Positions 1 through 64,000 of a stretch of DNA of 64,000 nt are shown one piece after another. The DNA lies in the NCBI GenBank assembly GCA_020073305.1, contig JAIQFK010000001.1, positions 186,001 to 250,000 of the forward strand, written 5' to 3'. The translations under genes were made by a program, and so were the position numbers. The notes under the pieces are model-generated. The model made no database searches. It worked only from the letters and a program-made list of their open reading frames with translations, and had not been told where the DNA came from. Source of the DNA: Terriglobia bacterium (GTDB taxonomy: Bacteria > Acidobacteriota > Terriglobia > Bryobacterales > Bryobacteraceae). Each line of letters begins with the position of its first letter. Positions within the stretch are counted from its first letter, which is position 1.

Positions 1-756
1 CCCGTTTTGTTTCTCTCCAACCCTCCCGGTCTCTCGGCGGACGACCGCCGGCACTTCATCGATGATCTGTCCAGGCTCAACCGCCTGGAACTGGACGAAT
101 TCGGCGATCCCGAAATCTCCACGCGCATCTCTCAATACGAGATGGCTTACCGGATGCAGGCATCGGTTCCCGAGTTGATCGATCTCTCGAAAGAACCGGA
201 GCGCACCTTTGAGCTTTACGGTCCGGATGCCCGCCGGCCGGGCACATTCGCTGCCAACTGTCTGCTTGCCCGCCGCCTGGCCGAGCGCGGCGTGCGTTTC
301 ATCCAGCTCTTTCACATGGGATGGGATCAGCACGTCAAGCTGCCCAAACAAATCGCAGGACAATGCAGCGACACCGATCAGCCCTCTGCCGCCTTGATTC
401 AGGATCTAAAGGAGCGCGGGCTGCTTGACGACACGCTGGTCGTATGGGGCGGGGAATTCGGCCGCACCGTTTATTGCCAGGGCAAGCTCACCGCGGACGA
501 TTACGGGCGAGACCATCATCCACGCTGCTTCACCGTGTGGCTGGCCGGCGGCGGAGTCAAACCCGGCATGACGCACGGCGCAACCGACGACTACTGCTAC
601 AACATCACCAGCGACCCGGTTCACGTGCACGACCTGCACGCGACCATCCTCTACTGCCTGGGCATCGACCACACCAAGCTGACCTTCAAGTTCCAGGGCC
701 GCCACTTCCGGCTAACTGACGTGGCCGGAAGCGTCGTTCGCAAAGCCCTGGCTTAG
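1..756 (+). CDS. DUF1501 family protein, 5' truncated
   Basis: The reading frame is open from the first base, so the N-terminus lies outside the window and the first in-frame TTG is not taken as the start. About 250 residues of the C-terminal part remain. They show the DUF1501 pattern: [20 protein letters not shown], then a conserved block around [22 protein letters not shown], and a [17 protein letters not shown]-type segment. DUF1501 proteins are distantly sulfatase/alkaline-phosphatase-like, are usually Tat-exported, and often sit beside DUF1549/DUF1553 cytochrome-like genes in Planctomycetes and Acidobacteria. The substrate is unknown. The next gene lies on the opposite strand. Confidence 0.85.
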
Positions 757-782
757 GTTTTATTTGCTGAAGATGTCAGCGA

Positions 783-1580
783 CTAGCGCGGCGTCGGTTC
801 TGGCCCTGCAGCCTCTTTCCCCAAACCCGCAAACGCTTCTTTCACCTTGATGACTTTGTTTCCGTTAAACGTGACGAACGTGATCTTGCCCGGAGGCGTG
901 CCGAAGACCCAGTCTTCGGTCTCCAGGCCGTCGATGGTCTCGCGCGATTTGTGGGTGGGATGCCCCATCGCCAGCAGCACCTGATCCCGGTCCATGCCTT
1001 CGAGAACGCGCTTGTCGGCGATGGCCTTCTTGATGGCGGGAGGCAGAGTATCCGCGTATATCGCAGTGGCCGACCGTTTCTCGAAATCGAGAAGCGGCGA
1101 AAGAATCTTCTTTACTTCCGCCGACGTCAATCCCGCCAGCGGCTGGTGAAAAAGGATTTCGAGGTTCGTTCCGGTTGTCGGATTCACGTTGCCATTCGAA
1201 ACCGGCGCCGTTTGCGTTCCCATGCCGATTTGTACGCGATCATACCAGTGCCTGCCGCTCTTCAGGCCGCCGTTGATTTCGAGCGCTATCTTGTCGTCCT
1301 CCAGCGTCACTCGCGTGATCTGCACGGTGTCTCCGGTACGCGCTGCGGGCCCAAACTGCTTCGCGACCGCGTCCCATTTGGCTTTGTCGTACTTGCCCGT
1401 CGACTCGACCTCCAGGGCTTTCTTCGATCGCGGCAGGAATGTCTTAACCGTGGCGTATTCCGCCATCAAACCGCGCAGCAACTCGACGCGCTCATCGTAG
1501 GTGAGCTTGTCAGCGCTTCGAAGGGGAACCGGCAGCGCCGCCAACGCCAGCATCAGCGTCGCGGCCATGAGGCAACGCAT
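783..1580 (-). CDS. Exported protein with BamE/SmpA-like C-terminal domain
   Basis: A 265-residue protein starting MRCLMAATLMLALAALPVPL, a clear signal peptide. Longer upstream starts would place Cys-rich nonsense before the signal peptide and were rejected. The middle part is unassigned. The C-terminal 60 residues, around VLEGMDRDQVLLAMGHPT and ending in an FVTFNGNKV strand, resemble the BamE/SmpA/OmlA fold (GM-x4-V-x3-GxP). It has no lipobox, so it is probably periplasmic. Its start lies inside the last 71 bases of the upstream CPBP gene on the same strand, so the two are probably cotranscribed. Function unknown. Confidence 0.7.
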   Translation of the reverse strand: MRCLMAATLMLALAALPVPLRSADKLTYDERVELLRGLMAEYATVKTFLPRSKKALEVESTGKYDKAKWDAVAKQFGPAARTGDTVQITRVTLEDDKIALEINGGLKSGRHWYDRVQIGMGTQTAPVSNGNVNPTTGTNLEILFHQPLAGLTSAEVKKILSPLLDFEKRSATAIYADTLPPAIKKAIADKRVLEGMDRDQVLLAMGHPTHKSRETIDGLETEDWVFGTPPGKITFVTFNGNKVIKVKEAFAGLGKEAAGPEPTPR

Positions 1581-2430
1581 CGGATTTGTCCACAGGCTCG
1601 TCGAGCAGCAGGTTCTGCTGTTGCCGGATCGGCACCTTCCACAAGAACATGAACAACGCGAGCAGCACAACCGACGTCAGAATGCTCGCTTCGGGCCCGT
1701 ATTCTCCGCCGCTCCACAACACTCCAGCATTCCACTGGAGCTCATAACCTGTCACCCCCATTCTAACGCCGCTGAGACTCGTGCCGAAGAATGGCAAGGT
1801 AACGTTCCAGCCGAAGTGCAGGCCGAACGGAAGCCACAGGTCACGGCTGCGCCAGAATGCGTATCCGAAGAGCATTCCAAAGCCCGCGGTGTTCACCAGT
1901 CCCAGGTTCGAAACGTGAGGATTCGACGTGTGCATCGCGCCGAACAGCACTCCTACCGGCAGAATGGTAGTGAACGGGCCGGTGCTCCGCAGCAGGACTT
2001 GAAAGCCGTAACCGCGAAATAAAATCTCCTCGCCGGCCGCGCCGAAGATCAGCATTACCGTAATGAAGACGAAGGTGCGCCAGTGGCCCTGACTGGCATG
2101 GGCGTGCAGGCTCGCGGCGCCCACTACCAGAGGCGTCGTGAGCACCCCAAGAGCCCCGGCAACTCCGCCAGCCAGCCCCCACGCGAGATTCCAACGTGAC
2201 GCTGGGTTCCAATGAAAGCCAATATCAGCAAGTTCCCGGCCTTCGTAAATGCGCAGCAATAACACATTGGTGAACACCGCCGCCATGAACGTGCCCAGCG
2301 CCGACCCGGCCCACATTCCGATAAGCGACCCCAAGCCGCTGAGAACGATAAGCCACAGGCACAGCGCGAAAAAGAAGATGTATAGGCCAACCTGGAGCGC
2401 GATCCGCAGCGGATCGGCATGCGCAGGCAT
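1510..2430 (-). CDS. CPBP family intramembrane metalloprotease
   Basis: A 306-residue polytopic membrane protein from ATG 2430; a TTG two codons upstream is an alternative start. It carries the CPBP/Abi (CAAX-processing and bacteriocin-immunity protease) motifs. The EExxxR motif is at about residues 134-139 in GAAGEEILFRGYGF. The second motif is around FGAMHTSNP and the third histidine is in LPFGLHFGWN. Family members are glutamate/histidine-dependent proteases in the cytoplasmic membrane; the substrate here is unknown. The C-terminal tail overlaps the next gene by 71 bases. Confidence 0.85.
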   Translation of the reverse strand: MPAHADPLRIALQVGLYIFFFALCLWLIVLSGLGSLIGMWAGSALGTFMAAVFTNVLLLRIYEGRELADIGFHWNPASRWNLAWGLAGGVAGALGVLTTPLVVGAASLHAHASQGHWRTFVFITVMLIFGAAGEEILFRGYGFQVLLRSTGPFTTILPVGVLFGAMHTSNPHVSNLGLVNTAGFGMLFGYAFWRSRDLWLPFGLHFGWNVTLPFFGTSLSGVRMGVTGYELQWNAGVLWSGGEYGPEASILTSVVLLALFMFLWKVPIRQQQNLLLDEPVDKSDALPHGRDADAGVGGAAGSPSKR

Positions 2431-2590
2431 ATTCAATCCGCGGCCGTGCGGACGCGCGCGCCTTGGAATACCACGCGCATCGGCCAGATGCTGATGGTGC
2501 CGCTCGCCATGTCCACACGGCGCGGCACTTTAGCGAATACAGTCATGCTCGATCGAGACTATCGAACATAGCACAACGCCGGAGCTTCCT

Positions 2591-2937
2591 ATGGAGCGTG
2601 CCGAACGGCCGGCCGCGCCCTGGAGCCCGCGCATCTACCTGCTGCGAGGGCTCGTTTGGCTGTTCACGGGCATTGGCCTGAGCGTGTTTCTGTTTGACAT
2701 CTCTCTAAGCGTCGGCGCCCGTCCCGAGACCTACGAAGACCGCCTCTGGCGCGCAAACAATCTGCGCCACAACGGCGTACCAGAGGAACAAGTCAGAGAA
2801 TTCCTCAACAGCAAGGAGCCCGTGCGAAAGGATTTCCCGGAAGGTTCGCGCTGATCGGCCTGATTCCGATGGGCGTTGGCCTCGCCTACATCATTTACTA
2901 CCGCGGTGAAGATAAGCAGCCGCACACAGGCTCATAA
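2591..2937 (+). pseudogene. Small two-TM membrane protein (DUF6249-like), frameshifted
   Basis: The first frame starts at ATG 2591 and has one membrane helix (YLLRGLVWLFTGIGLSVFLF), a charged loop, and a TGA at 2852-2854. The frame one base back stays open and encodes FALIGLIPMGVGLAYIIYYR, a second membrane helix, ending at TAA 2935-2937. Helix, charged loop, helix is the usual plan of small DUF6249-type membrane proteins, so the two halves probably belong to one gene split by an indel at about 2815-2850. Family assignment is tentative; the frameshift is read directly from the sequence. Confidence 0.6.
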
Positions 2938-2987
2938 CTTCCTTTCATTTGCAACCAGGCCGCTGAGCCCTGCATCATAAAAACTTG

Positions 2988-3911
2988 ATGCTTCGACGCA
3001 GTCTGATCGGCGGCGCCATTGGAATGGCCGGTCTCGGAACCATGCTCTACCGTGCCGCTCCTGGTTTTTGGCAACAATATGCGCGCGAATTCCGGCGGCC
3101 TATTCTGAACCCCTCCGAGCATCCCAACGCCAGCCTTTGGTCTGATCGCGGTGTGCACGCCGCATGGCTTGGCCACGCCACCGTCCTGCTCAAGATCGAC
3201 GGCATGATCATCCTGACCGACCCGGTCTTCAGCGAGCGCGTTGGCCTGAGTCTCGGCCCATTGACGCTCGGCTTGAAGCGCCTCACCGCGCCCGCTCTCA
3301 CCCTCGCCGCCATTCCAAGGCCCGATCTCATCCTGTTGTCGCATGCACACATGGATCACTTCGATTTGCCCAGCTTGCGCGCCCTCGAGCATCCCAAGAC
3401 ATCGGTGATCACCGCTTCGAAAACGTCCGATCTCCTGCGGGTCGATCGTTATGCCCGCGTCACTGAACTCGGCTGGGGCGAACGCGTACGAGCCGGTGAC
3501 GCTGAGATCCGCGCTTTTGAAGTGAATCACTGGGGCGCGCGCATGCGCACCGATACCTATCGCGGATACAACGGCTATCTCATCGAAGCCGGCCGCTACC
3601 GGATTCTGTTCGGAGGCGACACCGCCAACACCGATCTATTCCGCAACCTGCGCACCTCACGGCCTATTGACCTGGCCGTCATGCCCATCGGCGCCTACAA
3701 CCCTTGGATCTACTATCACTGCACGCCCGAGCAGGCCTGGCGCATGGGCAATGAAGCCGGAGCCGAGTTCTTCGCCGCGGTGCATCACCAGACCTTCCAG
3801 CTCAGCCGTGAACCCTTTACCGAACCCATCGAGCGCTTCCACGAAGCGGCCCACAACCACCCGGACCGCGTCGCCATCACCCGCATCGGCCAGCAATTCC
3901 AAATCGCGTAA
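2988..3911 (+). CDS. Metallo-beta-lactamase-fold hydrolase (UlaG/NAPE-PLD-like)
   Basis: A 307-residue protein starting at ATG 2988; the TTG just before it is less likely. The N-terminus has a hydrophobic stretch after LRR and may be a membrane anchor. The metal site HxHxDH is complete (H119, H121, D123, H124 in LLSHAHMDHFD). A further ligand histidine is probably in FEVNHWGARM, an aspartate in LFGGDTANTD, and a late histidine in FAAVHHQTF. The order of motifs and the WLGHATVLLKIDG opening match NAPE-hydrolysing phospholipase D-like proteins and the lactonase UlaG. The substrate cannot be told from sequence. Confidence 0.85.
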   Translation: MLRRSLIGGAIGMAGLGTMLYRAAPGFWQQYAREFRRPILNPSEHPNASLWSDRGVHAAWLGHATVLLKIDGMIILTDPVFSERVGLSLGPLTLGLKRLTAPALTLAAIPRPDLILLSHAHMDHFDLPSLRALEHPKTSVITASKTSDLLRVDRYARVTELGWGERVRAGDAEIRAFEVNHWGARMRTDTYRGYNGYLIEAGRYRILFGGDTANTDLFRNLRTSRPIDLAVMPIGAYNPWIYYHCTPEQAWRMGNEAGAEFFAAVHHQTFQLSREPFTEPIERFHEAAHNHPDRVAITRIGQQFQIA

Positions 3912-3933
3912 AGGTGCGAAGGCAAATGGAAAC

Positions 3934-4800
3934 ATGGCATTGAAAATCCCTGGGCGTCTCGCGGCTAACTGCCGCAAGACGTCCGAGCGCGCGGCGTGGC
4001 TCGACCGGCTGCCCGATGTTCTCCGAAACCTGGAGCGCCGATGGTCGCTGACGCTCGGCGCGCCATTCGACGACGAGGAGGTGAGTTGCTCGTGGGTGGC
4101 CCCGGTGGCGCTCGTGGACGGAACCTCCGCAGTACTGAAGCTCGGCATGCCGCACATGGAAGGCGCGCACGAACTCCAAGGGCTGCGCTTCTGGGACGGA
4201 GACCCGACGGTGCGACTCCTTAAGGCCGATGATAAGCTTGGTGCCATGCTCCTGGAGCGTTGCGAGCCAGGGACGGCGCTGAGCGCACTCCCGGAGTCCG
4301 AGCAGGATCTGGTGATCGCCAGGCTACTGCGGCGGCTCTGGCGCGCGCCATCAGCACCGCACCCTTTTCGCCTTCTGTCGGATATGACGGAGTTTTGGAG
4401 CGAAGAGACACTGGCCGACGTGGCACGCTGGCCCGACACAGGGCTGGTCCGCGAAGGTCTGGGCCTCTTTAGGGATTTGCCGCGCACTGCACCCACAAAT
4501 GTGCTGCTGGCAACTGACCTGCACGCAGGCAACGTCCTTCGGTCGGAACGGGAGCCTTGGCTCGTTATCGACCCGAAGCCATTCGTCGGCGATCCGGCCT
4601 ACGATGCGACGCAACACCTGTTCAACTGTGATGCGAGGCTGCGCTCGGACCCAAAGGGGACAATGCACCGCATCGCGGACCTGCTGGGTTTGGATCGCGA
4701 GCGCGTTCGATTGTGGACGTTTGCCCGCGCTGCCGCCGAGCCGCGCGACGATTGGAACAACGACGATTCAATGGCGCTCGCGAAAGCTATTGCTCCGTAG
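3934..4800 (+). CDS. APH(6)-like aminoglycoside/hydroxyurea phosphotransferase family protein
   Basis: A 288-residue protein from ATG 3934; the frame is open further upstream but overlaps the previous gene. The fold is that of the streptomycin 6-kinase group. A cosubstrate-binding region around AVLKLGMPHMEGAHELQGL contains the probable catalytic-site lysine. The catalytic loop TDLHAGNVL has D195, and the metal aspartate is in VIDPKPFVGDPAYD. Such kinases in soil bacteria may give low-level drug resistance or act on unrelated small molecules. The gene follows the hydrolase by 22 bases and could be cotranscribed with it. Confidence 0.8.
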   Translation: MALKIPGRLAANCRKTSERAAWLDRLPDVLRNLERRWSLTLGAPFDDEEVSCSWVAPVALVDGTSAVLKLGMPHMEGAHELQGLRFWDGDPTVRLLKADDKLGAMLLERCEPGTALSALPESEQDLVIARLLRRLWRAPSAPHPFRLLSDMTEFWSEETLADVARWPDTGLVREGLGLFRDLPRTAPTNVLLATDLHAGNVLRSEREPWLVIDPKPFVGDPAYDATQHLFNCDARLRSDPKGTMHRIADLLGLDRERVRLWTFARAAAEPRDDWNNDDSMALAKAIAP

Positions 4801-4860
4801 CCGCATCACGGTGCCTCTGGCGGGCTGTCGTGGATCGGTAGCGTGATTAGCCGCGCTTCG

Positions 4861-5226
4861 TCACGCGGGCTCCTGGTAGAGGCCGATCACGTTTCCTCCG
4901 GGGTCGCGGAACCGCGCCGTGATTTCGGGCGCATCCACGCCGATCGGCTGCACGATCTCGCCCCCGTTGGCGACGATCAGGTTAACGGCTTCCGCCACGC
5001 TGTCCACCATGATGTAAACGAGAAGGCCCGGTTGTGAAGCGGGCGGGCGCCCGAGTACCCAGGTACCGCTCACTTCGCCAGTCGTGTCGTCAAAGGCGGT
5101 GTGACCATCGCCGCGTTTTCTGATGTGCCAGCCGAAGACCCGTCCGTAGAAGTCGGCTGAGCGCGCAACGTCAGTGGTGGGAATCTCGATGTAGCAGATC
5201 TTGCCATTCGTACGCGTTGGAGGCAT
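4861..5226 (-). CDS. VOC family protein (glyoxalase/bleomycin-resistance fold)
   Basis: A 121-residue protein of typical length for a single VOC unit made of two beta-alpha-beta-beta-beta modules. The first module contains YIEIPTTDVARSADFYGRVF and the second VYIMVDSVAEAVNLIVANGG, ending RDPGGNVIGLYQEPA. This arrangement is common in predicted glyoxalase-like enzymes whose substrate is unknown. It stands alone, read towards the end of the kinase gene, with about 60 bases between the two stop codons. Confidence 0.8.
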   Translation of the reverse strand: MPPTRTNGKICYIEIPTTDVARSADFYGRVFGWHIRKRGDGHTAFDDTTGEVSGTWVLGRPPASQPGLLVYIMVDSVAEAVNLIVANGGEIVQPIGVDAPEITARFRDPGGNVIGLYQEPA

Positions 5227-5271
5227 CCGTATCCCTTCCGAGCGTCGTCATTTTAACAAACTTCAATTTGG

Positions 5272-6042
5272 CTATTCCGCCCGGTTCTTCTTTTGCAGTT
5301 TGAACGCGACTGAATAGGGGCGGGTCCTGCAATTGGTGAGCTTCCGCGAATTCTCCGCAAGATGGTAGCGTTCCTCGGCCACCCGGGGCTCTTCAAAATC
5401 CAGGACGATGAACCCTGAAGCCTTGAATGCCTTCCAGTAGTCCGACAGAGGCCGATGAAACCAGATGAAATCCGAACTGAAATGTCCCCAGGGAGGATCC
5501 ACGCATTTCCTCGGCTCAAAATACGGAAAACTCCAGCGGTAGTTCGTTTCCTTGCCGTCGCTCGAAACCGTTGCACGGCCTTGAGGGAAACAGGGATGGG
5601 AGAACACCAGCACTGCCATTCCGTTGGGGTGGAGAATCCGATTGAAAGCCTGCAGCGTCCAGTCCAGATCAGGCGTATCCATGAGCACGTAGTTCGCAAT
5701 CACCAGATGAAACTGCGCATCACTAACGGTACGAAGTTCAGCGCACGAATCCACGCGGAACTCAACGTTGGGATACTGAGCACGGGCGATCGCGATCATG
5801 CGCTCCGAAATGTCAATGCCGGTGACCAGGGCGCCGCGGTCACTGAGTTGCTTCGATAGGTACCCGTTACCACAACCCGCGTCGAGGACTCTGAGCCCGC
5901 CGACGTCGCCAGCGAACGCCCACAAAACGGGGTCGGAATTCAGGATGCGATTGCTGTCTCCGGCGGTACCGATCTGAATGTGCCAGTCGTCCGCCACTCG
6001 ATTCCAGAAATCTCGGGTCTCATCAATTTCGGGGTTGTCCAT
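5272..6042 (-). CDS. Class I SAM-dependent methyltransferase
   Basis: A 256-residue protein with the Rossmann-like SAM site VLDAGCGNGYLSKQL (motif I, about residues 55-69), an acidic end of strand 2 in VTGIDISERM, and a motif IV region FHLVIANYVLMDTPD. The C-terminal half has the HRPLSDYWKAFKASGF signature seen in small-molecule methyltransferases. The substrate is unknown. The gene is divergent from the DinB-like gene at 6157, with about 114 bases between the starts. Confidence 0.85.
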   Translation of the reverse strand: MDNPEIDETRDFWNRVADDWHIQIGTAGDSNRILNSDPVLWAFAGDVGGLRVLDAGCGNGYLSKQLSDRGALVTGIDISERMIAIARAQYPNVEFRVDSCAELRTVSDAQFHLVIANYVLMDTPDLDWTLQAFNRILHPNGMAVLVFSHPCFPQGRATVSSDGKETNYRWSFPYFEPRKCVDPPWGHFSSDFIWFHRPLSDYWKAFKASGFIVLDFEEPRVAEERYHLAENSRKLTNCRTRPYSVAFKLQKKNRAE

Positions 6043-6156
6043 ACGTCGCTCTCTCTACAATACCGGCTCATGCCCCGATTTTCCGCCCACGCACTCCCCT
6101 GTTACTTCTCTACGCGATAACCTGGAAGATCGCCGGGCGCGATCAGGAGAAATCAG

Positions 6157-6672
6157 ATGAAAACGTTTTTGCTCGCCTTTGTTCTGGGTGCCGCGGCCTT
6201 GCACGCACAGGACTACGAAGGTCTATGGCAAGGCTACGATGGTGAGTGGGGCCACGTTTCCCGCCAGCTCGTTGCGCTCGCCGAGGCGACGCCTGCCGGC
6301 AAGTTCGCGTGGCGGCCGGCAGAAGGCGTGCGCTCCATGAGCGAAGTCTACATGCACATCGCGCTCGCCAACTTTTATCTGTTGAGCGTCACCGGCCCGA
6401 AACTGCCTGCCGACATCAAGGCGGAGAACATGGAAAAGGCCGTGACCGCGAAGGCGGAGGTGATCGACTGGCTGAAGCGTTCGCTCGAGGCCGTCAAAAC
6501 TGCTCACGCAACCGTGAAGCCCGATGAGCTGCGGCGCAAGGTCAAGGTGAACGGCAGGGACGCCACGGTTGACGGCATGTATCTCCGCATCATTGTCCAC
6601 GCCAACGAGCACATGGGCCAGTTGGTTGCGTACACGCGCATGAACGGCATCGTGCCGCCCTGGTCGAAGTAG
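6157..6672 (+). CDS. Exported DinB-like (DUF664-type) protein
   Basis: A 171-residue protein with signal peptide MKTFLLAFVLGAAALHAQ. The mature part is a DinB four-helix bundle: FAWRPAEGVRSMSEVYMHIA near the N-terminus and HANEHMGQLVAYTRMNGIVP at the C-terminus. Histidines in YMHIA and HANEH are the expected metal ligands. DinB proteins include metal-dependent thiol transferases that act with mycothiol or bacillithiol. An exported form is frequent in Acidobacteria and its substrate is unknown. An AGGAGA ribosome site lies just upstream of ATG 6157. Confidence 0.8.
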   Translation: MKTFLLAFVLGAAALHAQDYEGLWQGYDGEWGHVSRQLVALAEATPAGKFAWRPAEGVRSMSEVYMHIALANFYLLSVTGPKLPADIKAENMEKAVTAKAEVIDWLKRSLEAVKTAHATVKPDELRRKVKVNGRDATVDGMYLRIIVHANEHMGQLVAYTRMNGIVPPWSK

Positions 6673-6678
6673 CGGTGG

Positions 6679-6696
6679 CGCAGGCTTCAGCCTGCG
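6679..6696. terminator. Perfect palindrome between convergent genes
   Basis: CGCAGGCT-TC-AGCCTGCG, 8-bp arms with a 2-base centre, in the 30-base gap between two convergent genes. It could form a hairpin in both transcripts, but there is no strong T-run. It shares the GCGCAGGC core with the longer repeats at 15891 and 38530, so it may be a short member of that repeat family. Confidence 0.5.
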
Positions 6697-6702
6697 AACT
6701 TC

Positions 6703-8640
6703 TCACTTTGCCGCGCGCCGCTCGTTAGCCGTTACCGCATTGGCCAGCGCTACCGTCGCGAGAGCGGTCCCGGCTGCCGAGATCCACTGATCGTGATCGT
6801 ACGGAAATCCGCTTTGGAAGTAGGGCTGGAATTTCACCGCGCGGCTCTTCACGTGCCAGGTACCGTCCGGCTGCTGAGTTTTGAGGAGATACTCCAGCCC
6901 GCTCCGGTAAGCCGCGTCCCCGGCCGTTAGCGTGCCCGATTCATAAAGCGCATAGAGCGCTTCTCCAGTTGCGTAAGCGTCGCTTTCCAGATGCGGATTT
7001 CCCGCCCAGCTGCCATCCTCGCGTTGTAGCTTCAGAAGTCTCTGGGCCGCGGCGTTGGCCTTTTCCCCGCTGGCGCCGGACCATTTCAGCCCGACCAGTT
7101 GCATCGCCCAGTCGTCGGTCGTTTTCGGTCCTTCCTCCAGCAGAAAATCCCGCGCCTTTGCGAGACGCTTATCGAACTCGGACTTCAGACCTGGAGGCCC
7201 GTAATGCTGCAGCATTCGGATTCCGATTGCGGCTCGCGCAATCGCGCCCTCTTCTACGGGGGAACGCGCAATGCCGCCCACGCCCCAGGATCCGCCCGGC
7301 TGCTGTTCTGCCGCCAGGTTTACGACCATCGCATCCGTGATCGCGTCCGCCGGATAATCCACCGCCGCCAGCCCGAACAACGAATAGACCAGCGTGTCCG
7401 AGGCGCCCGGCGGATCGAGCCTCTGCAACAGCACCTCCCGCGCGCCCGTCCACTGCGCCGTTACGATTTTCAGATGTTCCGCTGCGGCCTCCTCATCCAC
7501 TCGCACACCTTTCCGCCGCGCGGCGGCCACCGCCAGGGCCGTCAAATTCTGGTGATGACAGCCCACACAGCCACTCTCTTTGAAGAATTCCGTGCTGGCC
7601 CGTTGCAGCACAGCCACGCTCTTCTCGATCGCTGTTCCCGGATTCAGGTTCGCGACGGGCAGGATGCCAGCAGGCATTGTCTGTGCAACGGGCGCAGCCG
7701 TTCCCCCAGCTTTCTCCAGCATCCGTATGACCGACGAGTTACCGAACTTCTTTGCCCAGTCGAGAGCTGTCTCTCCGAGAGTACTCTTCGCCTTTACGTC
7801 GGCGCCCTTCTCCAGAAGCAACTGCACCACCGCGGAATTCTGCGTCTCGGAAGAAACCGCGAGCATAAGAGGCGTCATCTCGCGGATGTCGCGGGCATTC
7901 ACCTTGGCGCCGGCGTCAAGGAGCGTGCGCACCAGTTCCGGCGTGCCATAGGGAGCGGCGAACATTAGTGCCGTTAGATGATTGAGTGCGACCGGACCTT
8001 TTCTCACCTTGGTCGCATCGGTGGTGGCAGCGTTGACGTCTGCTCCTTTGGCGATCAGCAGCTTCACCATCGCCACGTTTCCCACGCTGGCCGCGAAATG
8101 CAAAGCCGTATCGCCCGTGGGGGTGTTCGCATTCACGTCCGCGCCCTTCTCAACGAACTGCCGGACCATTTCCATGTCTCCCGCGCCGGCGGCTCCGATG
8201 AGCGCCGCGCTCTCGACCTTTGCGCCTCTGGAAAAAAGGAAGCGCACGATCTCGATCGAGCCGGCGTTATTGGCCGCGATCAACAGCGGCGTCATGCCCT
8301 GCTTCGATCGTGCGTTGACGTCCGCCCCCGCATCCACCAGCAGCCGCACCTTGTCAAGATTTGTGACGCCCCACATCAGGGGCGTCGCATCGAAAGAATT
8401 TTTCGCCTTGGCGTCCGCTCCTTTGGCCAGCAGCGCCTTTACGGCGTCCACGCTGCCAACTGCGGCTGCATACATTAGCGGCGTCGCGCCGTGGCGGTCC
8501 TTGAGATTCACATCGCTTTTGGCGCTCAGGCTCTCGATCAGCTTGAGGTCGTTGGAGCGGATCGCTTTGTAGAAATCATCGGTCGGATTCGTCGTGGCCA
8601 AGGCACTCGCTGCAAGTACAAATAGAACAATACCCCGCAT
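6703..8640 (-). CDS. Exported ankyrin-repeat protein with CxxCH motif and terpene-cyclase-like repeats
   Basis: A 645-residue protein with signal peptide MRGIVLFVLAASALA. Residues of about 25-320 hold about eight ankyrin repeats (repeated GATPLMYAAAVGSVDAVKAL-type units and KGADVNA turns). A linker rich in Ala and Pro leads to ESGCVGCHHQNL (C358, C361, H362), a c-type haem-binding consensus. Residues of about 400-640 resemble prenyltransferase/squalene-cyclase alpha-alpha repeats (QQPGGSWGVGG, LQREDGSWAGN, TQQPDGTWHVKS). These QW-like repeats here probably form a binding toroid, not a cyclase, since no DxDD is seen. The combination suggests a periplasmic scaffold or redox-linked sensor. Function unknown. 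Confidence 0.8.
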   Translation of the reverse strand: MRGIVLFVLAASALATTNPTDDFYKAIRSNDLKLIESLSAKSDVNLKDRHGATPLMYAAAVGSVDAVKALLAKGADAKAKNSFDATPLMWGVTNLDKVRLLVDAGADVNARSKQGMTPLLIAANNAGSIEIVRFLFSRGAKVESAALIGAAGAGDMEMVRQFVEKGADVNANTPTGDTALHFAASVGNVAMVKLLIAKGADVNAATTDATKVRKGPVALNHLTALMFAAPYGTPELVRTLLDAGAKVNARDIREMTPLMLAVSSETQNSAVVQLLLEKGADVKAKSTLGETALDWAKKFGNSSVIRMLEKAGGTAAPVAQTMPAGILPVANLNPGTAIEKSVAVLQRASTEFFKESGCVGCHHQNLTALAVAAARRKGVRVDEEAAAEHLKIVTAQWTGAREVLLQRLDPPGASDTLVYSLFGLAAVDYPADAITDAMVVNLAAEQQPGGSWGVGGIARSPVEEGAIARAAIGIRMLQHYGPPGLKSEFDKRLAKARDFLLEEGPKTTDDWAMQLVGLKWSGASGEKANAAAQRLLKLQREDGSWAGNPHLESDAYATGEALYALYESGTLTAGDAAYRSGLEYLLKTQQPDGTWHVKSRAVKFQPYFQSGFPYDHDQWISAAGTALATVALANAVTANERRAAK

Positions 8641-8717
8641 TCCCGTTGGTCCCCCTAACTCGACCTATCCTACCTGAAACCGCCGCGTCAAGAACGGCTC
8701 TGGTAAATCATTGTAGT

Positions 8718-8736
8718 GGCCGAGCACCGCTCGGCC
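8718..8736. repeat. Short palindromic repeat
   Basis: GGCCGAG-CACCG-CTCGGCC: 7-bp perfect arms around a 5-base loop in the 171-base gap between two divergent genes. It looks like a small REP-like extragenic palindrome. The rest of the gap holds no gene. Confidence 0.5.
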
Positions 8737-8811
8737 TGATCGGTCTTCCGGCAGACGACTCACGGCGGCCATTGGTGCGATGTAGTAAGATAGCGCAGCG
8801 CCAACGCAAAC

Positions 8812-11550
8812 ATGGAAAAACTCACAGCGGCCTGGAGACACCTATTCGACATCAGACCCGGCGAGTATCGCCGCACCATCTTCATGTCGCTCTACCTGCT
8901 GTTTGTTCTGTTCGCATACTACGTCCTCAAATCCGCCTCCGAATCGATGTTCCTGAACAAGTTCGACATCGACAAGCTCCCCAATCTCTACATCCTGATG
9001 GCCGTCTTCGGCGGCGCTCTGGCCTTCGTCTATAGCAAGACCGCTGCCCGCACCTCGCTTCATACGGCCGTCACATGGACCGTCTTCCTCTCGGTGGCCT
9101 GTCTCCTCGCCATGTGGTACCCGCTCCGCAACCGCAACGCCTCCACCATGGTCTGGGTCTTCGCGGTCTGGGTCCGGCTGTTCAGCATCGTGACGGTGAC
9201 TCAAGGCTGGGTGGTTGCCAGCAATCTGTTCACGTCGCGCGAGGCCAAGCGCGTCTACGGCCTGCTCGGTATGGGCATGATCGCAGGCGCCATCGTCGGC
9301 GGGGAATTTACCACCCAGATGGTACGCTTCATCGGAACCAATAACCTCCTGTTTGCCAGCATCCCGCTCGTGTTGCTTGCCTACGGCTGTTACCTGATCG
9401 CGGTGACCGGCCGCACCGGCTCCCTCGCCAAAGCCAAGACTGCCGCCTCTGAGGAAGCCGACTTCTCTTTCCGCGACATTGCCGGTGACATCGCTCGGAA
9501 CCGCCACATCCAGGCGCTCATGCTGATCATGGCGATGCAGTTCATCGTCGACACGCTCATCGATTACCAATTCAAGTACATGGCCAAGGCCGCTTTCCGC
9601 GGCGATGCGCTGACCGCTTTCCTCGGACGCTTCTACGGCCGCTATCTCAATATCTCCGAACTGGTGCTGCAATTCTTCTTCACCACTGCCATCGTCAAAC
9701 GCATTGGCGTCGGCGGAACGCTGCAGGTGATGCCCGTGTCGCTCGGCGTGGCGTCGATGTTCACGTTCGCATCCCCATCCGTCATTTCCGCCTCCCTTGC
9801 GCGCCTGGTGGAAGCCTCCACCCGCTACACCCTCGCACGCACCGGCAACGAACTATTCTACATGCCGCTGCCCCTTGAACTGCGCAACCGTGTCAAGGCT
9901 TTCATCGACATTTTCATGGACCGCGCCGCTCGCGGCATTTCCGGACTCATGCTGCTCCTGTGCATTCATTGGAAATTTGGTGTGCGCGGGATCGCGCTCC
10001 TGACCTTCTGCATCGCCATCCCCTGGGTGATCCTCACGGTCTACGCCCACCGCGAATTCGTCCACACCATCCGGCGCCGTATCGAAGCGCGCCGCCTCGA
10101 TGTGGGCAGCGCGCGTATCACTGTCGACGATGCTGATACCATTCGCCTGCTCGAAGCCGCCGCGCAAGGCGCCAACGCCCGCCAGGCCGCCTACGCCATC
10201 TCTCTGCTGGGTGAAACGTCCTCGTACGATCCGGAGCCCCTGCTTCTCCGACTCGCGGGTAGCCCGCTCGACGAGGTGCGCGCCCAAGTTTACGAAGTCG
10301 CACGATTCCGGGGCATCGCGGCCCTAGTTGATCGCGCCGTCGCTCAACTGCAGACTGACCCGTCCTCTCCAGCCACGCGCGCGGCCGTCGTTTATCTGCT
10401 CACCGTGTCCTCCGATCGCATGGAGCGGGCCCGCCAGCTCCTCAACCATCCCGATCCCGCCATCCAGCAGGCGGTCGTCGAAGCGCTGACTGGGCAGCGG
10501 GAAGCCGCTGCCGTACTCACCCCCGAGTGGATCTCGCGTGCCGCCGGCGATTCCAACCCACGCCAGCGCGCTCTCGCCGCCAGCGCCATCGCGGCCCGCG
10601 GCGACCAAGGCGCCGATGCCATCCATGCTTTGCTTGCTGACTCCGATCCTGAGGTTGCCGCTTCCGCCTGCCGTGCAGCCGGCCTGCTGAAGAATCGCGC
10701 CTACATCCTGAGCATCGCCAAGCTCCTGGCCGATTACCGCGTTCGCAGTGCTGCTACGGACAGCCTCGCACAATACGGCTCTGCAATCTGTGGAACTCTC
10801 GGCGACATGATCGACGACGACAGCCTGCCCCTCGCCGTCCGCGCCAATGTTCCTCGCGTGCTCAGGCGCATTGCTCACCAGCGCTGCGCCGACATTTTGC
10901 TCACCTGCTACAGGCACTCCGAGCCTGCCATCCGCGCCGAAGCTCTCAAGGCCCTCACGCGACTGCGGCAGGAGGCCCCCAGCCTGATCTTCGACAACCC
11001 GTTCCTCAAGCAAAGCATCCTCAACGGGGCTCACCGGTATTATGAACTCCTCGCCACAGCGGCTGCGCTCAAGGAACATCACGACCGTCCCCATAGCGCC
11101 GTTTCTCTGCTCGCCCGAACGCTCGACGAACGCCTCCACCAGACCATGGACCGCCTCTTTCAGTTGCTCAGCATTCTCTATCCGGCCAAGGCCATGCAAG
11201 GAACCTACCTCGCGCTCTCCAAACGTGACCGGGACACGCATTCCGCTGCTATCGATTTCCTGGACAGCGTCCTCGATCAGGACCTGAAGAAAGTCGTGGT
11301 GCCGATCTTCGACGCTCCCGAGCGTGCTATTGAAAGTGGTAAGGCGCTGTTCGGAGTTGAGTCGCAGGATGCGGAAACGATCATCGGCAACCTCATGCAT
11401 TCTGACGAGCAGTGGATCGCCTCGTGCGCCATAGCCGCTGCCGCCGAGCTGAAGCTCCGGTCGCTGGCTGGAGAAATCGCCAAAGCCGTTCACCGCCAGG
11501 ATCCCACCGTCAGCGACGTCGCCGTCGCTGCTGCGGCGGCGCTCGCGTGA
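8812..11550 (+). CDS. Tlc/Npt-type nucleotide transporter fused to HEAT repeats
   Basis: A 912-residue protein from ATG 8812. Residues 1 to about 430 form a polytopic membrane domain resembling the ATP/ADP translocase (Tlc, NTP/NDP exchanger) branch of the MFS. It opens with EYRRTIFMSLYLLFVLFAYY and includes VRLFSIVTVTQGWVVASNLF and RVYGLLGMGMIAGAIVGGEF. Residues of about 440-912 are alpha-helical HEAT-like repeats (for example LLRLAGSPLDEVRAQVYEVA and ALLADSDPEVAASACRAAGL). Tlc carriers are best known from obligate intracellular bacteria and plastids. Homologues fused to HEAT domains in free-living bacteria have unproven substrates, so nucleotide transport here is inference. The gene stands alone. 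Confidence 0.8.
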   Translation: MEKLTAAWRHLFDIRPGEYRRTIFMSLYLLFVLFAYYVLKSASESMFLNKFDIDKLPNLYILMAVFGGALAFVYSKTAARTSLHTAVTWTVFLSVACLLAMWYPLRNRNASTMVWVFAVWVRLFSIVTVTQGWVVASNLFTSREAKRVYGLLGMGMIAGAIVGGEFTTQMVRFIGTNNLLFASIPLVLLAYGCYLIAVTGRTGSLAKAKTAASEEADFSFRDIAGDIARNRHIQALMLIMAMQFIVDTLIDYQFKYMAKAAFRGDALTAFLGRFYGRYLNISELVLQFFFTTAIVKRIGVGGTLQVMPVSLGVASMFTFASPSVISASLARLVEASTRYTLARTGNELFYMPLPLELRNRVKAFIDIFMDRAARGISGLMLLLCIHWKFGVRGIALLTFCIAIPWVILTVYAHREFVHTIRRRIEARRLDVGSARITVDDADTIRLLEAAAQGANARQAAYAISLLGETSSYDPEPLLLRLAGSPLDEVRAQVYEVARFRGIAALVDRAVAQLQTDPSSPATRAAVVYLLTVSSDRMERARQLLNHPDPAIQQAVVEALTGQREAAAVLTPEWISRAAGDSNPRQRALAASAIAARGDQGADAIHALLADSDPEVAASACRAAGLLKNRAYILSIAKLLADYRVRSAATDSLAQYGSAICGTLGDMIDDDSLPLAVRANVPRVLRRIAHQRCADILLTCYRHSEPAIRAEALKALTRLRQEAPSLIFDNPFLKQSILNGAHRYYELLATAAALKEHHDRPHSAVSLLARTLDERLHQTMDRLFQLLSILYPAKAMQGTYLALSKRDRDTHSAAIDFLDSVLDQDLKKVVVPIFDAPERAIESGKALFGVESQDAETIIGNLMHSDEQWIASCAIAAAAELKLRSLAGEIAKAVHRQDPTVSDVAVAAAAALA

Positions 11551-11594
11551 ACCCGGAACAGCCGAGCCAAAATGGTGAAGACCACTCCCTTTTT

Positions 11595-11648
11595 GGTCGC
11601 GGCTCGGATGCGCCCCTTGCACTGTCAGCGATTTACCGAGCCGCGACC
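11595..11648. repeat. Long inverted repeat (REP-like)
   Basis: GGTCGCGGCTCGG (11595-11607) pairs perfectly with CCGAGCCGCGACC (11636-11648), 13-bp arms around 28 bases, in the gap between convergent genes. The left part, GACCACTCCCTTTTTGGTCGCGGCTC, recurs in shortened form at 57598. It may also work as a bidirectional terminator. Confidence 0.65.
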
Positions 11649-11688
11649 GCGAGGAAGCGGTTGTTCAGCGGAGTTTTTCAGCAAGGTT

Positions 11689-12618
11689 TTAAGCAGCCAA
11701 CAGCAGGTAGCCGCTGATGGAATCTCGCGTTACGTTGGTAATCACGAGCTCCTTGCGTTTGCCGTCGCGGACGCCGTAGAAAACCACGGGTTGCTGGGCG
11801 CCCTGACCACGAAGCCAGATGGTGCGACGGTCGGGCATCACCCACATCCAGCCCGTTACGCGGCGATGACTCACGTCCGTGCCGGTAATGCCTAACGAGA
11901 TACCGTCGCCCAAGTCGCGGCTGTGATTCCTCGTCACTTCGAAGTCCACCCGTTTCACTGCGAGCTTCTTGTTCAGATCCTCGACGTCATGACCTTCCCT
12001 TCCAACCTGGTCGTGGAGATTGGCCAACTGCTGGTCGCGAGCCGTGCCATCGCGCTCGATCTGACTGTGCACGCTCTCCAGTTGAGCGGCCTGTTTGCCG
12101 GTCTCCTCGCGCAGCGACGCGAGATCGGTTTGGAGCTTCTCGATGAGGGCTTGATCGGCCTCGCTCTTCGCCTCAAGCCTGGCGAGCTTGGCGTCGAGAA
12201 CCTGGGCCTCGGCCAGGACCTCTCCGTGGATGCGCTTGTAGAGTTCAGCTCTCAGGTCGCTCGCCTGTTTGCGGGCATACCGGAAGCGGGCCTCGGTTTC
12301 CTTCTGAAGATCCGCCACTCTCTGTTGAAGCTCATGCTGACCGGCAACCCAGTCCTGCACCCTCGCCTCGGTAGCCGCTACGCGGCCGCCCATTTCGCCA
12401 AAGGACTTCTGCAGGTCCGGGAGCTGCGCCAGCATGGCGGGCGCCTTGCTCAGGGACGGATAGAAGTACCAACCCAGCCCGATCATACCTGCCAGCAACA
12501 ACGCCATGACCATCCAGCGGACCCGGTGATGCGATTGGAATTCGTCTTCCTCAAGCCTCCGCTGTCTGAACCACTTGGGTTCAGGCGGCGGTTCGATGTC
12601 TTGTTTGTTGTCGTACAT
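11689..12618 (-). CDS. Membrane-anchored coiled-coil protein
   Basis: A 309-residue protein. ATG 12618 is chosen because GGAAGG lies just upstream and the sequence before it has no protein character. The N-terminal 35 residues are charged and cytoplasmic (PPPEPKWFRQRRLEEDEF). One membrane helix follows at about residues 36-55 (VMALLLAGMIGLGWYFY). Residues of about 65-215 form a long coiled coil rich in E, Q, A and K. The C-terminal 85 residues form a small beta-rich domain (RTIWLRGQGAQQPVVFYGV). No enzyme motif is seen. It is probably a structural or sensing protein facing the periplasm. Function unknown. Confidence 0.75.
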   Translation of the reverse strand: MYDNKQDIEPPPEPKWFRQRRLEEDEFQSHHRVRWMVMALLLAGMIGLGWYFYPSLSKAPAMLAQLPDLQKSFGEMGGRVAATEARVQDWVAGQHELQQRVADLQKETEARFRYARKQASDLRAELYKRIHGEVLAEAQVLDAKLARLEAKSEADQALIEKLQTDLASLREETGKQAAQLESVHSQIERDGTARDQQLANLHDQVGREGHDVEDLNKKLAVKRVDFEVTRNHSRDLGDGISLGITGTDVSHRRVTGWMWVMPDRRTIWLRGQGAQQPVVFYGVRDGKRKELVITNVTRDSISGYLLLAA

Positions 12619-12800
12619 AAACCACCTTCCGATTGGTTTGGATGCAAGTGGGCTCCCAAACCCTGGAAGCGCGGCCATGGAATTGAAATCGAGCGAGTTA
12701 GCCCGCGACACCTGAGTCTGTGCTGTATTTATTCCTACACGATCAGTAGAAATTTCCACACGGGCTGCGAAGTGATGTGATGAAGCGCACAGTGCGCGGA

Positions 12801-13037
12801 CTACGCCAGGATGTCGAGAAGCTTCTGAGTCATCTCGTCGCTCGTCTTGAGCGATTTGAGATTGGCCTCGTAATCGTTCTTCGAATTCAGGAGCCCGACC
12901 ATCGCGTCGCTCAGCGACATCTGATCTTGCGGGCTCTGCGGATCAACCATGAATGCCTTCGAAACGTTGTCCGCTGCGCGGTTGAAGCTCGCCTCAGCGC
13001 GTGACAAACCCTGTAGCGGAGTGCTGAGAATGTCCAT
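12801..13037 (-). CDS. Small flagellar basal-body-rod-like protein
   Basis: A 78-residue protein; ATG 13037 has a GAGGAG ribosome site 8 bases upstream. The N-terminal 30 residues (LQGLSRAEASFNRAADNVSK) resemble the Flg_bb_rod helix of FlgB/C/E/F/G. The C-terminal half (LLNSKNDYEANLKSLKTSDE, then a leucine helix) resembles the Flg_bbr_C helix of the same proteins (normally near QRAYEANAKVI). The central rod domains are absent, so it is a minimal two-helix version. Comparable small proteins occur outside flagellar loci in other bacteria. No flagellar gene lies nearby. Function unknown. Confidence 0.6.
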   Translation of the reverse strand: MDILSTPLQGLSRAEASFNRAADNVSKAFMVDPQSPQDQMSLSDAMVGLLNSKNDYEANLKSLKTSDEMTQKLLDILA

Positions 13038-13081
13038 TATGAGACTCCTCATCTACCTCTTCGGCCCGCTCGCGCAAATTT

Positions 13082-13951
13082 CTAGCGTAATTTTCTCTCT
13101 TTGAGATAGGCGATCAAAGCCGCTGGGTCGTCGCTGATGATGCCGTCCACCCCGGCCGCCGTCAGGGCATCCCATTCCTGGGGCGTATTTGCCGTCCATG
13201 GAATCACTTGCAGGCCGGCCTGGTGTGCCGCAGCCACGCGGGCCGGTGTTACCATTCCCTTTTCCGGCGCAATGATCTGTGCTCCGGCGCTGTGCGCCAC
13301 GCTCACGAAATCGCCCAGCTTCGCGTCTTCATCCAGCGCGGCGAGACGAATCTCGGGGGCGATCTTCTTCATAGCCTGTAAGGTGCGGAAATCGAAAGAC
13401 TGCACGATCACGCGCGAACGCAGCTTATGGCGATCGATGGCCTGCAACAGCAGATCGGCGAAGCGCTCCGGAGTCGGAGTGTACTGCGGGTGATCTTTGA
13501 AAATCTTCGTTTCAATGTTGAACAGGAAGCTGCCGCGGTTGGACAGCGCAAGCACCTGTTCGAGAGCCGGAATGTGTGTGGTGGGAACGGGAGTTTGCCT
13601 GGGGAACTGAGGATTCACCATAGAGCCGCAATCCCACAGCCGCAGCTCGGCGAATGTCAGCTCGCGGATGACGTTGCTGCCGGACATGCTACGGCAGATT
13701 TGCGGGTTGAGAACCGGATCGTGCGAGACCACCAGCACGTCGTCTTTGGTCACCGCGATATCCATCTCGATGGCGTCGACGCCTTGTTCGATGGCATACT
13801 CAAACGCGGGAATCGTGTTTTCGGGACGCATAGCGCGGGCGCCGCGATGTCCGTGAACTTGAATGGGAGCTGCCATTGCGATCCAACCGCCGAGCGAGAA
13901 AATAAGCAGGGCCGTTTTCGGATTCGAATAGAATAACAGGGGACTCGTCAC
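13082..13951 (-). CDS. Glycerophosphodiester phosphodiesterase
   Basis: A TIM-barrel GDPD, 289 residues from GTG 13951. The first strand carries HGHRGARAMRPENTIPAFEY with the catalytic HRG and EN residues. The metal-binding block AIEMDIAVTKDDVLVVSHDP holds the ExD pair and the second catalytic histidine. The N-terminus is hydrophobic (ALLIFSLGGWIAMA) and looks like a signal peptide, so the enzyme is probably periplasmic, releasing glycerol 3-phosphate from glycerophosphodiesters. The GTG start is only 2 bases from the start of the divergent gene at 13954, so the true start may be shorter. Confidence 0.85.
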   Translation of the reverse strand: MTSPLLFYSNPKTALLIFSLGGWIAMAAPIQVHGHRGARAMRPENTIPAFEYAIEQGVDAIEMDIAVTKDDVLVVSHDPVLNPQICRSMSGSNVIRELTFAELRLWDCGSMVNPQFPRQTPVPTTHIPALEQVLALSNRGSFLFNIETKIFKDHPQYTPTPERFADLLLQAIDRHKLRSRVIVQSFDFRTLQAMKKIAPEIRLAALDEDAKLGDFVSVAHSAGAQIIAPEKGMVTPARVAAAHQAGLQVIPWTANTPQEWDALTAAGVDGIISDDPAALIAYLKERKLR

Positions 13952-13953
13952 CT

Positions 13954-14859
13954 ATGAACTCTACCACCCGGCGCGACTTTACGCGCGGCGTGGCTCTGGC
14001 CGGAGCCGGTTTGCTTGCACGCGGGCGAGCCGGCGCAGCGGCGAGCCGCCCCGCGCTCTGTCTTTTTTCCAAGCATCTGCCGAAATTGAATTACGCCGAA
14101 CTGGCGCGCACGGTGAAGCAAATGGGCTTCGACGGCGTGGACCTCACGGTTCGCGCCGAAGGCCACGTCTTGCCGGAGCGCGCCGCCGAGGATCTGCCGC
14201 GAGCTGTAGAAACGATCCGCGCGCAAGGTCTTGCCGTTCCCATGATCACGACGGGCCTTACGTCGGTGTCAGATCCGGCGGCGCGGCCGACGCTCGCGAC
14301 CGCCGGGCGGCTGGGCGTGCCGTGCTTCAAGCTCGGCTACTGGCAGTACCCGGCCGGTGTGCCGATAGAAACCCGCCTTCTGGAGGTGCGGCGCGAAGTG
14401 GCCGGACTCGTGGCGATGGCCAAAGAGCACGGTGTGGTTGCCGGATATCACAATCACTCCGGCAATTATGTAGGGGCGGTGGTGTGGGATATTCGCAGCA
14501 TCATCGGCGATATGGACGCGAACTGGATCGGCTACTACTTCGATCCGTGCCACGCGACGGCCGAGGGCGGAGAGGGCGGATGGCAGATCTCGCTGCGCAT
14601 GGCACTCGCGCGCATCAAGATGGTCGCTATCAAGGATTTCTATTGGGAGAAGCGCGCGGGCAAGTGGGAGATGCGCATCTGTCCTTTGGGTGAAGGCATG
14701 GTCCGCTGGCCGGAATTCTTCGCCGCGCTTCAGAAGGCGCGGTTCACAGGGCCGATCTCGCTGCACCTGGAATATGAGCCGGCCGATGAAATCGCCGCCA
14801 TCACGCGCGACCTGGCATTCCTGCGCAAACACGTCGATGCCGCCTATGGAGGCGTATGA
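13954..14859 (+). CDS. Sugar phosphate isomerase/epimerase-like (AP endonuclease 2 family TIM barrel)
   Basis: A 301-residue protein with a Tat-type signal (TTRRDFTRGVALAGAGLLAR). The mature domain has the AP-endonuclease-2/xylose-isomerase-like pattern: MGFDGVDLTVR on strand 2, GVVAGYHNHSGNY with the metal histidine, YYFDPCHATAEGG, VAIKDFYW, and LEYEP near the end. Exported members are common in Acidobacteria and Planctomycetes, with unknown substrates, often next to dehydrogenases. Its stop overlaps the start of the NHL-repeat gene by 4 bases (ATGA), so the pair is translationally coupled and probably works together. Confidence 0.85.
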   Translation: MNSTTRRDFTRGVALAGAGLLARGRAGAAASRPALCLFSKHLPKLNYAELARTVKQMGFDGVDLTVRAEGHVLPERAAEDLPRAVETIRAQGLAVPMITTGLTSVSDPAARPTLATAGRLGVPCFKLGYWQYPAGVPIETRLLEVRREVAGLVAMAKEHGVVAGYHNHSGNYVGAVVWDIRSIIGDMDANWIGYYFDPCHATAEGGEGGWQISLRMALARIKMVAIKDFYWEKRAGKWEMRICPLGEGMVRWPEFFAALQKARFTGPISLHLEYEPADEIAAITRDLAFLRKHVDAAYGGV

Positions 14860-15839
14860 TGAAGGTTCTCGCACTGACACTGATGACTTTCGCAACGATC
14901 AACGCCGAGCAGGGCTGGTACCCGCACGAAGGCGGGCTGATGAAATACCGCGTGAACATCCGCTTTGGCGAGGAGCCTGATACCATGCCCGACGGCTGGA
15001 AGTTCGGCCGCGTCTCGTCGGTGGCTACCGATTCCGCGGGCAACGTATACGTCTTTCATCGCGGTCCGAAGGCCGATCCGATGGTAGTTTTCGACGCCAA
15101 GGGCAAGTACCTGCGCTCGTGGGGCAAGGGGATCTTCGGCAATCCGCACGGACTGCGCATCGACAAGCAGGATCACGTCTGGATCACGGACAACGGCGAT
15201 CACCAGGTGATGGAGTTTACTAACGAGGGACAACTGCTCCGCTCGTGGGGAATCAAAGGCAAGGCGGGCACCGACGCCAGGACCTTCAACCGCCCCACGG
15301 ATATTGCCTTTGCTCCCACGGGTGAATTTTATGTCTCCGACGGCTACGGCAATTCACGCGTGGTGAAGTTTTCGCACGACGGCAAGTACCTTCTAGACTG
15401 GGGCAAGCGCGGCACCGCGCCCGGCGAATTCAACACGCCGCACTCCGTGGCGGTGGATTCCAAAGGCACGGTGTATGTAAGCGACCGGCAGAATAACCGC
15501 ATCCAGATTTTCGACCCGAACGGAAAATTCCTGCGGCAGTGGACGCATCTCGGCGCCACGCAGAACATTTTCATCACGCCCAAAGACGAGCTGTGGATCA
15601 TCACGCATCGCGACAATATCGAAAACCTCACTTACGACACGCTGGCCGGCCGCATCATGCATATCGATCTGGCGACGGGCAAAATCCTGGGCGCGATGGA
15701 AAGCCCGGGCCATTGGATCCACGTGACGCCTGCCGGCGAGATCTTCATCGGCAGCCTCACGGGGAACGTGTTTCGCTGGTATCCGGGATGGCTGGAGCAC
15801 GGCCTGGGGGCGGAAGAGGGATTGAAGCCGGCCAATTAG
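14856..15839 (+). CDS. Exported NHL-repeat six-bladed beta-propeller protein
   Basis: A 327-residue protein with signal peptide MMKVLALTLMTFATINAE. It contains at least five NHL-type blades, for example NPHGLRIDKQDHVWITDNGD, RPTDIAFAPTGEFYVSDGYG and TPHSVAVDSKGTVYVSDRQN, each ending in an oxRV/QIFDPNGKFL-type strand. It resembles peptidyl-alpha-hydroxyglycine alpha-amidating-lyase-like propellers of bacteria. Enzyme activity is unproven, and it may only bind ligand. Coupled by an ATGA overlap to the upstream isomerase-like gene. Confidence 0.85.
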   Translation: MMKVLALTLMTFATINAEQGWYPHEGGLMKYRVNIRFGEEPDTMPDGWKFGRVSSVATDSAGNVYVFHRGPKADPMVVFDAKGKYLRSWGKGIFGNPHGLRIDKQDHVWITDNGDHQVMEFTNEGQLLRSWGIKGKAGTDARTFNRPTDIAFAPTGEFYVSDGYGNSRVVKFSHDGKYLLDWGKRGTAPGEFNTPHSVAVDSKGTVYVSDRQNNRIQIFDPNGKFLRQWTHLGATQNIFITPKDELWIITHRDNIENLTYDTLAGRIMHIDLATGKILGAMESPGHWIHVTPAGEIFIGSLTGNVFRWYPGWLEHGLGAEEGLKPAN

Positions 15840-15890
15840 GCGGAATTCCAATTTGCTCACAACGCTACGCGATGACGTGCGTGTGACCTT

Positions 15891-15993
15891 GTAGCGCAGG
15901 CCCACGCCGCCTTTGCGGGGACCTGCGGCCTTTTGCCGAGGTCGAAGAAAAAACCGCAGGTCTCCGACAAACACCGCCGTCGGCCTGCGCTAC
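15891..15993. repeat. Nested inverted repeat (REP-like, GTAGCGCAGGCC family)
   Basis: Outer arms GTAGCGCAGGCC (15891-15902) and GGCCTGCGCTAC (15982-15993) are perfect 12-bp complements. Inner arms ACCTGCGG (15921-15928) and CCGCAGGT (15954-15961) are also perfect. The 103-base element fills most of the gap between two convergent genes and could serve as a terminator for both. A half copy lies at 38530-38571, and the GCGCAGGC core recurs at 6678. Confidence 0.7.
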
Positions 15994-16019
15994 GGTTTTT
16001 CTGCCAGCAAATCCGGCAG

Positions 16020-18596
16020 TTACTCCGCCCGCAGCACTTCTAGCGGTTTTTGTCCCAGGATGCGGTAACTGGCCATCCATCCCGCGGCGTTGGCGACCAG
16101 AGCGGTAAGAACGATGCAGAGCAGGTTGGGCAGCGGGTCGACACGGAAATCGGCGTCCAGCCAGCGCTTGAGCAACAGAGCGGAAAACGCTGTGGCCAGC
16201 AGGCTTCCCATCAGGCCTGCCACTGCGCCCAGCACCATGAATTCGACGGAGAAAATTCCCGCCACGCGCCTTCGCGTTGCGCCCAGTGTTTTCAAAATCA
16301 CGACTTCACGGATGCGGCGGAAGCGCGTGCCGGCCACGCTAGACGCCAGAATCACAATGCCCGCGAGAATCGCAAACATCGAGATGAACCGGACCACCAG
16401 CGCAATCTGATCCACCACCTGCTGGACGATTTCGAGCACGTCCGCCACGTTCACTACGGTGACGGTCGGGAATTTTTCGTAAGTCGCACGTTGCAGTTGA
16501 GCGACGGCGCGAGGCGCCACGCGCACGCCGCCGTAGTAAATAATGGGCAGTCCATCCAGCGTGCCCGCACTGAAGATGAACTCGATCCGGCCGTACATGT
16601 GAATCGAGTCGATGCGGTGGATGGCAGCCACGCGCGCGCGAATCGTGCGGCCCGCCGCTTCCCATTCCATGTGCGATCCCGGATGCGCGTGAAGAATTTG
16701 GGCGGCTTCTTCGGTTATGGAGAGCTGCGGCTCCGGCTGAGCCGCTCTTGAATTCCACCACGCGCCCTGCACGATGACGGTATGCGCCGGCCTCTCCGCC
16801 GCCTGCGCCACGGCTCGCGCACGCTGAAAACGGCGGCCCCAGGCTTTCAGGTTGAGCGAGTCGATCGGCTTCCCGTCGATGCTGACAACCTTCGCGGCCA
16901 CCGTGCCGACGACGTCCGGCGCACCCTCGATCCCACGCTGGGCGCGGATCAAATCGACGATCGGGTCGCGCTCTTTTGCGGTGATGTCCAGCAGAAAAAC
17001 ATTCGGCATCCCCGGCGGAGCGCTCTTGAACATCTCGGCCATCATCCCTCGCTGCACGAGGAAGATCGTGAGCGTAAACATGACGCCAATCCCCAAGGCC
17101 ACCAGCGCGGCCTGCGCGTGATTGCCCGGCCGGTAGAGGTTCGCCACGCCATGCCGGATAGGTGCCGGGAACCTGCGCGGGCAGCGCCGCACGAATGTAC
17201 GCACGGAGCGAAGCAGGAGCCACGCGATCGCCGCCAGTACGAGCAGGCTAATCACCAGCGCAACTACGAACGCGACGCCAGTGCGCACGGACTCGCGCAA
17301 CGTGCCGATTTGCAGCCATCCGGCAATCACGCCGATGCCGCAGAGAATGACACCGCCGGCGACGAGCGAAGCGCGCGCGTCGCGCAGCCTCTGTTTCCAG
17401 CCAGGCCGCACTTCAGCCATTTCGCGCCGGAAAATCACCCCCGGCCGGATGCGCTGGATGCCTAGCAGCGGAGGCAACGTGAACAGCAACGTGGTCAGAA
17501 TTCCAACCGCCAGGCCCTGGATGGCCGTGCTCGGATCCCAGTGCGCCTCCGGCCGGAGATGGAAGTAGCGGGCAATCAGGGGAGGGAAGGCCGCCTCCAC
17601 CACCGACCCGAACGCGATCCCCATCAAGCCCCCTGCCAGGCCCAGCCCGATGGTTTGCAGCACGTAGATCTGAATGATCTCCCGCGTGCGCGCGCCCAGG
17701 CATTTCATGATGGCGATCGAGTCCATCTTCTGCTGCAAGTGCGCCTGCATCGCGGTTGCGACCCCCAGTGCGCCGACGATGAGCGCGATCAGGCTGACCA
17801 GGCTGAGAAAAGTGGTCGCACGGTTCAGTCCTTGAGTGATGATCGGGTGCGTCTGCCGAAAATCGGCGATCAGGGCTTCGGGGAACGACTTCTGCAGGGT
17901 CTGGCGCACTTCTTCGATGCCAGGGGATCCGGGAGTGAGGCGGAACAGATACCGCTCGGAGGCACGGCTCCCGATGCTCATCAGGCCGGTGCGGTCCAGG
18001 CCTTCGCGTGTAATCATCACGCGCGGGCCGACATTCAAGCTGCCGGACATTCGATCCGGTTCAGATGTCACCACCCCAATGATGCGGAAGGGCTGGCCGC
18101 CAAGCCGCACCGAGTCGCCCACGGCCACTTTCAAGCGAAGCAGCAGGTCTTCGGAGACCGCGACGGAGTCAGCGGTCAGCACGCGCGCGAGCGATCCCGG
18201 CGGATCCAGTTTGACCTCGCCGTAGAACGGGTATACGTGCGCATCGACCGCCTTGATCGACACCAGCACAGGGTTGGGAACCGTCGTGGACGCGACCATG
18301 GACAGTGTTTCGGTAATCCAGGTGCGCCGCACGCCGCGCCGGATCAGTTGGTCCATGGTGGCGGTCTGCTGCGCATTGGGTATCGCGAAGACGCGCAACG
18401 AGAGGTCGGCGGCCATCAGCGTCCGCGCTTCGCGGAGCAACATCCCGTAGAAAGCCCGGCTGAATCCGCGGACGCCGGTGAGTGAACCCACGCCGATGGC
18501 GACCGCGACGATCACGAAGAGGAATTTGGCGGACGACGCCCGCGCCTCGCGCCAGGCGATCTTGGAAGCCGTCGACCAGGAGAGCCGGTTACGCAT
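16020..18596 (-). CDS. FtsX-family ABC transporter permease (YbbP-like)
   Basis: An 858-residue permease from ATG 18596; a start 6 codons upstream is possible. It has two FtsX modules. The N-terminal helix (AKFLFVIVAVAIGVGSLTGV) is followed by a MacB-type periplasmic domain and then helices around VSLIALIVGALGVATAMQAH. The second half repeats the plan and ends with SVAGTRFRRIREVVILKTLG and further helices. The start overlaps the ATPase gene by 8 bases. With the ATPase and the divergent TesA-like gene this matches the E. coli tesA-ybbA-ybbP arrangement. Such exporters probably release lipids or lipoproteins from the inner membrane; the substrate is unknown. Confidence 0.85.
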   Translation of the reverse strand: MRNRLSWSTASKIAWREARASSAKFLFVIVAVAIGVGSLTGVRGFSRAFYGMLLREARTLMAADLSLRVFAIPNAQQTATMDQLIRRGVRRTWITETLSMVASTTVPNPVLVSIKAVDAHVYPFYGEVKLDPPGSLARVLTADSVAVSEDLLLRLKVAVGDSVRLGGQPFRIIGVVTSEPDRMSGSLNVGPRVMITREGLDRTGLMSIGSRASERYLFRLTPGSPGIEEVRQTLQKSFPEALIADFRQTHPIITQGLNRATTFLSLVSLIALIVGALGVATAMQAHLQQKMDSIAIMKCLGARTREIIQIYVLQTIGLGLAGGLMGIAFGSVVEAAFPPLIARYFHLRPEAHWDPSTAIQGLAVGILTTLLFTLPPLLGIQRIRPGVIFRREMAEVRPGWKQRLRDARASLVAGGVILCGIGVIAGWLQIGTLRESVRTGVAFVVALVISLLVLAAIAWLLLRSVRTFVRRCPRRFPAPIRHGVANLYRPGNHAQAALVALGIGVMFTLTIFLVQRGMMAEMFKSAPPGMPNVFLLDITAKERDPIVDLIRAQRGIEGAPDVVGTVAAKVVSIDGKPIDSLNLKAWGRRFQRARAVAQAAERPAHTVIVQGAWWNSRAAQPEPQLSITEEAAQILHAHPGSHMEWEAAGRTIRARVAAIHRIDSIHMYGRIEFIFSAGTLDGLPIIYYGGVRVAPRAVAQLQRATYEKFPTVTVVNVADVLEIVQQVVDQIALVVRFISMFAILAGIVILASSVAGTRFRRIREVVILKTLGATRRRVAGIFSVEFMVLGAVAGLMGSLLATAFSALLLKRWLDADFRVDPLPNLLCIVLTALVANAAGWMASYRILGQKPLEVLRAE

Positions 18597-19257
18597 CGAG
18601 AACCACCCGGCCATCGCGCAGGGTGATGCGGCGATCGGCCTGCTCCGAAACCTGCTGGTCGTGCGTCACAAGCACCAGCGTCGTTCCTTCGCGGCGGTTT
18701 AACGTGATCAGCAGTTCCAGGACGACCTGGCCGTTGGCTGTGTCCAGGTTGCCGGTGGGTTCATCAGCCAGCAGGATGGGTGGCCGCACCACGAAGGCGC
18801 GGGCCAGAGCCACACGCTGTTGCTCGCCGCCCGAAAGCTGCACGGGGTAGTGGTCACGCCGGTCGAGCAGGCCCACGCTTTGCAGTAGCTCGCGCGCCCG
18901 CTCCACTCCGTCCGCCGCATGACCGGAGAGTTCGAGCGGCAGCAGTACATTCTCTTCGGCGGTGAGAGTAGGGATCAGGTGATACGACTGAAACACGAAG
19001 CCGATCTTGCGCCCGCGCAGCAGCGCCAGTTCATCTTCCTCGAGGCCGGTGATATCCTCGCCATCCAGGACGATGTGGCCCGACGTGGGACTATCGAGGC
19101 CGGCCAGAAGTCCGAGCAGCGTGCTCTTGCCGCTGCCTGAGGGCCCCATGATGGCGGCGAACTGCCCGCGCGGGATTTCAAGGTCGATACCTTTGAGGAT
19201 GTCCACGCGATGCGTAGGTGTGGCAATGGTCTTGGTCAGGCCCGAAACCTGGATCAT
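18589..19257 (-). CDS. ABC transporter ATP-binding protein (YbbA/LolD-like)
   Basis: A 222-residue ATPase. ATG 19257 (MIQVSGLTKTIATPTHRVD) is preferred because longer starts run into the divergent gene at 19322. All motifs are complete: Walker A GPSGSGKST, Q-loop FVFQSYHLIPT, signature LSGGEQQRVALARA, Walker B PILLADEPTGNLD, and the switch histidine in LVLVTHDQQ. Length and sequence fit the LolD/MacB/YbbA group that energises FtsX-type permeases. The permease gene follows with an 8-base overlap. Confidence 0.92.
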   Translation of the reverse strand: MIQVSGLTKTIATPTHRVDILKGIDLEIPRGQFAAIMGPSGSGKSTLLGLLAGLDSPTSGHIVLDGEDITGLEEDELALLRGRKIGFVFQSYHLIPTLTAEENVLLPLELSGHAADGVERARELLQSVGLLDRRDHYPVQLSGGEQQRVALARAFVVRPPILLADEPTGNLDTANGQVVLELLITLNRREGTTLVLVTHDQQVSEQADRRITLRDGRVVLDA

Positions 19258-19321
19258 GGGCGGGGAATTCGATTCCTGCTGCTGCAATTTTTTATTATGG
19301 CATTGAGGCCCCTCATCAACC

Positions 19322-20002
19322 GTGCGTCCCATCATCCTGGTTTCGACGTGCCTGCTACTTGCAGGTTGCAGCCGTGAACGGCCGAAGGCGCCTGAGCAAG
19401 AACCGCCGCCCGAGCGCGAAATCCTTCCGGCCGCGGCTCAAGCGCCCGACCCGCGGCCAACCGTCGTGGCCTTCGGAGACAGCCTGTCAGCGGGGTTCGG
19501 CGCCGATCCCGGCAAGAGCTATCCGGACTTTCTGCAGAAGGAGATTGATGGCCGTGGTTACCATTATCACGTTGTTAACGCCGGCGTGAGCGGCGATACA
19601 ACCACTGATGGCCTGGAGCGCGTTGGCACCGTGACGGCGCTCAAGCCCTCCATCGTGATCGTCGAATTTGGCGGCAACGATGGACTGCGCGGGCTGCCGG
19701 TCGGCACCACGCGCGCCAACCTGGAACAGATGATTCTCGCCTTAGAGAAGGCTGGCGCGAAAGTCGTGCTGGCAGGTATGACGCTTCCACCGAATTACGG
19801 CCCCGACTACATCCGCTCGTTCGAGGCCGTGTACCGCGATCTCGCCAGGCAGTACCGGCTGCCCTTGCTTCCGTTCCTGCTGCGCGGGGTTGGCGGCCAT
19901 GCGGACCTGATGCAGCGCGACGGCATTCATCCCACCGGGGAAGGCAATCGCATTGTGGCGCAAAATGTGATCGAGACCCTTAAACCACTGTTGCGCAAGT
20001 AG
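19322..20002 (+). CDS. tesA: GDSL/SGNH lysophospholipase-arylesterase (TesA-like lipoprotein)
   Basis: A 226-residue protein from GTG 19322. A lipoprotein signal ends in the lipobox LAG-C16. The SGNH blocks are complete: block I VVAFGDSLSAGFGADPGKSY with the catalytic serine, block III IVEFGGNDGLRG, and block V RDGIHPTGEGNRIV with the Asp-His pair. In E. coli tesA (acyl-CoA thioesterase I/protease I/lysophospholipase L1) is divergent from ybbA-ybbP exactly as here. This supports a joint role in lipid or acyl-chain turnover in the envelope. Anchoring as a lipoprotein differs from the soluble periplasmic E. coli enzyme. Confidence 0.85.
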   Translation: MRPIILVSTCLLLAGCSRERPKAPEQEPPPEREILPAAAQAPDPRPTVVAFGDSLSAGFGADPGKSYPDFLQKEIDGRGYHYHVVNAGVSGDTTTDGLERVGTVTALKPSIVIVEFGGNDGLRGLPVGTTRANLEQMILALEKAGAKVVLAGMTLPPNYGPDYIRSFEAVYRDLARQYRLPLLPFLLRGVGGHADLMQRDGIHPTGEGNRIVAQNVIETLKPLLRK

Positions 20003-20009
20003 GCCGCTG

Positions 20010-20729
20010 CTAACGTTGGGCGGTCTTGACACCTGGCGCCACGCGCTCTAGCGCCGACCTTAGCTCGCCCGGGTGGAATCCGAAAGGTCCCGGTCCGCTT
20101 TTGTAAGCGACGCGCCCGTCGCGATCAATCAAATAGAGACGGTCCGGCCACCCCGTGTACGCAGATTCAGTCGTATTCTCTGCGCCGTCGACCAGGGCCG
20201 GGATCTCAATTCCGAGCTTGCGCACGCAAGATGAAGCCACCGTTCCCCGCTCTTCAAAGGTGCGCGGCGTGGCGACCGAGACGTTGCCGGCCAGCCGCCA
20301 GGAATCGCTGGCATGGGCTTCCTGGATGTAGACAACATAGAAAGCCACGCGATCTTTATACTCCCGGTACAGCTTGTTGAGCGCGGGAACCTCCCGGCGA
20401 AAGGGTGGTCAAGTATAACTGCCGAAGACTAGCGCCACGGGCTTCTGGCCGCGAAATGACGCAAGTTGGACCATTTCCTGGCTGTGCAACACAGGCAGCC
20501 GGAAGTCGGGTGCCATGTCGCCGGGCCTGAGGTGGCCGGCGCGGGCGAGCATCATCAACGGCCCGATCGGCACCACCATGAACAGCATGCCGGGTTTCTC
20601 GGAGGTTGGCAGCTTTGCAATGACGGCAGCGAAGCGCGCCGGGGGCAGGGAAACGACGATCCAAACCACCGCGGCCAGCAACAGATAGGCGGTGAAAAAG
20701 CCGATCAGGATCTTCTTCCACAGCTTCAT
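20010..20729 (-). CDS. Deiodinase-like thioredoxin-fold selenoprotein (in-frame TGA read as Sec)
   Basis: One 239-residue frame from ATG 20729 to 20010, interrupted only by TGA at 20409-20411. The first 106 codons encode a membrane anchor (KKILIGFFTAYLLLAAVVWI), a linker and PGDMAPDFRLPVL leading to VALVFGSYT. Then come TGA and PPFRREVPALNKLYREYKDR. Downstream is FYVVYIQEAHASDSW, and the fold ends with RLYLIDRDGRVAYKSGPGPF. The TGA sits exactly where iodothyronine deiodinases have selenocysteine (GSCTUPPF), and YIxEAHxSDxW is the deiodinase histidine motif. A SECIS-like hairpin follows the TGA. It is probably a membrane-bound thiol/selenol redox enzyme; true deiodination is not implied. No selA, selB or selC is in this window. 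Confidence 0.85.
20382..20399 (-). promoter_or_regulatory. SECIS-like hairpin after the selenocysteine TGA
   Basis: On the coding strand, read as RNA, CGC-C-GGG-AGGUU-CCC-GCG folds into a stem with three G-C pairs, one bulged C and three further pairs, capped by the loop AGGUU. Sixteen bases separate the UGA from this loop. E. coli fdhF has 17 bases and the SelB-recognised loop AGGUCU. The match in distance and loop bases supports selenocysteine insertion. It was folded by eye only. Confidence 0.65.
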
Positions 20730-20748
20730 GCTTGAATGGAATTACACC

Positions 20749-21171
20749 ATGCCCCCAGAGTCGCCGGCAACTGACACGATCTATTACGATGGCCACTGCG
20801 GCCTGTGTCATCGCTGGGTGCGATTCGTCGTGGCTGTGGATCGTGACGGCCGTTTGTTTCGATTTGCCCCTCTCGCCGGCGAGACTTTTCAGGCTAAGGT
20901 GCCGCAGAGCGCCCGGGCCGGGTTGCCGGACAGCGTGATCCTGCAGACTGCTGACGGCTCTCTCATGGTCCGTTCCGACGCGGTCGTCTGTATCCTGCGC
21001 CGGTTAGGCGCCGGCTGGTGGGCTCTTGGCGCGGCCATCCATCTGATTCCCCGGCCGGTTCGCGATGGCGCGTACGATTGGATCGCACGCATGCGGACGC
21101 GCTGGTTTGCCCCTCCGGCAGGCACTTGTCCGGTGATGCCTGCCGAACTCCGAAAACGCTTTGATCCCTAG
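20749..21171 (+). CDS. Thiol-disulfide oxidoreductase DCC family protein (DUF393)
   Basis: A 140-residue protein; ATG 20749 is chosen because an earlier ATG overlaps the divergent selenoprotein start. The DCC hallmark is present as YYDGHCGLCHRWVRFV, with a thioredoxin-like CxxC at about residues 18-21. Later VRSDAVVCILRRLG and a C-terminal MRTRWFAPPAGTCPVMPAEL complete the family pattern. It is divergent from the selenoprotein gene with only 19 bases between the start codons, so two redox-type genes share one promoter region. Confidence 0.85.
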   Translation: MPPESPATDTIYYDGHCGLCHRWVRFVVAVDRDGRLFRFAPLAGETFQAKVPQSARAGLPDSVILQTADGSLMVRSDAVVCILRRLGAGWWALGAAIHLIPRPVRDGAYDWIARMRTRWFAPPAGTCPVMPAELRKRFDP

Positions 21172-21239
21172 GACGCTGGGGTGCTTCTGCAACCTCTGTG
21201 CGCGAATTTACATCCGTTCCGTTGTGTTTTTCGATAGAG

Positions 21240-21268
21240 TTGCCGTAGAATCCCCAAGCTGGTAAAAG
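21240..21268 (+). promoter_or_regulatory. Possible sigma-70-type promoter
   Basis: TTGCCG (21240-21245), a 17-base spacer and TAAAAG (21263-21268), 40 bases upstream of the start at 21309. Matches to the -35 and -10 consensus are moderate. Confidence 0.3.
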
Positions 21269-21308
21269 ACATGGTAAATTGGGTAACCACCCGACGGGAG
21301 TGCCCACG

Positions 21309-24300
21309 ATGAAGGTGTCCGTAGTTCTGGCGTTATTCTTTTTGACCCCGCTTGTCGCAGACGAAGCTGTAGATAAAGCCCGGCAGCTCGAGAAATCGGG
21401 CGACGTAGCCGGTGCCCGTGCGGTGCTGTCAGCCGCCGCGCAGCACACGCCCGGCGACCTCGAGGCGATGAGAGAATACGCCGAGTTTCTCGAACGTTAC
21501 GGTGATCCGGAGTCTCGCGCTGCCTACGCCCGAGTTTTGGAAGCTGCCGGGAAGTCGGATGACCGCGCCAAGTCGGCAACAGCGGCGCGTGAGTTGGTCG
21601 TTCTGGACCTGGCGGCCGGAGACCGTGCCGCCGCCGCGCAGCATCTGGAGGCTTACCACTCGGCAGGCGGCAAGGACTGGCCGACCGTACCGGCCGGGAA
21701 GGCTGAGCCGGTCCAGAGTGATCCCAAACAGAGTGTCTTGGTGCCCGGTCCTTTGCGTTCGTTCAACCGGATGACGGCGATTTCGAGCGAAATTAGTCCT
21801 GAAGATGTGCTTCCAGCCCTGGCCCGCAACGTGGTGACCAATGGCTATCAGGCTTCTCATAGCAACGAGGCACTGGAACAAACCGAGTATCTGAAACTCG
21901 TGCATCGATACGTTTCGCAGGCCCGCGAGCTCGACAAGCTGGCCGGTGCGGACAAAGTAATTAAAGTGGAAACTTGCGATTCGGCGAATGCCGGCGAACT
22001 GCTGCGCATCATCGGATATCGCATGCGCGGCGGCTGCGGCAGTGAGGTGGTCCTCGAGACCGTGAATGCGACGCGCGCGTTCCTCACCACCGACTCCGGT
22101 TTCCCCATCGCCGAACTCGAGCAGGCGCTCCGCACCAACCGGCCATTCACTTACGACTATCGTCCTGCCGCGGTGCCCGTGCTTTACGGATCGGACTATT
22201 GGCTTTCGGCCAAAGAGAAAGAGAGCGGCGATTTTCTTGAAGCATTCCTGGGTGATCCTGCACTCTGCCGGCTCTATCTGGGGCTTTCCAAACTCGACCC
22301 GCAGACCGCCGACGAACTGCGCAAGGCGATCGCGTTTCCGCGCCTGAAGGCCTATGCCCACGTGCTGGATTTCTTTGGGGGCATGTTCGAGATCCGCAAC
22401 GGCAAGGCCATTGTCCCCGGGGGCCAACGTTCCGCTGCCGCCTGGGCGGAGCTGGTGGGTGTTTCGCCCGACCAAGGCGCCGCTTTCTTCGACAAACTGC
22501 TGGCCAAAGACGACGGCTGGATGGCCAGCTTGTTTGACGCTCTGGCTAGGATCAACGGCCCCGTGAAGGACTATTTGACCGACCCGCCGCGCATGAAGCG
22601 CTTCTATATGGCGGTGCGCGGGCGCGTCACTAGTCCCGGGCCGGCCCGCCCGGTGTTCCGCTCCAATGCCGACATGATGCTGCTGACCACGCGCCTGCGC
22701 ATGGATGCGAACGGGCGTCCCGTCATTCCAGGAGGCCTCGAGGTCTGGAAGAACCTTTTCGTCACGCACCCGCACGGCAAGTACGATGGCAAGCTCACCA
22801 AAGCGGCCAGCGGCTGGAAGGATCCCGACGATCTGATTGAGGCTCTCTTCGGACTCTGCCGCAAGTCAGTCGAGAACGAGCCGCTCAAGATTTTCATGGC
22901 GGTGAGCGATCTGGATCGCCTGCGCACCAAGCCCCTCGAGCCGGCCACCGTCCAACGGCTGACGCAGGACTATCATCTATACGGCCCGCAGTACGAACTT
23001 TTTAACGATGCCCCCTCGGTAGAGGACAAGAGCATCATTCAGTTTCTGGATACCGCCGAGGCGATCGATCGCATGAAAGACCATCTGCTGCGCGCCGACA
23101 CTGCTGGAACCATGCAGGCGCTGGTGGGCTTGTGGCAGATCTTCTGCCGGCAGGGCAGTATTGGTGCGAACCAGGCCGATGCCACGCTGGCGGGCATTCT
23201 CGCGCCCTTCGGGCAAATCCATCATGATCGTGACGTCTTCGATGCGGGCAAAAGCAGCGTCGCGCTGCTGTTGAAGGCCACTGGATCCGCGGATCTCTCA
23301 TCGCCGCAAGATCGGCTGGTCGAATTGCTCGCGGGTGCCGCGAATCCCGGCGACTCGGACGCTCAGGCCCAGGTAGTGCAGGAGATGGTCCGCATTCTGG
23401 AATCCCAGCGGATCATTTCGCTCACTACACTGTTCCAGCTCGACGCACACCTCGAAAGTCTCTCTCACGGCGGCAAACTCGATACGGCTCTCGTAAATAA
23501 GCTGGCGTCGCGTATCTCGGAGATCCAGCTCCCGCGTTCGTCTCTCACCACGGTCGAAAAGAACGCCTTTGCCTTTGGCTACTGGACCGAAAAACACGTC
23601 GAACTGGAGCGGAAGGTGAACCTGCGCGCGGCCATAGAGCGCGCCGCGAGCGATGCGGAGAAGCTGAGAGACGTTCGCGGGCTGCTTGCTCCGTTCCTGC
23701 GCGACACGCTGGTCGCCTACAGTTATGCGCACTACGCTCCGCCCGGAGCGCAGGTGCTGTACACCAATCCGCTTTTCGTCCGGGGCCATGATTTTATCGG
23801 CGTGCAAGGCGCCAACCACACCTGGCGTTCTACCGAGCTGTTTGGAACCGGCTGGCCTTCGAACGGGGGAGGCCGGCTGGTGGGCTCGCTTGCCGGTCTG
23901 CCCTACGCGCTGGCTGAGGCCGAGCAGAACTTCCTCGTCCCCACGCAAACGCAGGCGCTCATCTGGGGTGATCTGGTGCCGCAGATGATTCTGAGCGCGA
24001 AGATCCCGCGGTGGTGGAACGTGACGCCGGCTCAGGAGCATTGGGTCGGCCTTCACCTCCGCTACGGACATTCCCTGCTGGCCGAGGCCGCTCTCGATTC
24101 CGAGCTGCGAAAGCAGGTGCTGGAGGTGCTTGGCTCGCAGGCCGCTCCCGCGCGCACCACTCAGGTGGAGCGGCTGCTGGAGGCCGGGGACGTCAAGCCG
24201 GCCATCGAGAAGGTGACGCCGGCGGAATTGTTCGAGCTGGCTTCTCAGATGGAACCGCGGCAGAAGGGCGCGGACGGACCCCTGGTTGCCGAGATCCGCC

Positions 24301-24692
24301 AGTTGCGTTCGGAGCACCCGGCCGAAGTCGCCGAGCAGGCCGTCTCCCGGGCTTTTGGAACGCCCAAGCCGACCCTGACCAATTCGTATCGCCCCGAGCT
24401 CCTCAAGCTGCGCACCTTCCCCACCTTGATGGGTTATTCGAGCCGCATCATGGCCGAGAGCTGGGAATCCAACACGCTTTTCTGGGCGGCCCTGGCGGAT
24501 GAGGTGCATGCCACGCCCTCGCAGCTCAACGTGCTCATCCCCGAGTGGACGCAGAAAGTGGTGGAACGCATTTTCGCCTCCCATCTGGAGGACTGGCCGG
24601 CCTTGCTGCGCTCGTTGCGCATGGTCGGGGACGATGTGCGCGCCAAGAGCAAGCTTCAGTCGACCGGGGAGCAGAAAGCCGCGTTGCAGTAA
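21309..24692 (+). CDS. Large exported TPR-like protein of unknown function
   Basis: An 1127-residue protein from ATG 21309 with a GGGAG ribosome site 8 bases upstream. It has signal peptide MKVSVVLALFFLTPLVA, then a short TPR-like region (DKARQLEKSGDVAGARAVLS, HTPGDLEAMREYAEFLERYG). The remaining 1000 residues are mostly helical with no motif I recognise. Only 16 bases separate it from the VWFA-related gene at 24709, so the two form an operon. It is probably an acidobacterial-lineage protein that acts with its secreted VWFA partner in the periplasm; that role is inference. Confidence 0.7.
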   Translation: MKVSVVLALFFLTPLVADEAVDKARQLEKSGDVAGARAVLSAAAQHTPGDLEAMREYAEFLERYGDPESRAAYARVLEAAGKSDDRAKSATAARELVVLDLAAGDRAAAAQHLEAYHSAGGKDWPTVPAGKAEPVQSDPKQSVLVPGPLRSFNRMTAISSEISPEDVLPALARNVVTNGYQASHSNEALEQTEYLKLVHRYVSQARELDKLAGADKVIKVETCDSANAGELLRIIGYRMRGGCGSEVVLETVNATRAFLTTDSGFPIAELEQALRTNRPFTYDYRPAAVPVLYGSDYWLSAKEKESGDFLEAFLGDPALCRLYLGLSKLDPQTADELRKAIAFPRLKAYAHVLDFFGGMFEIRNGKAIVPGGQRSAAAWAELVGVSPDQGAAFFDKLLAKDDGWMASLFDALARINGPVKDYLTDPPRMKRFYMAVRGRVTSPGPARPVFRSNADMMLLTTRLRMDANGRPVIPGGLEVWKNLFVTHPHGKYDGKLTKAASGWKDPDDLIEALFGLCRKSVENEPLKIFMAVSDLDRLRTKPLEPATVQRLTQDYHLYGPQYELFNDAPSVEDKSIIQFLDTAEAIDRMKDHLLRADTAGTMQALVGLWQIFCRQGSIGANQADATLAGILAPFGQIHHDRDVFDAGKSSVALLLKATGSADLSSPQDRLVELLAGAANPGDSDAQAQVVQEMVRILESQRIISLTTLFQLDAHLESLSHGGKLDTALVNKLASRISEIQLPRSSLTTVEKNAFAFGYWTEKHVELERKVNLRAAIERAASDAEKLRDVRGLLAPFLRDTLVAYSYAHYAPPGAQVLYTNPLFVRGHDFIGVQGANHTWRSTELFGTGWPSNGGGRLVGSLAGLPYALAEAEQNFLVPTQTQALIWGDLVPQMILSAKIPRWWNVTPAQEHWVGLHLRYGHSLLAEAALDSELRKQVLEVLGSQAAPARTTQVERLLEAGDVKPAIEKVTPAELFELASQMEPRQKGADGPLVAEIRQLRSEHPAEVAEQAVSRAFGTPKPTLTNSYRPELLKLRTFPTLMGYSSRIMAESWESNTLFWAALADEVHATPSQLNVLIPEWTQKVVERIFASHLEDWPALLRSLRMVGDDVRAKSKLQSTGEQKAALQ

Positions 24693-24708
24693 TCTTCAGG
24701 AGAATAGT

Positions 24709-25716
24709 GTGAGGATTCCATTGAAGACGACCGTGATCTTATCGAGTGCAGTCCTACTGGCGGGAGGAGTGGTTTGGCTATCCGGCCAGGAAGCCAAGAA
24801 TCCGGTCTTCCGTACCAAAGTTGATCTCGTGGTGCTAAGCTTCACGATCACCGACAGCAAGGGCCACTACATCAATGGCCTCAAGCCCAGCGATTTCCGC
24901 ATCCTGGAAGACGGCATCGTCGAGAAGATTTCGACCTTTGCTGAGGGCAACAAACCCGCGGTGCAGGTCAACGACGACGGCAGCGTGCGCCCGCTGATCG
25001 ATGCTGGAGTCGAGCAGCCCTCCAAGCCCGGCATCGATCCCCGCTCGGATGCGTTTGTTGGGACTAACGTATTCGTTCTGTTTGACACGAGTAATTTCAT
25101 GTACCGCGGCTTTGTCTACGCCGAAGACGCGATTGCCGACTTCGTGCGCGGCCTCGACCGCGCCGATTCGGTGGCCATGTACTCATTCAGCCGGAATCTT
25201 TCCCGCGCTTCCAATCTGACCCGCGACCGCGGCGACGCCATCTTCGGTCTGCGCAAAGCGGTGGCGGGCGACGACACGGCGCTCTACAATGCGCTGCTAC
25301 TGACGCTGCGCGACGCCGCCAAGGTTCCGGGCCGCAAAGTGGTGATCGTTTTTTCCAACGGACCCGACAACGCCAGCATGGTTGCCCCGGATGACGTGCG
25401 CGCCGTCGCGGAAGACGAGGGCATCCCCATCTATGTGATTTCGACCAATGAGGTGAACAAGGATCCCATCTCCAGCAGCGTCTTCCGGCGCATCACCGCG
25501 CGCACAGGCGGCAAAGCCTACTGGGCCAAGACGTGGCAGAAACAGGTGGAAGCTTTCGAGTCCATTCGCGAGGACTTAGGAAACAGTTACACCGTAACCT
25601 ACTACCCCGCCGCCAATCCGAATGAGGGTTTCCGTAAAATCAGCGTCGAGATCGTCCCCGACATCGGCAAGAGGTATCGCGTGCGCTCGCGCCCCGGTTA
25701 CCGGCCACGGCTGTAG
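24709..25716 (+). CDS. VWFA-related acidobacterial protein
   Basis: A 335-residue protein from GTG 24709, with AGGAGA just upstream and a hydrophobic N-terminal signal or anchor (TVILSSAVLLAGGVVW). It has the N-terminal strand block typical of the VWFA-related acidobacterial family: VFRTKVDLVVLSFTITDSKG, then GLKPSDFRILEDG. The A-domain follows with NVFVLFDTSNFMYRGF, a MIDAS-like DTSxF, a second block DSVAMYSFSRNL and VVIVFSNGPDNAS. It ends in YTVTYYPA and YRVRSRPGYRPR. Probably exported; ligand unknown. Follows the 1127-residue protein in one operon. Confidence 0.85.
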   Translation: MRIPLKTTVILSSAVLLAGGVVWLSGQEAKNPVFRTKVDLVVLSFTITDSKGHYINGLKPSDFRILEDGIVEKISTFAEGNKPAVQVNDDGSVRPLIDAGVEQPSKPGIDPRSDAFVGTNVFVLFDTSNFMYRGFVYAEDAIADFVRGLDRADSVAMYSFSRNLSRASNLTRDRGDAIFGLRKAVAGDDTALYNALLLTLRDAAKVPGRKVVIVFSNGPDNASMVAPDDVRAVAEDEGIPIYVISTNEVNKDPISSSVFRRITARTGGKAYWAKTWQKQVEAFESIREDLGNSYTVTYYPAANPNEGFRKISVEIVPDIGKRYRVRSRPGYRPRL

Positions 25717-25734
25717 ATCCGTCACCCGCACGAT

Positions 25735-26997
25735 CTAAGGCTTGCCGCCCGTGATCAGCCGCGCCCCGCGGTTCCGCGTGAAATAGTTGTACGCCCACTG
25801 GATGAACACCAGCAGGCGATTGTCGAATTCCACCAGGTACATCAGGTGCACGAATAGCCACGCCAGCCAGGCAAAGTAGCCGGCGATGTGGATGCGCCCG
25901 AAGTCCGCCACCGCGGCTGCCCGGCCGATGGTCGCGAGACTGCCCTTATCCCAGTAGTGGAACGGCCCAACGGCCTGGCCTCGAAGACGGCGCCGCACCA
26001 GGTCGGCCGCATACCGCCCCTCTTGCATGGCGACCGGCGCGACACCCGGCAGCGGTTTCCCCGTCTGGTGGCTAAAGTTGGCCAGGTCGCCGATCACCAG
26101 GATTTCGGGATGGCCGGCGATTGTCAGATCCGGCTCCACCATCACGCGGCCCACGCGGTCGAGCTTCGCTCCGGCGCGTTCGGCGAGTACTCGGCCAAGT
26201 GGCGACGCCTCGACGCCCGCGGCCCACAGCACGGTCCGCGCGGGAACGTGCTCCGCCTGAGTGCCGCGCCGCACCGTCACGCCCGTTTCGTCGATGCCGG
26301 TTACGATCGCGCCCATCATGGGCCGCACGCCCAGACCAATCAGAGCCGTCTCGGCTTTCCCCGACAGATCGGGAGGGTACGGCGGCAGCACCCGGTCCGA
26401 CCCCTCCATCAGGAGAATGCGCGCTTCCGATGGGTTGATGTGGCGAAAATCGTGGCGTAGCGTATCGTTGGCGATCTCCCCCAACGCGCCTGCCAGCTCC
26501 ACGCCCGTCGGCCCGGCCCCCACCACCACGAACGTCAGCCAGGCCCGGCGCGCATCCTGGTCCGGTTCCCGCTCCGCCTTCTCAAACGCGAGTAGAATGC
26601 GACGGCGGATCTCGGTCCCGTCTTCAATGGTCTTCAGGCCGGGCGCCAGGGGCTCCCATTCATCGTGCCCGAAATAAGAATGACTGGCGCCGGCGGCCAC
26701 GATCAGCGTGTCGTAGCCGGCGTCGCCGTCCCGCAGCAGGACGCGCCGGTTGGCCGTATCGAGATCCAGCACTTCAGCCAGAAGCACCTCGGTGTTCTTG
26801 CTGCGCCGGAGGACGAACCGCAGCGGAGATGCGATTTCGCCCGGAGACAGTCCGCCAGTCGCCACCTGGTAGAGCAGCGGCTGGAAAAGATGGAAGTTCC
26901 GCCGGTCGAGCAGAGTCACGTGCACAGGCGCACGGCGCAGGGCCTTGGCGGCGTACAGGCCGCCGAACCCGCCTCCGATGATCACGAGACGATGCAT
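25735..26997 (-). CDS. ndh: Type II NADH dehydrogenase (NDH-2)
   Basis: A 420-residue FAD enzyme from ATG 26997. The N-terminal FAD site is RLVIIGGGFGGLYAAKALRR. The NAD site around FVVVGAGPTGVELAGALGEI is complete. The FAD-binding Asp region reads ILVIGDLANFSHQTGKPLPG, and VAPVAMQEGRYAADLVRRRL precedes the C-terminus. The C-terminal 50 residues contain the amphipathic and hydrophobic segment MYLVEFDNRLLVFIQWAYNY, which anchors NDH-2 to the membrane. It passes electrons from NADH to quinone without proton pumping. The longer upstream frame has no protein character. Confidence 0.9.
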   Translation of the reverse strand: MHRLVIIGGGFGGLYAAKALRRAPVHVTLLDRRNFHLFQPLLYQVATGGLSPGEIASPLRFVLRRSKNTEVLLAEVLDLDTANRRVLLRDGDAGYDTLIVAAGASHSYFGHDEWEPLAPGLKTIEDGTEIRRRILLAFEKAEREPDQDARRAWLTFVVVGAGPTGVELAGALGEIANDTLRHDFRHINPSEARILLMEGSDRVLPPYPPDLSGKAETALIGLGVRPMMGAIVTGIDETGVTVRRGTQAEHVPARTVLWAAGVEASPLGRVLAERAGAKLDRVGRVMVEPDLTIAGHPEILVIGDLANFSHQTGKPLPGVAPVAMQEGRYAADLVRRRLRGQAVGPFHYWDKGSLATIGRAAAVADFGRIHIAGYFAWLAWLFVHLMYLVEFDNRLLVFIQWAYNYFTRNRGARLITGGKP

Positions 26998-27062
26998 GAG
27001 CGAAGCGGGCCGGGACCCGCCATCTGTTTGATGCCGTGCACGCGGCCCATGATTCGTCCGCG

Positions 27063-28190
27063 TTAGCGATGACTCATCTTTGCCTGTGCGATGCTCACCT
27101 GCCGCAGCAGAGTGAATTCGTACAGATTCTCGGCTGTCAGCAATCCAACCAGGCGGTCTCCGTCCATCACCAGAGCGCACGAGCCCGCGGCGGACACCAA
27201 CGGCAAAGCCGTCGCCAGGTCCATGTCCGGCGGGACACGCGGGAAATTGCGGTCCATGGCTCCCGCCACGTAGGCTTCCGGCCCCTCGCGCAGCATGGCG
27301 CGCACCAGCGCCGAGCGCGTGAGCAGCCCGATCACTTCGTCGCCGTGCATCACTGGGAAGTCCTGCTGCGAGGTCGATAACAACAGGTCGCCGGCTTCGC
27401 GGATCGTGTTTCCGTGCGACAGCGTGCGGAAATCGGTGATCATGGCGGCGCGCACGGGAAATCCGCTGGTCAACGAACGGCCGCGCGCCGCGGCAACTTC
27501 CTGCTGTGCGCCCAGGTAAACAAACAACGCCACGAAGATCAGCATGAAGTTTCCGGAGAGCAGTCCGAATAATCCCATGGCTACAGCCAGAAACTGCCCG
27601 GTGCTTCCGGCGATCTGCGTCGCTTCATCCTCCGGCTTCCACAAAGCGATCACCGAACGCAGAATGCGCCCGCCGTCCATGGGAAACGCCGGCAGCAGGT
27701 TGAACAGTCCCAGCAGCAAATTCCCGAGGGCGATGCGCTCAATCAGGTTTGCGTCCGTGGGGATGCGCAAGGCTTCGATCGGAAGAAAATTACGCTCGGT
27801 GGCGAGCAGTGTGATGGCGATCAGCAGGTTGACCAGCGGCCCGGCCGTCGAGATGAGCAGTTCCTGCCGCGCCTTCGGCTGGCTCTCCAAACGAGACACG
27901 CCGCCGATCGGGTACATCACGATTTCGCGCGTGCGGATGCCGTACCAGCGGGCTACCAGGACGTGGCCGATCTCGTGCAGCAGCACCGAGGCGAACAGCG
28001 CCACAATGTACACTGCCGTCGCGGCGCCGGTTTGCTTTCCGCCGATGCCGATAAAAATTAGAAACACCAGCAATAGAACGAAGGTGAAGTGCAGCCGGAC
28101 TGGAACGCCGAATAGACGCACAACCCCCACGGTTCCGGGCATGCGGCCTTCGTTCGGCTTCGTCTGCTGGTCAGGCTGTGGATCGGCCAT
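27063..28190 (-). CDS. Site-2 protease (M50, Rip3-like) with two CBS domains
   Basis: A 375-residue membrane protease from ATG 28190, preceded by GAAGGCGG. Zinc motif HEIGH is at residues 72-76. The third ligand motif, NLLPAFPMDGGRILRSVIAL, is at about residue 170. Several membrane helices surround both. Residues of about 245-375 form a tandem CBS pair (AAMITDFRTLSHGNTIREAG, PVMHGDEVIGLLTRSALV, then SCALVMDGDRLVGLLTAENL), which usually binds adenine nucleotides and may gate the protease. Targets could be anti-sigma factors, but none is coupled here. It lies 65 bases upstream of NDH-2 on the same strand. Confidence 0.9.
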   Translation of the reverse strand: MADPQPDQQTKPNEGRMPGTVGVVRLFGVPVRLHFTFVLLLVFLIFIGIGGKQTGAATAVYIVALFASVLLHEIGHVLVARWYGIRTREIVMYPIGGVSRLESQPKARQELLISTAGPLVNLLIAITLLATERNFLPIEALRIPTDANLIERIALGNLLLGLFNLLPAFPMDGGRILRSVIALWKPEDEATQIAGSTGQFLAVAMGLFGLLSGNFMLIFVALFVYLGAQQEVAAARGRSLTSGFPVRAAMITDFRTLSHGNTIREAGDLLLSTSQQDFPVMHGDEVIGLLTRSALVRAMLREGPEAYVAGAMDRNFPRVPPDMDLATALPLVSAAGSCALVMDGDRLVGLLTAENLYEFTLLRQVSIAQAKMSHR

Positions 28191-28387
28191 ACCCGCCTTC
28201 ATCTTAATTGTCACCCAAATGCGCGTTCATTCGCGTGCATGCGCGGCCTCATTCGCCTCCCGCGTTATCCGGTGCCTGTACTCAAACAGACGCACCAGTC
28301 TTCGCTCCACCAGAGCGCCGAAAAGCCACCTGCCCAAGCCTGGCAGCATCGTGTGAACGGCAACGTACCGTTGTTGCCACGCGCGCT

Positions 28388-29035
28388 CTACTTCAGCGAA
28401 AACGTCCCGTAGTATCCCGTGATTGCCGCATCGCGGCGCGTCCAGCGGATTTGCAGATCCGGGCCGGTGTAGTGTGTGTTGAACGTGGTCCCCAGAGTGG
28501 AAGAAGTGAGTTTTGTGAGCGGGTCGTAGAGTAGCGAAGCCCACGGCTGCGTGTCTTCCAGGAAGTTGGCACGCCGCATTTGGACTTCCAGGACATCCCC
28601 CACCCGCAGCTTGGCCGACTCTGCATCCAGTTTGAACTCGATGGGCGCCACATGGATGCCCAAAATGCTGCCCAGAATGTCACCGTACCGCGAGCGGAGC
28701 CAAGCCACTCCCGCGCCGCGCTGCACCTCGCCCGCTCCTGCATCCACAAACACGGTCGAATGCCGGAGAGATGTCGCCGCGCTCAACGTGAACTCGCCGG
28801 ACAGAACGGCGGCCATTCTCAGCCCCGCGAGGCGCTCGCCCGCATATTCACCGGATTCAATCTTCCACGCCAGTACAGCTTCGCGGCCGTAGCTGACGTA
28901 TTCGCTTGACCACTCACAAGGACAGCCGTACACACGGCTCGACCGGTCTTCGAGATACTGGCCGGTAACCGCGCTGTTCGGGCCGGTGAGTTCAACGCTG
29001 GCCAGCAGCGCCATCATGAGACACAGGTAGCTCAT
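28388..29035 (-). CDS. Exported DUF1326-like protein
   Basis: A 215-residue protein from ATG 29035 with an AGGAGA site upstream and a short signal sequence (MSYLCLMMALLASVELTG). GQYLEDRSSRVYGCPCEWSS with its CPC motif and VLAWKIESGEYAGERLAGLR resembles the DUF1326 family (single CxC near the N-terminus, then a short beta-rich domain). No catalytic motif. The 170 bases between this stop and the protease start hold no convincing gene. Confidence 0.55.
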   Translation of the reverse strand: MSYLCLMMALLASVELTGPNSAVTGQYLEDRSSRVYGCPCEWSSEYVSYGREAVLAWKIESGEYAGERLAGLRMAAVLSGEFTLSAATSLRHSTVFVDAGAGEVQRGAGVAWLRSRYGDILGSILGIHVAPIEFKLDAESAKLRVGDVLEVQMRRANFLEDTQPWASLLYDPLTKLTSSTLGTTFNTHYTGPDLQIRWTRRDAAITGYYGTFSLK

Positions 29036-29126
29036 GGCTCTTGTCTCCTGTTCGCAATTTAGCACTTGCAGCTCTGAAATTCGAGCCGGGTTGACACCCT
29101 GTCCCATTGCCCTGATGTAATGAATC

Positions 29127-30476
29127 GTGAAATTGGACCGGACTCACCTCGAAACCCTCATGGCCCGCGAAGAGGGGCGCTTCGCCGAAGAGCACCCCAT
29201 GTCGCGCCAGTTATTCGATCGCGCCCGCCAATTCCTGCTGGGTGGCGTGCCCATGAACTGGATGTCCAAGTGGGCCAGTCCGTTCCCATTGTTCGTCCGC
29301 GAGGCGCACGGCGCGCACTTCACTTGCGTCGACGGGCGCGAATACATCGACTTCTGCCTGGGCGATACAGGAGCCATGACCGGGCATTCGCCCGAACCGG
29401 CCGTGGCCGCCATCACAGAGCAGTTGGGCCGTGGCCTCACCCTGATGCTCCCCACCGAAGATGCGGTCTGGCTCGGCGAGGAGCTCCGCAGCCGCTTCGG
29501 CATGCGCTATTGGCAGTTCGCGCTCACGGCAACCGATGCGAACCGTTTTTCCATCCGCATCGCGCGCGAGATCACCGGACGCAACAAGATCCTGGTGCAT
29601 AACTGGTGCTATCACGGCACAGTTGACGAGACCTTCATCACCCTGAGGGACGATGTCGCCGGTCCGCGGCGGGGGAACATCGGTCCTCCGGTCGACCCTG
29701 CGGTCACCACCCGCGTGGTGGAGTTCAATGACGTGGATGCGCTCGATGCGGCGCTCGCCCCGCGAGACGTGGCGTGCGTGTTGTGCGAGCCGGCGTTGAC
29801 CAACGTCGGCATCGTCCTTCCGGATCCCGGATACCACGACGCACTGCGCCGCCTCACTCGGAAGCACGGAACGTTGCTGATCATCGATGAGACGCACACC
29901 ATCTGTGCTGGTCCGGGCGGCTATACGCGGGCCCACGTCCTCGAGCCCGATATCTTCGTGCTGGGCAAGCCGATCGGCAGCGGTGTGCCGGGTGCTGTCT
30001 ACGGCCTGAGTGAGGACGTGGGCAAGCGGATTGCCGCGAAAGTACGCCTCGAAGATTGCGATACCGGCGGCATCGGCGGCACACTCGCTGGAAACGCACT
30101 CTCGCTCGCGGCCATGCGGGCTACGCTTTCGTGCGTGCTCACCGAGGATGCGTTCGCCCGGATGTTTCCGCTAGCCGAGCGGTTCCGCGCCGGCGTGGAT
30201 GAGGTTCTGCGCGAGAAACAAGTGCCCTGGTCCATCTCACGCCTCGGGTGCCGCGTCGAATATCTGTTTCGCCCGACCGCGCCGCGCAATGGGTCCGAGG
30301 CCGCAGCGACGGCAGATTTCGAGCTCGACCGCTTCCTGCACCTCTACGCCATGAACCGCGGCATCCTCATGACGCCCTTCCACAACATGGCCCTGATGTC
30401 GCCCGCCACCACCGATGCGGACGTGGACGCGCACACCCGCGTCTTCCGTGAAGCCGTGAACGATTTGTTCGGGTAG
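29127..30476 (+). CDS. Class III PLP-dependent aminotransferase
   Basis: A 449-residue enzyme from GTG 29127. The fold-type-I features are in order: FTCVDGREYIDFCLGDTGAM near the N-terminus, phosphate-binding ALTATDANRFSIRIARE, VHNWCYHGTVDE, the cofactor aspartate in LLIIDETHTIC, and the Schiff-base lysine K281 in FVLGKPIGSGVPG. The closest resemblance is to glutamate-1-semialdehyde aminomutase-like transaminases, but the residues here do not indicate hemL itself. Substrate unknown; no operon partners. Confidence 0.85.
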   Translation: MKLDRTHLETLMAREEGRFAEEHPMSRQLFDRARQFLLGGVPMNWMSKWASPFPLFVREAHGAHFTCVDGREYIDFCLGDTGAMTGHSPEPAVAAITEQLGRGLTLMLPTEDAVWLGEELRSRFGMRYWQFALTATDANRFSIRIAREITGRNKILVHNWCYHGTVDETFITLRDDVAGPRRGNIGPPVDPAVTTRVVEFNDVDALDAALAPRDVACVLCEPALTNVGIVLPDPGYHDALRRLTRKHGTLLIIDETHTICAGPGGYTRAHVLEPDIFVLGKPIGSGVPGAVYGLSEDVGKRIAAKVRLEDCDTGGIGGTLAGNALSLAAMRATLSCVLTEDAFARMFPLAERFRAGVDEVLREKQVPWSISRLGCRVEYLFRPTAPRNGSEAAATADFELDRFLHLYAMNRGILMTPFHNMALMSPATTDADVDAHTRVFREAVNDLFG

Positions 30477-30487
30477 CAGCCACACTG

Positions 30488-33083
30488 TCACTTCACCAGC
30501 CCGTCGAACAGCACAATGTCCGCATCCATTTCCGCAACGGACGCATAAATGTACTTGCCGTCTGGCGACCACGAGACCCGCCGCGCGATCAAAATGGGCC
30601 GCTGCCCGAAATCGGTGAGCGGGCGCAGTGGGCCGCCCTCCGCCGGGATCGCCCACAGATTGCTTGCCGCTCCATCCAATAGCGGCGCCACCAGCATCTT
30701 GCCGTCCGGTGACAGCACGGGTTGGCACAACGCGGGATCCACCGGAACCCGCGATCCGGCCACGCGGGCCAGAACCTGAGAAGGCGCTGCTTCCGGACGT
30801 GCCCGCCGCAGTTCGGAATCCCAACCGCCATTCAATCCTTTCAATTGATTCGTATAATACAGTGTCAAATCGGCCGCCACCGACGCCGGACCCGAATTTT
30901 CGCAGCGCACCGTGACCGGTGTTCCTCCAGCGACTGGGACTTTCTCTATGCAGAAGGCCGCCTTCCGCAAGACGGAATAATAGAGCCATCGGCCGTCCGG
31001 TGACCAGGTGGCTGACGAGCCACGCGGGACCAGTTGCTGCAGGCCGCCGCCATCGGGGTTAACCAACCACAGAGCGGTTTCGCCTTTTCTCGTCAATATG
31101 AACGCGATTCGGTCGCCCGCCGGAGACCAGGTAGGAATGCCTACCACCGCGGTCGGGTCTCGTTCAAAAGTAATCTGCCGGACTTCGGACCCGTCTGCCC
31201 TGGTCGTCCACAGATTCCCGTGCCCGCCGCTCCGACAGGTAGACCAGTTCGGTCCCGTCAGGGCTCACTGACGGTTTCTGTGCCTGGCCGGTTTGTCGCG
31301 TAATGCGAATGGCGCTTTTGGTGTTCTCCGCCGGTAGACCACTGGCCGGGAATTTCCAGATATCGGATTGAATCCGGATCCGGCTGGCCAGTAGTTTGCC
31401 CGAGCTGCGCATGTCCGGATTCACGTAGGACACTTCGCCGAACGTAAGTTGCCGCTCGCCGCTGCCATCCGTGCGAACGATTTGAAGGTTGAAAATCGGC
31501 GGGTAGAGAATGGTGCTTCCCTTGGAGGAACTGTAGACCAGGCTGGAGCCGTCAGGTAGCCAGGCCAGGCCTTTCAGTCCGTCACCGCGAGCGAGTTCCC
31601 GCACTGCGCCTCCGGCGGCCGAAACCACGCAAATCACTTCATCGAAGGCATAACCGATGCCACGGTGAAAAGCGATCGAGCGGTCATCGGGCGACCAGCG
31701 GGGCTCATCGTAGGGGTGCTGGTCGGCCAGTTGTGTGACGCGCTCTATTCCCGAACCATCGCGCGCGACGGTTACCAACTCGGTTTGTCCTTCGTGGAGT
31801 TGGAACGCGGCAATGCGCCGGCCATCACGGCTGATGTCGCCTCCTCCCAGCGCCGAAGCAACCCGGCGCGGCGCACCGCCGAGCGCCGAGATTTCCCAAA
31901 TGGTTCCCTGCTCACCTTGCTTCGTCGATGGCGAGTAATAGATCAAAGCGCTGGAGTCCGGAGACCAGCGTGGCTCCTGGTGGTCGGCGTCATCGTGAGT
32001 GATTTGGAGCGGCACGCCGCTGGCCAGCAAGCGGACCCAGATCTGGCGACGGCCCCCGGCCGGGGCGACGAAGGCTACGGTTTTCTCATCTGGCGCAATC
32101 GCCGGAGACTCCTCCATGCCCACAAAGTCCGTGATGCGCTGGAACTGGATGGAGACCCCCAAAGGCTGGCGCTGCCACCCTCTCGCCCACCAGCCGGCGA
32201 CGAGCGCCGCCGCCACGAGCACAGCCGCGATAAATGGTCCTCTGCGGCGCATATGCCGCGCGCCCATGACGGCCGCCGTCGTGACTTGCGAGAGATGATC
32301 CCGCACGGTCTTCAACTCGCGATACAGGTCTCGAGTGCTCTCATAGCGCCCGGCCGGTTCCTTCGCCATGCAGCGTTCCACCACCCATTGGAGTGGCGTG
32401 GGAACGCTTGCCGGCAGCGGAGGCGGATCCTCTCGGATGATCGCCGCCATGGTCTCGGCCGCGCTGTCACGCTGGAATGCTCGCTTCCCGGTGGCGAGTT
32501 CGTACAAGATCAGGCCTAACGCAAACTGATCGCTGCGCACGTCGAGTTCCTGGCCGCACGCCTGTTCCGGACTCATATAGGCCGCCGTGCCGATGATCGT
32601 GCCCGGTTGGGAGAACGTGCGCGTGGCTTCCGCGACTGTGCCGGCCGCTGCTGACTTCGCCAGGCCGAAGTCGAGAATCTTCACCCGGCCGTCCTTGGTC
32701 AGCAGAATGTTGCTGGGCTTGAGGTCCCGGTGAACGAAGCCCGCCGCGTGCGCTGCAGCCAGTCCTTCGGCAATCTGAACGGCAATATCCAGCAGCTTGC
32801 GCGTGTTGTCAGGTGCGTGAATCGGCTCGCCTTCCACATACTCCATCACCAGGTAGCTCTCACCGACGTCGTAGATCTGGCAGATGTTCGCGTGGTTCAG
32901 CGCGGCGATCGAGCGGGCCTCGCGCTCCACCCGTTCGGTGAACTGCGCTTCTGAGAATTTGATGGCGACCACGCGGTCCAGACGAGTGTCGCGGGCTTTC
33001 CAGACCTCGCCCATACCACCCGCGCCGATAGGCGTCATCAGCTCGTAGGGACCGATGCGGCTGCCTACAGCCCGCTCTAACAT
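30488..33083 (-). pseudogene. Ser/Thr protein kinase with TolB-type propeller, split by a frameshift
   Basis: The first frame (33083 down to 31164) has a complete PknB-type kinase: GAGGMGEVW loop, K42 in VVAIK, HRDLKPSN with D120, DFG at 138-140, SPEQ. One membrane helix is at about 283-300, followed by a propeller of WSPDxxxIxF-type repeats. It leaves frame near 31232. The frame then continues as SGGHGNLWTTRADGSEVRQI and on through VVGIPTWSPAGDRIAFI to the stop at 30488. Together they would give an 864-residue receptor kinase, a common acidobacterial type. The net change is one base gained or two lost. The kinase half is intact and may still be made. Confidence 0.8.
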
Positions 33084-33153
33084 GTTTTCTCGATTCTACT
33101 CGCAAGAAGGTTGGCGGCGCGAGGGACCTTCATCGGCTTAACATAACCAGTAG

Positions 33154-33894
33154 GTGCACACCGCCTTCTTCCGCTTCTACGCCGAACTCAACGACCTCCT
33201 CCCTCCGCGCCGCCGCTTCCTCACTTTCGCCCACCCCTGCAACGGCCAGTCCACCGTCAAGGACATGATCGAGAGTCTCGGCGTTCCTCACACCGAAGTC
33301 GACCTGATCCTGGTGAACGGCGCGTCCGTCGATTTTTCCTGCCGTGTGAAGAACGGCGATCGTGTGAGCGTTTATCCGGTCTTTGAGTCGATCGACATTT
33401 CGCCCGTGGCCCGCGTTCGCCCCGAGCCTCTTCGCCAAACCCGCTTCGTTCTTGACACGCACCTGGGCCGGCTCGCCGCGTATCTGCGCGCGTTGGGTTT
33501 CGACACGCAATATCAGAACCACTGCCCGGATCGAGACCTGGCCCGCATCTCACGCGACGAGCATCGTATTCTGCTGACGCGCGACGCCGGTCTGCTGAAA
33601 CGCTCGGCCGTCACGCACGGCCATTTGATGCGTGAAACCCGCCCGCGCCTGCAGCTCGCCGAAGTGGTCGAGCGCTTCGATCTTCGCCGCTCCATCGCGC
33701 TCTTCACGCGATGCCTGTGCTGCAATACCCCGCTGCACGCGGCCGGGAAAGAATCGATCGCCCAACGCCTGCCCGACCGCACCCGCAACCTGTACACCGA
33801 ATTCCTCACGTGCCAGACTTGCGGCCGGATCTACTGGAAAGGCTCTCACTACGAGCGCATGCGCAGGATGATCGCCGCGGCAATAGTCCCTTGA
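33154..33894 (+). CDS. Mut7-C ubiquitin-like/PIN-like RNase domain protein
   Basis: A 246-residue protein from GTG 33154. Residues 1 to about 85 form a small ubiquitin-like (Mut7-C_ub) domain ending VKNGDRVSVYPVFESIDI. Residues of about 95-245 are the Mut7-C PIN-like nuclease: FVLDTHLGRLAAYLRALGFD with its aspartate, then RILLTRDAGLLKR, and a zinc-ribbon-like end with CLCC and CQTCGRIYWKGSHYERM. Bacterial stand-alone Mut7-C proteins are predicted RNases of unknown targets. The gene is divergent from the kinase and separated by about 70 bases. Confidence 0.85.
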   Translation: MHTAFFRFYAELNDLLPPRRRFLTFAHPCNGQSTVKDMIESLGVPHTEVDLILVNGASVDFSCRVKNGDRVSVYPVFESIDISPVARVRPEPLRQTRFVLDTHLGRLAAYLRALGFDTQYQNHCPDRDLARISRDEHRILLTRDAGLLKRSAVTHGHLMRETRPRLQLAEVVERFDLRRSIALFTRCLCCNTPLHAAGKESIAQRLPDRTRNLYTEFLTCQTCGRIYWKGSHYERMRRMIAAAIVP

Positions 33895-33927
33895 CATTTC
33901 TCGCTCGTTGACTCTCCAAAGATGGGT

Positions 33928-33956
33928 TTGACGCCGCTAGCTTGCTCTGCTATTCT
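33928..33956 (+). promoter_or_regulatory. Predicted sigma-70-type promoter
   Basis: TTGACG (33928-33933), exactly 17 bases, then TATTCT (33951-33956). It lies about 120 bases upstream of the DUF3857 gene at 34080. No gene lies between. Confidence 0.45.
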
Positions 33957-34036
33957 GCGACCAAAGTTCTTTCGTGCGGATTGATTTTGCCGGACGCAGA
34001 TTAATATCCGCTTACTGAAGTTAATAAATGGGGTTT

Positions 34037-34060
34037 GACCCCGCCCAGGGGTCCGTTTTT
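34037..34060 (+). terminator. Hairpin followed by T-run in the leader of the DUF3857 gene
   Basis: GACCCC-GCCCA-GGGGTC followed by CG and TTTTT looks like an intrinsic terminator. The same CCCC can instead pair with GGGG at 34030-34033, giving a competing hairpin. It sits between the promoter candidate at 33928 and the ribosome site at about 34067, so it is either the terminator of the previous gene or an attenuator. Confidence 0.45.
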
Positions 34061-34079
34061 AGTTCGGAAGGGGTGATTT

Positions 34080-36059
34080 CTGCCACACAAGTCAAAATGG
34101 CTTTTCCTGTTTTTCTCCTTGGCCCCTCTATTTGCGGCGGATTGGACCCCGGTTGACCCCGCGGATTTGGCCGCAAAATCCCCCAAAGTCGAAAAGGACG
34201 CTCACGCGGAGGCCATCCTCTGGGAAGTGCGAGTCTCGGACGAGGCCACCGGCGCCTATCCGCACAGCGTTTTCACCCATTACTTGAAAATCAAAGTATT
34301 TGATGAGCGCGGCGCGGAATTAGTGAGCAAGGTCGACATTCCCTATGTCGCCGGAGTCTCCGTCAGCCGGATCGAAGGCCGCACCACCAAGCCCGACGGA
34401 TCCGTCATTGAACTCAAGAAAGACGCCGTCTTCGACCGGATGCTCGTCAAGGTGAGCGGCCTGAAACTGAAAGCCAAATCCTTCGTGCTGCCCGGCGTTG
34501 AGCCCGGAGCCGTGGTCGAATACCGCTGGTATGAGCGCTACGAAGAACGATTAGCCAACTACGTCGAGCTTCAGTTCCAGCGTGATATTCCGGTTCAGAC
34601 TGTGCGCTACTATCTCAAACCGCTCAGCAACCCCTACTTTCCCTATTCCATGCGCACCATGGGTTTTCATCTTCCACCGGGAATGAGCTTCGCGAAAGAA
34701 CAAAAGGGCTTCAGCAGCCTCACCGCTACCAACATGCCCGCCTTTCACGAGGAACCCTACATGCCACCTGAGCACGAGGTAACAGGCTGGATGCTGGTGT
34801 ACTACGCCGAAAACAAGCAGTCCACGCCGGACAAATACTGGAAAGATCATGGCCGCGAACTGTATCAGGATTTCAAGGCGCGCATGAAGGTGGATGGAGA
34901 AGTCAAGAAGACCGCGCAGCAGGTTATGGAGGACGCCAGCGCCCCGGAGGAGAAACTGCGCCGCCTCTTCCGTTATTGCCGCAACTCCATCAAGAATGTC
35001 AACGATTCAGGCTCCGGTCTAAGCGTCGAGGAGCGGTCGGATCGCAAGCAGAACAAAGTTCCCGCCGATACCATCCGCGCCGGAATGGGGACGGGATTAG
35101 ACATTGACCTGCTCTTTGGAGCTCTGGCCACCGCTGCGGGTTTCGACGCGCGCTTTTCCAAGATGGCTGATCGCAGCCAGTTTTTCTTCAGTCCCGAACT
35201 GGCGCAGGCGTACTTCTTGCGAGCCTACGAAGTGGCCGTAAAAGTCAACGACCACTGGAGCTTTTTTGATCCCGCCAGCACCTATGTCCCCTTCGGCATG
35301 CTGCGATGGCAGGAGGAGGGCACCGCCGCGCTGATTACCGATCCGTCCGAACCCCAGTTCATCACCACGCCGCTCTCGGAACCCGCCAAGTCGCTGAGCA
35401 AGCGGTCCGGATCTTTTCGCCTGAGCGACGCCGGGACGCTGGAAGGCGATGTGCACATCGAGTATACCGGCCACGCTGCCACCAGCCGCCGCCGCGATTA
35501 CCAGGAACAGCAGGAAGAGCAGCAGCAGGATCAGGTTCAAAAGATGTTGAGCGACCAATATGGCGGCGCCGAAGTCACAGCCATCCGCGTTGAGAATGCC
35601 GCCGACCCTGATAAGCCGCTGCTCGTGAGCTATCACATCAAGGTTCCCGACTACGCCCAGAGAACCGGAAAGCGCCTCTTCCTGCCCATCGCATTTTTTC
35701 AACGGAATCTGCCGGCAAAATTTTCGGCCAGCGAGAGAAAGTACCCCGTCTATTTCTCCTATCCGTGGATGGAAAGCGATCAGATCTCGGTGGAATTGCC
35801 CGAAGGCTATGAACTCGAGCACCCTGAATTGCCGCCTCACATCCCTCTGCAGAGCATCGGGAACTACAAGTTAGGCGCGCGTTACGACACCGCAAAGCGA
35901 ACGCTGATTTGTACCCGGGAACTGATCTTCGGCAATGAAGGCCACATTGTCTTTCCTGTTAGTGTTTACTCGGGTGTCAAGAAGGCGTTCGACTTGATGC
36001 ATCAGTCGGACGAGCACGTGCTCACCCTTAAGCAGGCGCAGCCTGTGGCAAGCCAGTAG
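34080..36059 (+). CDS. DUF3857 protein with degenerate transglutaminase-like domain (probable CTG start)
   Basis: A 659-residue protein if started at CTG 34080. That start has an AGGGG ribosome site 7 bases upstream and yields a perfect signal peptide (PHKSKWLFLFFSLAPLFAA). The first standard start, TTG 34119, would cut the signal in half. Residues of about 20-280 are DUF3857. In the transglutaminase region the catalytic cysteine position reads GMGTGLDIDLLF (Gly339), and the histidine block is not recognisable; the FDPA aspartate remains. It therefore looks non-catalytic. The second DUF3857 gene follows after 12 bases and keeps the triad, so the two may form one complex. Confidence 0.8.
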   Translation: MPHKSKWLFLFFSLAPLFAADWTPVDPADLAAKSPKVEKDAHAEAILWEVRVSDEATGAYPHSVFTHYLKIKVFDERGAELVSKVDIPYVAGVSVSRIEGRTTKPDGSVIELKKDAVFDRMLVKVSGLKLKAKSFVLPGVEPGAVVEYRWYERYEERLANYVELQFQRDIPVQTVRYYLKPLSNPYFPYSMRTMGFHLPPGMSFAKEQKGFSSLTATNMPAFHEEPYMPPEHEVTGWMLVYYAENKQSTPDKYWKDHGRELYQDFKARMKVDGEVKKTAQQVMEDASAPEEKLRRLFRYCRNSIKNVNDSGSGLSVEERSDRKQNKVPADTIRAGMGTGLDIDLLFGALATAAGFDARFSKMADRSQFFFSPELAQAYFLRAYEVAVKVNDHWSFFDPASTYVPFGMLRWQEEGTAALITDPSEPQFITTPLSEPAKSLSKRSGSFRLSDAGTLEGDVHIEYTGHAATSRRRDYQEQQEEQQQDQVQKMLSDQYGGAEVTAIRVENAADPDKPLLVSYHIKVPDYAQRTGKRLFLPIAFFQRNLPAKFSASERKYPVYFSYPWMESDQISVELPEGYELEHPELPPHIPLQSIGNYKLGARYDTAKRTLICTRELIFGNEGHIVFPVSVYSGVKKAFDLMHQSDEHVLTLKQAQPVASQ

Positions 36060-36071
36060 GGGCGTCCGAAA

Positions 36072-38030
36072 ATGCGGATCCCCAAAATCCCGCTGATCGC
36101 GATTCTTCTTCTGCACGCGGCGTCCGCGGCCGACGACACCCCAGCCTGGGTGCGAGAGGCTGCGGCGATTGCGCCCCCGAAATACGACGCCAAAGTTCCC
36201 GCGGTGGTTCTGCTCAACGAGCAGCACGTGGTGGTCGATCAGAGCGGCCGCCGCACGTGCACCACGCGGCGTGCGGTCCGCATCCTGTCCCGCGAAGGCC
36301 GCGAGTTTGCGCGCGGTTCCGAAATCTATCTGACAGGAACCGGGAAAGTCCGTGAACTGCGCGGCTGGCTGGTGACGCCCTCTGGAGAGACCCGGCGGTA
36401 TGGAAAAGAGAAAACGGCGGATGTCGGCCTGGTCGAGAACGACATCTACAACGAGTACCGCGTGCGGGTCATCCTCGCCGCGCAGGATGCCGACCCCGGC
36501 AGCGTGTTCGCTTATGAGGCGGTGTCCGAAGACAAATCCATCTTCACGCAGTGGCTGTGGGAGTTTCAGGATCGCTTGCCGGCCCTCACTTCGCGCTTCG
36601 TTCTCTCGCTGCCCGCCGGCTGGCGCGCCGAGACCGTGACCTTCAACGCCGAAACTGTGCGTCCGCTTATCACCGAGGGAATCTACACCTGGGAGTTGAA
36701 AAATCTTCCGTTTCTCGAACCCGAGCCTGCCAGTCCGGAAATCAGCGCGCTCGCGCCCTGGCTCGGCGTGAGTTTCATCGCGCCCGATGGCTCGCGCAGC
36801 GCCGGACCGTCATTCAGTAGCTGGACGGATGTTTCGCGCTTTCAGACCGAAGTTGCCGACTCGCAGCAAACCACCAACGATGCTCTGATGGAGAAGTCCC
36901 GGTCTCTGGTCGCGGGCAGCGCCACTGATTTCGACCGCCTCGCTCCCATTGCGCGTTACGTGCAAAGCGTCAAGTACATCGCCATTTCAACGCGGCTCGG
37001 CAGAGGGGGTGGATACCGGCCGCACCCGGCGGCTGAGGTGTTCACCAAATCGTACGGCGATTGCAAGGACAAAGCCAATCTCATGCGCACCATGCTCAAG
37101 GTCGCCGGTATCGATTCCTACCTCGTCGCGATCTATTCCGGCGACCGTGCCCATGTGCGCGAAGCGTGGCCCTCGCCCTGGCAGTTCAATCACATGATTC
37201 TCGCCGCGAAAGTCTCTCCGCAAACCACCGCGGCGTCCGTGATCGAGCACCCCAAACTCGGACGTCTGTTGATCTTCGATCCCACCGATGAGATGACGCC
37301 GCCGGGATATCTGCCGGATTACGAGCAGGACAGTCTGGCGCTGGTCCTGGCCGGCGAGTCAGGCGCCCTGCTGCGCATGCCGGTCACGCCGCCCTCTGCC
37401 AATCGAGTCGAAAGGGAGGCCGACGTGGTGTTGGCCGCCGACGGAGGCATCTCCGCCAAGGCACGGGAGCACAGTTTCGGAGAGAGCGCCGCCGATGCCC
37501 GCCGGCGTTTCGTCCACTACAGCCGGGCCGACTACGTGAAGAGAATCGAACACTGGGTAGCCGCCACCGCCACCGAAGCCACCGTATCCAAGGTGGAACC
37601 CGAGCCCACGAAAGACGGCACGGAGTTCAGCTTAGGCGTTGAATTCCAGGCGCCGCGCTACGCGCAGATGCTGCAAGGCCGTCTCATGATGTTCAGGCCG
37701 GCCGTGCTCGCGCGAACCACGCAATATCCGTTTGCGTCAGAAAAACGGAAGCAGCCGGTCGTGCTCGATTCGGAATCGTGCACTGAAACCGTGCGCGTGA
37801 CGCTGCCCGCGGGATTCGCCGTGGATGAAATGCCGGACAGCGCCAGCCTGGACGCCCCTTTTGGAACCTACCGCGTCTCTTACAAAGTGGACAACGGAAC
37901 GCTTCTCTTCACCCGATCGCTCGAAGTGAAAGCCACCACCGTTCCCGCTGCCGACTACTCCAAAGTCCGCGACTTTTTCGGCCGCGTCGCCGGCTCCGAG
38001 CAGTCCCCCGTAGTGCTCATCAAACGGTAA
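36072..38030 (+). CDS. DUF3857 protein with active-looking transglutaminase domain
   Basis: A 652-residue protein with signal peptide MRIPKIPLIAILLLHAASA. The DUF3857 domain occupies the N-terminal half (FARGSEIYLTGTGKVRELRG, YNEYRVRVILAAQDADPGSV). The transglutaminase core is complete: C331 in SYGDCKDKANLMRTML, H374 in QFNHMILAAKV and D403 in LLIFDPTDEM. A C-terminal beta-rich tail (DUF2569-like position but unassigned) follows. It is an exported or periplasmic papain-fold enzyme of unknown substrate. It is the second gene of a pair with the inactive paralogue, so a pseudoenzyme-enzyme pairing is plausible. Confidence 0.85.
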   Translation: MRIPKIPLIAILLLHAASAADDTPAWVREAAAIAPPKYDAKVPAVVLLNEQHVVVDQSGRRTCTTRRAVRILSREGREFARGSEIYLTGTGKVRELRGWLVTPSGETRRYGKEKTADVGLVENDIYNEYRVRVILAAQDADPGSVFAYEAVSEDKSIFTQWLWEFQDRLPALTSRFVLSLPAGWRAETVTFNAETVRPLITEGIYTWELKNLPFLEPEPASPEISALAPWLGVSFIAPDGSRSAGPSFSSWTDVSRFQTEVADSQQTTNDALMEKSRSLVAGSATDFDRLAPIARYVQSVKYIAISTRLGRGGGYRPHPAAEVFTKSYGDCKDKANLMRTMLKVAGIDSYLVAIYSGDRAHVREAWPSPWQFNHMILAAKVSPQTTAASVIEHPKLGRLLIFDPTDEMTPPGYLPDYEQDSLALVLAGESGALLRMPVTPPSANRVEREADVVLAADGGISAKAREHSFGESAADARRRFVHYSRADYVKRIEHWVAATATEATVSKVEPEPTKDGTEFSLGVEFQAPRYAQMLQGRLMMFRPAVLARTTQYPFASEKRKQPVVLDSESCTETVRVTLPAGFAVDEMPDSASLDAPFGTYRVSYKVDNGTLLFTRSLEVKATTVPAADYSKVRDFFGRVAGSEQSPVVLIKR

Positions 38031-38061
38031 CGCTGGTCGGCTCGGCGCGAGGATCACATCG

Positions 38062-38474
38062 GTGTCGCTCAAATTCAAACTCTTGGTGGCGATCGGCGTC
38101 TTAGCTCTGGTCTGGTTCGGGACTACTTCGACCCCAACAGCGTCGCGCACATTTCGATGCAGTATCAATTGAAGTTGTTTGGATCCGCGACGTATGAGTA
38201 TCATGCGGCGACCGGACGCTGGCCGGCGAGCCTGGATGATCTCGCGCAGACATCGCTCCCCAAGACGAGCTATGTCTGGAGGCAGAGCGCCCAGCCCATC
38301 GTGTTCCTGTGGCCGCAAAACTTGAAGCCCGCCCCCAAGGACAACGCCACCGTCCTGCTCGCCTATCACGAGGGCGGCCTGTTCAATAAACTCGGCCGCG
38401 TGTGGGTCTGCTGGGGCGACCTGCGAACCGAGCACATCCGCGAGAGCGATCTTCGCGCCCAACTGCGCAAGTGA
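38062..38474 (+). pseudogene. Small exported protein with frameshift
   Basis: GTG 38062, with GAGG upstream, opens a frame encoding a membrane or signal segment (VSLKFKLLVAIGVLALVWFG) that then runs into a stop. Shifting at about 38113-38121 joins it to the frame encoding DYFDPNSVAHISMQYQLKLF and on to the stop at 38472-38474. The remainder (ATGRWPASLDDLAQ, then VLLAYHEGGLFNKLGRVWVC) resembles small pilin-like exported proteins, but I do not recognise a family. Confidence 0.55.
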
Positions 38475-38529
38475 CCCGGCAAGCCTAACCACTCTCGCCT
38501 CGGCAAAACTGGTCATTCGGTCTGTCCAT

Positions 38530-38571
38530 GTAGCGCAGGCCTACGGCGTTCTTTGCCGGAGACCTGCGGCT
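38530..38571. repeat. Half copy of the GTAGCGCAGGCC repeat
   Basis: GTAGCGCAGGCC (38530-38541) is identical to the left arm at 15891. It is followed by a related GACCTGCGGC (38561-38570) and CTTTT. The right half of the palindrome is missing. Confidence 0.6.
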
Positions 38572-38726
38572 TTTCGTTCGTGGCGTCAGTCAATCCCTCG
38601 CTGGCTCAACGACGTGCTCTCCCGAATCGCCGGCTATCCCATCACCCGGCTGGCCGAACTTCTACCGCAGCAGCAGCCCAGGCTTAATCTCCTAACTAGA
38701 GTGCGGCGTCGTATTAAAATGCGGAG

Positions 38727-39164
38727 ATGGTGTCCGGAAATCGTTCCGTACCGGTCGATACTGTCCTGCCCCACGTGGTCTATCAGAACCTGCCGGAGGC
38801 GATGGCCTGGCTGCACCGGGCGTTTGGGTTTGAGGAGTACTACCACTACGGCGCTCCGCTGGCCGGCGGACAGATCCGCGCCGGCAAAGCAGTGATCCAG
38901 GTGCAACAGGCACGGGGACCGCAACAGTCGCCGGCGCAGTTGGGATATGGCACCCAGTCGCTGACAATTTTTCTGAACGATGTGGATGGCCACTACGCGA
39001 GAGCGAAAGCCGCGGGCGCGAAGATTCTCGAGGAGCCGCACGAGACGGAGTACGGAGAGTATCAGTACGCGGCCGAGGATCTGGATGGGCATCACTGGCT
39101 TTTTTCACGACACGCCAGGGATTGCAGTCCCGAGGAGTGGGGCGCAGTGGTGAAGGCGACTTAG
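38727..39164 (+). CDS. VOC family protein
   Basis: A 145-residue protein of the glyoxalase/bleomycin-resistance fold. It has a first module VLPHVVYQNLPEAMAWLHRAFGFEEYYH-type start, and a second LTIFLNDVDGHYARAKAAGA ending in YAAEDLDGHHWLFSRHAR. The final DLDGHHW is the common end of PhnB/glyoxalase-like members. Substrate unknown. Confidence 0.8.
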   Translation: MVSGNRSVPVDTVLPHVVYQNLPEAMAWLHRAFGFEEYYHYGAPLAGGQIRAGKAVIQVQQARGPQQSPAQLGYGTQSLTIFLNDVDGHYARAKAAGAKILEEPHETEYGEYQYAAEDLDGHHWLFSRHARDCSPEEWGAVVKAT

Positions 39165-39171
39165 CTAGCGC

Positions 39172-39324
39172 ATTGTCCTGGAATTCGATCCCAAGTCCGG
39201 CAGTTTCTCCGCTGTGTGCCCGGAACTGCCAGGCCGCGCCTCCGCCGGCGACACCGAAGAAGAAGCCCGGACGAATATCCGCGAAGCGATCGAACTCTAT
39301 TTTGCCCACAGCGCGAACCATTAA
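39172..39324 (+). pseudogene. HicB-like antitoxin remnant
   Basis: A 50-codon stretch reading IVLEFDPKSGSFSAVCPELP, then GRASAGDTEEEARTNIREAI and ELYFAHSANH, ending at TAA 39322-39324. This is the HicB N-terminal fold (IVLExD..GxFxAxCPELPG..SxGDTxEEAxxNxREAIELY). An in-frame TAG two codons upstream removes the expected start, and no ribosome site or start codon is present. No HicA partner is seen. It is probably a decayed toxin-antitoxin relic. Confidence 0.6.
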
Positions 39325-39328
39325 CCAC

Positions 39329-40174
39329 ATGGGCGAGAGCCAGATTGAGTCAGCTAGACAAGAACTAAGACGGAAACACAGTGAGATTTGGGACCCGTAC
39401 GAGTCTCGCCCTACGCCCGAATTGTTTCACTTTACGTCTCCGCAAGGCTTTTGCGGGATCATTGAGAAGCACGAGCTCTGGTGTACCGACGTTAGTCACG
39501 TCAGCGACCCCCGCGAGGGCGACCACGGTCTTTCGGTTGTGAAATCTGTTGTGAAGCGTAAGTCTGTTTACACGCCGTTCAAGGAGTCTGTGCTCAATTT
39601 AGATAGTCTTTTCGGCATGAAGAGAGCGTGGACGGGCTACATAGCGTGCTTCTGCTCGGCCGGAGAGCAGCCGTACATGTGGCAGGATTACGCGAGTGGC
39701 TGTACCGGGTGCGCCTTGGTGTTTGACTACGACGCCCTGTTCGCCGGGGCCCATGGCGGTAAGCGATACGCACTTTTCCCGATGCAGTACGACCCAGAAA
39801 TACAAACTCGTCAGATTGAACAGACAGTGGATCACGCGATCCACCTTGAACGTGAATTGGAAATCTCCGGTCGCAAACACCGCGAGCGGTACTGGGCGGA
39901 GGTCGAGTTCATTCTGATGGCGTGCGCTATCCGCTTCAAGGACCCTTCTTGGAGCCACGAACAGGAAGTGCGGCTCTGGGTATCCGGCGGTCCCGACGTA
40001 ACACCCTTTGAAGCATCCGGTAAGCGGCGAGTGAGCGCCGAATTGGAGGCCTCCTCGCTGAAGCGCGTGATTAGGGGCCGAACGGCCGGGGACAACCTCA
40101 GTATTGACAGAATCACAGACCTGCTAAAACAGCACCATTTTGGAGCGGTACCCGTTGTGGAAGCGGCTGTGTAG
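39329..40174 (+). CDS. DUF2971 domain protein
   Basis: A 281-residue protein from ATG 39329; the frame is open upstream, but that part overlaps the VOC gene and the HicB relic. ELFHFTSPQGFCGIIEKHEL and WCTDVSHVSDPREGDHG match the DUF2971 start (YHYTxxxxLxxIL..xxLWxSxxxxFNDPxE). Later IACFCSAGEQPYMWQDYASG and FKDPSWSHEQEVRLW complete the pattern. The base composition looks more AT-rich than the neighbours, which may mean transfer. DUF2971 proteins occur in accessory and defence contexts, but their function is unknown. Confidence 0.75.
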   Translation: MGESQIESARQELRRKHSEIWDPYESRPTPELFHFTSPQGFCGIIEKHELWCTDVSHVSDPREGDHGLSVVKSVVKRKSVYTPFKESVLNLDSLFGMKRAWTGYIACFCSAGEQPYMWQDYASGCTGCALVFDYDALFAGAHGGKRYALFPMQYDPEIQTRQIEQTVDHAIHLERELEISGRKHRERYWAEVEFILMACAIRFKDPSWSHEQEVRLWVSGGPDVTPFEASGKRRVSAELEASSLKRVIRGRTAGDNLSIDRITDLLKQHHFGAVPVVEAAV

Positions 40175-40201
40175 TGGATCTGCGCGGTTCACGCTCCACC
40201 C

Positions 40202-41359
40202 TCACCTTCGAAACTGCTTACTCAACGCCAGCCTCTGATGCTGATAACTCGACCCAATCCCTTGCCCATATATTTTCTTCGGCACACTCAACAGCCGCTC
40301 AAACACCAGCCGGCCCACCGTTTGCCCGTCTTCGAGAAGAAACGGAACCTCGTGGGATCGCACTTCGAGCACCGCGTGCGTGCCCTTGATGTCGTCGGCG
40401 CCGTAGCCGAAGCCGGGATCGAAGAACCCCGCGTAATGAATGCGGAACTCGCCCACCGAGGGATCGTACGGCACCATTTCGGCTGCGAAAGAGTGTGGAA
40501 TGCGCACCCGTTCCTTCGAAGCCAGGATGTAGAAATCGCGTGGATCGAGCACCAGAGTGCGCGATTTCGTGCGGTGGATCGGCTCCCAGTATTCCAGCGG
40601 ATCGTAATGATTGATCCGGCTCAAATCAATGAGCGGCGTATTCCGGCGGGCCTTATAGCCGATAATTTCGGAGCCTTCCTCGCCGCTCAAATCCACAGAG
40701 AGCCACAGGCTCTTGTTCGAAATCAGCGCATCCGCGGGTAACTCGTCTTCGCTGTAGACCAGCGTCTCCTGCTCGTGCAGCCGCTCGAGTTCCGTGTCCG
40801 AAGGCGGCGGATTGCCGCGCCGCAGCCGGAGCTGGTTCAAACGCACTCCCTGTTCCACCACGATGCTGAAGGTGCGCGGCACGATCTCCGTGTACAGCTT
40901 CCCCTTGTACCCCGCCGGCACCCGCTCGAATTCGCTCCCGTAATCCGTGATCAAGCGTGTGAACACGTCCAGCCTTCCCGTGGTGCTCTTGGGATTTGCT
41001 TTGCCCGAGATATCTGAGGGCAGGCTCAGCTCTTCCACCAGCGGCGCCATATACGCGCAACCGCGCTCCAGAACCGCGGGCCGCGTCAGATCGATTTTAT
41101 AGAGGTGATTGTCCTGCAGTTTGTCGATCACCCGCGCGTTCCGGCTGGAAAGAAAACTTGCGCGGATGCGATACGCCACCGGTCCGATGCGCAGGTCCAT
41201 ACTCGAAGGCTGCACCTGTTCCGGCGCGATTGGCGGGTCCGCCGTAATGTGGCCTGCCGCGATCAGTTCTTCAATCGATTGCGACGGCAGGATCCCCGTC
41301 GTGTATGAGGGCAGATATTCTTTCAGTTCGCTGAACAGGTAAGGCATGCTTTCGAGCAT
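40202..41359 (-). CDS. dcd: 2'-deoxycytidine 5'-triphosphate deaminase, double-domain type
   Basis: A 385-residue protein from ATG 41359, the long form of dCTP deaminase with two dUTPase-like halves. The N-terminal half has QVQPSSMDLRIG and SDISGKANPKSTTGRLDVFT with the S-x-R/K-like active-site block. The second half has PHSFAAEMVPYDPSVGEFR, HYAGFFDPGFGYG and LEVRSHEVPFLLEDGQTVGR. It converts dCTP to dUTP for thymidylate synthesis. Its ATG overlaps the pyrD stop by one base (TAATG), so the two pyrimidine genes are translationally coupled. Confidence 0.85.
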   Translation of the reverse strand: MLESMPYLFSELKEYLPSYTTGILPSQSIEELIAAGHITADPPIAPEQVQPSSMDLRIGPVAYRIRASFLSSRNARVIDKLQDNHLYKIDLTRPAVLERGCAYMAPLVEELSLPSDISGKANPKSTTGRLDVFTRLITDYGSEFERVPAGYKGKLYTEIVPRTFSIVVEQGVRLNQLRLRRGNPPPSDTELERLHEQETLVYSEDELPADALISNKSLWLSVDLSGEEGSEIIGYKARRNTPLIDLSRINHYDPLEYWEPIHRTKSRTLVLDPRDFYILASKERVRIPHSFAAEMVPYDPSVGEFRIHYAGFFDPGFGYGADDIKGTHAVLEVRSHEVPFLLEDGQTVGRLVFERLLSVPKKIYGQGIGSSYQHQRLALSKQFRR

Positions 41360-42294
41360 TATTCTGCTGATGGTACATCACACCGCAGTGTGCCCGTGAG
41401 CTCGCTCACCTGCGCGATCTTCTGCTTTTTCAAAAACTCGCCCAGTTCGCGCGCGATGCGCACCGGCGACGTGGGGTCCCAGAAGGTCGAGGTGCCGACT
41501 TCGACGGCGCTCGCCCCGGCAATCATGAACTCCGCGGCATCTTCGCCCGTCGCGATCCCGCCCATTCCCACCACCGGAATCTTCACCGCTTTGGCCGCCT
41601 GGTACACCATGCGTAGCGCAATGGGCTTGATCGCCGGACCGGAGAGGCCGCCGAAGCCGGCGCCCAGGCGCGGCCGCCGCGTCTTCGCATCCACCGCCAA
41701 CGCGATGAACGTGTTCACCAGCGAAATCGCATCCGCTCCGGCCTGCTCCGCCGCCCGGGCCAAGGGAGCGATGTCCGCGACATTCGGCGAGAGCTTCACC
41801 ATCAGTGGCCGCCGCGCCACCCGTTTCACTTCGGTGATCAGCTCGGTTAACAGTCCCGGATCGTTCGAGAAGTAGATGCCGCCGTGCCGCGTGTTGGGAC
41901 ACGAGACGTTCAGCTCGTACCCGGCCACTCCCGGCGAGTCCTCCAGCACGCGCACCACTTCGACATAATCCTCCGTCGCGTATCCAAACACGTTCGCGAA
42001 CACGGCGGTCTGGAATTGGGCCAGCTTCGGCAGCTTCTCTGCCACAAACGTGCGCACGCCGACGTTTTGCAGGCCGACGGAGTTCATCATGCCGCCGCGC
42101 GTCTCCCAAAGGCGCGGCTCCGGGTTGCCGCTCATGGGCTCGCGCGACAGACCTTTTACGACCAGGCCCCCCAGCTCGTGAAGTTCGACGAGGTGCTCGA
42201 ACTCAATGCCGTAGCCGAACGTTCCGGAAGCTGCGATGACAGGATTGCGAAGGGGGATGCCACACAGCGAAACGGCCAGCGGAGAACTGCTCAT
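41359..42294 (-). CDS. pyrD: Dihydroorotate dehydrogenase, class 1B
   Basis: A 311-residue FMN enzyme from ATG 42294. It contains NPVIAASGTFGYGIEFEHL, then the catalytic cysteine in GYELNVSCPNTRHGG, which marks class 1 (class 2 uses serine). It also has PLMVKLSPNVADIAPLARAA, AISLVNTFIALAVD and the phosphate-binding VVGMGGIATGEDAAEFMIAG. Class 1B enzymes use NAD+ through PyrK, which is not in this window. Start and stop overlap both neighbours (ATGA upstream, TAATG downstream), so the three genes form one operon. Confidence 0.92.
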   Translation of the reverse strand: MSSSPLAVSLCGIPLRNPVIAASGTFGYGIEFEHLVELHELGGLVVKGLSREPMSGNPEPRLWETRGGMMNSVGLQNVGVRTFVAEKLPKLAQFQTAVFANVFGYATEDYVEVVRVLEDSPGVAGYELNVSCPNTRHGGIYFSNDPGLLTELITEVKRVARRPLMVKLSPNVADIAPLARAAEQAGADAISLVNTFIALAVDAKTRRPRLGAGFGGLSGPAIKPIALRMVYQAAKAVKIPVVGMGGIATGEDAAEFMIAGASAVEVGTSTFWDPTSPVRIARELGEFLKKQKIAQVSELTGTLRCDVPSAE

Positions 42295-43811
42295 CCCTCC
42301 GCCGCCAGCGCCTCACCCAGTACCCGGCCGGTGCTGGAAGAGGGCCATGCCATGCCGGCTACCCGCGCCAGGGTGGGAGCCAGGTCCACCAACTCGACCG
42401 CCGTTTCGAATACTGCGTTCTCAAACGGAGCGCCGTAAAGGATCAGCGGTACGCGCGTGTCGTAATTGTAGAGGGATCCGTAGGAGATGCCGCGTCCGGC
42501 GCCGTAATCCTCCACGTGCTCCGGCCCATAAGCCAGCATGACGTCGCCGGAACGCACAGGGTGGAAGCTGTTGCTGAAACGGCGCGCCCAGTCGCCGGGG
42601 TGGGAGGTGTCGCCATCGGCCGTGTAATAGCCCGTCACTCCCGGTACAGTCAGGGCTGCCTGCCCGGCCAGAACCCGCGCCTCCCTCAGGTCTATATAAG
42701 ATTTTTGCAGCACGTCCTGCCGCAGGTACAGAAACGGATAGATGTACCGCTCCACAAATGCTTTTTTGCGGCCCCCAGTGTCGTAGTGTGCCGAGAGCGC
42801 CTGGTTGATGGTTTTGGCAACCGCATCTCCCGGTACGGCCAGGGTCGCGCGCTTCCCATCCGGGTCCCGGGTGGCGCCGTGGGCCGAGGTGAAGACCAGA
42901 GCGTAGTTCCTGGCGCCTAAGTTCTTGTCCAGCAAGGCCAATAGCAGTTCCACCTCGTGGTCGAGCCGGAGCACCAGCTCCCGCATCAGCGGGGAATCGC
43001 CGCCCAGCTCGTAGCCCAGCAGCGCTCCCGATCCCAGGGCCACCATCAGCAGATCGGTTCCAGGCCCTTGGCCCACCTTCTCCTGGGTGAGGATCTCCCG
43101 CGCCAGGGCCATTTGTGCGGCTTGTCCGAAGGGAGACGCTTTGTAAAGCGCGAGGAACTCCTCCGGACGGGCTTGATCATAGGTCAGGGTCCGAAGCGGC
43201 GGGGCTTCCTTCTTGGCTCCCAGCGCCCGCCACTGGGCGTGCCGGAAGATTTCGGCCGCGTTGGCCTGGCTGTAGGCGGTAATCCACGGGGCATCTCCGG
43301 ACGGACCCCGGGCGCCAAAGTGGCCGGTTGCGTCGAGGTAAAACAGGCTGGCCGGCGCGGCGCCCGAGAGGATCGCCGCGTCGCGGGAATCGAACGCGAC
43401 GGCGTAAACACGGTTGGCCGAGTCCGCAGCCGCAAGTTGCTCCGCAACCGTGGTCGCCTCGAGCGCTTCGGGCATGGCGGCGACCCGCTTCTTGGTGGCG
43501 CGGTCGTACCAGGTATCCGCCACAATGCCGTGGAGCTGCGGATAAGCGCCCGTCGACGTGGTTGCTAAACTAGTCGAAGTAAAGGTAGTTGCCGCGATTT
43601 GGCACTCCGGAAAATAGGCGCCGTCGTCCATCAGGCGGCGGAATCCGCCTGGGCCTAAGAAATTGCCGAATAAATCCAGATAATCCGACCGGAATTCTTC
43701 GGCAATCAGCAAAACCATCAGCTTCGGGTGTGACCGGGCGGCGACGAGAGAGCGGATGCTGGCCGCCCCGCCAGCGGCGAGAGCGGCGAAGAATCTCCGC
43801 GATACTAACAT
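42291..43811 (-). CDS. Alkaline-phosphatase-superfamily protein with degenerate metal site
   Basis: A 506-residue protein from ATG 43811, with a twin-Arg-less signal-like start MLVSRRFFAALAAGGAASIR. The general plan is that of PafA/type I phosphodiesterases (STGAYPQLHGIVADTWYDR, then YDTRVPLILYGAPF near the end). The metal-binding blocks are altered. The usual VDQxRxDYL reads AEEFRSDYL, the DYVGH block reads SGALLGYELGG, SDHG reads SAHGA, and GTTHG reads GISYG. It is therefore probably not an active metallophosphatase. It ends by an ATGA overlap with pyrD. Confidence 0.7.
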   Translation of the reverse strand: MLVSRRFFAALAAGGAASIRSLVAARSHPKLMVLLIAEEFRSDYLDLFGNFLGPGGFRRLMDDGAYFPECQIAATTFTSTSLATTSTGAYPQLHGIVADTWYDRATKKRVAAMPEALEATTVAEQLAAADSANRVYAVAFDSRDAAILSGAAPASLFYLDATGHFGARGPSGDAPWITAYSQANAAEIFRHAQWRALGAKKEAPPLRTLTYDQARPEEFLALYKASPFGQAAQMALAREILTQEKVGQGPGTDLLMVALGSGALLGYELGGDSPLMRELVLRLDHEVELLLALLDKNLGARNYALVFTSAHGATRDPDGKRATLAVPGDAVAKTINQALSAHYDTGGRKKAFVERYIYPFLYLRQDVLQKSYIDLREARVLAGQAALTVPGVTGYYTADGDTSHPGDWARRFSNSFHPVRSGDVMLAYGPEHVEDYGAGRGISYGSLYNYDTRVPLILYGAPFENAVFETAVELVDLAPTLARVAGMAWPSSSTGRVLGEALAAEG

Positions 43812-43814
43812 TTG

Positions 43815-43842
43815 ACAAGAGTGTATCAAACAAAACTCTTGT
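43815..43842. promoter_or_regulatory. Inverted repeats between divergent transcription units
   Basis: ACAAGAGT (43815-43822) and ACTCTTGT (43835-43842) are perfect 8-bp complements with a 12-base spacer. An interleaved pair, AGTGTA (43820-43825) and TACACT (43845-43850), also matches. They lie directly upstream of the phosphatase-like start and about 120 bases upstream of the HTH gene at 43961, so an operator is plausible. A weak -35 TTGACA overlaps it at 43812. Confidence 0.5.
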
Positions 43843-43960
43843 GTTACACTCATACTGTTTTTGAACAGGGCTCTGGAGGGCGTTTCTTCGCTCTAAGGTC
43901 TAAACGTTTTCGAACTTAGAACCGATGTGATAGGAGACGCGCAGGAGGAGGAAAACGACG

Positions 43961-44275
43961 GTGAAACACGACAACAGCATCTTAGGGCTAGCTTCCATCC
44001 GTCGCAACCGAGGATTGTCCCTCGAGCAGATCTCCCAGACTACGAAAATTAGTGTTCGAGCACTGCAGGCGATTGAAGAAGGTGAGTTTAAGAAACTTCC
44101 CGGCGGCATCTACAACACCAGCTATATCCGCCAATACGCTCGGGCCATTGAATTCGATGAGTCCGAGATCCTCGCATACTACCACTCGAGGGCCGATATC
44201 GAGGCGGAAACCACGCTGATTAATGCAGAAAAAAGGATGAATTTAAGAGATTTTCGGTTCATAGTGCAACACTAA
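43961..44275 (+). CDS. RodZ-like N-terminal helix-turn-helix protein without membrane domain
   Basis: A 104-residue protein from GTG 43961, with AGGAGGA upstream. It matches the HTH_25 domain of RodZ: ILGLASIRRNRGLSLEQISQ, TTKISVRALQAIEEGEFKKL, and the YIRQYARAI helix. Unlike RodZ it has no membrane helix or periplasmic domain, so it may be a stand-alone DNA-binding or cytoskeletal adaptor protein. It is divergent from the phosphatase-like/pyrD/dcd operon and separated by the inverted repeats at 43815, a possible autoregulatory site. Confidence 0.8.
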   Translation: MKHDNSILGLASIRRNRGLSLEQISQTTKISVRALQAIEEGEFKKLPGGIYNTSYIRQYARAIEFDESEILAYYHSRADIEAETTLINAEKRMNLRDFRFIVQH

Positions 44276-44316
44276 AACAGGCCCTGCGGTTCGCGCCCGC
44301 CCTCAACCTGTGGTCC

Positions 44317-45177
44317 TTATAGTAACTCCCTACTATCCAACGGATTCCAGCTCGATCTCTCCTCCAAAGTCACATTCAGTACCAGCTCCTTCTGATGACG
44401 CACGACGGTAATTGTCACTGTCTTTTTCGGCCTTGATGATTGCAAAATACTAGATATTTCTTTTGGAGTCGTGATCTTCTCTCCATCCACTTTGACGATA
44501 ACATCCCCGGCTTTAAACCCGGCTTTATCGGCGATCGAATCGTGCGCCACGGATCGGACCAGAACGCCTTCCTTCACGCCAAAGTACTCGCCCAATTGAG
44601 GTTTCAGGGATTCGCTCTCGATTCCCAGGGCCGGGCTGCGCCAGATCATAAAGGCACTGGGAATGTCGGGGATGCGGATGGGTGCCATGGGAGGCACCGC
44701 AGCCAGGTTGGGCATGGCCATCATCATGGGTTCGTCGGGGTCCAGGAGGGCCATCATCGGGGCTTGCCGCTGGCCGATGGAAGCGGACAGCGTTTGGTTT
44801 GCGCCGTTGCGGAAAACCAGCAGGCTGGCGGCCCTGCCGGGCGGGGTTTCACGAACCAGACGCATGAACTGCTCCCCACCCTCCACCCGCGTGCCGTTGT
44901 ACTCGAGCACCACGTCGCCTTCTTTGAGCCCCGCCTTGGCGGCTGGGCTATCGGGGTCGACGCACCGCACCTCAACGCCGCGTTCCTCCTTGAGGTGAAG
45001 CTCCTTGGCGCGGCTGGTCGTCATCTCCACAACCCCCACACCCAGATAACTGGAGTTTGGGTGTTGAACCACGACACTGTGAGAGACGGCGCGGGGGCGC
45101 TCCGGAGGCGCGGCCGAAACGACCGAGACAACAAAGCCTGTCAGGCAAATCCCGCATAAGATTCCAGTGGTTCTCAT
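44317..45177 (-). CDS. Exported double-PDZ protein
   Basis: A 286-residue protein with signal peptide MRTTGILCGICLTGFVVSVV. PDZ 1 is at about residues 42-130 (YLGVGVVEMTTSRAKELHLK, PDSPAAKAGLKEGDVVLEYN) and PDZ 2 at about residues 185-275 (VLVRSVAHDSIADKAGFKAG, DVIVKVDGEKITTP). It has no protease domain of the HtrA type. A Met/Pro-rich linker lies between the domains. Last gene of the sigma operon, so probably a periplasmic adaptor in the same response. Confidence 0.85.
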   Translation of the reverse strand: MRTTGILCGICLTGFVVSVVSAAPPERPRAVSHSVVVQHPNSSYLGVGVVEMTTSRAKELHLKEERGVEVRCVDPDSPAAKAGLKEGDVVLEYNGTRVEGGEQFMRLVRETPPGRAASLLVFRNGANQTLSASIGQRQAPMMALLDPDEPMMMAMPNLAAVPPMAPIRIPDIPSAFMIWRSPALGIESESLKPQLGEYFGVKEGVLVRSVAHDSIADKAGFKAGDVIVKVDGEKITTPKEISSILQSSRPKKTVTITVVRHQKELVLNVTLEERSSWNPLDSRELL

Positions 45178-45185
45178 AAAGTCCT

Positions 45186-46346
45186 CTACTTTTCTTCCCG
45201 CTTAATGTAAATCATGCCGCCAGTCCCGGCCAGCTTCACCAGCGGACCGCCGCCATTGAGCGACCCTTCGGCGACCGTCGCGGCGCCGGTCAGTTTGACC
45301 GCTATGTCCGGAAAGTCGGAGACAATCCGCTTGGGTCCGCCATAGCTGGCGTTCTGGGCCCGCACCGTGACTTTCAGGTTCGACGGAATCCAGACCGTTA
45401 TGTCACCGTGGCTGGTACTGAGAAACGAATCTTCCGCCGGTTGCGTCTGGAACCGCGCGACGATGCTGCCTACCGCGGTGGAGGCTTTGAGACCGCCGCC
45501 GAAACTGGTGAGGCGAATGGCGCCGCCCGCGCTCTCGCACTGCGCACCCGACGCGGAGCCCACCCGAATGGGACCGCCGGCGGAATTGTTGGCGGTGACC
45601 ATGCCCTTGGCGTAACCTACCTCGATGGGGCCGCCCGCCGTATCGGCAATCACGATATTGCCAGCCTGCGCGATGTGGATTCCGCCGCCGTTTGTCGTAC
45701 AGCGCACCGCGCCGTCGACTTGACGGACCGAGATATCTCCGCCGCCGGTCTCAAACAGCGCCTGTCCGTGAATCGTTTCCGCGCGGATGGCTCCGGCGCC
45801 CGAAACACAGTGTGCGTCACCGCCAATCCTGCCGAGCGCGATTTCGCCCGCGGCGGTCTTGGCCACCACGTCACCCGATACCTGGTCGACCGTCACACGG
45901 CCACCTCCGGTTTCGGCTATGACGGCGCCATTAAACTGAGAAGCGTCCACGCTTCCGGCGCGCGTCTCCACGCGAACCTCGCCGGAGTCCTGGGGCGCGG
46001 TCACCTCGAGTTCCGCCATTTCGGAACCACCCTGCACCCACAGGTGCGTGACCTTGCCCTGCCGCGAAAGCCGGACGCGGTAGGCGCTCAGCAGCCGCCG
46101 GGCCTCGGCTTCACTCTTGGCTTTGACGCGTTTGATCACCACATAGGAAAGCTCGCTGCCCGCAATCCCCTTGACGGCGACCGCGCCGAAGGTACTAATG
46201 CGAATGCTGCTCTTGGGAGCCACCTGCTCGGAACCCTTCTGGACTTCCACCCAAAACAGCCCGTTCCGGCGCAAGGAGGGCTCACCGGCAGAAGCTGTTA
46301 CCGCGGCGCACGCCATCAATCCGAGTTTGAGTCCCCAAGCGCGCAT
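45186..46346 (-). CDS. DUF4097-like beta-helix protein (exported)
   Basis: A 386-residue protein from ATG 46346 with signal peptide MRAWGLKLGLMACAAVTASA. Most of it is a regular array of short strands of the DUF4097 adhesin-like type (SVDASQFNGAVIAETGGGRV, VDQVSGDVVAKTAAGEIALG, IRAETIHGQALFETGGGDIS), each with Gly-rich turns, forming a right-handed beta-helix-like body. No enzyme residues are seen. The start overlaps the anti-sigma stop by one base, so it is cotranslated with the regulators. Confidence 0.8.
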   Translation of the reverse strand: MRAWGLKLGLMACAAVTASAGEPSLRRNGLFWVEVQKGSEQVAPKSSIRISTFGAVAVKGIAGSELSYVVIKRVKAKSEAEARRLLSAYRVRLSRQGKVTHLWVQGGSEMAELEVTAPQDSGEVRVETRAGSVDASQFNGAVIAETGGGRVTVDQVSGDVVAKTAAGEIALGRIGGDAHCVSGAGAIRAETIHGQALFETGGGDISVRQVDGAVRCTTNGGGIHIAQAGNIVIADTAGGPIEVGYAKGMVTANNSAGGPIRVGSASGAQCESAGGAIRLTSFGGGLKASTAVGSIVARFQTQPAEDSFLSTSHGDITVWIPSNLKVTVRAQNASYGGPKRIVSDFPDIAVKLTGAATVAEGSLNGGGPLVKLAGTGGMIYIKREEK

Positions 46347-47275
46347 CAAAATGTTCCGACGGACGCGTTCATGTCACGCAGCGCGTTCTGGCAGCGCATC
46401 CGGACGTAGCTGTTGTCTTCCTTGCCAACCAGGGTCTGGAGGATTCTGACGGTGGCATCATCCTTGTGCGCGATCAACAGGTCGATGACCTGGATGCGCA
46501 CTCCGGGATTCTGGTCCTTCAGCAACACCTGGGCGAGCGTCTTGCGAACGTCGGGATCGGCGGCAAAACTCTTCAGCCCTTCGAGCGCCTTGAGACGGAC
46601 GCCGGGATTGGCATCATGGGTGACGGCCTCGATCAAGGCGGTTCGCACCTCGACCGAAGCGCTGCGATCCTTGAGCAGTTCGACCGACTCCACGCGCACC
46701 CCGGGGTTGTCCGGCTCGCGGGCCGCGGCCAGCAGGAGGCGCTGAATATTCTGATCCTCAAGCCGGCCGGAAATGACTCGCCGGTGGGTTTCGTCGAGAG
46801 CAATTTGCACACGGCCGGAGTTATCAGGCTGTACGGAGCGGATGCTGGAGACCATGGCTTCGGTTCCGGGGAAACCCAAGCCCCCCGGGCCGAAATTGAC
46901 GAAGCGCGCAGCGAAAAATCCCAGCGCCACCAGGGCCACCGCGCCGGCAGGGCGCGTGAACCGGATGCCCGGATGCCAGAGAGAGTGGAAGGCTTCGCGA
47001 AACAGGCCCCAGGGGTCGGAAGCACGATGACTTACGGCGGGCGCTTCCTCCCGATAGACGGCGCGAATCAGTTCGTGACGGCACTCGGCCAACAGACTGG
47101 GAGGCGGCGCCAACTGGTTCCGATCGAGTGCGGCGGCGAGCGACTTCTGCCGGCCGAGTTCCTCGCGGCATCCGGCGCAGACGTGCAAGTGCTCCTCTAC
47201 ACTCTCTTCAACCTCGGGCGCCAGCTCTCCATAGTGATAGAGAGGAATCGCTTTGGCTACCGCATCACAAGTCAT
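46346..47275 (-). CDS. zf-HC2 anti-sigma factor fused to HEAT repeats
   Basis: A 309-residue protein. The N-terminus has the zinc-binding anti-sigma motif HxxxCxxC (H29, C33, C36 in VEEHLHVCAGCREELGRQ). One membrane helix lies at about residues 108-126. Residues of about 150-305 form HEAT-like repeats outside the membrane (LLAAAREPDNPGVRVESVEL, AVTHDANPGVRLKALEGLKS, LLKDQNPGVRIQVIDLLIAH). The topology fits a sigma-binding cytoplasmic part and a periplasmic sensing part. Overlaps the sigma gene by 4 bases (ATGA). Confidence 0.85.
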   Translation of the reverse strand: MTCDAVAKAIPLYHYGELAPEVEESVEEHLHVCAGCREELGRQKSLAAALDRNQLAPPPSLLAECRHELIRAVYREEAPAVSHRASDPWGLFREAFHSLWHPGIRFTRPAGAVALVALGFFAARFVNFGPGGLGFPGTEAMVSSIRSVQPDNSGRVQIALDETHRRVISGRLEDQNIQRLLLAAAREPDNPGVRVESVELLKDRSASVEVRTALIEAVTHDANPGVRLKALEGLKSFAADPDVRKTLAQVLLKDQNPGVRIQVIDLLIAHKDDATVRILQTLVGKEDNSYVRMRCQNALRDMNASVGTF

Positions 47276-47889
47276 ACCAAATCTCCTAATACACCCCGCA
47301 TTTTCTGAGTTGCGCGAAACAGGCAGTTCTTGGCCGCCTCTTCGCTAGTGCCCAACATGTCGCCGATGGTGCGCAAGCGGAGGCCTTGATAGTGGCGCAG
47401 TTCGAAGACCATGCGCTCGCGGGCCGTCAGATCGGCGAGCGCGGCGCTAATGCGGTCGGCCAACTGGCGATTCCACATGCGCCGTTCCGGGTCCTCGTGG
47501 GCGCCTTCGTGCTCGAAACTGTCCATGCGATCCACGGGGCCGTCGGCGGTTTCCACAACGGCCGACTCTTCCCGCCGCACTTTCCGTTTGCGCAGATGGT
47601 CTAAACAAATGTTCGTCACAATGCGATACAGCCACGTATGAAAACTGCAGTCGAACCGGAACGTATGGATGTTCCGGTAGACCCGCAAAAAGGCTTCCTG
47701 ATACACATCTCGGGCGTCCTCCGGGGACCGCAGCAAGTTCATGGCGAGCCGAAGCACACTTTGGTCGTAAGCCCGGACCAGTTGCTCGAAGGCATCCTGG
47801 TCGCCGTGCTGGACCGCGCGGATTACGGCGGCTTCATCCACTTTTGCGACAGCCCGGGCACTCACGGCACCGGCCGCGTCCTGAAGCAT
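47272..47889 (-). CDS. ECF sigma factor
   Basis: A 205-residue sigma factor from ATG 47889, with GGGGG upstream. Region 2 is LLRSPEDARDVYQEAFLRVY followed by TFRFDCSFHTWLYRIVTNIC and DHLRKRK. Region 4 is LTARERMVFELRHYQGLRLR, then IGDMLGTSEEAAKNCLFRAT. The gene heads a four-gene operon with its anti-sigma factor, the beta-helix protein and the PDZ protein. It probably controls an envelope response; autoregulation is likely but no promoter is assigned. Confidence 0.9.
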   Translation of the reverse strand: MLQDAAGAVSARAVAKVDEAAVIRAVQHGDQDAFEQLVRAYDQSVLRLAMNLLRSPEDARDVYQEAFLRVYRNIHTFRFDCSFHTWLYRIVTNICLDHLRKRKVRREESAVVETADGPVDRMDSFEHEGAHEDPERRMWNRQLADRISAALADLTARERMVFELRHYQGLRLRTIGDMLGTSEEAAKNCLFRATQKMRGVLGDLV

Positions 47890-48118
47890 AACCCCCGACT
47901 TTAACTCAAAAACTCTTCCACCCACTGAGGATAGACGCGACAGTTACGAATAGGTAACGACGCCGGCGCCGGGGTTGTGGGTGAAAACCGCGACGCGACA
48001 TGGCAGCTAAATGACACAAAAAACAGAGGGTTACCAATCGTCGGGTACGGAGCGCATCACGCTAAACGACAAACTGCTCAACCGCTGCTCGCCGCAGGCA
48101 ATCATGGCCGTGAAAGGG

Positions 48119-48182
48119 AAAAGGGGACAGACAGACGCAATTATGGCGGGCTCTTAGGAAATGCGTCTGTCCCCTTTAGCCC
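48119..48182. repeat. RAYT-type extragenic palindrome
   Basis: AAAGGGGACAG(ACAG)ACGCA on the left pairs with TGCGTCTGTCCCCTTT (48162-48177). The right end reads GTCCCCTTTAGCCC (48169-48182). The left arm has an extra 4 bases. Such palindromes are typical of REP elements mobilised by IS200-like REP-associated transposases, but no transposase gene is present. The rest of the 393-base gap between the sigma gene and the ATPase gene (47890-48282) holds no gene that I can see. Confidence 0.65.
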
Positions 48183-48282
48183 CCAGGAGCAGTGAACGGC
48201 CAGTCTGTCACCCTTTTTCCGTCGTAAGGAATCAAGCTGGACAGCCCTCCGGCTGCGCACGATTGGGTCTGGCACACGGGTC

Positions 48283-50220
48283 TTACCACCAGTTCAGTCT
48301 GGCTATGGACTGACTATATGAGGAGGCGACTTCTTTGAACCGATCCACGGAGCCGCCGAATAGGCCAGCTTTTATGGGGGGCCACGAGTCACCTTCGGAG
48401 TCTGCTTCTGCCATTACCCGACTGAGCGGGCCAATACTACCCGAGAGGCCTTCTTTCCAGCCGAATCGTCCCACCGGCCCCCAGGGGCGACCGATTGCGC
48501 CCGAGTACCGAGAAGCATGTTCAAGAGCGTATAAAACCTCGAAGCGGTCAAAAGCGGACTCGTAGTCCGAACTGAGGAACAACAGATCATCAAGAAGGGG
48601 TTGCAGGAGCTTGAACAAATATTCACTGCGAGGCGTGAACTGTTTCTCGTGTCCTGGCAATGCTTTGAACTCGTCGTGGAGTGAGTTCATTGCTCGCGCA
48701 ACGGCACGAATTAGAGTCGAGTCCGCGCCAGGTGAACCATCGGTGCCGGAAATCGGGGTGAGCATCAATTCACGCAGGTTGTCATATCTGTTTGCGCTGA
48801 CTGCCGCGATCCCTCCCGAATACAGAAGAAGTAGTCCGGGGTACCAGCGAAGCTCCAGCCAAGCATGAATGGCAGATTGCAGCTTCAGACGATCACAAAA
48901 CCGCTTTGGACCTAGGGTGAGTACACTTCGATGGCCAGGTCCTCCCCAAAACCCAAGGAGTGCCTGGATTCGCAGAAGGTCGGTACATACGGCCTCATAC
49001 TGGTGCAAACGTACTGCAAACTCCTCGCTCGAATACGAGCCTTGGACGGGAAAGTGATCATCGGTTGTTTGGGACAGAACCTCACGAACCTCTTGCGCAA
49101 CAAGGTCGTGCAGTTTTAGCCGGAAGCGCTCTTCGGACAAGTATTCCTTCGCTGCCTGAACCTTGACCGAGCCCGCAGCAAGCTGCGACGCTGACGCACC
49201 CCGGTCTTCAGTTAATCGCGAGATCCTCCATGGAGAATCTGCCTCAACCAGGATGTTCGTGAACGCTGCGTAACTACGGGATATAGAAAGCCGATTGCCA
49301 CGTTGTTCAATCAGGGCAGCAATTTCCTCTCCATATGAGTACCGAGGGACATGCTGGATTTGTACTTCGTCGAAGTAATTCTTGAGACTGCACGACGGCA
49401 GTTCGTATATTTCCGCGAACACATCCTCAAATTGGCTCTGATACCCCGCGCTTCTTTCCGCCTCGTCCGGATCGCCAAATCGCCACTTCTCAAGCAGCCC
49501 TGGCTCGGAAACATCAACTCGGGAGGGTAAGGGGAATATCGTCAACGGCCGAAGGTCGTCGGACTGCCTTCGGTAAACAGCTGCCTTCTTAAGGACGTCA
49601 ATCCCGCCAAGCAGGCTTTGTCGGTTTGGCGTGAACACGAACACGAGTTGGTCTGGCAGAAGCGCCGTGCATATCCCGCTGATGTCGTTAAGCCCCGTCC
49701 GGGAATCGATTAATACGTAATCATATTGCTCTGCCAAATGCTCGGCGAGAATACGGATCAATGACGGAGCGTAATCGAAAAACCGACGCCAATCGAAAGC
49801 GCTTACTCGCTCAGAATAATCTTGATCGAAGCGGCCGGCTGGCATTAGATCAACTTTAGGAACGACGGTTTTCACGACATAGTCAGAGAGTGAGGTCTGG
49901 CGGACGAGTTCCGCGGCAGTATCTTCAGAGGGACTTCCCGAGTCGGCGCGCGCAGTCACCTCATTGAGTTCGCGGAAAAGCTCAATTACACCTTTCGGTG
50001 TCGGAGAGGCGTCGGAGCCGGGTACCTTCAGTGGCGGCCGCGTATTGCGGAAGAAGTGATGTAAACCAGGGGCGTCTAGGTCCCAATCGACTGCTAGGAC
50101 ACCCCTCTTCACGTCGACGCGTCGCGCCAGGAAGCACGCAACGTTTGCGAGCGCCATGGAACGACCCGTGCCACCCTTGTAGGAGTAAAACGTTATGACT
50201 TTGCCACGCTCGGTTCCCAT
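48283..50220 (-). CDS. KGGTGR-type ParA/MinD-like ATPase with C-terminal effector-like half
   Basis: A 645-residue protein from ATG 50220. Residues 1 to about 320 form a SIMIBI P-loop ATPase. The deviant Walker A is YSYKGGTGRSMALANVA (K15-GGTGRS), followed by VLAVDWDLDAPGLHHFF. Walker B is YDYVLIDSRTGLNDISG, then LVFVFTPNRQS. This variant opens the ATPases of FxSxx-COOH and related TIR-linked systems, not partition proteins. Residues of about 330-645 are alpha-helical and unassigned (LEVRWYPGLLLLYSG-like segment, then YDNLRELMLTPIS). The TIR gene lies only 3 bases upstream, so the two form one unit. Base composition looks more AT-rich than the neighbours. Flanked by palindromic repeats. Confidence 0.8.
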   Translation of the reverse strand: MGTERGKVITFYSYKGGTGRSMALANVACFLARRVDVKRGVLAVDWDLDAPGLHHFFRNTRPPLKVPGSDASPTPKGVIELFRELNEVTARADSGSPSEDTAAELVRQTSLSDYVVKTVVPKVDLMPAGRFDQDYSERVSAFDWRRFFDYAPSLIRILAEHLAEQYDYVLIDSRTGLNDISGICTALLPDQLVFVFTPNRQSLLGGIDVLKKAAVYRRQSDDLRPLTIFPLPSRVDVSEPGLLEKWRFGDPDEAERSAGYQSQFEDVFAEIYELPSCSLKNYFDEVQIQHVPRYSYGEEIAALIEQRGNRLSISRSYAAFTNILVEADSPWRISRLTEDRGASASQLAAGSVKVQAAKEYLSEERFRLKLHDLVAQEVREVLSQTTDDHFPVQGSYSSEEFAVRLHQYEAVCTDLLRIQALLGFWGGPGHRSVLTLGPKRFCDRLKLQSAIHAWLELRWYPGLLLLYSGGIAAVSANRYDNLRELMLTPISGTDGSPGADSTLIRAVARAMNSLHDEFKALPGHEKQFTPRSEYLFKLLQPLLDDLLFLSSDYESAFDRFEVLYALEHASRYSGAIGRPWGPVGRFGWKEGLSGSIGPLSRVMAEADSEGDSWPPIKAGLFGGSVDRFKEVASSYSQSIARLNWW

Positions 50221-50223
50221 TGC

Positions 50224-50868
50224 CTATTTCTCTCCCGCTCCAGGGAACTTCATTCGAGGAAGATGGAGCCCCTGTAGCCAAGCTTTGGTCTCATCCTCAT
50301 CGGGCAGTCGAAAATCGTCGGCACCATCGAAAGGAATGTCGGTCTCCTCAAAGCACTGACACCTTGCGTTTATGTACGCGGCGATCTCTTTGATCTTTGG
50401 CGCGTAACGAGGATGTTTTAAAAGCTCCTCATCCAGGAGCATGAACTTGCTGAAGTCCTCGTACTGCCGGCGAGCGGCTATCTCGGGCGGGATCGCGCTC
50501 TCACCCCGCAGAACAACAGGAATGATCACGCTGTGGTTTTGATCCTCGACATTGCGCAAAAGCGGCAGACGTATTGCTTCCAGCGCACACATCGCTCGGT
50601 ATTCCCTCGCGCAGTATGGGTGCTTCGCATCGAAGTAGTTTGGCTGATAAACGATCACCATGCACACACTCTCGTAGAGTGCTCGTGCTAGGGCTTCATT
50701 GTAGAAATCGCCGCTGTTGAGCCGTTCCAGGTCGACATACACTCCCTCGTCTCTTAACAACTCCAGTTCACTGGCGAGGGCGTCGCGGAACTCTGTGATA
50801 AACCGCTGCTTGATCTGCCGTTGACCGTGACGATAGCTGAGAAAGCATGAGTTCTTGAACGAAGGCAC
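50224..50868 (-). CDS. TIR-domain protein
   Basis: A 214-residue protein from GTG 50868. CFLSYRHGQRQIKQRFITEF matches the TIR beta-A/alpha-A block, VYVDLERLNSGDFYNEALAR the BB-loop region, and MVIVYQPNYFDAKHPYCARE the alpha-C region. E89 in YCAREY is in the position of the catalytic glutamate of TIR NAD-hydrolases. The C-terminal 100 residues are helical and charged. Together with the downstream KGGTGR ATPase this looks like a two-gene antiphage unit, with TIR as the toxic NAD-degrading effector and the ATPase as sensor or switch. That role is inference. Confidence 0.8.
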   Translation of the reverse strand: MPSFKNSCFLSYRHGQRQIKQRFITEFRDALASELELLRDEGVYVDLERLNSGDFYNEALARALYESVCMVIVYQPNYFDAKHPYCAREYRAMCALEAIRLPLLRNVEDQNHSVIIPVVLRGESAIPPEIAARRQYEDFSKFMLLDEELLKHPRYAPKIKEIAAYINARCQCFEETDIPFDGADDFRLPDEDETKAWLQGLHLPRMKFPGAGEK

Positions 50869-51106
50869 GGTTCGTCACCAGGAGCGAGTTCGATTCTGCG
50901 CGGACAAACCCAAACCGAGCAACGGCTCGCGACAGCCTGTCCTCAGCAAAGTGCCAGTTTAGCACCGTGCCGCGCAGATGCCCTCATGTCACGCGGCCTT
51001 TGAGTCAGAGGAGCGTCACACGGCTATGCTTCCGCTTGACCACGCTCACCGAAAGCACCCGCTCGTGATACGACAACTCGGTGACGGACCGTTACCGTAA
51101 GAACCC

Positions 51107-51143
51107 GGGGACAGAGTCCCCTTTAGCCCGTCCCCTTTAGCCC
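51107..51143. repeat. Tandem GTCCCCTTTAGCCC repeat with palindrome
   Basis: GTCCCCTTTAGCCC occurs twice in tandem (51116-51129 and 51130-51143). The first is preceded by GGGGAC-AGA, making GGGGAC-AGA-GTCCCC (51107-51121). The same 14-mer is at 48169-48182 in the same orientation, so identical repeats bracket the TIR/ATPase pair. The remaining 240 bases between the TIR start and this repeat show no gene. Confidence 0.7.
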
Positions 51144-51985
51144 TAATGGCGCTCGGCCCGGTCGGCCAGCTTCGTTGGCTTGATGCCGAATTCATGTTCG
51201 AGGCCTTCGATGTCGGCGTTGTAACCGACACGATCGAACCACTCGAGCATCAAGGCGAAGTCCTGGTTGTTCTTGCGGACCTCTTCGATCGGCACTCGGA
51301 CGAACTTGATCGTCCGGCCGAGGCCTCTGCTCAAGATCGTCGCGGCCTGAGGTATGGTCACCGCGTCGCCGGCGAGATCGATCTCCCGACCATTAAGGGC
51401 TGAGGCGTCCGTGAACGCTCGGGCTCCATACTTGCCGATGTCGTCCACCGCGATCATTTGCAGCACCGTCTTGGGGTCCATCGCGGCGCACAGCTGGTCA
51501 CCGTTCAGAAACCAGGGCGAGGTCAGGTTCTCCATGAAGAACACTGGTCGGATGATCACCCGGGATGGGAAGCCAAGGCCGCGAATGGTCTCTTCGATGC
51601 GCCACTTGTTCTCGAAGTGCGGAATGCCTGTCTGTCGGTGGGCGGACCCCACCGACGAGTACACGAAGTGCTGGATGCCGACCTTGCGTGCCATCATCGC
51701 GAAGCGCTTGCCTTGCTCTTCTTCGCCCTCGACGCCGGCCTCCCAGGTGTTCTGGACGGCGAACGTGCCCCAGGCACCCATTAAAGCGGCCTCAAGCGAC
51801 GCCGCATCGTTGAGGTCGCCCTTTACGACCTCGGCTCCGGCGGCGGCGAGCGTCTGCGCGGCGTTGCTGTCGACCTTGCGGGTCATCGCCCGGATTTTGA
51901 ACCCCTTGCCTGCCAGGTGCCGTGCGACCGCGCCTCCCTGTTTGCCCGTGGCGCCGGTGATGAGAACGATACGAGTGTCAGCCAT
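51143..51985 (-). CDS. NmrA-like NAD(P)-binding protein
   Basis: A 280-residue Rossmann-fold protein of the atypical SDR/NmrA group. The N-terminal dinucleotide motif is IVLITGATGKQGGAVARHLA. GAEVVKGDLNDAASLEAALM, then FVYSSVGSAHRQTGIPHFEN and IIRPVFFMENLTSPW follow the usual order. The stop codon overlaps the last base of the tandem repeat. Activity is unknown; members include redox sensors and isoflavone-reductase-like enzymes. Confidence 0.85.
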   Translation of the reverse strand: MADTRIVLITGATGKQGGAVARHLAGKGFKIRAMTRKVDSNAAQTLAAAGAEVVKGDLNDAASLEAALMGAWGTFAVQNTWEAGVEGEEEQGKRFAMMARKVGIQHFVYSSVGSAHRQTGIPHFENKWRIEETIRGLGFPSRVIIRPVFFMENLTSPWFLNGDQLCAAMDPKTVLQMIAVDDIGKYGARAFTDASALNGREIDLAGDAVTIPQAATILSRGLGRTIKFVRVPIEEVRKNNQDFALMLEWFDRVGYNADIEGLEHEFGIKPTKLADRAERH

Positions 51986-52087
51986 GACGTTGCTCTCCTT
52001 ATCTTAAGGGAAAGGTGCCACACGAGTACACGCGGGTCGTTTCTTCCAGGCGGATAACGGCGCATACGGAAACTATCCGCTTGGGAA

Positions 52088-52209
52088 AAAGGGGGACGCA
52101 TTTCCTAAGAGCATTCATCCCAGTGATCCTTTGGACCAGCAGAGTTTGCAGCCAAAGGTCCATTTTATGCCGATGCCGTTTGACGTGCGATAAATGCGCT
52201 GTCCCCTTT
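52088..52209. repeat. Degenerate RAYT-type palindrome
   Basis: AAAGGGGGACGCATTTCCTAAGAGC (from 52088) is the reverse complement of part of the 48119-48182 element (shared GACGCATTTCCTAAGAGC). At the other end AAATGCGCTGTCCCCTTT (52192-52209) completes the palindrome. The element sits in a 360-base gap (51986-52345). The only other structure seen there is a GGGTCG-GGCGTG-CGACCC hairpin (52300-52317) in the leader of the next gene. Confidence 0.6.
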
Positions 52210-52345
52210 CCTACCCCTCGCCCCGTTTCCTCGTCTTTAGTGCGTTGAATAGACTTCCGGCGGCTGGGGAGGGGCGAAGTCTGGACGGCACGAAAAAATG
52301 GGTCGGGCGTGCGACCCCTACAAGCACATTTCGTAAGGAGTAGAA

Positions 52346-54070
52346 TTGACACAACTGGTCAAGCTGGTGAAGAACACGTTGGTCTGGGTCTGGATTTGTT
52401 TTCTCGCAACAAGTGCTGGTGCGCAAACGCAGAGCGCGTCTGAGATGAGTTCGCGCGAGGCGCCGGCCACCTTCAAGACCAAAGTCAATCTGGTGCTGGT
52501 GCCGGTGGTGGTGCGCGATAACCAGGGTCACGCAGTGGGAACTCTGAAGCAAGAGGATTTCCAGGTCTTCGACAAAGGCAAGCCGCAGGTGATCACGAAG
52601 TTTTCAATGGAGAAATCCGGACGGCCCATCACCGCGGAGCAAGTAAACGCGAATCCGGGCGAGACGGCGGCGGGTCCGGAGGCGGCGATGCCGATTCCGG
52701 AGCGATACACCGGATATCTTTTCGACGATATCCACCTGGCTTTTGCCGACCTGACGCGGGTGCGGGACGCCGCGGACCGGCATCTGGCTTCGCTGGCATC
52801 GACGGAGCGGGCGGCGATTTTTACGACCTCGGGGCAAAACACGCTCGACTTCACCGACGATCACGAAAAGCTGCATGACACACTGCTTCGGCTTCGCCCA
52901 CGGCCGGTGGTGCCCTCCGCGCAGGGTGATTGTCCGGAGGTGGATTACTACATGGCGGACGCCATCCTAAACAAGAATGATCAGCAGGCGTTAGCCGCCG
53001 CAACGCAGGAGGCCATGGTATGCATGGGCCTGGATCCGAGCCAGGGGAGTTCACTGCAAGTGGCGCAGCAGGCGGCGAGATCCGCGGCCCAACGCAACCT
53101 GCAGACAGGGGAACACGATACGCACTTATCATTCACGGTGCTGAAGGATGTGGTGCGCCGGATGGCGGCGATGCCGGGACAGCGCAGCATGGTGCTGCTG
53201 TCGCCCGGTTTTTTTTCGACGGCGGATCTTTTCCAGGAGAAAACCGAGATCATCGATCGCGCGATCCATGCCAACGTCATCATCAGCGCTCTGGACGCAC
53301 GCGGGTTGTACACCATCATTCCGGGCGGCGATGCGTCGCAGGCGACCGTGGATGTTACTTTGAGCGCGGTGAAGTCCCAGTACCAGACCGACAGCGCCTT
53401 GATGCAGGCTGACGTGCTGGCCGAGCTGGCGGAAGGCACAGGCGGCAGTTGGGTTCATAACACCAACGATCTGGATGCGGGATTCAAGCGTGTGGCCGAT
53501 CCACCGGAATATTTTTATGTGCTGGGCTTTTCACCGCAAAATCTGAAGCTGGACGGCGCCTTTCACAAGCTGAAAGTTGTGGTGAAGGAGGCGAGCAAGC
53601 TGAGCCTGCAGGCCCGGCGCGGCTACTATGCCCCCCGGCACGTAGCCGACGCGGTGGAGACCGCCAAGCGAGAGATCGAAGAAGCTCTGTTCTCGCGCGA
53701 AGAAATCCACGATATTCCGGTGGAACTGCACACGCAGTTTTTCAAATCCAGCGAGGACAGCGCCCGGCTCGCGGTGCTGGTTCGCGTGGACGTGAAACAC
53801 ATCCGCTTCCGAAAAGAGGAGGGGCGGAACCGGAATGATCTGACGGTGGTGTCGGGCTTGTTCGACCGGAATGGAAACTACGTGACGGCGAACGAGAAAG
53901 TCATCGAGATGCGCCTGAAGGACGAGACACTGGAAGGCAAGCTCGGCCAAGGGATCACGGTGAGGACAAGTTTCGACGTGAAGCCAGGAGGGTACCTGGT
54001 GCGGTTGGTGGTGCGGGATGCCGAAGGGCAGACGATGTCAGCGCAGAACGGCGCTGTCGAGATTCCGTAA
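52346..54070 (+). CDS. VWFA-related acidobacterial protein
   Basis: A 574-residue protein. TTG 52346 is chosen because TAAGGAG lies 5 bases upstream and the resulting N-terminus is a signal peptide (LVWVWICFLATSAGAQ). The conserved strand TFKTKVNLVLVPVVVRDNQG, then LKQEDFQVFDKGKPQVITKF matches the family. The A-domain has YLFDDIHLAFADLTRVRDAA, then SMVLLSPGFFSTADLFQEKT. The C-terminal part includes YYVLG-like YVLGFSPQNLKLDGAFHKLK and RRGYYAPRH. It precedes the second member of the family by 13 bases in one operon. Confidence 0.85.
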   Translation: MTQLVKLVKNTLVWVWICFLATSAGAQTQSASEMSSREAPATFKTKVNLVLVPVVVRDNQGHAVGTLKQEDFQVFDKGKPQVITKFSMEKSGRPITAEQVNANPGETAAGPEAAMPIPERYTGYLFDDIHLAFADLTRVRDAADRHLASLASTERAAIFTTSGQNTLDFTDDHEKLHDTLLRLRPRPVVPSAQGDCPEVDYYMADAILNKNDQQALAAATQEAMVCMGLDPSQGSSLQVAQQAARSAAQRNLQTGEHDTHLSFTVLKDVVRRMAAMPGQRSMVLLSPGFFSTADLFQEKTEIIDRAIHANVIISALDARGLYTIIPGGDASQATVDVTLSAVKSQYQTDSALMQADVLAELAEGTGGSWVHNTNDLDAGFKRVADPPEYFYVLGFSPQNLKLDGAFHKLKVVVKEASKLSLQARRGYYAPRHVADAVETAKREIEEALFSREEIHDIPVELHTQFFKSSEDSARLAVLVRVDVKHIRFRKEEGRNRNDLTVVSGLFDRNGNYVTANEKVIEMRLKDETLEGKLGQGITVRTSFDVKPGGYLVRLVVRDAEGQTMSAQNGAVEIP

Positions 54071-54083
54071 GGGGAGGTGTGAG

Positions 54084-56453
54084 ATGCAGCTTCGCCATTT
54101 GATGCTGACGACGGGAGTTCTTTGGCTGGCGGTGACAGGAGCGCAAGCCCAGCAGCCGAGCCCGCCGGCGCCGGCAGAGGCCCAGGCGATCATCCGGACC
54201 GAGACCAAGCTGGTGCTTGTGGATGCGGTGGTAATGGACAAGAAGGGAAACTACATCCACGATCTCACGGCCAAAGAGTTTCGCGTCTGGGAAGACAACA
54301 AGGAGCAGGCCATCAAGAGTTTTTCATTCGAGGCCGAGCCCACGGGACCCTCCAACACCCAGAAGCGATACCTGGTGCTGTTCTTTGATAACTCGACCAT
54401 GGAGTCTGGAGACCAGATTCGGGCGCGTGACGCCGCGGCGAAGTTCATTGACAACAACGCAGGCCCCAATCGTTTAATCGCGATCGTGAATTTCGGCGGC
54501 AGCGTACGCATCGCGCAGAATTTCACGGCGGATGCGGAGCGGCTGAAACAAGTGGTAAAAGGCGTGAAATTTTCGTCGGTCGCGCCCAACGCGCAGCCGG
54601 TCTCCATGGGCCTACCGACGTTGGGAAACGCCGAATCGGATTTTGGTGTGCGCAGCGTATTGCTGGCCTTGCGGAGCATGGCCAAGAATCTGGCGTCGGT
54701 GCCGGGCCGCAAGAGCCTTATCATGTTCACTTCCGGATTTGTTCTCAATGATGAAAACAGGTCGGAGCTCACGGCCACGATCGATGCGTGCAACCGGGCG
54801 AACGTCGCGATTTATCCCATAGACGTTCGCGGCCTGGTGGCGAGCGCGCCGGGGCCGTTGACCGGAATCACTTCACCCTCGAACTTGCCGGCGCCCCGGC
54901 TGCTGCGGGCGGCTCTGAGTTACCCGGCGGGCGCGTTTGGGAATTCATTCTTTGCCCAGCATGGCGGAGGAGCCGGCGGCGGTGGCGGAGCTGGCGGTGG
55001 TGGCGGCGGGCATGGCGGTGGCGCGGGTGGCGGAGCTGGCGGGGGAACTGGCGGTGGAGCAGGCGGCGGGGCTGGTGGGGGCAAGGGCGGATCTGGCGGC
55101 TCAAGCGGCGGCTCGGGTGGCGGCAAGGGCGGCTCGGGTAGCGGGTCAGGCGGCGGTAAGGGCGGCACGACTGGAGGCTCAGGCGGCGGTAAGGGCGGCA
55201 CGGTCGGCTCGGGTGGTGCGCGCGGTGGCGGCGGTACGACGCAGAATCCATACACAGCGAATCCGTACATGACGAATAATCCGTACAACATGCCGCGCCA
55301 GATTGTTCCGGCGTTCCCGGAAAGCGCTTCCACCAACCAACAGGTTCTCTACATGCTGGCCGAGGGCACCGGTGGTTTTGTGATTCTGAACACGAATGAT
55401 CTTCTGGGCGGATTGGAGAAGATCGGCAAAGAGCAGAACGAGTATTACGTGGTGGGCTATGCACCGACAGACTCGCCGGAGGGAAGCTGCCATACGCTGC
55501 GCGTAAAGGTGGATCGCGGCGGGACCAACGTGAGGGCGCGCAGCGGCTACTGCAATGTCCGGCCCAAAGACCTCCTGGCCGGAGACCCGTCGGAGAAAGA
55601 ACTGGAGAGTCGCGCCGCGGGGTCGCAGGCGGGAAGCGTGGCGGCCTCCATGCAGGTTCCGTTCTTTTATACGGCTCCGGATACGGCGCGCGTGGATGTG
55701 GCGATGGAGATATCGCCGGACGCGGTGAAGTTCGAAAAGACGAAAGGAAAATTTCATTCGACGGTGAACGTTCTGGGAATCGCGTACCGGCCGGACGGAA
55801 CGGTGGGAGCGCGCTTCAGCGACACCATCAAGCTGGATCTGCAGAACAAGAAGGAACTGGAAGCTTTCAAGCAGCAGCCGGTTTACTACGAGAATCAATT
55901 TGAGGTGGCGCCGGGCAAGTACAACCTCAAGGTGGTATTCAGCACCGGCGGAGAAGGCTTCGGCAAGGTGGAAACGCCGCTTACGATTGATCCATACGAC
56001 GGCAAACAGTTCGGGTTGAGCGCACTGGCCTTGAGCAAAGACGTCCACAAATTGGCTGATGTCAACACGGGACTCGACGCGGAACTGTTGGAGGGCAAGA
56101 CGCCGCTGGTGACGCAAGGGATGCAGGTGACGCCCGCGGGCAGTACCCGTTTCAAGAAGAGCGACCTGAGCGCGGTGTATGCAGAGGTCTATGAGCCGCT
56201 GCTTGCAGGTCCCAATCCGCCGATTGTCGCGGTGCAGCTACGGATACTGGACCGAAAGACCGGCGAGCAGAAGGAGGATACCGGACTGATCAATGTTGGC
56301 GCGTACGTTCGCAAGGATAGTCCCATGGTCCCGGTGGGGCTCAAGTTGCGCGTGGAGGCGCTGACGGCGGGTTCGTACCGCGCGGAGTTGAAAGCGATCG
56401 ATTCGGTGGGACATAATTCTCCGGTTCGCACGGCGGATTTCGACGTGGAGTAG
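54084..56453 (+). CDS. VWFA-related acidobacterial protein with long Gly-rich insert
   Basis: A 789-residue protein from ATG 54084, with GGGGAGG upstream and signal peptide MQLRHLMLTTGVLWLAVTGA. The A-domain is as in the neighbour (LVLVDAVVMDKKGNYIHDLT, VLFFDNSTMESGDQIRARDA, LIMFTSGFVLNDENRSELTA). Residues of about 294-390 are almost pure Gly with Ala, Ser, Lys and His, followed by a YTANPYMTNNPYNM segment. The family motif YYVVGYAPTDSPEGSCHTLR and RARSGYC follow. The C-terminal 240 residues form unassigned beta-rich domains. It is probably a secreted or surface-attached protein. Confidence 0.85.
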   Translation: MQLRHLMLTTGVLWLAVTGAQAQQPSPPAPAEAQAIIRTETKLVLVDAVVMDKKGNYIHDLTAKEFRVWEDNKEQAIKSFSFEAEPTGPSNTQKRYLVLFFDNSTMESGDQIRARDAAAKFIDNNAGPNRLIAIVNFGGSVRIAQNFTADAERLKQVVKGVKFSSVAPNAQPVSMGLPTLGNAESDFGVRSVLLALRSMAKNLASVPGRKSLIMFTSGFVLNDENRSELTATIDACNRANVAIYPIDVRGLVASAPGPLTGITSPSNLPAPRLLRAALSYPAGAFGNSFFAQHGGGAGGGGGAGGGGGGHGGGAGGGAGGGTGGGAGGGAGGGKGGSGGSSGGSGGGKGGSGSGSGGGKGGTTGGSGGGKGGTVGSGGARGGGGTTQNPYTANPYMTNNPYNMPRQIVPAFPESASTNQQVLYMLAEGTGGFVILNTNDLLGGLEKIGKEQNEYYVVGYAPTDSPEGSCHTLRVKVDRGGTNVRARSGYCNVRPKDLLAGDPSEKELESRAAGSQAGSVAASMQVPFFYTAPDTARVDVAMEISPDAVKFEKTKGKFHSTVNVLGIAYRPDGTVGARFSDTIKLDLQNKKELEAFKQQPVYYENQFEVAPGKYNLKVVFSTGGEGFGKVETPLTIDPYDGKQFGLSALALSKDVHKLADVNTGLDAELLEGKTPLVTQGMQVTPAGSTRFKKSDLSAVYAEVYEPLLAGPNPPIVAVQLRILDRKTGEQKEDTGLINVGAYVRKDSPMVPVGLKLRVEALTAGSYRAELKAIDSVGHNSPVRTADFDVE

Positions 56454-56483
56454 AAGCAAAACACCGCTTGCTTCGCGCGCGGC

Positions 56484-57509
56484 TCAGTTTGATGCCGGGA
56501 GCTGTTCCGCTTTGAAGCCGCGGTCTTGCAGGAGGCGGACTACGCCTTCTTTCCCGACCAGGTGGCCCGCGCCGACCACGATGAAGCAGCGCTCGTGGTT
56601 CATCAGACACTGCTGGGCGGCGTCGGCCATGTGCGGATTGCGGTCACCGAATACTCTCTTCTGAAGGCCGGAGGCGCCTTCCCATCCGGCGGAGACCAGC
56701 CTGTCGAGCTTATCGGCGTCTCCGGTCATCCACGCGTTCTTGAATTCCTGGACGAGCTGCTGGCTGGCGGAACTGGTCTTGAGGGTGGCGGCCAGGTACT
56801 GCTCCTGTTTATTCTCGGGTATGTCGGACAGCAGCCGCAATTGCCATTCGGCAGTTTCGAGTTGTTCCACGCGCATGCGATCTCCGGCGAGATTGAGGAA
56901 ATGCTGGTCAATTCCCAACTCAGGTTTCATGCCCGATGCCTGCAGCGGCAGCATGGAAGCCATCACGGTGGCGAGCCAGGGCTTGAACCTGGCAAAGACT
57001 TCCGAGGGCATTCCGTTTTCGTCGCAGAATTTTGCCACGAGCGTTTTTGTTTGCGGGCTGACGTGATTCCACAGCGAATCGTTGAACGGGTACATCCCCT
57101 TGGCCAGGAGGAGTGGCTGGAGCTTGCTCTGATCGATCTTGTTCAAGTCCACTTCGACCACCAGCACGTCGGAATTCCGGAAAGCTTCCTCAATATGCCG
57201 CGGCAATGGATACATATCGCTGGATGCGACATGGATGGAGCCGAGCAAGTATACGGAACGGCTGCCGGATGAGACTTTCCAGATCAGGCCCCGGCCAGCG
57301 CCGGATCGTGTCTGCTCGGCCAGCGGGTTGGCGTCGGTGGCGTTGTCCCAGGCCGGCTGGCTCGCAGCGGACGGTGGGGGAGCGGGCAGCGTGACGACCA
57401 GCGTGTCCGGTGTTCCTTTAGGCTCCTGTGCGTTCGCTGCGGCGACCGTGACGAGTGCGAGAATTACCGCGAGGGTGGAGCGACAGCGAGATGTGACGGA
57501 TCGCATCAT
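56484..57509 (-). CDS. TraB/GumN family protein (exported)
   Basis: A 341-residue protein from ATG 57509 with signal peptide (LAVILALVTVAAANAQ). The TraB/GumN (Tiki-like) pattern is present: LIWKVSSGSRSVYLLGSIHV with the first GSxH motif, then VLVVEVDLNKIDQSK with a conserved glutamate, and near the end CFIVVGAGHLVGKEGVVRLL with the GAGHLxG motif. Members are predicted metalloproteases, with Tiki activity proven in animals only. It is convergent with the VWFA gene, 30 bases apart. Confidence 0.85.
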   Translation of the reverse strand: MMRSVTSRCRSTLAVILALVTVAAANAQEPKGTPDTLVVTLPAPPPSAASQPAWDNATDANPLAEQTRSGAGRGLIWKVSSGSRSVYLLGSIHVASSDMYPLPRHIEEAFRNSDVLVVEVDLNKIDQSKLQPLLLAKGMYPFNDSLWNHVSPQTKTLVAKFCDENGMPSEVFARFKPWLATVMASMLPLQASGMKPELGIDQHFLNLAGDRMRVEQLETAEWQLRLLSDIPENKQEQYLAATLKTSSASQQLVQEFKNAWMTGDADKLDRLVSAGWEGASGLQKRVFGDRNPHMADAAQQCLMNHERCFIVVGAGHLVGKEGVVRLLQDRGFKAEQLPASN

Positions 57510-57597
57510 CGTTTCTGATCCGAGGCGCAATTTCGATTTTAAAGGGGCTCGACGGGCGATTAACAGCCATCGAAGGTTAACAAATGAGGGCTATTGA

Positions 57598-57623
57598 CCA
57601 CTCCCTTTGGTCGCGGCTCAGAA
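57598..57623. repeat. Partial copy of the 11595 repeat
   Basis: CCACTCCCTTTGGTCGCGGCTCAG matches the left part of the element at 11580-11607, two T shorter. The pairing arm is not present here. It lies in the gap between the TraB gene start and the GH13 stop. Confidence 0.55.
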
Positions 57624-57633
57624 AAACGATGTG

Positions 57634-59532
57634 TTACTGGGCCAGGTAATAGATGGCGGCCGAGTGAGGCGGGAGTTCGAAGGTCAGGCGGCCGGCTCGC
57701 GCTTGCGCGTCGGGCGCTGCGCCGAGTTCGTCATGTATCGATGCGTTCTCAGGAATCCGGAACGCCCCGGTCTGGATGGAGAGAGCCGCTTTTTCCGCGC
57801 CGGTGTTGAAGGCCACCAGCGCGGCCGAGGCGCCGGCGACTCTGGCGAACGCGTAGATCCGTTCGCTGGCCGCCATCTGCAGCATGGAACCGCGCCGCAG
57901 GGGAGCGAGGCGGGCGCGCAGGCGGGTTAACCGGCGCAGGTGATCGAAAACCAATTGCTCTTCCGGGCGGCGGCCTGAAGGCTCGAAAGCGTTGCGAAAG
58001 TCGTCGCGCCAGCCTCCCGGGAAATCGCGACGATTGTCGGGATCGTTGCCGCCGCGCATGGCGATTTCGTCGCCGTAGTAGACCATGGGAATGCCCCGCG
58101 CCGTCATGAGGAAGGTGAACGCGAGTTGCAGCTCGTCGGCTGTAGCGCCTGGCTCGTTCATGAATCGCGCGACATCGTGCAGCCCGAGAAAAGTGACCAG
58201 CCGATTCGGATCCGGGTACAGATAATCGTGGGCCAGCACTTTGCCCAGATCCTCAGCCGCCGCCTTGCGCGCGAAGACGCGGCGAAGGGCGCCGTATAAC
58301 GGAAAATCGAAGAGCGCGTCGATACCGGAATCGATGCCGTCGAATCGCGGTTTGCCTCCCTGGAAGAACGACACCAGAGCGGGATCTTCGTCGAACAGCT
58401 CGCCGACCACGCGGAAGCCCGGGTATTCGAGTTTGATGGCCGCGCTCCAATCGCGCCAGAAGCCGCGCGGCACATAGGGGAGGGTGTCCTGGCGGATGCC
58501 ATCGATCCCGGTCGCGCCAATCCACCAGAGCGTGTTCTGAATGAGATATCGCGACACTTCGGGGTCGTTCTGGTTCAGATCGGGCAGGATGTCGATGAAC
58601 CATCCTTCGAGCGTGCTTCTGGTGAGAGCCGGCGTGGCGTGAGGGTCCATCAAGGTCCAGGTCTGCCAGGGGTTGGCGAGATGTTTCTGAGCGGTTCCGT
58701 TGAACCAGGTGGGCCTCGGGGAATCGGTGACCCAGGGATGATACGGCCCGGTGTGATTGGCAACGTGGTCCTGAATGACTTTCATGCCGAGCGAATGCGC
58801 GGCCTCGACGAGCTTCTGGAAAGTAGCGAGATCGCCGAAGTGTTCGTCGACTCCGTAAAAATCGACGGCGCCGTAACCGTGGTAATCCGTAACGGGCTGG
58901 CCATCGTATTTTTCACGCTCGTTAAGATGATTGACGTTTTCGTAGATCGGATTCAGCCAAAGAGCGGTGACGCCGAGATCCTTGAGATAAGGGAGATGGT
59001 TGAGAATTCCCTGAAGATCGCCGCCGTGATAATAGCGGGGCTTGCGACGGTCGTGCAATCCGCGCGAAACAGGCGGGTCGTCGTTCGAAAGGTCTCCGTT
59101 GGCGAAACGATCGGGCATGATGAGGTAGATCACGTCGTCGGGCGAGAAACCCTGGAAGCGGCCTTCGCGCGGCAGGGGCCCAAGTAACTGGAACGGCGCG
59201 ATCGCGGCGCCTTCGGGCGTGAAGATTTCGAGCGGATAGGAGCCGGGCTTTGCATTTTTGCCGACTTCCACGTCCACGAATAAATAGGTTCCCACGGCGT
59301 TGGTGTGCGCTCGCGAGAGAGTGACTCCCTCAGCCGCGCACTTCACGGTGGCTCCGCGAAGATCCCTGCCGGAGATCAGCAAGCGGACAGGATTGAGACT
59401 GTGACCGGTCCACCAGTTGGGCGGTTCGACTTTGCGGACCTCGGGAGCGGCAGAGGCGGCGGCAGAGACACACAGCAGAAACCAGGCAGGCGAAAGCGCC
59501 CGCCCCACCTTTGCGATGCGCGCTGGCTTCAC
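57634..59532 (-). CDS. Exported GH13 cyclomaltodextrinase/neopullulanase-like enzyme
   Basis: A 632-residue enzyme from GTG 59532, preceded by AAGGA, whose start overlaps the transporter stop (GTGA). Signal peptide ends near SAAASAAP. The N-terminal domain (residues about 30-120) is cyclomaltodextrinase-N-like. The GH13 barrel follows: VIQDHVANH, nucleophile D349 in GIDGIRQDTL, acid/base E378 in VVGELFDEDP and the third carboxylate in LGLHDVARF (about residue 447). A C-terminal beta-sandwich completes it. It probably cuts maltodextrins or cyclodextrins in the periplasm. The longer frame upstream overlaps the transporter gene and is not real. Confidence 0.9.
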   Translation of the reverse strand: MKPARIAKVGRALSPAWFLLCVSAAASAAPEVRKVEPPNWWTGHSLNPVRLLISGRDLRGATVKCAAEGVTLSRAHTNAVGTYLFVDVEVGKNAKPGSYPLEIFTPEGAAIAPFQLLGPLPREGRFQGFSPDDVIYLIMPDRFANGDLSNDDPPVSRGLHDRRKPRYYHGGDLQGILNHLPYLKDLGVTALWLNPIYENVNHLNEREKYDGQPVTDYHGYGAVDFYGVDEHFGDLATFQKLVEAAHSLGMKVIQDHVANHTGPYHPWVTDSPRPTWFNGTAQKHLANPWQTWTLMDPHATPALTRSTLEGWFIDILPDLNQNDPEVSRYLIQNTLWWIGATGIDGIRQDTLPYVPRGFWRDWSAAIKLEYPGFRVVGELFDEDPALVSFFQGGKPRFDGIDSGIDALFDFPLYGALRRVFARKAAAEDLGKVLAHDYLYPDPNRLVTFLGLHDVARFMNEPGATADELQLAFTFLMTARGIPMVYYGDEIAMRGGNDPDNRRDFPGGWRDDFRNAFEPSGRRPEEQLVFDHLRRLTRLRARLAPLRRGSMLQMAASERIYAFARVAGASAALVAFNTGAEKAALSIQTGAFRIPENASIHDELGAAPDAQARAGRLTFELPPHSAAIYYLAQ

Positions 59533-60842
59533 GCCGCTTCCTTGTCGTAGACGCGGCGCATCAGCAGGGCGGCCAGCACCAGAAAGGCTCCGCCGGTGAC
59601 GACGGCGGCGAGGCGGTTGTTGTTGAGCAGGTGATTCATGACCCAGCCAAGGCCGAGCGAGGCGAGGATCTCGGGAATCACGATGAAGAAATTGAAAATG
59701 CCCATGTAGACGCCCATTTTTTCCGCGGGGAGGGAACCGGCGAGGATGGAGTACGGCATGGCCAGGGTGCTGGCCCACGCAATGCCGACTCCGGTCATCG
59801 ACAGCAGCAGAAGGTATTGGTTGTGAATCAGCAAGACGGAAAGTAATCCTGCGGCTCCACAAAGCAGACAGAGGCTGTGCGTGAGCTTGCGGCCGAGGGC
59901 GCGAGCCATGGATGGTAAAAGAAACGAGAATGCGAAGCAGACCGCGGAGTAAGCGGCAAAGCAGACGCCGCCCCAGGCGACGCCCGCGGTGTATTGAGGC
60001 GAAGTGGTACCGGTGGCGCCAAACACGTGATAGGCAACCGCAACGGGAAAGTAGAGCCACATGCAGAACAGCCCCAGCCACGTACAGATTTGCACCCAAG
60101 CAAGCTGGCGCATAGTCTGCGGCATGGCGCGAATGGCGGCAAGGATGTCGCGCGCGCCCGAGAGCGCGCCGCGGCTTTGCAACTTCATTCTTCGGAACGC
60201 CTCCAGGTCTTCGGGCGGCCGCTCCTTGGTACTCACAACCGTCCACATGACCGCGCTGAAGAACACGATGGAGCCGATGTAAAACGAAAATCTCACGGTC
60301 AGCGGAATGGCGCCGCCGCCGGTGCCTTGCCAGCGTCCCGCCAGCAGCCACGGCAGGGAAGAAGCAATCACCGCGCCCAGCCCGATGAACAGGCTCTGCA
60401 TGGCGAACCCGCGGGTACGCTGGTCTTCGGGCAGAAGGTCGGCGACAAAGGCGCGGAAAGGCTCCATGCTGATGTTGATGGAGGCATCGAGGATCCACAG
60501 CAGGCCAGCAGCCACCCAGATGGTAGGGGCGTTGGGCATGGCGACCAGCGCGAGCGAGCTGAGAATCGCGCCAGTCAAAAAATACGGACGGCGTCGCCCG
60601 AGCCGTCCCCACGTATGGTCACTCAGGTGGCCGATGATGGGCTGCACGATCAAGCCGGTGAGCGGCGCGGCCAGCCAGAGCATGGGGATCTGATCGGGCT
60701 TGGCGCCCAAGTATTCGTAGATGGCGCTCATGTTGGCCATCTGCAAACCCCAGCCGAACTGGATGCCGAAGAATCCGAAACACATGTTCCAGATCTGCCA
60801 GAAACTGGCGGACGTGCGGGCGGACGAAGTGACGGTGCTCAT
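59529..60842 (-). CDS. MFS sugar transporter (SLC45/GPH-like)
   Basis: A 437-residue polytopic protein with about 12 membrane helices. [20 protein letters not shown] opens the first helix, and [20 protein letters not shown] is the RRRP loop typical of the SLC45/GPH-like maltose/sucrose transporter branch. [20 protein letters not shown] follows. It sits between malQ and the GH13 gene with 4-base overlaps on both sides, so it most likely takes up maltose or maltodextrins. Confidence 0.88.
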
Positions 60843-62377
60843 CGCTCGTAAACCTCGGTGAGCTCCCGTAAGCGGCGGCTGAGCGCGGGCGCCAGCGCTC
60901 CGGCTTTGAACCGCCAGCGCCAGTTGCCGCTGGCCGTCGCGGGAAGATTCATGCGTGCCTCGCTACCCAGGCCTAATACATCCTGAAGCGGGAAGATCAC
61001 GGTGTCGGCGACCGAAGCCATGAGAGCGCGGATGAACGCCCAGTTAATGTCGTGTCCGTCGAGATCCAGATAGCGGCGGGTGTAGTCGCGCTCTTTGCGG
61101 ATCTCTTCGTCGGTGCGCGTGCTCTCGCCTTTGCCGACGCTGGTCCACCATCCGACGGTGGTGTCGCAATCGTGGGTGCCGGTGTAGGCGACGCGGGCTC
61201 GAGGATAGTTGTGCGGGCGGAAGTCGGGCCCTTGCGGGTCGTTGCCGAAAGCGAATTGCAGAATACTCATGCCCGGAAAACCAAATTGGTTACGGATCGC
61301 TTCCACTTCGGGCGTGATGACGCCGAGATTCTCGGCGACCAGAGGCAGGTCTCCCAGGGCGTCGACCGCCGCTTGCAGAAGCGCCGCGCCCGGGCCTTTG
61401 ATCCAGCGGCCATTCACCGCGGTGGTCTCGCCGCCGAAAACGGCCCAATAGGCTTCGAATCCGCGGAAGTGATCGAGACGAATGATGTCGACCATGGAGA
61501 GCGTTGCGGCCAAACGGTCGATCCACCAACGGTAACCGCTCGAAGCTAGCACATCCCAGCGGTAGAGCGGATTGCCCCAAAGCTGTCCGGTGGCGCTGAA
61601 ATAATCGGGCGGCACGCCGGCCACCGCCGCGGGATTGCCTTTTTCGTCCAGCTCGAAATACTCGGTGTGCGCCCAGACATCGGCGCTGTCGTGCGCCACG
61701 TAGATGGGCACATCGCCCATGATGCGGATTCCGCAGGCAGCGCACTGCTGTTTCAAGGCTCGCCACTGGTCGAAAAATTCAAACTGATAGAAGCGGTGCA
61801 AGTCGATTTCGTTCGCGAGCTGGCGGCGCCAGTGCGCCATGGCCTCGGGCCGGCGCGCGCGGGCGGAGGGCTCCCAGTGGGTCCAGACGAACTCCTCACT
61901 GTGCGTCTGTTTGAGCGCCATAAACAACGCGTAGTCGTCTAGCCACGAGGCTTGATGGGCGCAGAAGGTCTCGAACTTTGCGCGGGCTTCTCCGCTCGCA
62001 TGGGCAAGGAAATTTCGTCCGGCGGATCCGAGGAGGCGCCTCTTCCAAGGAATGACGCGGCCGTAATCGGTCTCCTCTTCCGGAAAAATCGCCGCTTCGC
62101 GTATGGAGGCGGCCGGCAGCAGACCCTTGTCCACCAGACGTTCCAGGCTGACGAGCAGCGGATTGCCGGCGAAGGCCGAGAAGCACTGATAAGGCGAGTC
62201 GCCGTAGCCGGTCGGGCCGAGCGGCAGAACCTGCCACAGACGCTGTCCAGAGTCTTTCAGAAAATCGACAAAGCGGTAAGCCTCGGTTCCGAGGTCGCCG
62301 ATGCCGAATGGCCCGGGCAGGGAAGTGGGGTGCAGCAGGATGCCGCTGGACCTTGGGAATGTGGGTCCGGAAGCCAC
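60839..62377 (-). CDS. malQ: 4-alpha-glucanotransferase
   Basis: A 512-residue GH77 enzyme. It begins with RSSGILLHPTSLPGPFGIGD and has SPYQCFSAFAGNPLLVSLER. The catalytic residues are in VDIIRLDHFRGFEAYW (nucleophile Asp), PLVAENLGVITPEVE (acid/base Glu) and YTGTHDCDTTVGWW (third Asp). It transfers glucan segments between maltodextrins. It is cytoplasmic and the first gene of a three-gene operon with an MFS transporter and an exported GH13. No promoter is assigned. Confidence 0.95.
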   Translation of the reverse strand: MASGPTFPRSSGILLHPTSLPGPFGIGDLGTEAYRFVDFLKDSGQRLWQVLPLGPTGYGDSPYQCFSAFAGNPLLVSLERLVDKGLLPAASIREAAIFPEEETDYGRVIPWKRRLLGSAGRNFLAHASGEARAKFETFCAHQASWLDDYALFMALKQTHSEEFVWTHWEPSARARRPEAMAHWRRQLANEIDLHRFYQFEFFDQWRALKQQCAACGIRIMGDVPIYVAHDSADVWAHTEYFELDEKGNPAAVAGVPPDYFSATGQLWGNPLYRWDVLASSGYRWWIDRLAATLSMVDIIRLDHFRGFEAYWAVFGGETTAVNGRWIKGPGAALLQAAVDALGDLPLVAENLGVITPEVEAIRNQFGFPGMSILQFAFGNDPQGPDFRPHNYPRARVAYTGTHDCDTTVGWWTSVGKGESTRTDEEIRKERDYTRRYLDLDGHDINWAFIRALMASVADTVIFPLQDVLGLGSEARMNLPATASGNWRWRFKAGALAPALSRRLRELTEVYER

Positions 62378-62443
62378 TAAAGGAGACTATCATCTTGGGG
62401 AGGTGCTTGGTAACCGGCCTGTGGGTGAGAGCGAAAAGCGAGA

Positions 62444-62501
62444 TCACCGCAGAGGCGCGGAGTTCGCCGAGAACGACACAATCTTTACGTCTCTGCGGTG
62501 A
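62444..62501. repeat. TCACCGCAGAG inverted repeat
   Basis: TCACCGCAGAG (62444-62454) and CTCTGCGGTGA (62491-62501) are perfect 11-bp complements around 36 bases, between divergent genes. Similar elements occur in many environmental genomes and are probably REP-like. Confidence 0.65.
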
Positions 62502-62525
62502 CATACTAACGGTTGGAGTCGGAAA

Positions 62526-64000
62526 ATGTACCTGGCGGAGGTGCGGTGGGATGTTCGCTACGGGCTGCGCATGCTTGCTGGCTCGCCGGGTTTCACCGCC
62601 GTCGCGCTGATCTCGCTGAGCCTGGGCATCTGCATTGCCACCTGCGCCTATAGCGAGATGAACGGGCTCTTGCGCGATTTGCCGGGAGTGCCGGAGCCCG
62701 GCCAGTTGGTGGCGCTTCAGACGCCCACATCGTATCCAAACTACAAGCGCTACCGCGAGCTGAGCGATCTGTTCTCCGCCACGTTTGCCTACGTTGCGCC
62801 GGTTCCCTTCGGTGTTTCGACCGGCGGCCGCACGGAGCGCACGTGGGGACACCTGGTCACGCCCTCGTACTTCCCCACGCTGGGTGTGCGGCCGCTGCTG
62901 GGCCGTTTCTTCGACCAAGAACGGGACCAGTCGGCGACGGTCGTGGTGAGCTACCGGTTCTGGCGTGAACATCTGGGCGCTGATGCGTCGATCATCGGAA
63001 AGACGCTGCGCATCAATGGGCAGCTGTCGACGGTGATCGGCGTCGGGCCAAAGGATTTTCTGGGCGCATCGCCGGCACTGTTCATGTCGGATCTGTGGCT
63101 GCCGGTTTCAGTGGACGCGCGGCTGGCGCCGGAACTGGCGGACCATGCGCTGGAACGCCGGGATCTGACCATGTTTCAGGTAGTGGGGCGCCTGCGGCCA
63201 GGCGTCACCGAGGCTGCTGCCGAAGCGGAGTTGGATGCCGTCACGCAGCAACTGGCGCAGTCTTACGGCGAGGCGGATAAAGATCGGAAGGGCCGCCGCG
63301 TGCTGCTGCTGAGCGGCGGCAAGATCCTGCCGATTCGCAAGCAGGATATGCCGTTCTTCAAAGAGTTTCTGCTGGTGCTGGGAGGGCTGGTCCTGCTGAT
63401 TGCGTGCGCCAACGTTGCGAACATGATGCTCGCGCGGGCGGCGGACCGCCGCAAGGAGATCGCGGTTCGCCTGGCATTGGGCGCCAGCCGGGCCCGTCTC
63501 ATTCGCCAGTTGCTGACGGAAAACATGCTCGTGGCCGCGGGGGCCGCTGTGCCGGCTTTCTTGCTTTGCATCTGGCTGATGCACCTGATGTCGAAACTGC
63601 GGATGCCGCTTCCGATTCCGATCAGCTTCGATCTGACGCCCGACTGGCGCGCTCTGCTATTCACGCTTGCCGTGACGGCGCTGACTGGAATTGCCTTCGG
63701 CCTTGCCCCGGCATTGCAGTCCACGCGCACCGACCTGACTCCCGCGCTGAAAGAAGGCGGCAACATCCGGCTGCGGAAGCACCGGCGCTTGAGCCTGCGC
63801 AACGCGCTGGTGCTCTGCCAGATGGCAGCTTCGCTGACGCTCCTGTTGCTCACCGGTTACATGGGGCTTGGCATACAGAGCACGCTGGGGATGCAGGAAG
63901 GGTTTAATCCCAGAAACCTTTACTTGATCTCGCTCGATCCGGTTCGCGATGGATACTCCGGCGAACGCGCGGCGGATTTCTTCCGGAGAGTGCTCGACCG
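62526..64000 (+). CDS. Acidobacterial orphan FtsX/MacB-like permease, 3' truncated
   Basis: The frame runs from ATG 62526 off the right end (at least 491 residues). VRWDVRYGLRMLAGSPGFTA and VALISLSLGI are the usual start of the acidobacterial duplicated orphan permease family. A MacB-type periplasmic domain follows (TPSYFPTLGVRPLLGRFFDQ, VVVSYRFWREHLGADASIIG). Then come the FtsX helices (LLVLGGLVLLIACANVANMM) and a second permease module beginning. No ATPase partner is visible in the window; such permeases often lie alone. Confidence 0.85.
   Translation, partial: MYLAEVRWDVRYGLRMLAGSPGFTAVALISLSLGICIATCAYSEMNGLLRDLPGVPEPGQLVALQTPTSYPNYKRYRELSDLFSATFAYVAPVPFGVSTGGRTERTWGHLVTPSYFPTLGVRPLLGRFFDQERDQSATVVVSYRFWREHLGADASIIGKTLRINGQLSTVIGVGPKDFLGASPALFMSDLWLPVSVDARLAPELADHALERRDLTMFQVVGRLRPGVTEAAAEAELDAVTQQLAQSYGEADKDRKGRRVLLLSGGKILPIRKQDMPFFKEFLLVLGGLVLLIACANVANMMLARAADRRKEIAVRLALGASRARLIRQLLTENMLVAAGAAVPAFLLCIWLMHLMSKLRMPLPIPISFDLTPDWRALLFTLAVTALTGIAFGLAPALQSTRTDLTPALKEGGNIRLRKHRRLSLRNALVLCQMAASLTLLLLTGYMGLGIQSTLGMQEGFNPRNLYLISLDPVRDGYSGERAADFFRRVLD

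Follow-up and report, generated by a model that had tools for sequence, protein, structure and literature searches.

A deiodinase-like selenoprotein gene of a Bryobacteraceae bacterium with a predicted helical partner cysteine

Deiodinase-like proteins of bacteria, in selenocysteine (Sec) and cysteine forms, were reported from the Sargasso Sea in 2005, and a non-thyroid, redox function was suggested for them (available part of PMC1088965). The GOS survey of 2008 listed 22 deiodinase-like proteins and tabulated their motif as "-" (available text of PMC2398784); the tables of two reviews give UxxC for the family (available text of PMC13188914 and PMC9312934). The literature cited here gives the bacterial selenoproteins no tested function. 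The word "deiodinase" is absent from the available text of PMC1794560 and PMC12013277, both of which mention Acidobacteria. In the literature on bacterial deiodinase-like proteins, Solibacter, and selenoproteins of Acidobacteria, no title or abstract start reported the subfamily or the helical partner cysteine described below; figures and most subscription papers lay outside the scope of this search.

For the animal enzymes, the accessible part of PMC11592359 proposes a DIO2 proton relay of Ser127, Thr129, Tyr157, Glu160, His162, and His182, and a substrate clamp in which DIO3 Arg275 is equivalent to DIO2 Lys241. The same text places the resolving cysteine of Ahp1 peroxidases in an insertion that matches the Dio2 insertion. 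In DIO1, Cys124, two residues before Sec, bonds residue 126 and is needed for glutathione recycling, whereas the distal Cys194 had no role that could be found (available part of PMC9141512).

The gene and its family

The window, which is the whole 64-kb stretch of DNA that was analysed, carries on its minus strand a frame of 239 codons running from an ATG at 20729 to a terminal stop at 20010, with a single in-frame TGA at codon 107 (Table 1). A first-pass annotation had described two halves of one gene that share a frame and are split only by a TGA, and this is borne out on the minus strand, a strand that it had not specified; the plus strand of 20010-20729 has no selenoprotein reading. Both motifs that it had picked out, FGSYT-TGA-PPF and the downstream YIQEAHASDSW, are found in the minus-strand translation, the former within VFGSYT-TGA-PPFRREV. 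It had also anticipated that automatic annotation would split the gene, and table 11 ORF calling does yield a 106-aa ORF (20409-20729) and a 112-aa ORF (20010-20348). Because such a call severs the gene at the TGA, genes of this kind are readily overlooked.

Table 1. Positions of the selenoprotein gene, its predicted elements, and the divergent neighbour in the window
Feature	Position	Strand	Basis or remark
Deiodinase-like selenoprotein gene	20010..20729	-	239 residues, counting the TGA as Sec107
In-frame TGA, predicted Sec codon 107	20409..20411	-	one-frame reading and homologue alignment
Cys168 codon (conserved cysteine on a helix, candidate resolving partner for Sec107)	20226..20228	-	position calculated: 20729 minus 3 x 167
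Predicted N-terminal membrane anchor, residues 3-26	20652..20723	-	model helix and flanking charge
bSECIS-type hairpin, 7 pairs as modelled	20382..20398	-	comparison of 77 TGA homologues
Hairpin core	20396-20392 paired with 20388-20384; loop GGU 20391-20389	-	comparison
DCC1-like (DUF393) thiol-disulfide oxidoreductase gene, divergent	20749..21171	+	ORF list and Pfam

On the plus strand, the end of a GDSL hydrolase gene is 7 bp away from the stop of the selenoprotein gene. On the other side, 19 bp (20730-20748) lie between the start codon of the selenoprotein gene and that of the divergent DCC1-like gene if the ATG at 20749 is used. A scan of 19950-20900 found no sigma-70-like promoter, and terminator-like sites in this interval numbered 3 versus 1.1 in shuffles. 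Rfam and tRNA scans of the 64-kb window gave no matches.

The product matches Pfam T4_deiodinase (PF00837) at 117.5 bits, against a cut-off of 27 (E = 7.7e-34). Its best PDB matches were DIO3 and DIO2, both by sequence (5.2e-23 and 1.3e-20) and by profile search (6.7e-34 and 1.4e-31). An AF2 model built from 77 sequences (mean pLDDT 91.2) has a helix at residues 3-26, which is the predicted N-terminal membrane helix of the domain layout, and a thioredoxin-type domain, the thioredoxin/peroxiredoxin-fold region spanning about residues 64-235. When the model was compared by Foldseek and VIA-align, DIO2 (Z 21.6) and DIO3 (Z 21.4) ranked first, with the next row at Z 18.1. The earlier assignment to the deiodinase-like family thus stands, and the product is very probably a member of the known family PF00837.

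With the bacterial deiodinase-like selenoproteins of 2005 and 2008, the gene has in common PF00837, a Sec codon with a bacterial SECIS, and the existence of Cys homologues (available parts of PMC1088965 and PMC2398784). That such selenoproteins occur in some bacteria, as the first-pass annotation stated, has been reported since 2005; within the order, homologues are common, and other phyla have them too. Against the UxxC that the two reviews tabulate for the family, the subfamily of the window gene has YT-U-PPF, a motif without cysteine, together with a helical Cys168; earlier sequences may belong to this subfamily as well. NCBIfam NF038285 and the TPR-fused Cys homologues share the C-terminal domain with the gene product. 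The product scores 190.1 bits against NF038285, under the cut-off of 250, as do two TPR-fused homologues (152.8 and 154.1 bits); the TPR-fused proteins have Cys (SYTCPNFR) where the product has Sec, and the Cys homologues possess the equivalent of Cys168. The thioredoxin fold is also common to ResA/TlpA oxidoreductases and AhpE/Tpx peroxiredoxins, but these are weaker fold matches (Z about 18 for ResA and AhpE, about 18 or below overall), and in contrast to them the product has no active-site CxxC and has a YIxEAH loop.

Predicted decoding of the in-frame TGA

The first-pass annotation had asked for selA, selB, selC, and selD in the genome, and all four were found. In the host genome (G000, 99.89% complete), selA (508 bits), selB (359 bits), and selD are above cut-off, and a tRNA-Sec with anticodon UCA is present. 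The genome also holds a paralogue (L061, C4:355983) that is 53% identical and has the TGA as well.

Homologues at E <= 1e-20 occur in 99 of the 257 genomes of the order. We read 91 loci, which represent 90 distinct places since the host paralogue was counted twice; 29 of the 119 match rows, lower-scoring ones, are not among them. Of the 91 loci, 78 have a TGA context at the Sec site (77 distinct), 11 have a Cys codon, one has GGA (L090), and the remaining one (L105) has TGA with a frameshift directly behind it. The 11 Cys homologues, which the first-pass annotation had proposed to look for, are all long forms. None of the 91 loci has TAA or TAG at residue 107, and among the 29 rows outside this set, two list an internal TAA/TAG in matches lying downstream of that residue. 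The annotation had named TAA/TAG codons or frameshifts in close homologues as evidence against its reading; the frameshift seen among the loci read, just after the TGA, is that of L105.

A wider scan found 342 genome stretches that matched our patterns. Relatives are encoded by 315 of them, from which the best 80 were retained. Record titles assign 62 of these 80 to Acidobacteriota, 11 to Planctomycetota, two each to Chloroflexi and Deltaproteobacteria, and one each to Armatimonadetes, Binatia, and "Nevskia soli". The Sec site is TGA in 79 and GGA in one, but because the scan is biased to close relatives these counts are no census of Sec versus Cys. Alignment A3 omits L149, L165, L175, and L181; in five of its rows there is one more TGA, which was likewise translated as Cys.

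If the TGA were an ordinary stop, arising from a pseudogene or a sequencing error, the two ORFs would be fragments or separate genes. The L105 frameshift right after the TGA and the GGA of L090 would fit such decay. However, the TGA lies at the identical residue 77 times in 75 genomes, similarity continues across it in most order-level matches, and a conserved helix follows it. We therefore regard an ordinary stop as extremely improbable, and the 77 conserved sites together with the covarying helix led us to reject it. We conclude that UGA107 is almost certainly read as selenocysteine in a real selenoprotein gene, as judged from sequence comparison.

At E <= 1e-60, selA was found in 71 of the 75 genomes with a read TGA context versus 137 of the 182 others (Fisher p = 1e-4, uncorrected for relatedness or incomplete genomes). 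The four TGA-context genomes lacking a selA match all have selB above cut-off. Because selA is widespread in the order (208 of 257 genomes) and occurs in all 11 genomes holding the Cys forms read, this co-occurrence is modest evidence only.

The hairpin with an AGGUU loop that had been noted near the TGA is present as CGGG-AGGUU-CCCG, with 16 bases between TGA and loop. Folding, the check proposed for it, does not support it: as a single sequence the region shows no excess stability (z = 0.04, with 98 of 200 shuffles folding as well), and the MFE structure chooses another pairing. Comparison of homologues does support it, with the core recovered in 72 of 77. The single-sequence fold being unremarkable, the case for a SECIS element is one of comparison only.

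This comparison used alignment A1, which holds 77 sequences without gaps from the TGA onward and excludes L105 (frameshift), L090 (GGA), and L030 (the same place as L061). Columns 16-20 pair with columns 24-28 around an apical GGU in which G21 is invariant, so that the core begins at the 13th base after the TGA in these 77 TGA-bearing homologues of one order. The complete five-pair core can form in 72 of the 77 sequences, compared to a mean of 1.0 and a maximum of 5 in 200 synonymously recoded sets, for which codon usage came from long ORFs of the window picked by length and uncurated. Directly behind the loop, 70 of 77 sequences encode Val by GTT, although GTT makes up 15% of Val codons in the long ORFs of the window. 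Among the 70 distinct rows, 47 cells changed on both sides versus 8.7 +/- 2.3 in shuffles, and the covariation score was 0.335 versus 0.082. Sliding the partners by -1 was a close control for pairing (77.1% of cells paired versus 80.6%) and lowered covariation to 0.212. The outer two pairs of the modelled hairpin form in 24 and 27 of the 70 rows and, in fixed register, do not form in the window gene. A second clade has a reversed stem, GGUCCCA-GGU-UGGGACC, and in the host paralogue A20 is changed to C together with U24 to G, which entails a Glu-to-Ala and a silent Val change. The full five-pair core is retained by just one of the 12 Cys and Gly forms, namely the Gly form.

A model of the element, with which 150 of 8724 first-look candidates in the host genome were scored, gave 66 and 65 bits for the two deiodinase-like genes, both being in its training set, and 22.3 bits for the next match. 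In the wider 80-locus set, the core helix is found in fixed register in 66 loci (GGA locus included), and a free search, performed without a control, gave shifted or shorter helices in the other 14. These comparisons support a predicted decoding of UGA107 by SelB and tRNA-Sec(UCA) under the SECIS hairpin.

In four loci from Planctomycetota and Chloroflexi records (L188, L190, L197, and L200), the hairpin is seemingly shifted by about 4-5 bases and has GG-containing loops, again without a control. At L090 (the same site as L165), a Gly codon, GGA, replaces the TGA and the SECIS helix is fully intact, either because Sec was lost recently or because the sequence is in error. In L105 the frame shifts after TGA-PPF, within the region of the active site, which points to either an assembly error or a decaying gene.

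Active site and partner cysteine

Relay and clamp roles were carried over by alignment from the available text of PMC11592359, the position of DIO2 His182 being counted along the alignment. Five relay residues are invariant in the 77 Sec forms: S104, T106, Y134, E137, and H139, equivalent to DIO2 S127, T129, Y157, E160, and H162. In contrast, the DIO2 His182 position (155) is Pro in 60 and Ala in 17 of the 77, the DIO3 Arg275 position (213) is Pro in 68, Ala in 8, and Val in 1, and the proximal-Cys position (105) is Tyr in 74, Phe in 2, and Leu in 1; the window gene has Pro155, Pro213, and Tyr105. Mouse DIO2 has Ala at the proximal position, so a proximal Cys is not universal in animals. A distal Cys at position 176 was found in no bacterial row of the comparison alignment, being present in DIO2 and DIO3 only. 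Within the wider 80-locus set, position 213 is Arg in three loci outside the order (L179, L183, and L188) and Lys in two (L190 and L195), His155 occurs in L144, and six loci have His at the proximal position.

The product thus resembles DIO2 and DIO3 (9h48, 4tr3) in best sequence and fold match, in U-PPF, and in the five relay residues; the animal enzymes are membrane proteins (PMC11592359, available part), as the product is predicted to be. It differs in lacking the proximal and distal cysteines (DIO1 Cys124 and Cys194), DIO2 His182, and the Arg275/Lys241 clamp, and in having a hairpin of bacterial type within the coding region. Since the relay residues are kept while the hormone-binding and known resolving residues are absent, only the chemical core appears deiodinase-like. 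With the hormone clamp not kept, thyroid hormone is not expected as a substrate, and the window gene product is probably not a thyroid-hormone deiodinase but an enzyme with a different job.

A selenoprotein with this core could still be a true reductive dehalogenase, Sec107 stripping iodide, bromide, or chloride from aromatic halides in the manner of animal deiodinases, with environmental halophenols as substrates. DIO2 and DIO3 are its closest solved relatives in sequence and fold, the T-U-P motif and the five relay residues occur in 77 of 77, and some loci outside the order have the Arg213, Lys213, or His155 listed above. Against this, the His182, Arg275, and proximal-Cys positions are all substituted in the 77 order-level Sec forms, the distal Cys is missing from every bacterial row compared, and the AhpE and ResA folds match well too. 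We consider a dehalogenase unlikely, though worth keeping in mind.

Cys168, located in helix 158-172 of the AF2 model, is present in all 77 Sec forms and all 11 Cys forms of the order-level set. It is also present in 79 of the 80 genome_contigs loci, which partly overlap that set; the exception, L195, has Met168 and Cys169. Across 104 Sec rows, which come from overlapping sets and include some identical rows, exactly one Cys lies between five residues before Sec and the C-terminus in 91. The partner site is helical (168 or 169) in 93 rows, in the loop in 4, and proximal in 3, with 4 having none, and no row has Cys at two of the three sites.

A phylum-wide search with PF00837 was positive in 27 of 396 genomes and included proteins of other types. 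GSFT-U proteins (L201-L204) have a cysteine in the substrate loop (VCY) and no Cys168, with an extra Cys at 187 in L202; the Ahp1 resolving-Cys insertion described in PMC11592359 resembles this loop-type site. GSCT-U-PPF proteins (L206, L211, and L214, from f42, a different family of the phylum, L214 being incomplete) have a single Cys two residues before Sec, placed as in DIO1 and DIO3, and no Cys168. We infer that the selenenyl intermediate would be resolved by one partner cysteine whose location varies by subfamily. On this comparison, the helical Cys168 subfamily is an addition to the known family, distinct and common, with a differently placed putative partner cysteine, and so are the sister subfamilies that have this cysteine at other sites.

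Alternatively, the selenoprotein may run a 1-Cys-type cycle, with Sec107 resolved by an external thiol and Cys168 serving a structural role. Cys168 lies outside any CxxC-type motif, and 4 of the 104 Sec rows lack Cys at every one of the three partner sites. However, a lone conserved Cys in a mostly Cys-free domain, placed elsewhere in other subfamilies, argues for a catalytic role, and we judge the 1-Cys cycle rather improbable.

Predicted mechanism, surroundings and relatives

For the 36 homologues aligned from near their starts, the mean net charge is 2.7 before the first helix and 0.9 after it, being greater before the helix in 27, equal in 7, and lower in 2. This mostly higher charge before the helix suggests an outward-facing domain. 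Signal-peptide-like starts, judged by eye, are present in 9 of the 11 Cys-type homologues.

Taking sequence, model, and charge together, we think that a membrane-anchored, outward-facing Sec107-Cys168 redox enzyme is the probable identity of the product, held with some reserve. One N-terminal helix would anchor the protein so that its thioredoxin-fold domain lies outside the cytoplasm. The substrate attacked by Sec107 would be oxidised or halogenated, and Sec107 would then be resolved intramolecularly by Cys168, located on the helix that follows the substrate loop, in the manner of an atypical 2-Cys peroxiredoxin. In Tpx peroxiredoxins the resolving cysteine lies on a helix. A membrane or periplasmic thiol system would re-reduce the enzyme. 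Likelier substrates than thyroid hormone are peroxides or environmental organohalides, with peroxide/thiol redox placed first. Counting against the Sec107-Cys168 mechanism are the Met168/Cys169 of L195, the 4 of 104 Sec rows with no partner-site Cys, and the finding that the 89 loci have no conserved gene neighbourhood indicating a substrate or reductant. A well-bounded subfamily with a single conserved partner Cys offers a clean biochemical test of both function and selenenyl resolution.

The neighbourhood set comprised 77 Sec loci, 11 Cys loci, and a single Gly locus, with contig ends truncating many of them, and no neighbour family was seen in more than 11 of the 89. At E <= 1e-5, the DCC1-like and GDSL neighbours of the window gene had no match beside the other 88 loci. 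Because the DCC1-like gene was not found beside the homologues read, we do not count it in the system and draw no function from it.

In a tree that omits 35 close rows and 3 near-duplicates, DIO2 and DIO3 group with eight Acidobacteriota proteins (GSCT, GSFT, and L205) with a split of 100/96, the branches placing them being long. AU tests rejected none of the alternatives, whether DIO lay outside this group (p 0.51), with GSCT (p 0.63), or with the far group (p 0.42). Two of these constrained trees had a higher likelihood than the unconstrained one, which shows that the unconstrained search had missed the optimum. It is a speculative and rather doubtful idea that the family keeps one catalytic Sec but has its resolving Cys in at least three places (helix, substrate loop, and two before Sec), that Acidobacteriota genomes thus hold living stand-ins for steps between a peroxiredoxin-like selenoenzyme and the animal deiodinases, with GSCT-U proteins as the closest bacterial kin of the animal enzymes, and that the family acts on organohalides. 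The sister subfamilies whose partner cysteine is placed differently, including one with the animal position, offer a route to the origin of animal deiodinases.

The Cys-type homologues (L110-L120, with L115 incomplete) have SYTCPNFR/CPKFR-like motifs. Pfam scans identified three of them (L111, L116, and L117) as TPR proteins with a C-terminal deiodinase domain; those not scanned were judged from their starts.

Carriage on a mobile element was considered and rejected: 14 viral_contigs stretches matched the pattern and none encodes a relative. A search of phage DNA gave no match. Four plasmid records match at 24.5-34.1% identity and are annotated as ResA, TlpA family, or deiodinase-like protein, or are unannotated.

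Other in-frame TGA codons were seen in the host genome. The SelD gene (L016, C36:17276-18199) has one of its own, within VKAAGUASKLS, so SelD itself is probably a selenoprotein. A TlpA/ResA-like domain at C26:194326-194682 (L243) contains WAEWUSFC, a UxxC motif; its TGA is in frame, the open frame around it is long, and the protein is possibly another selenoprotein.
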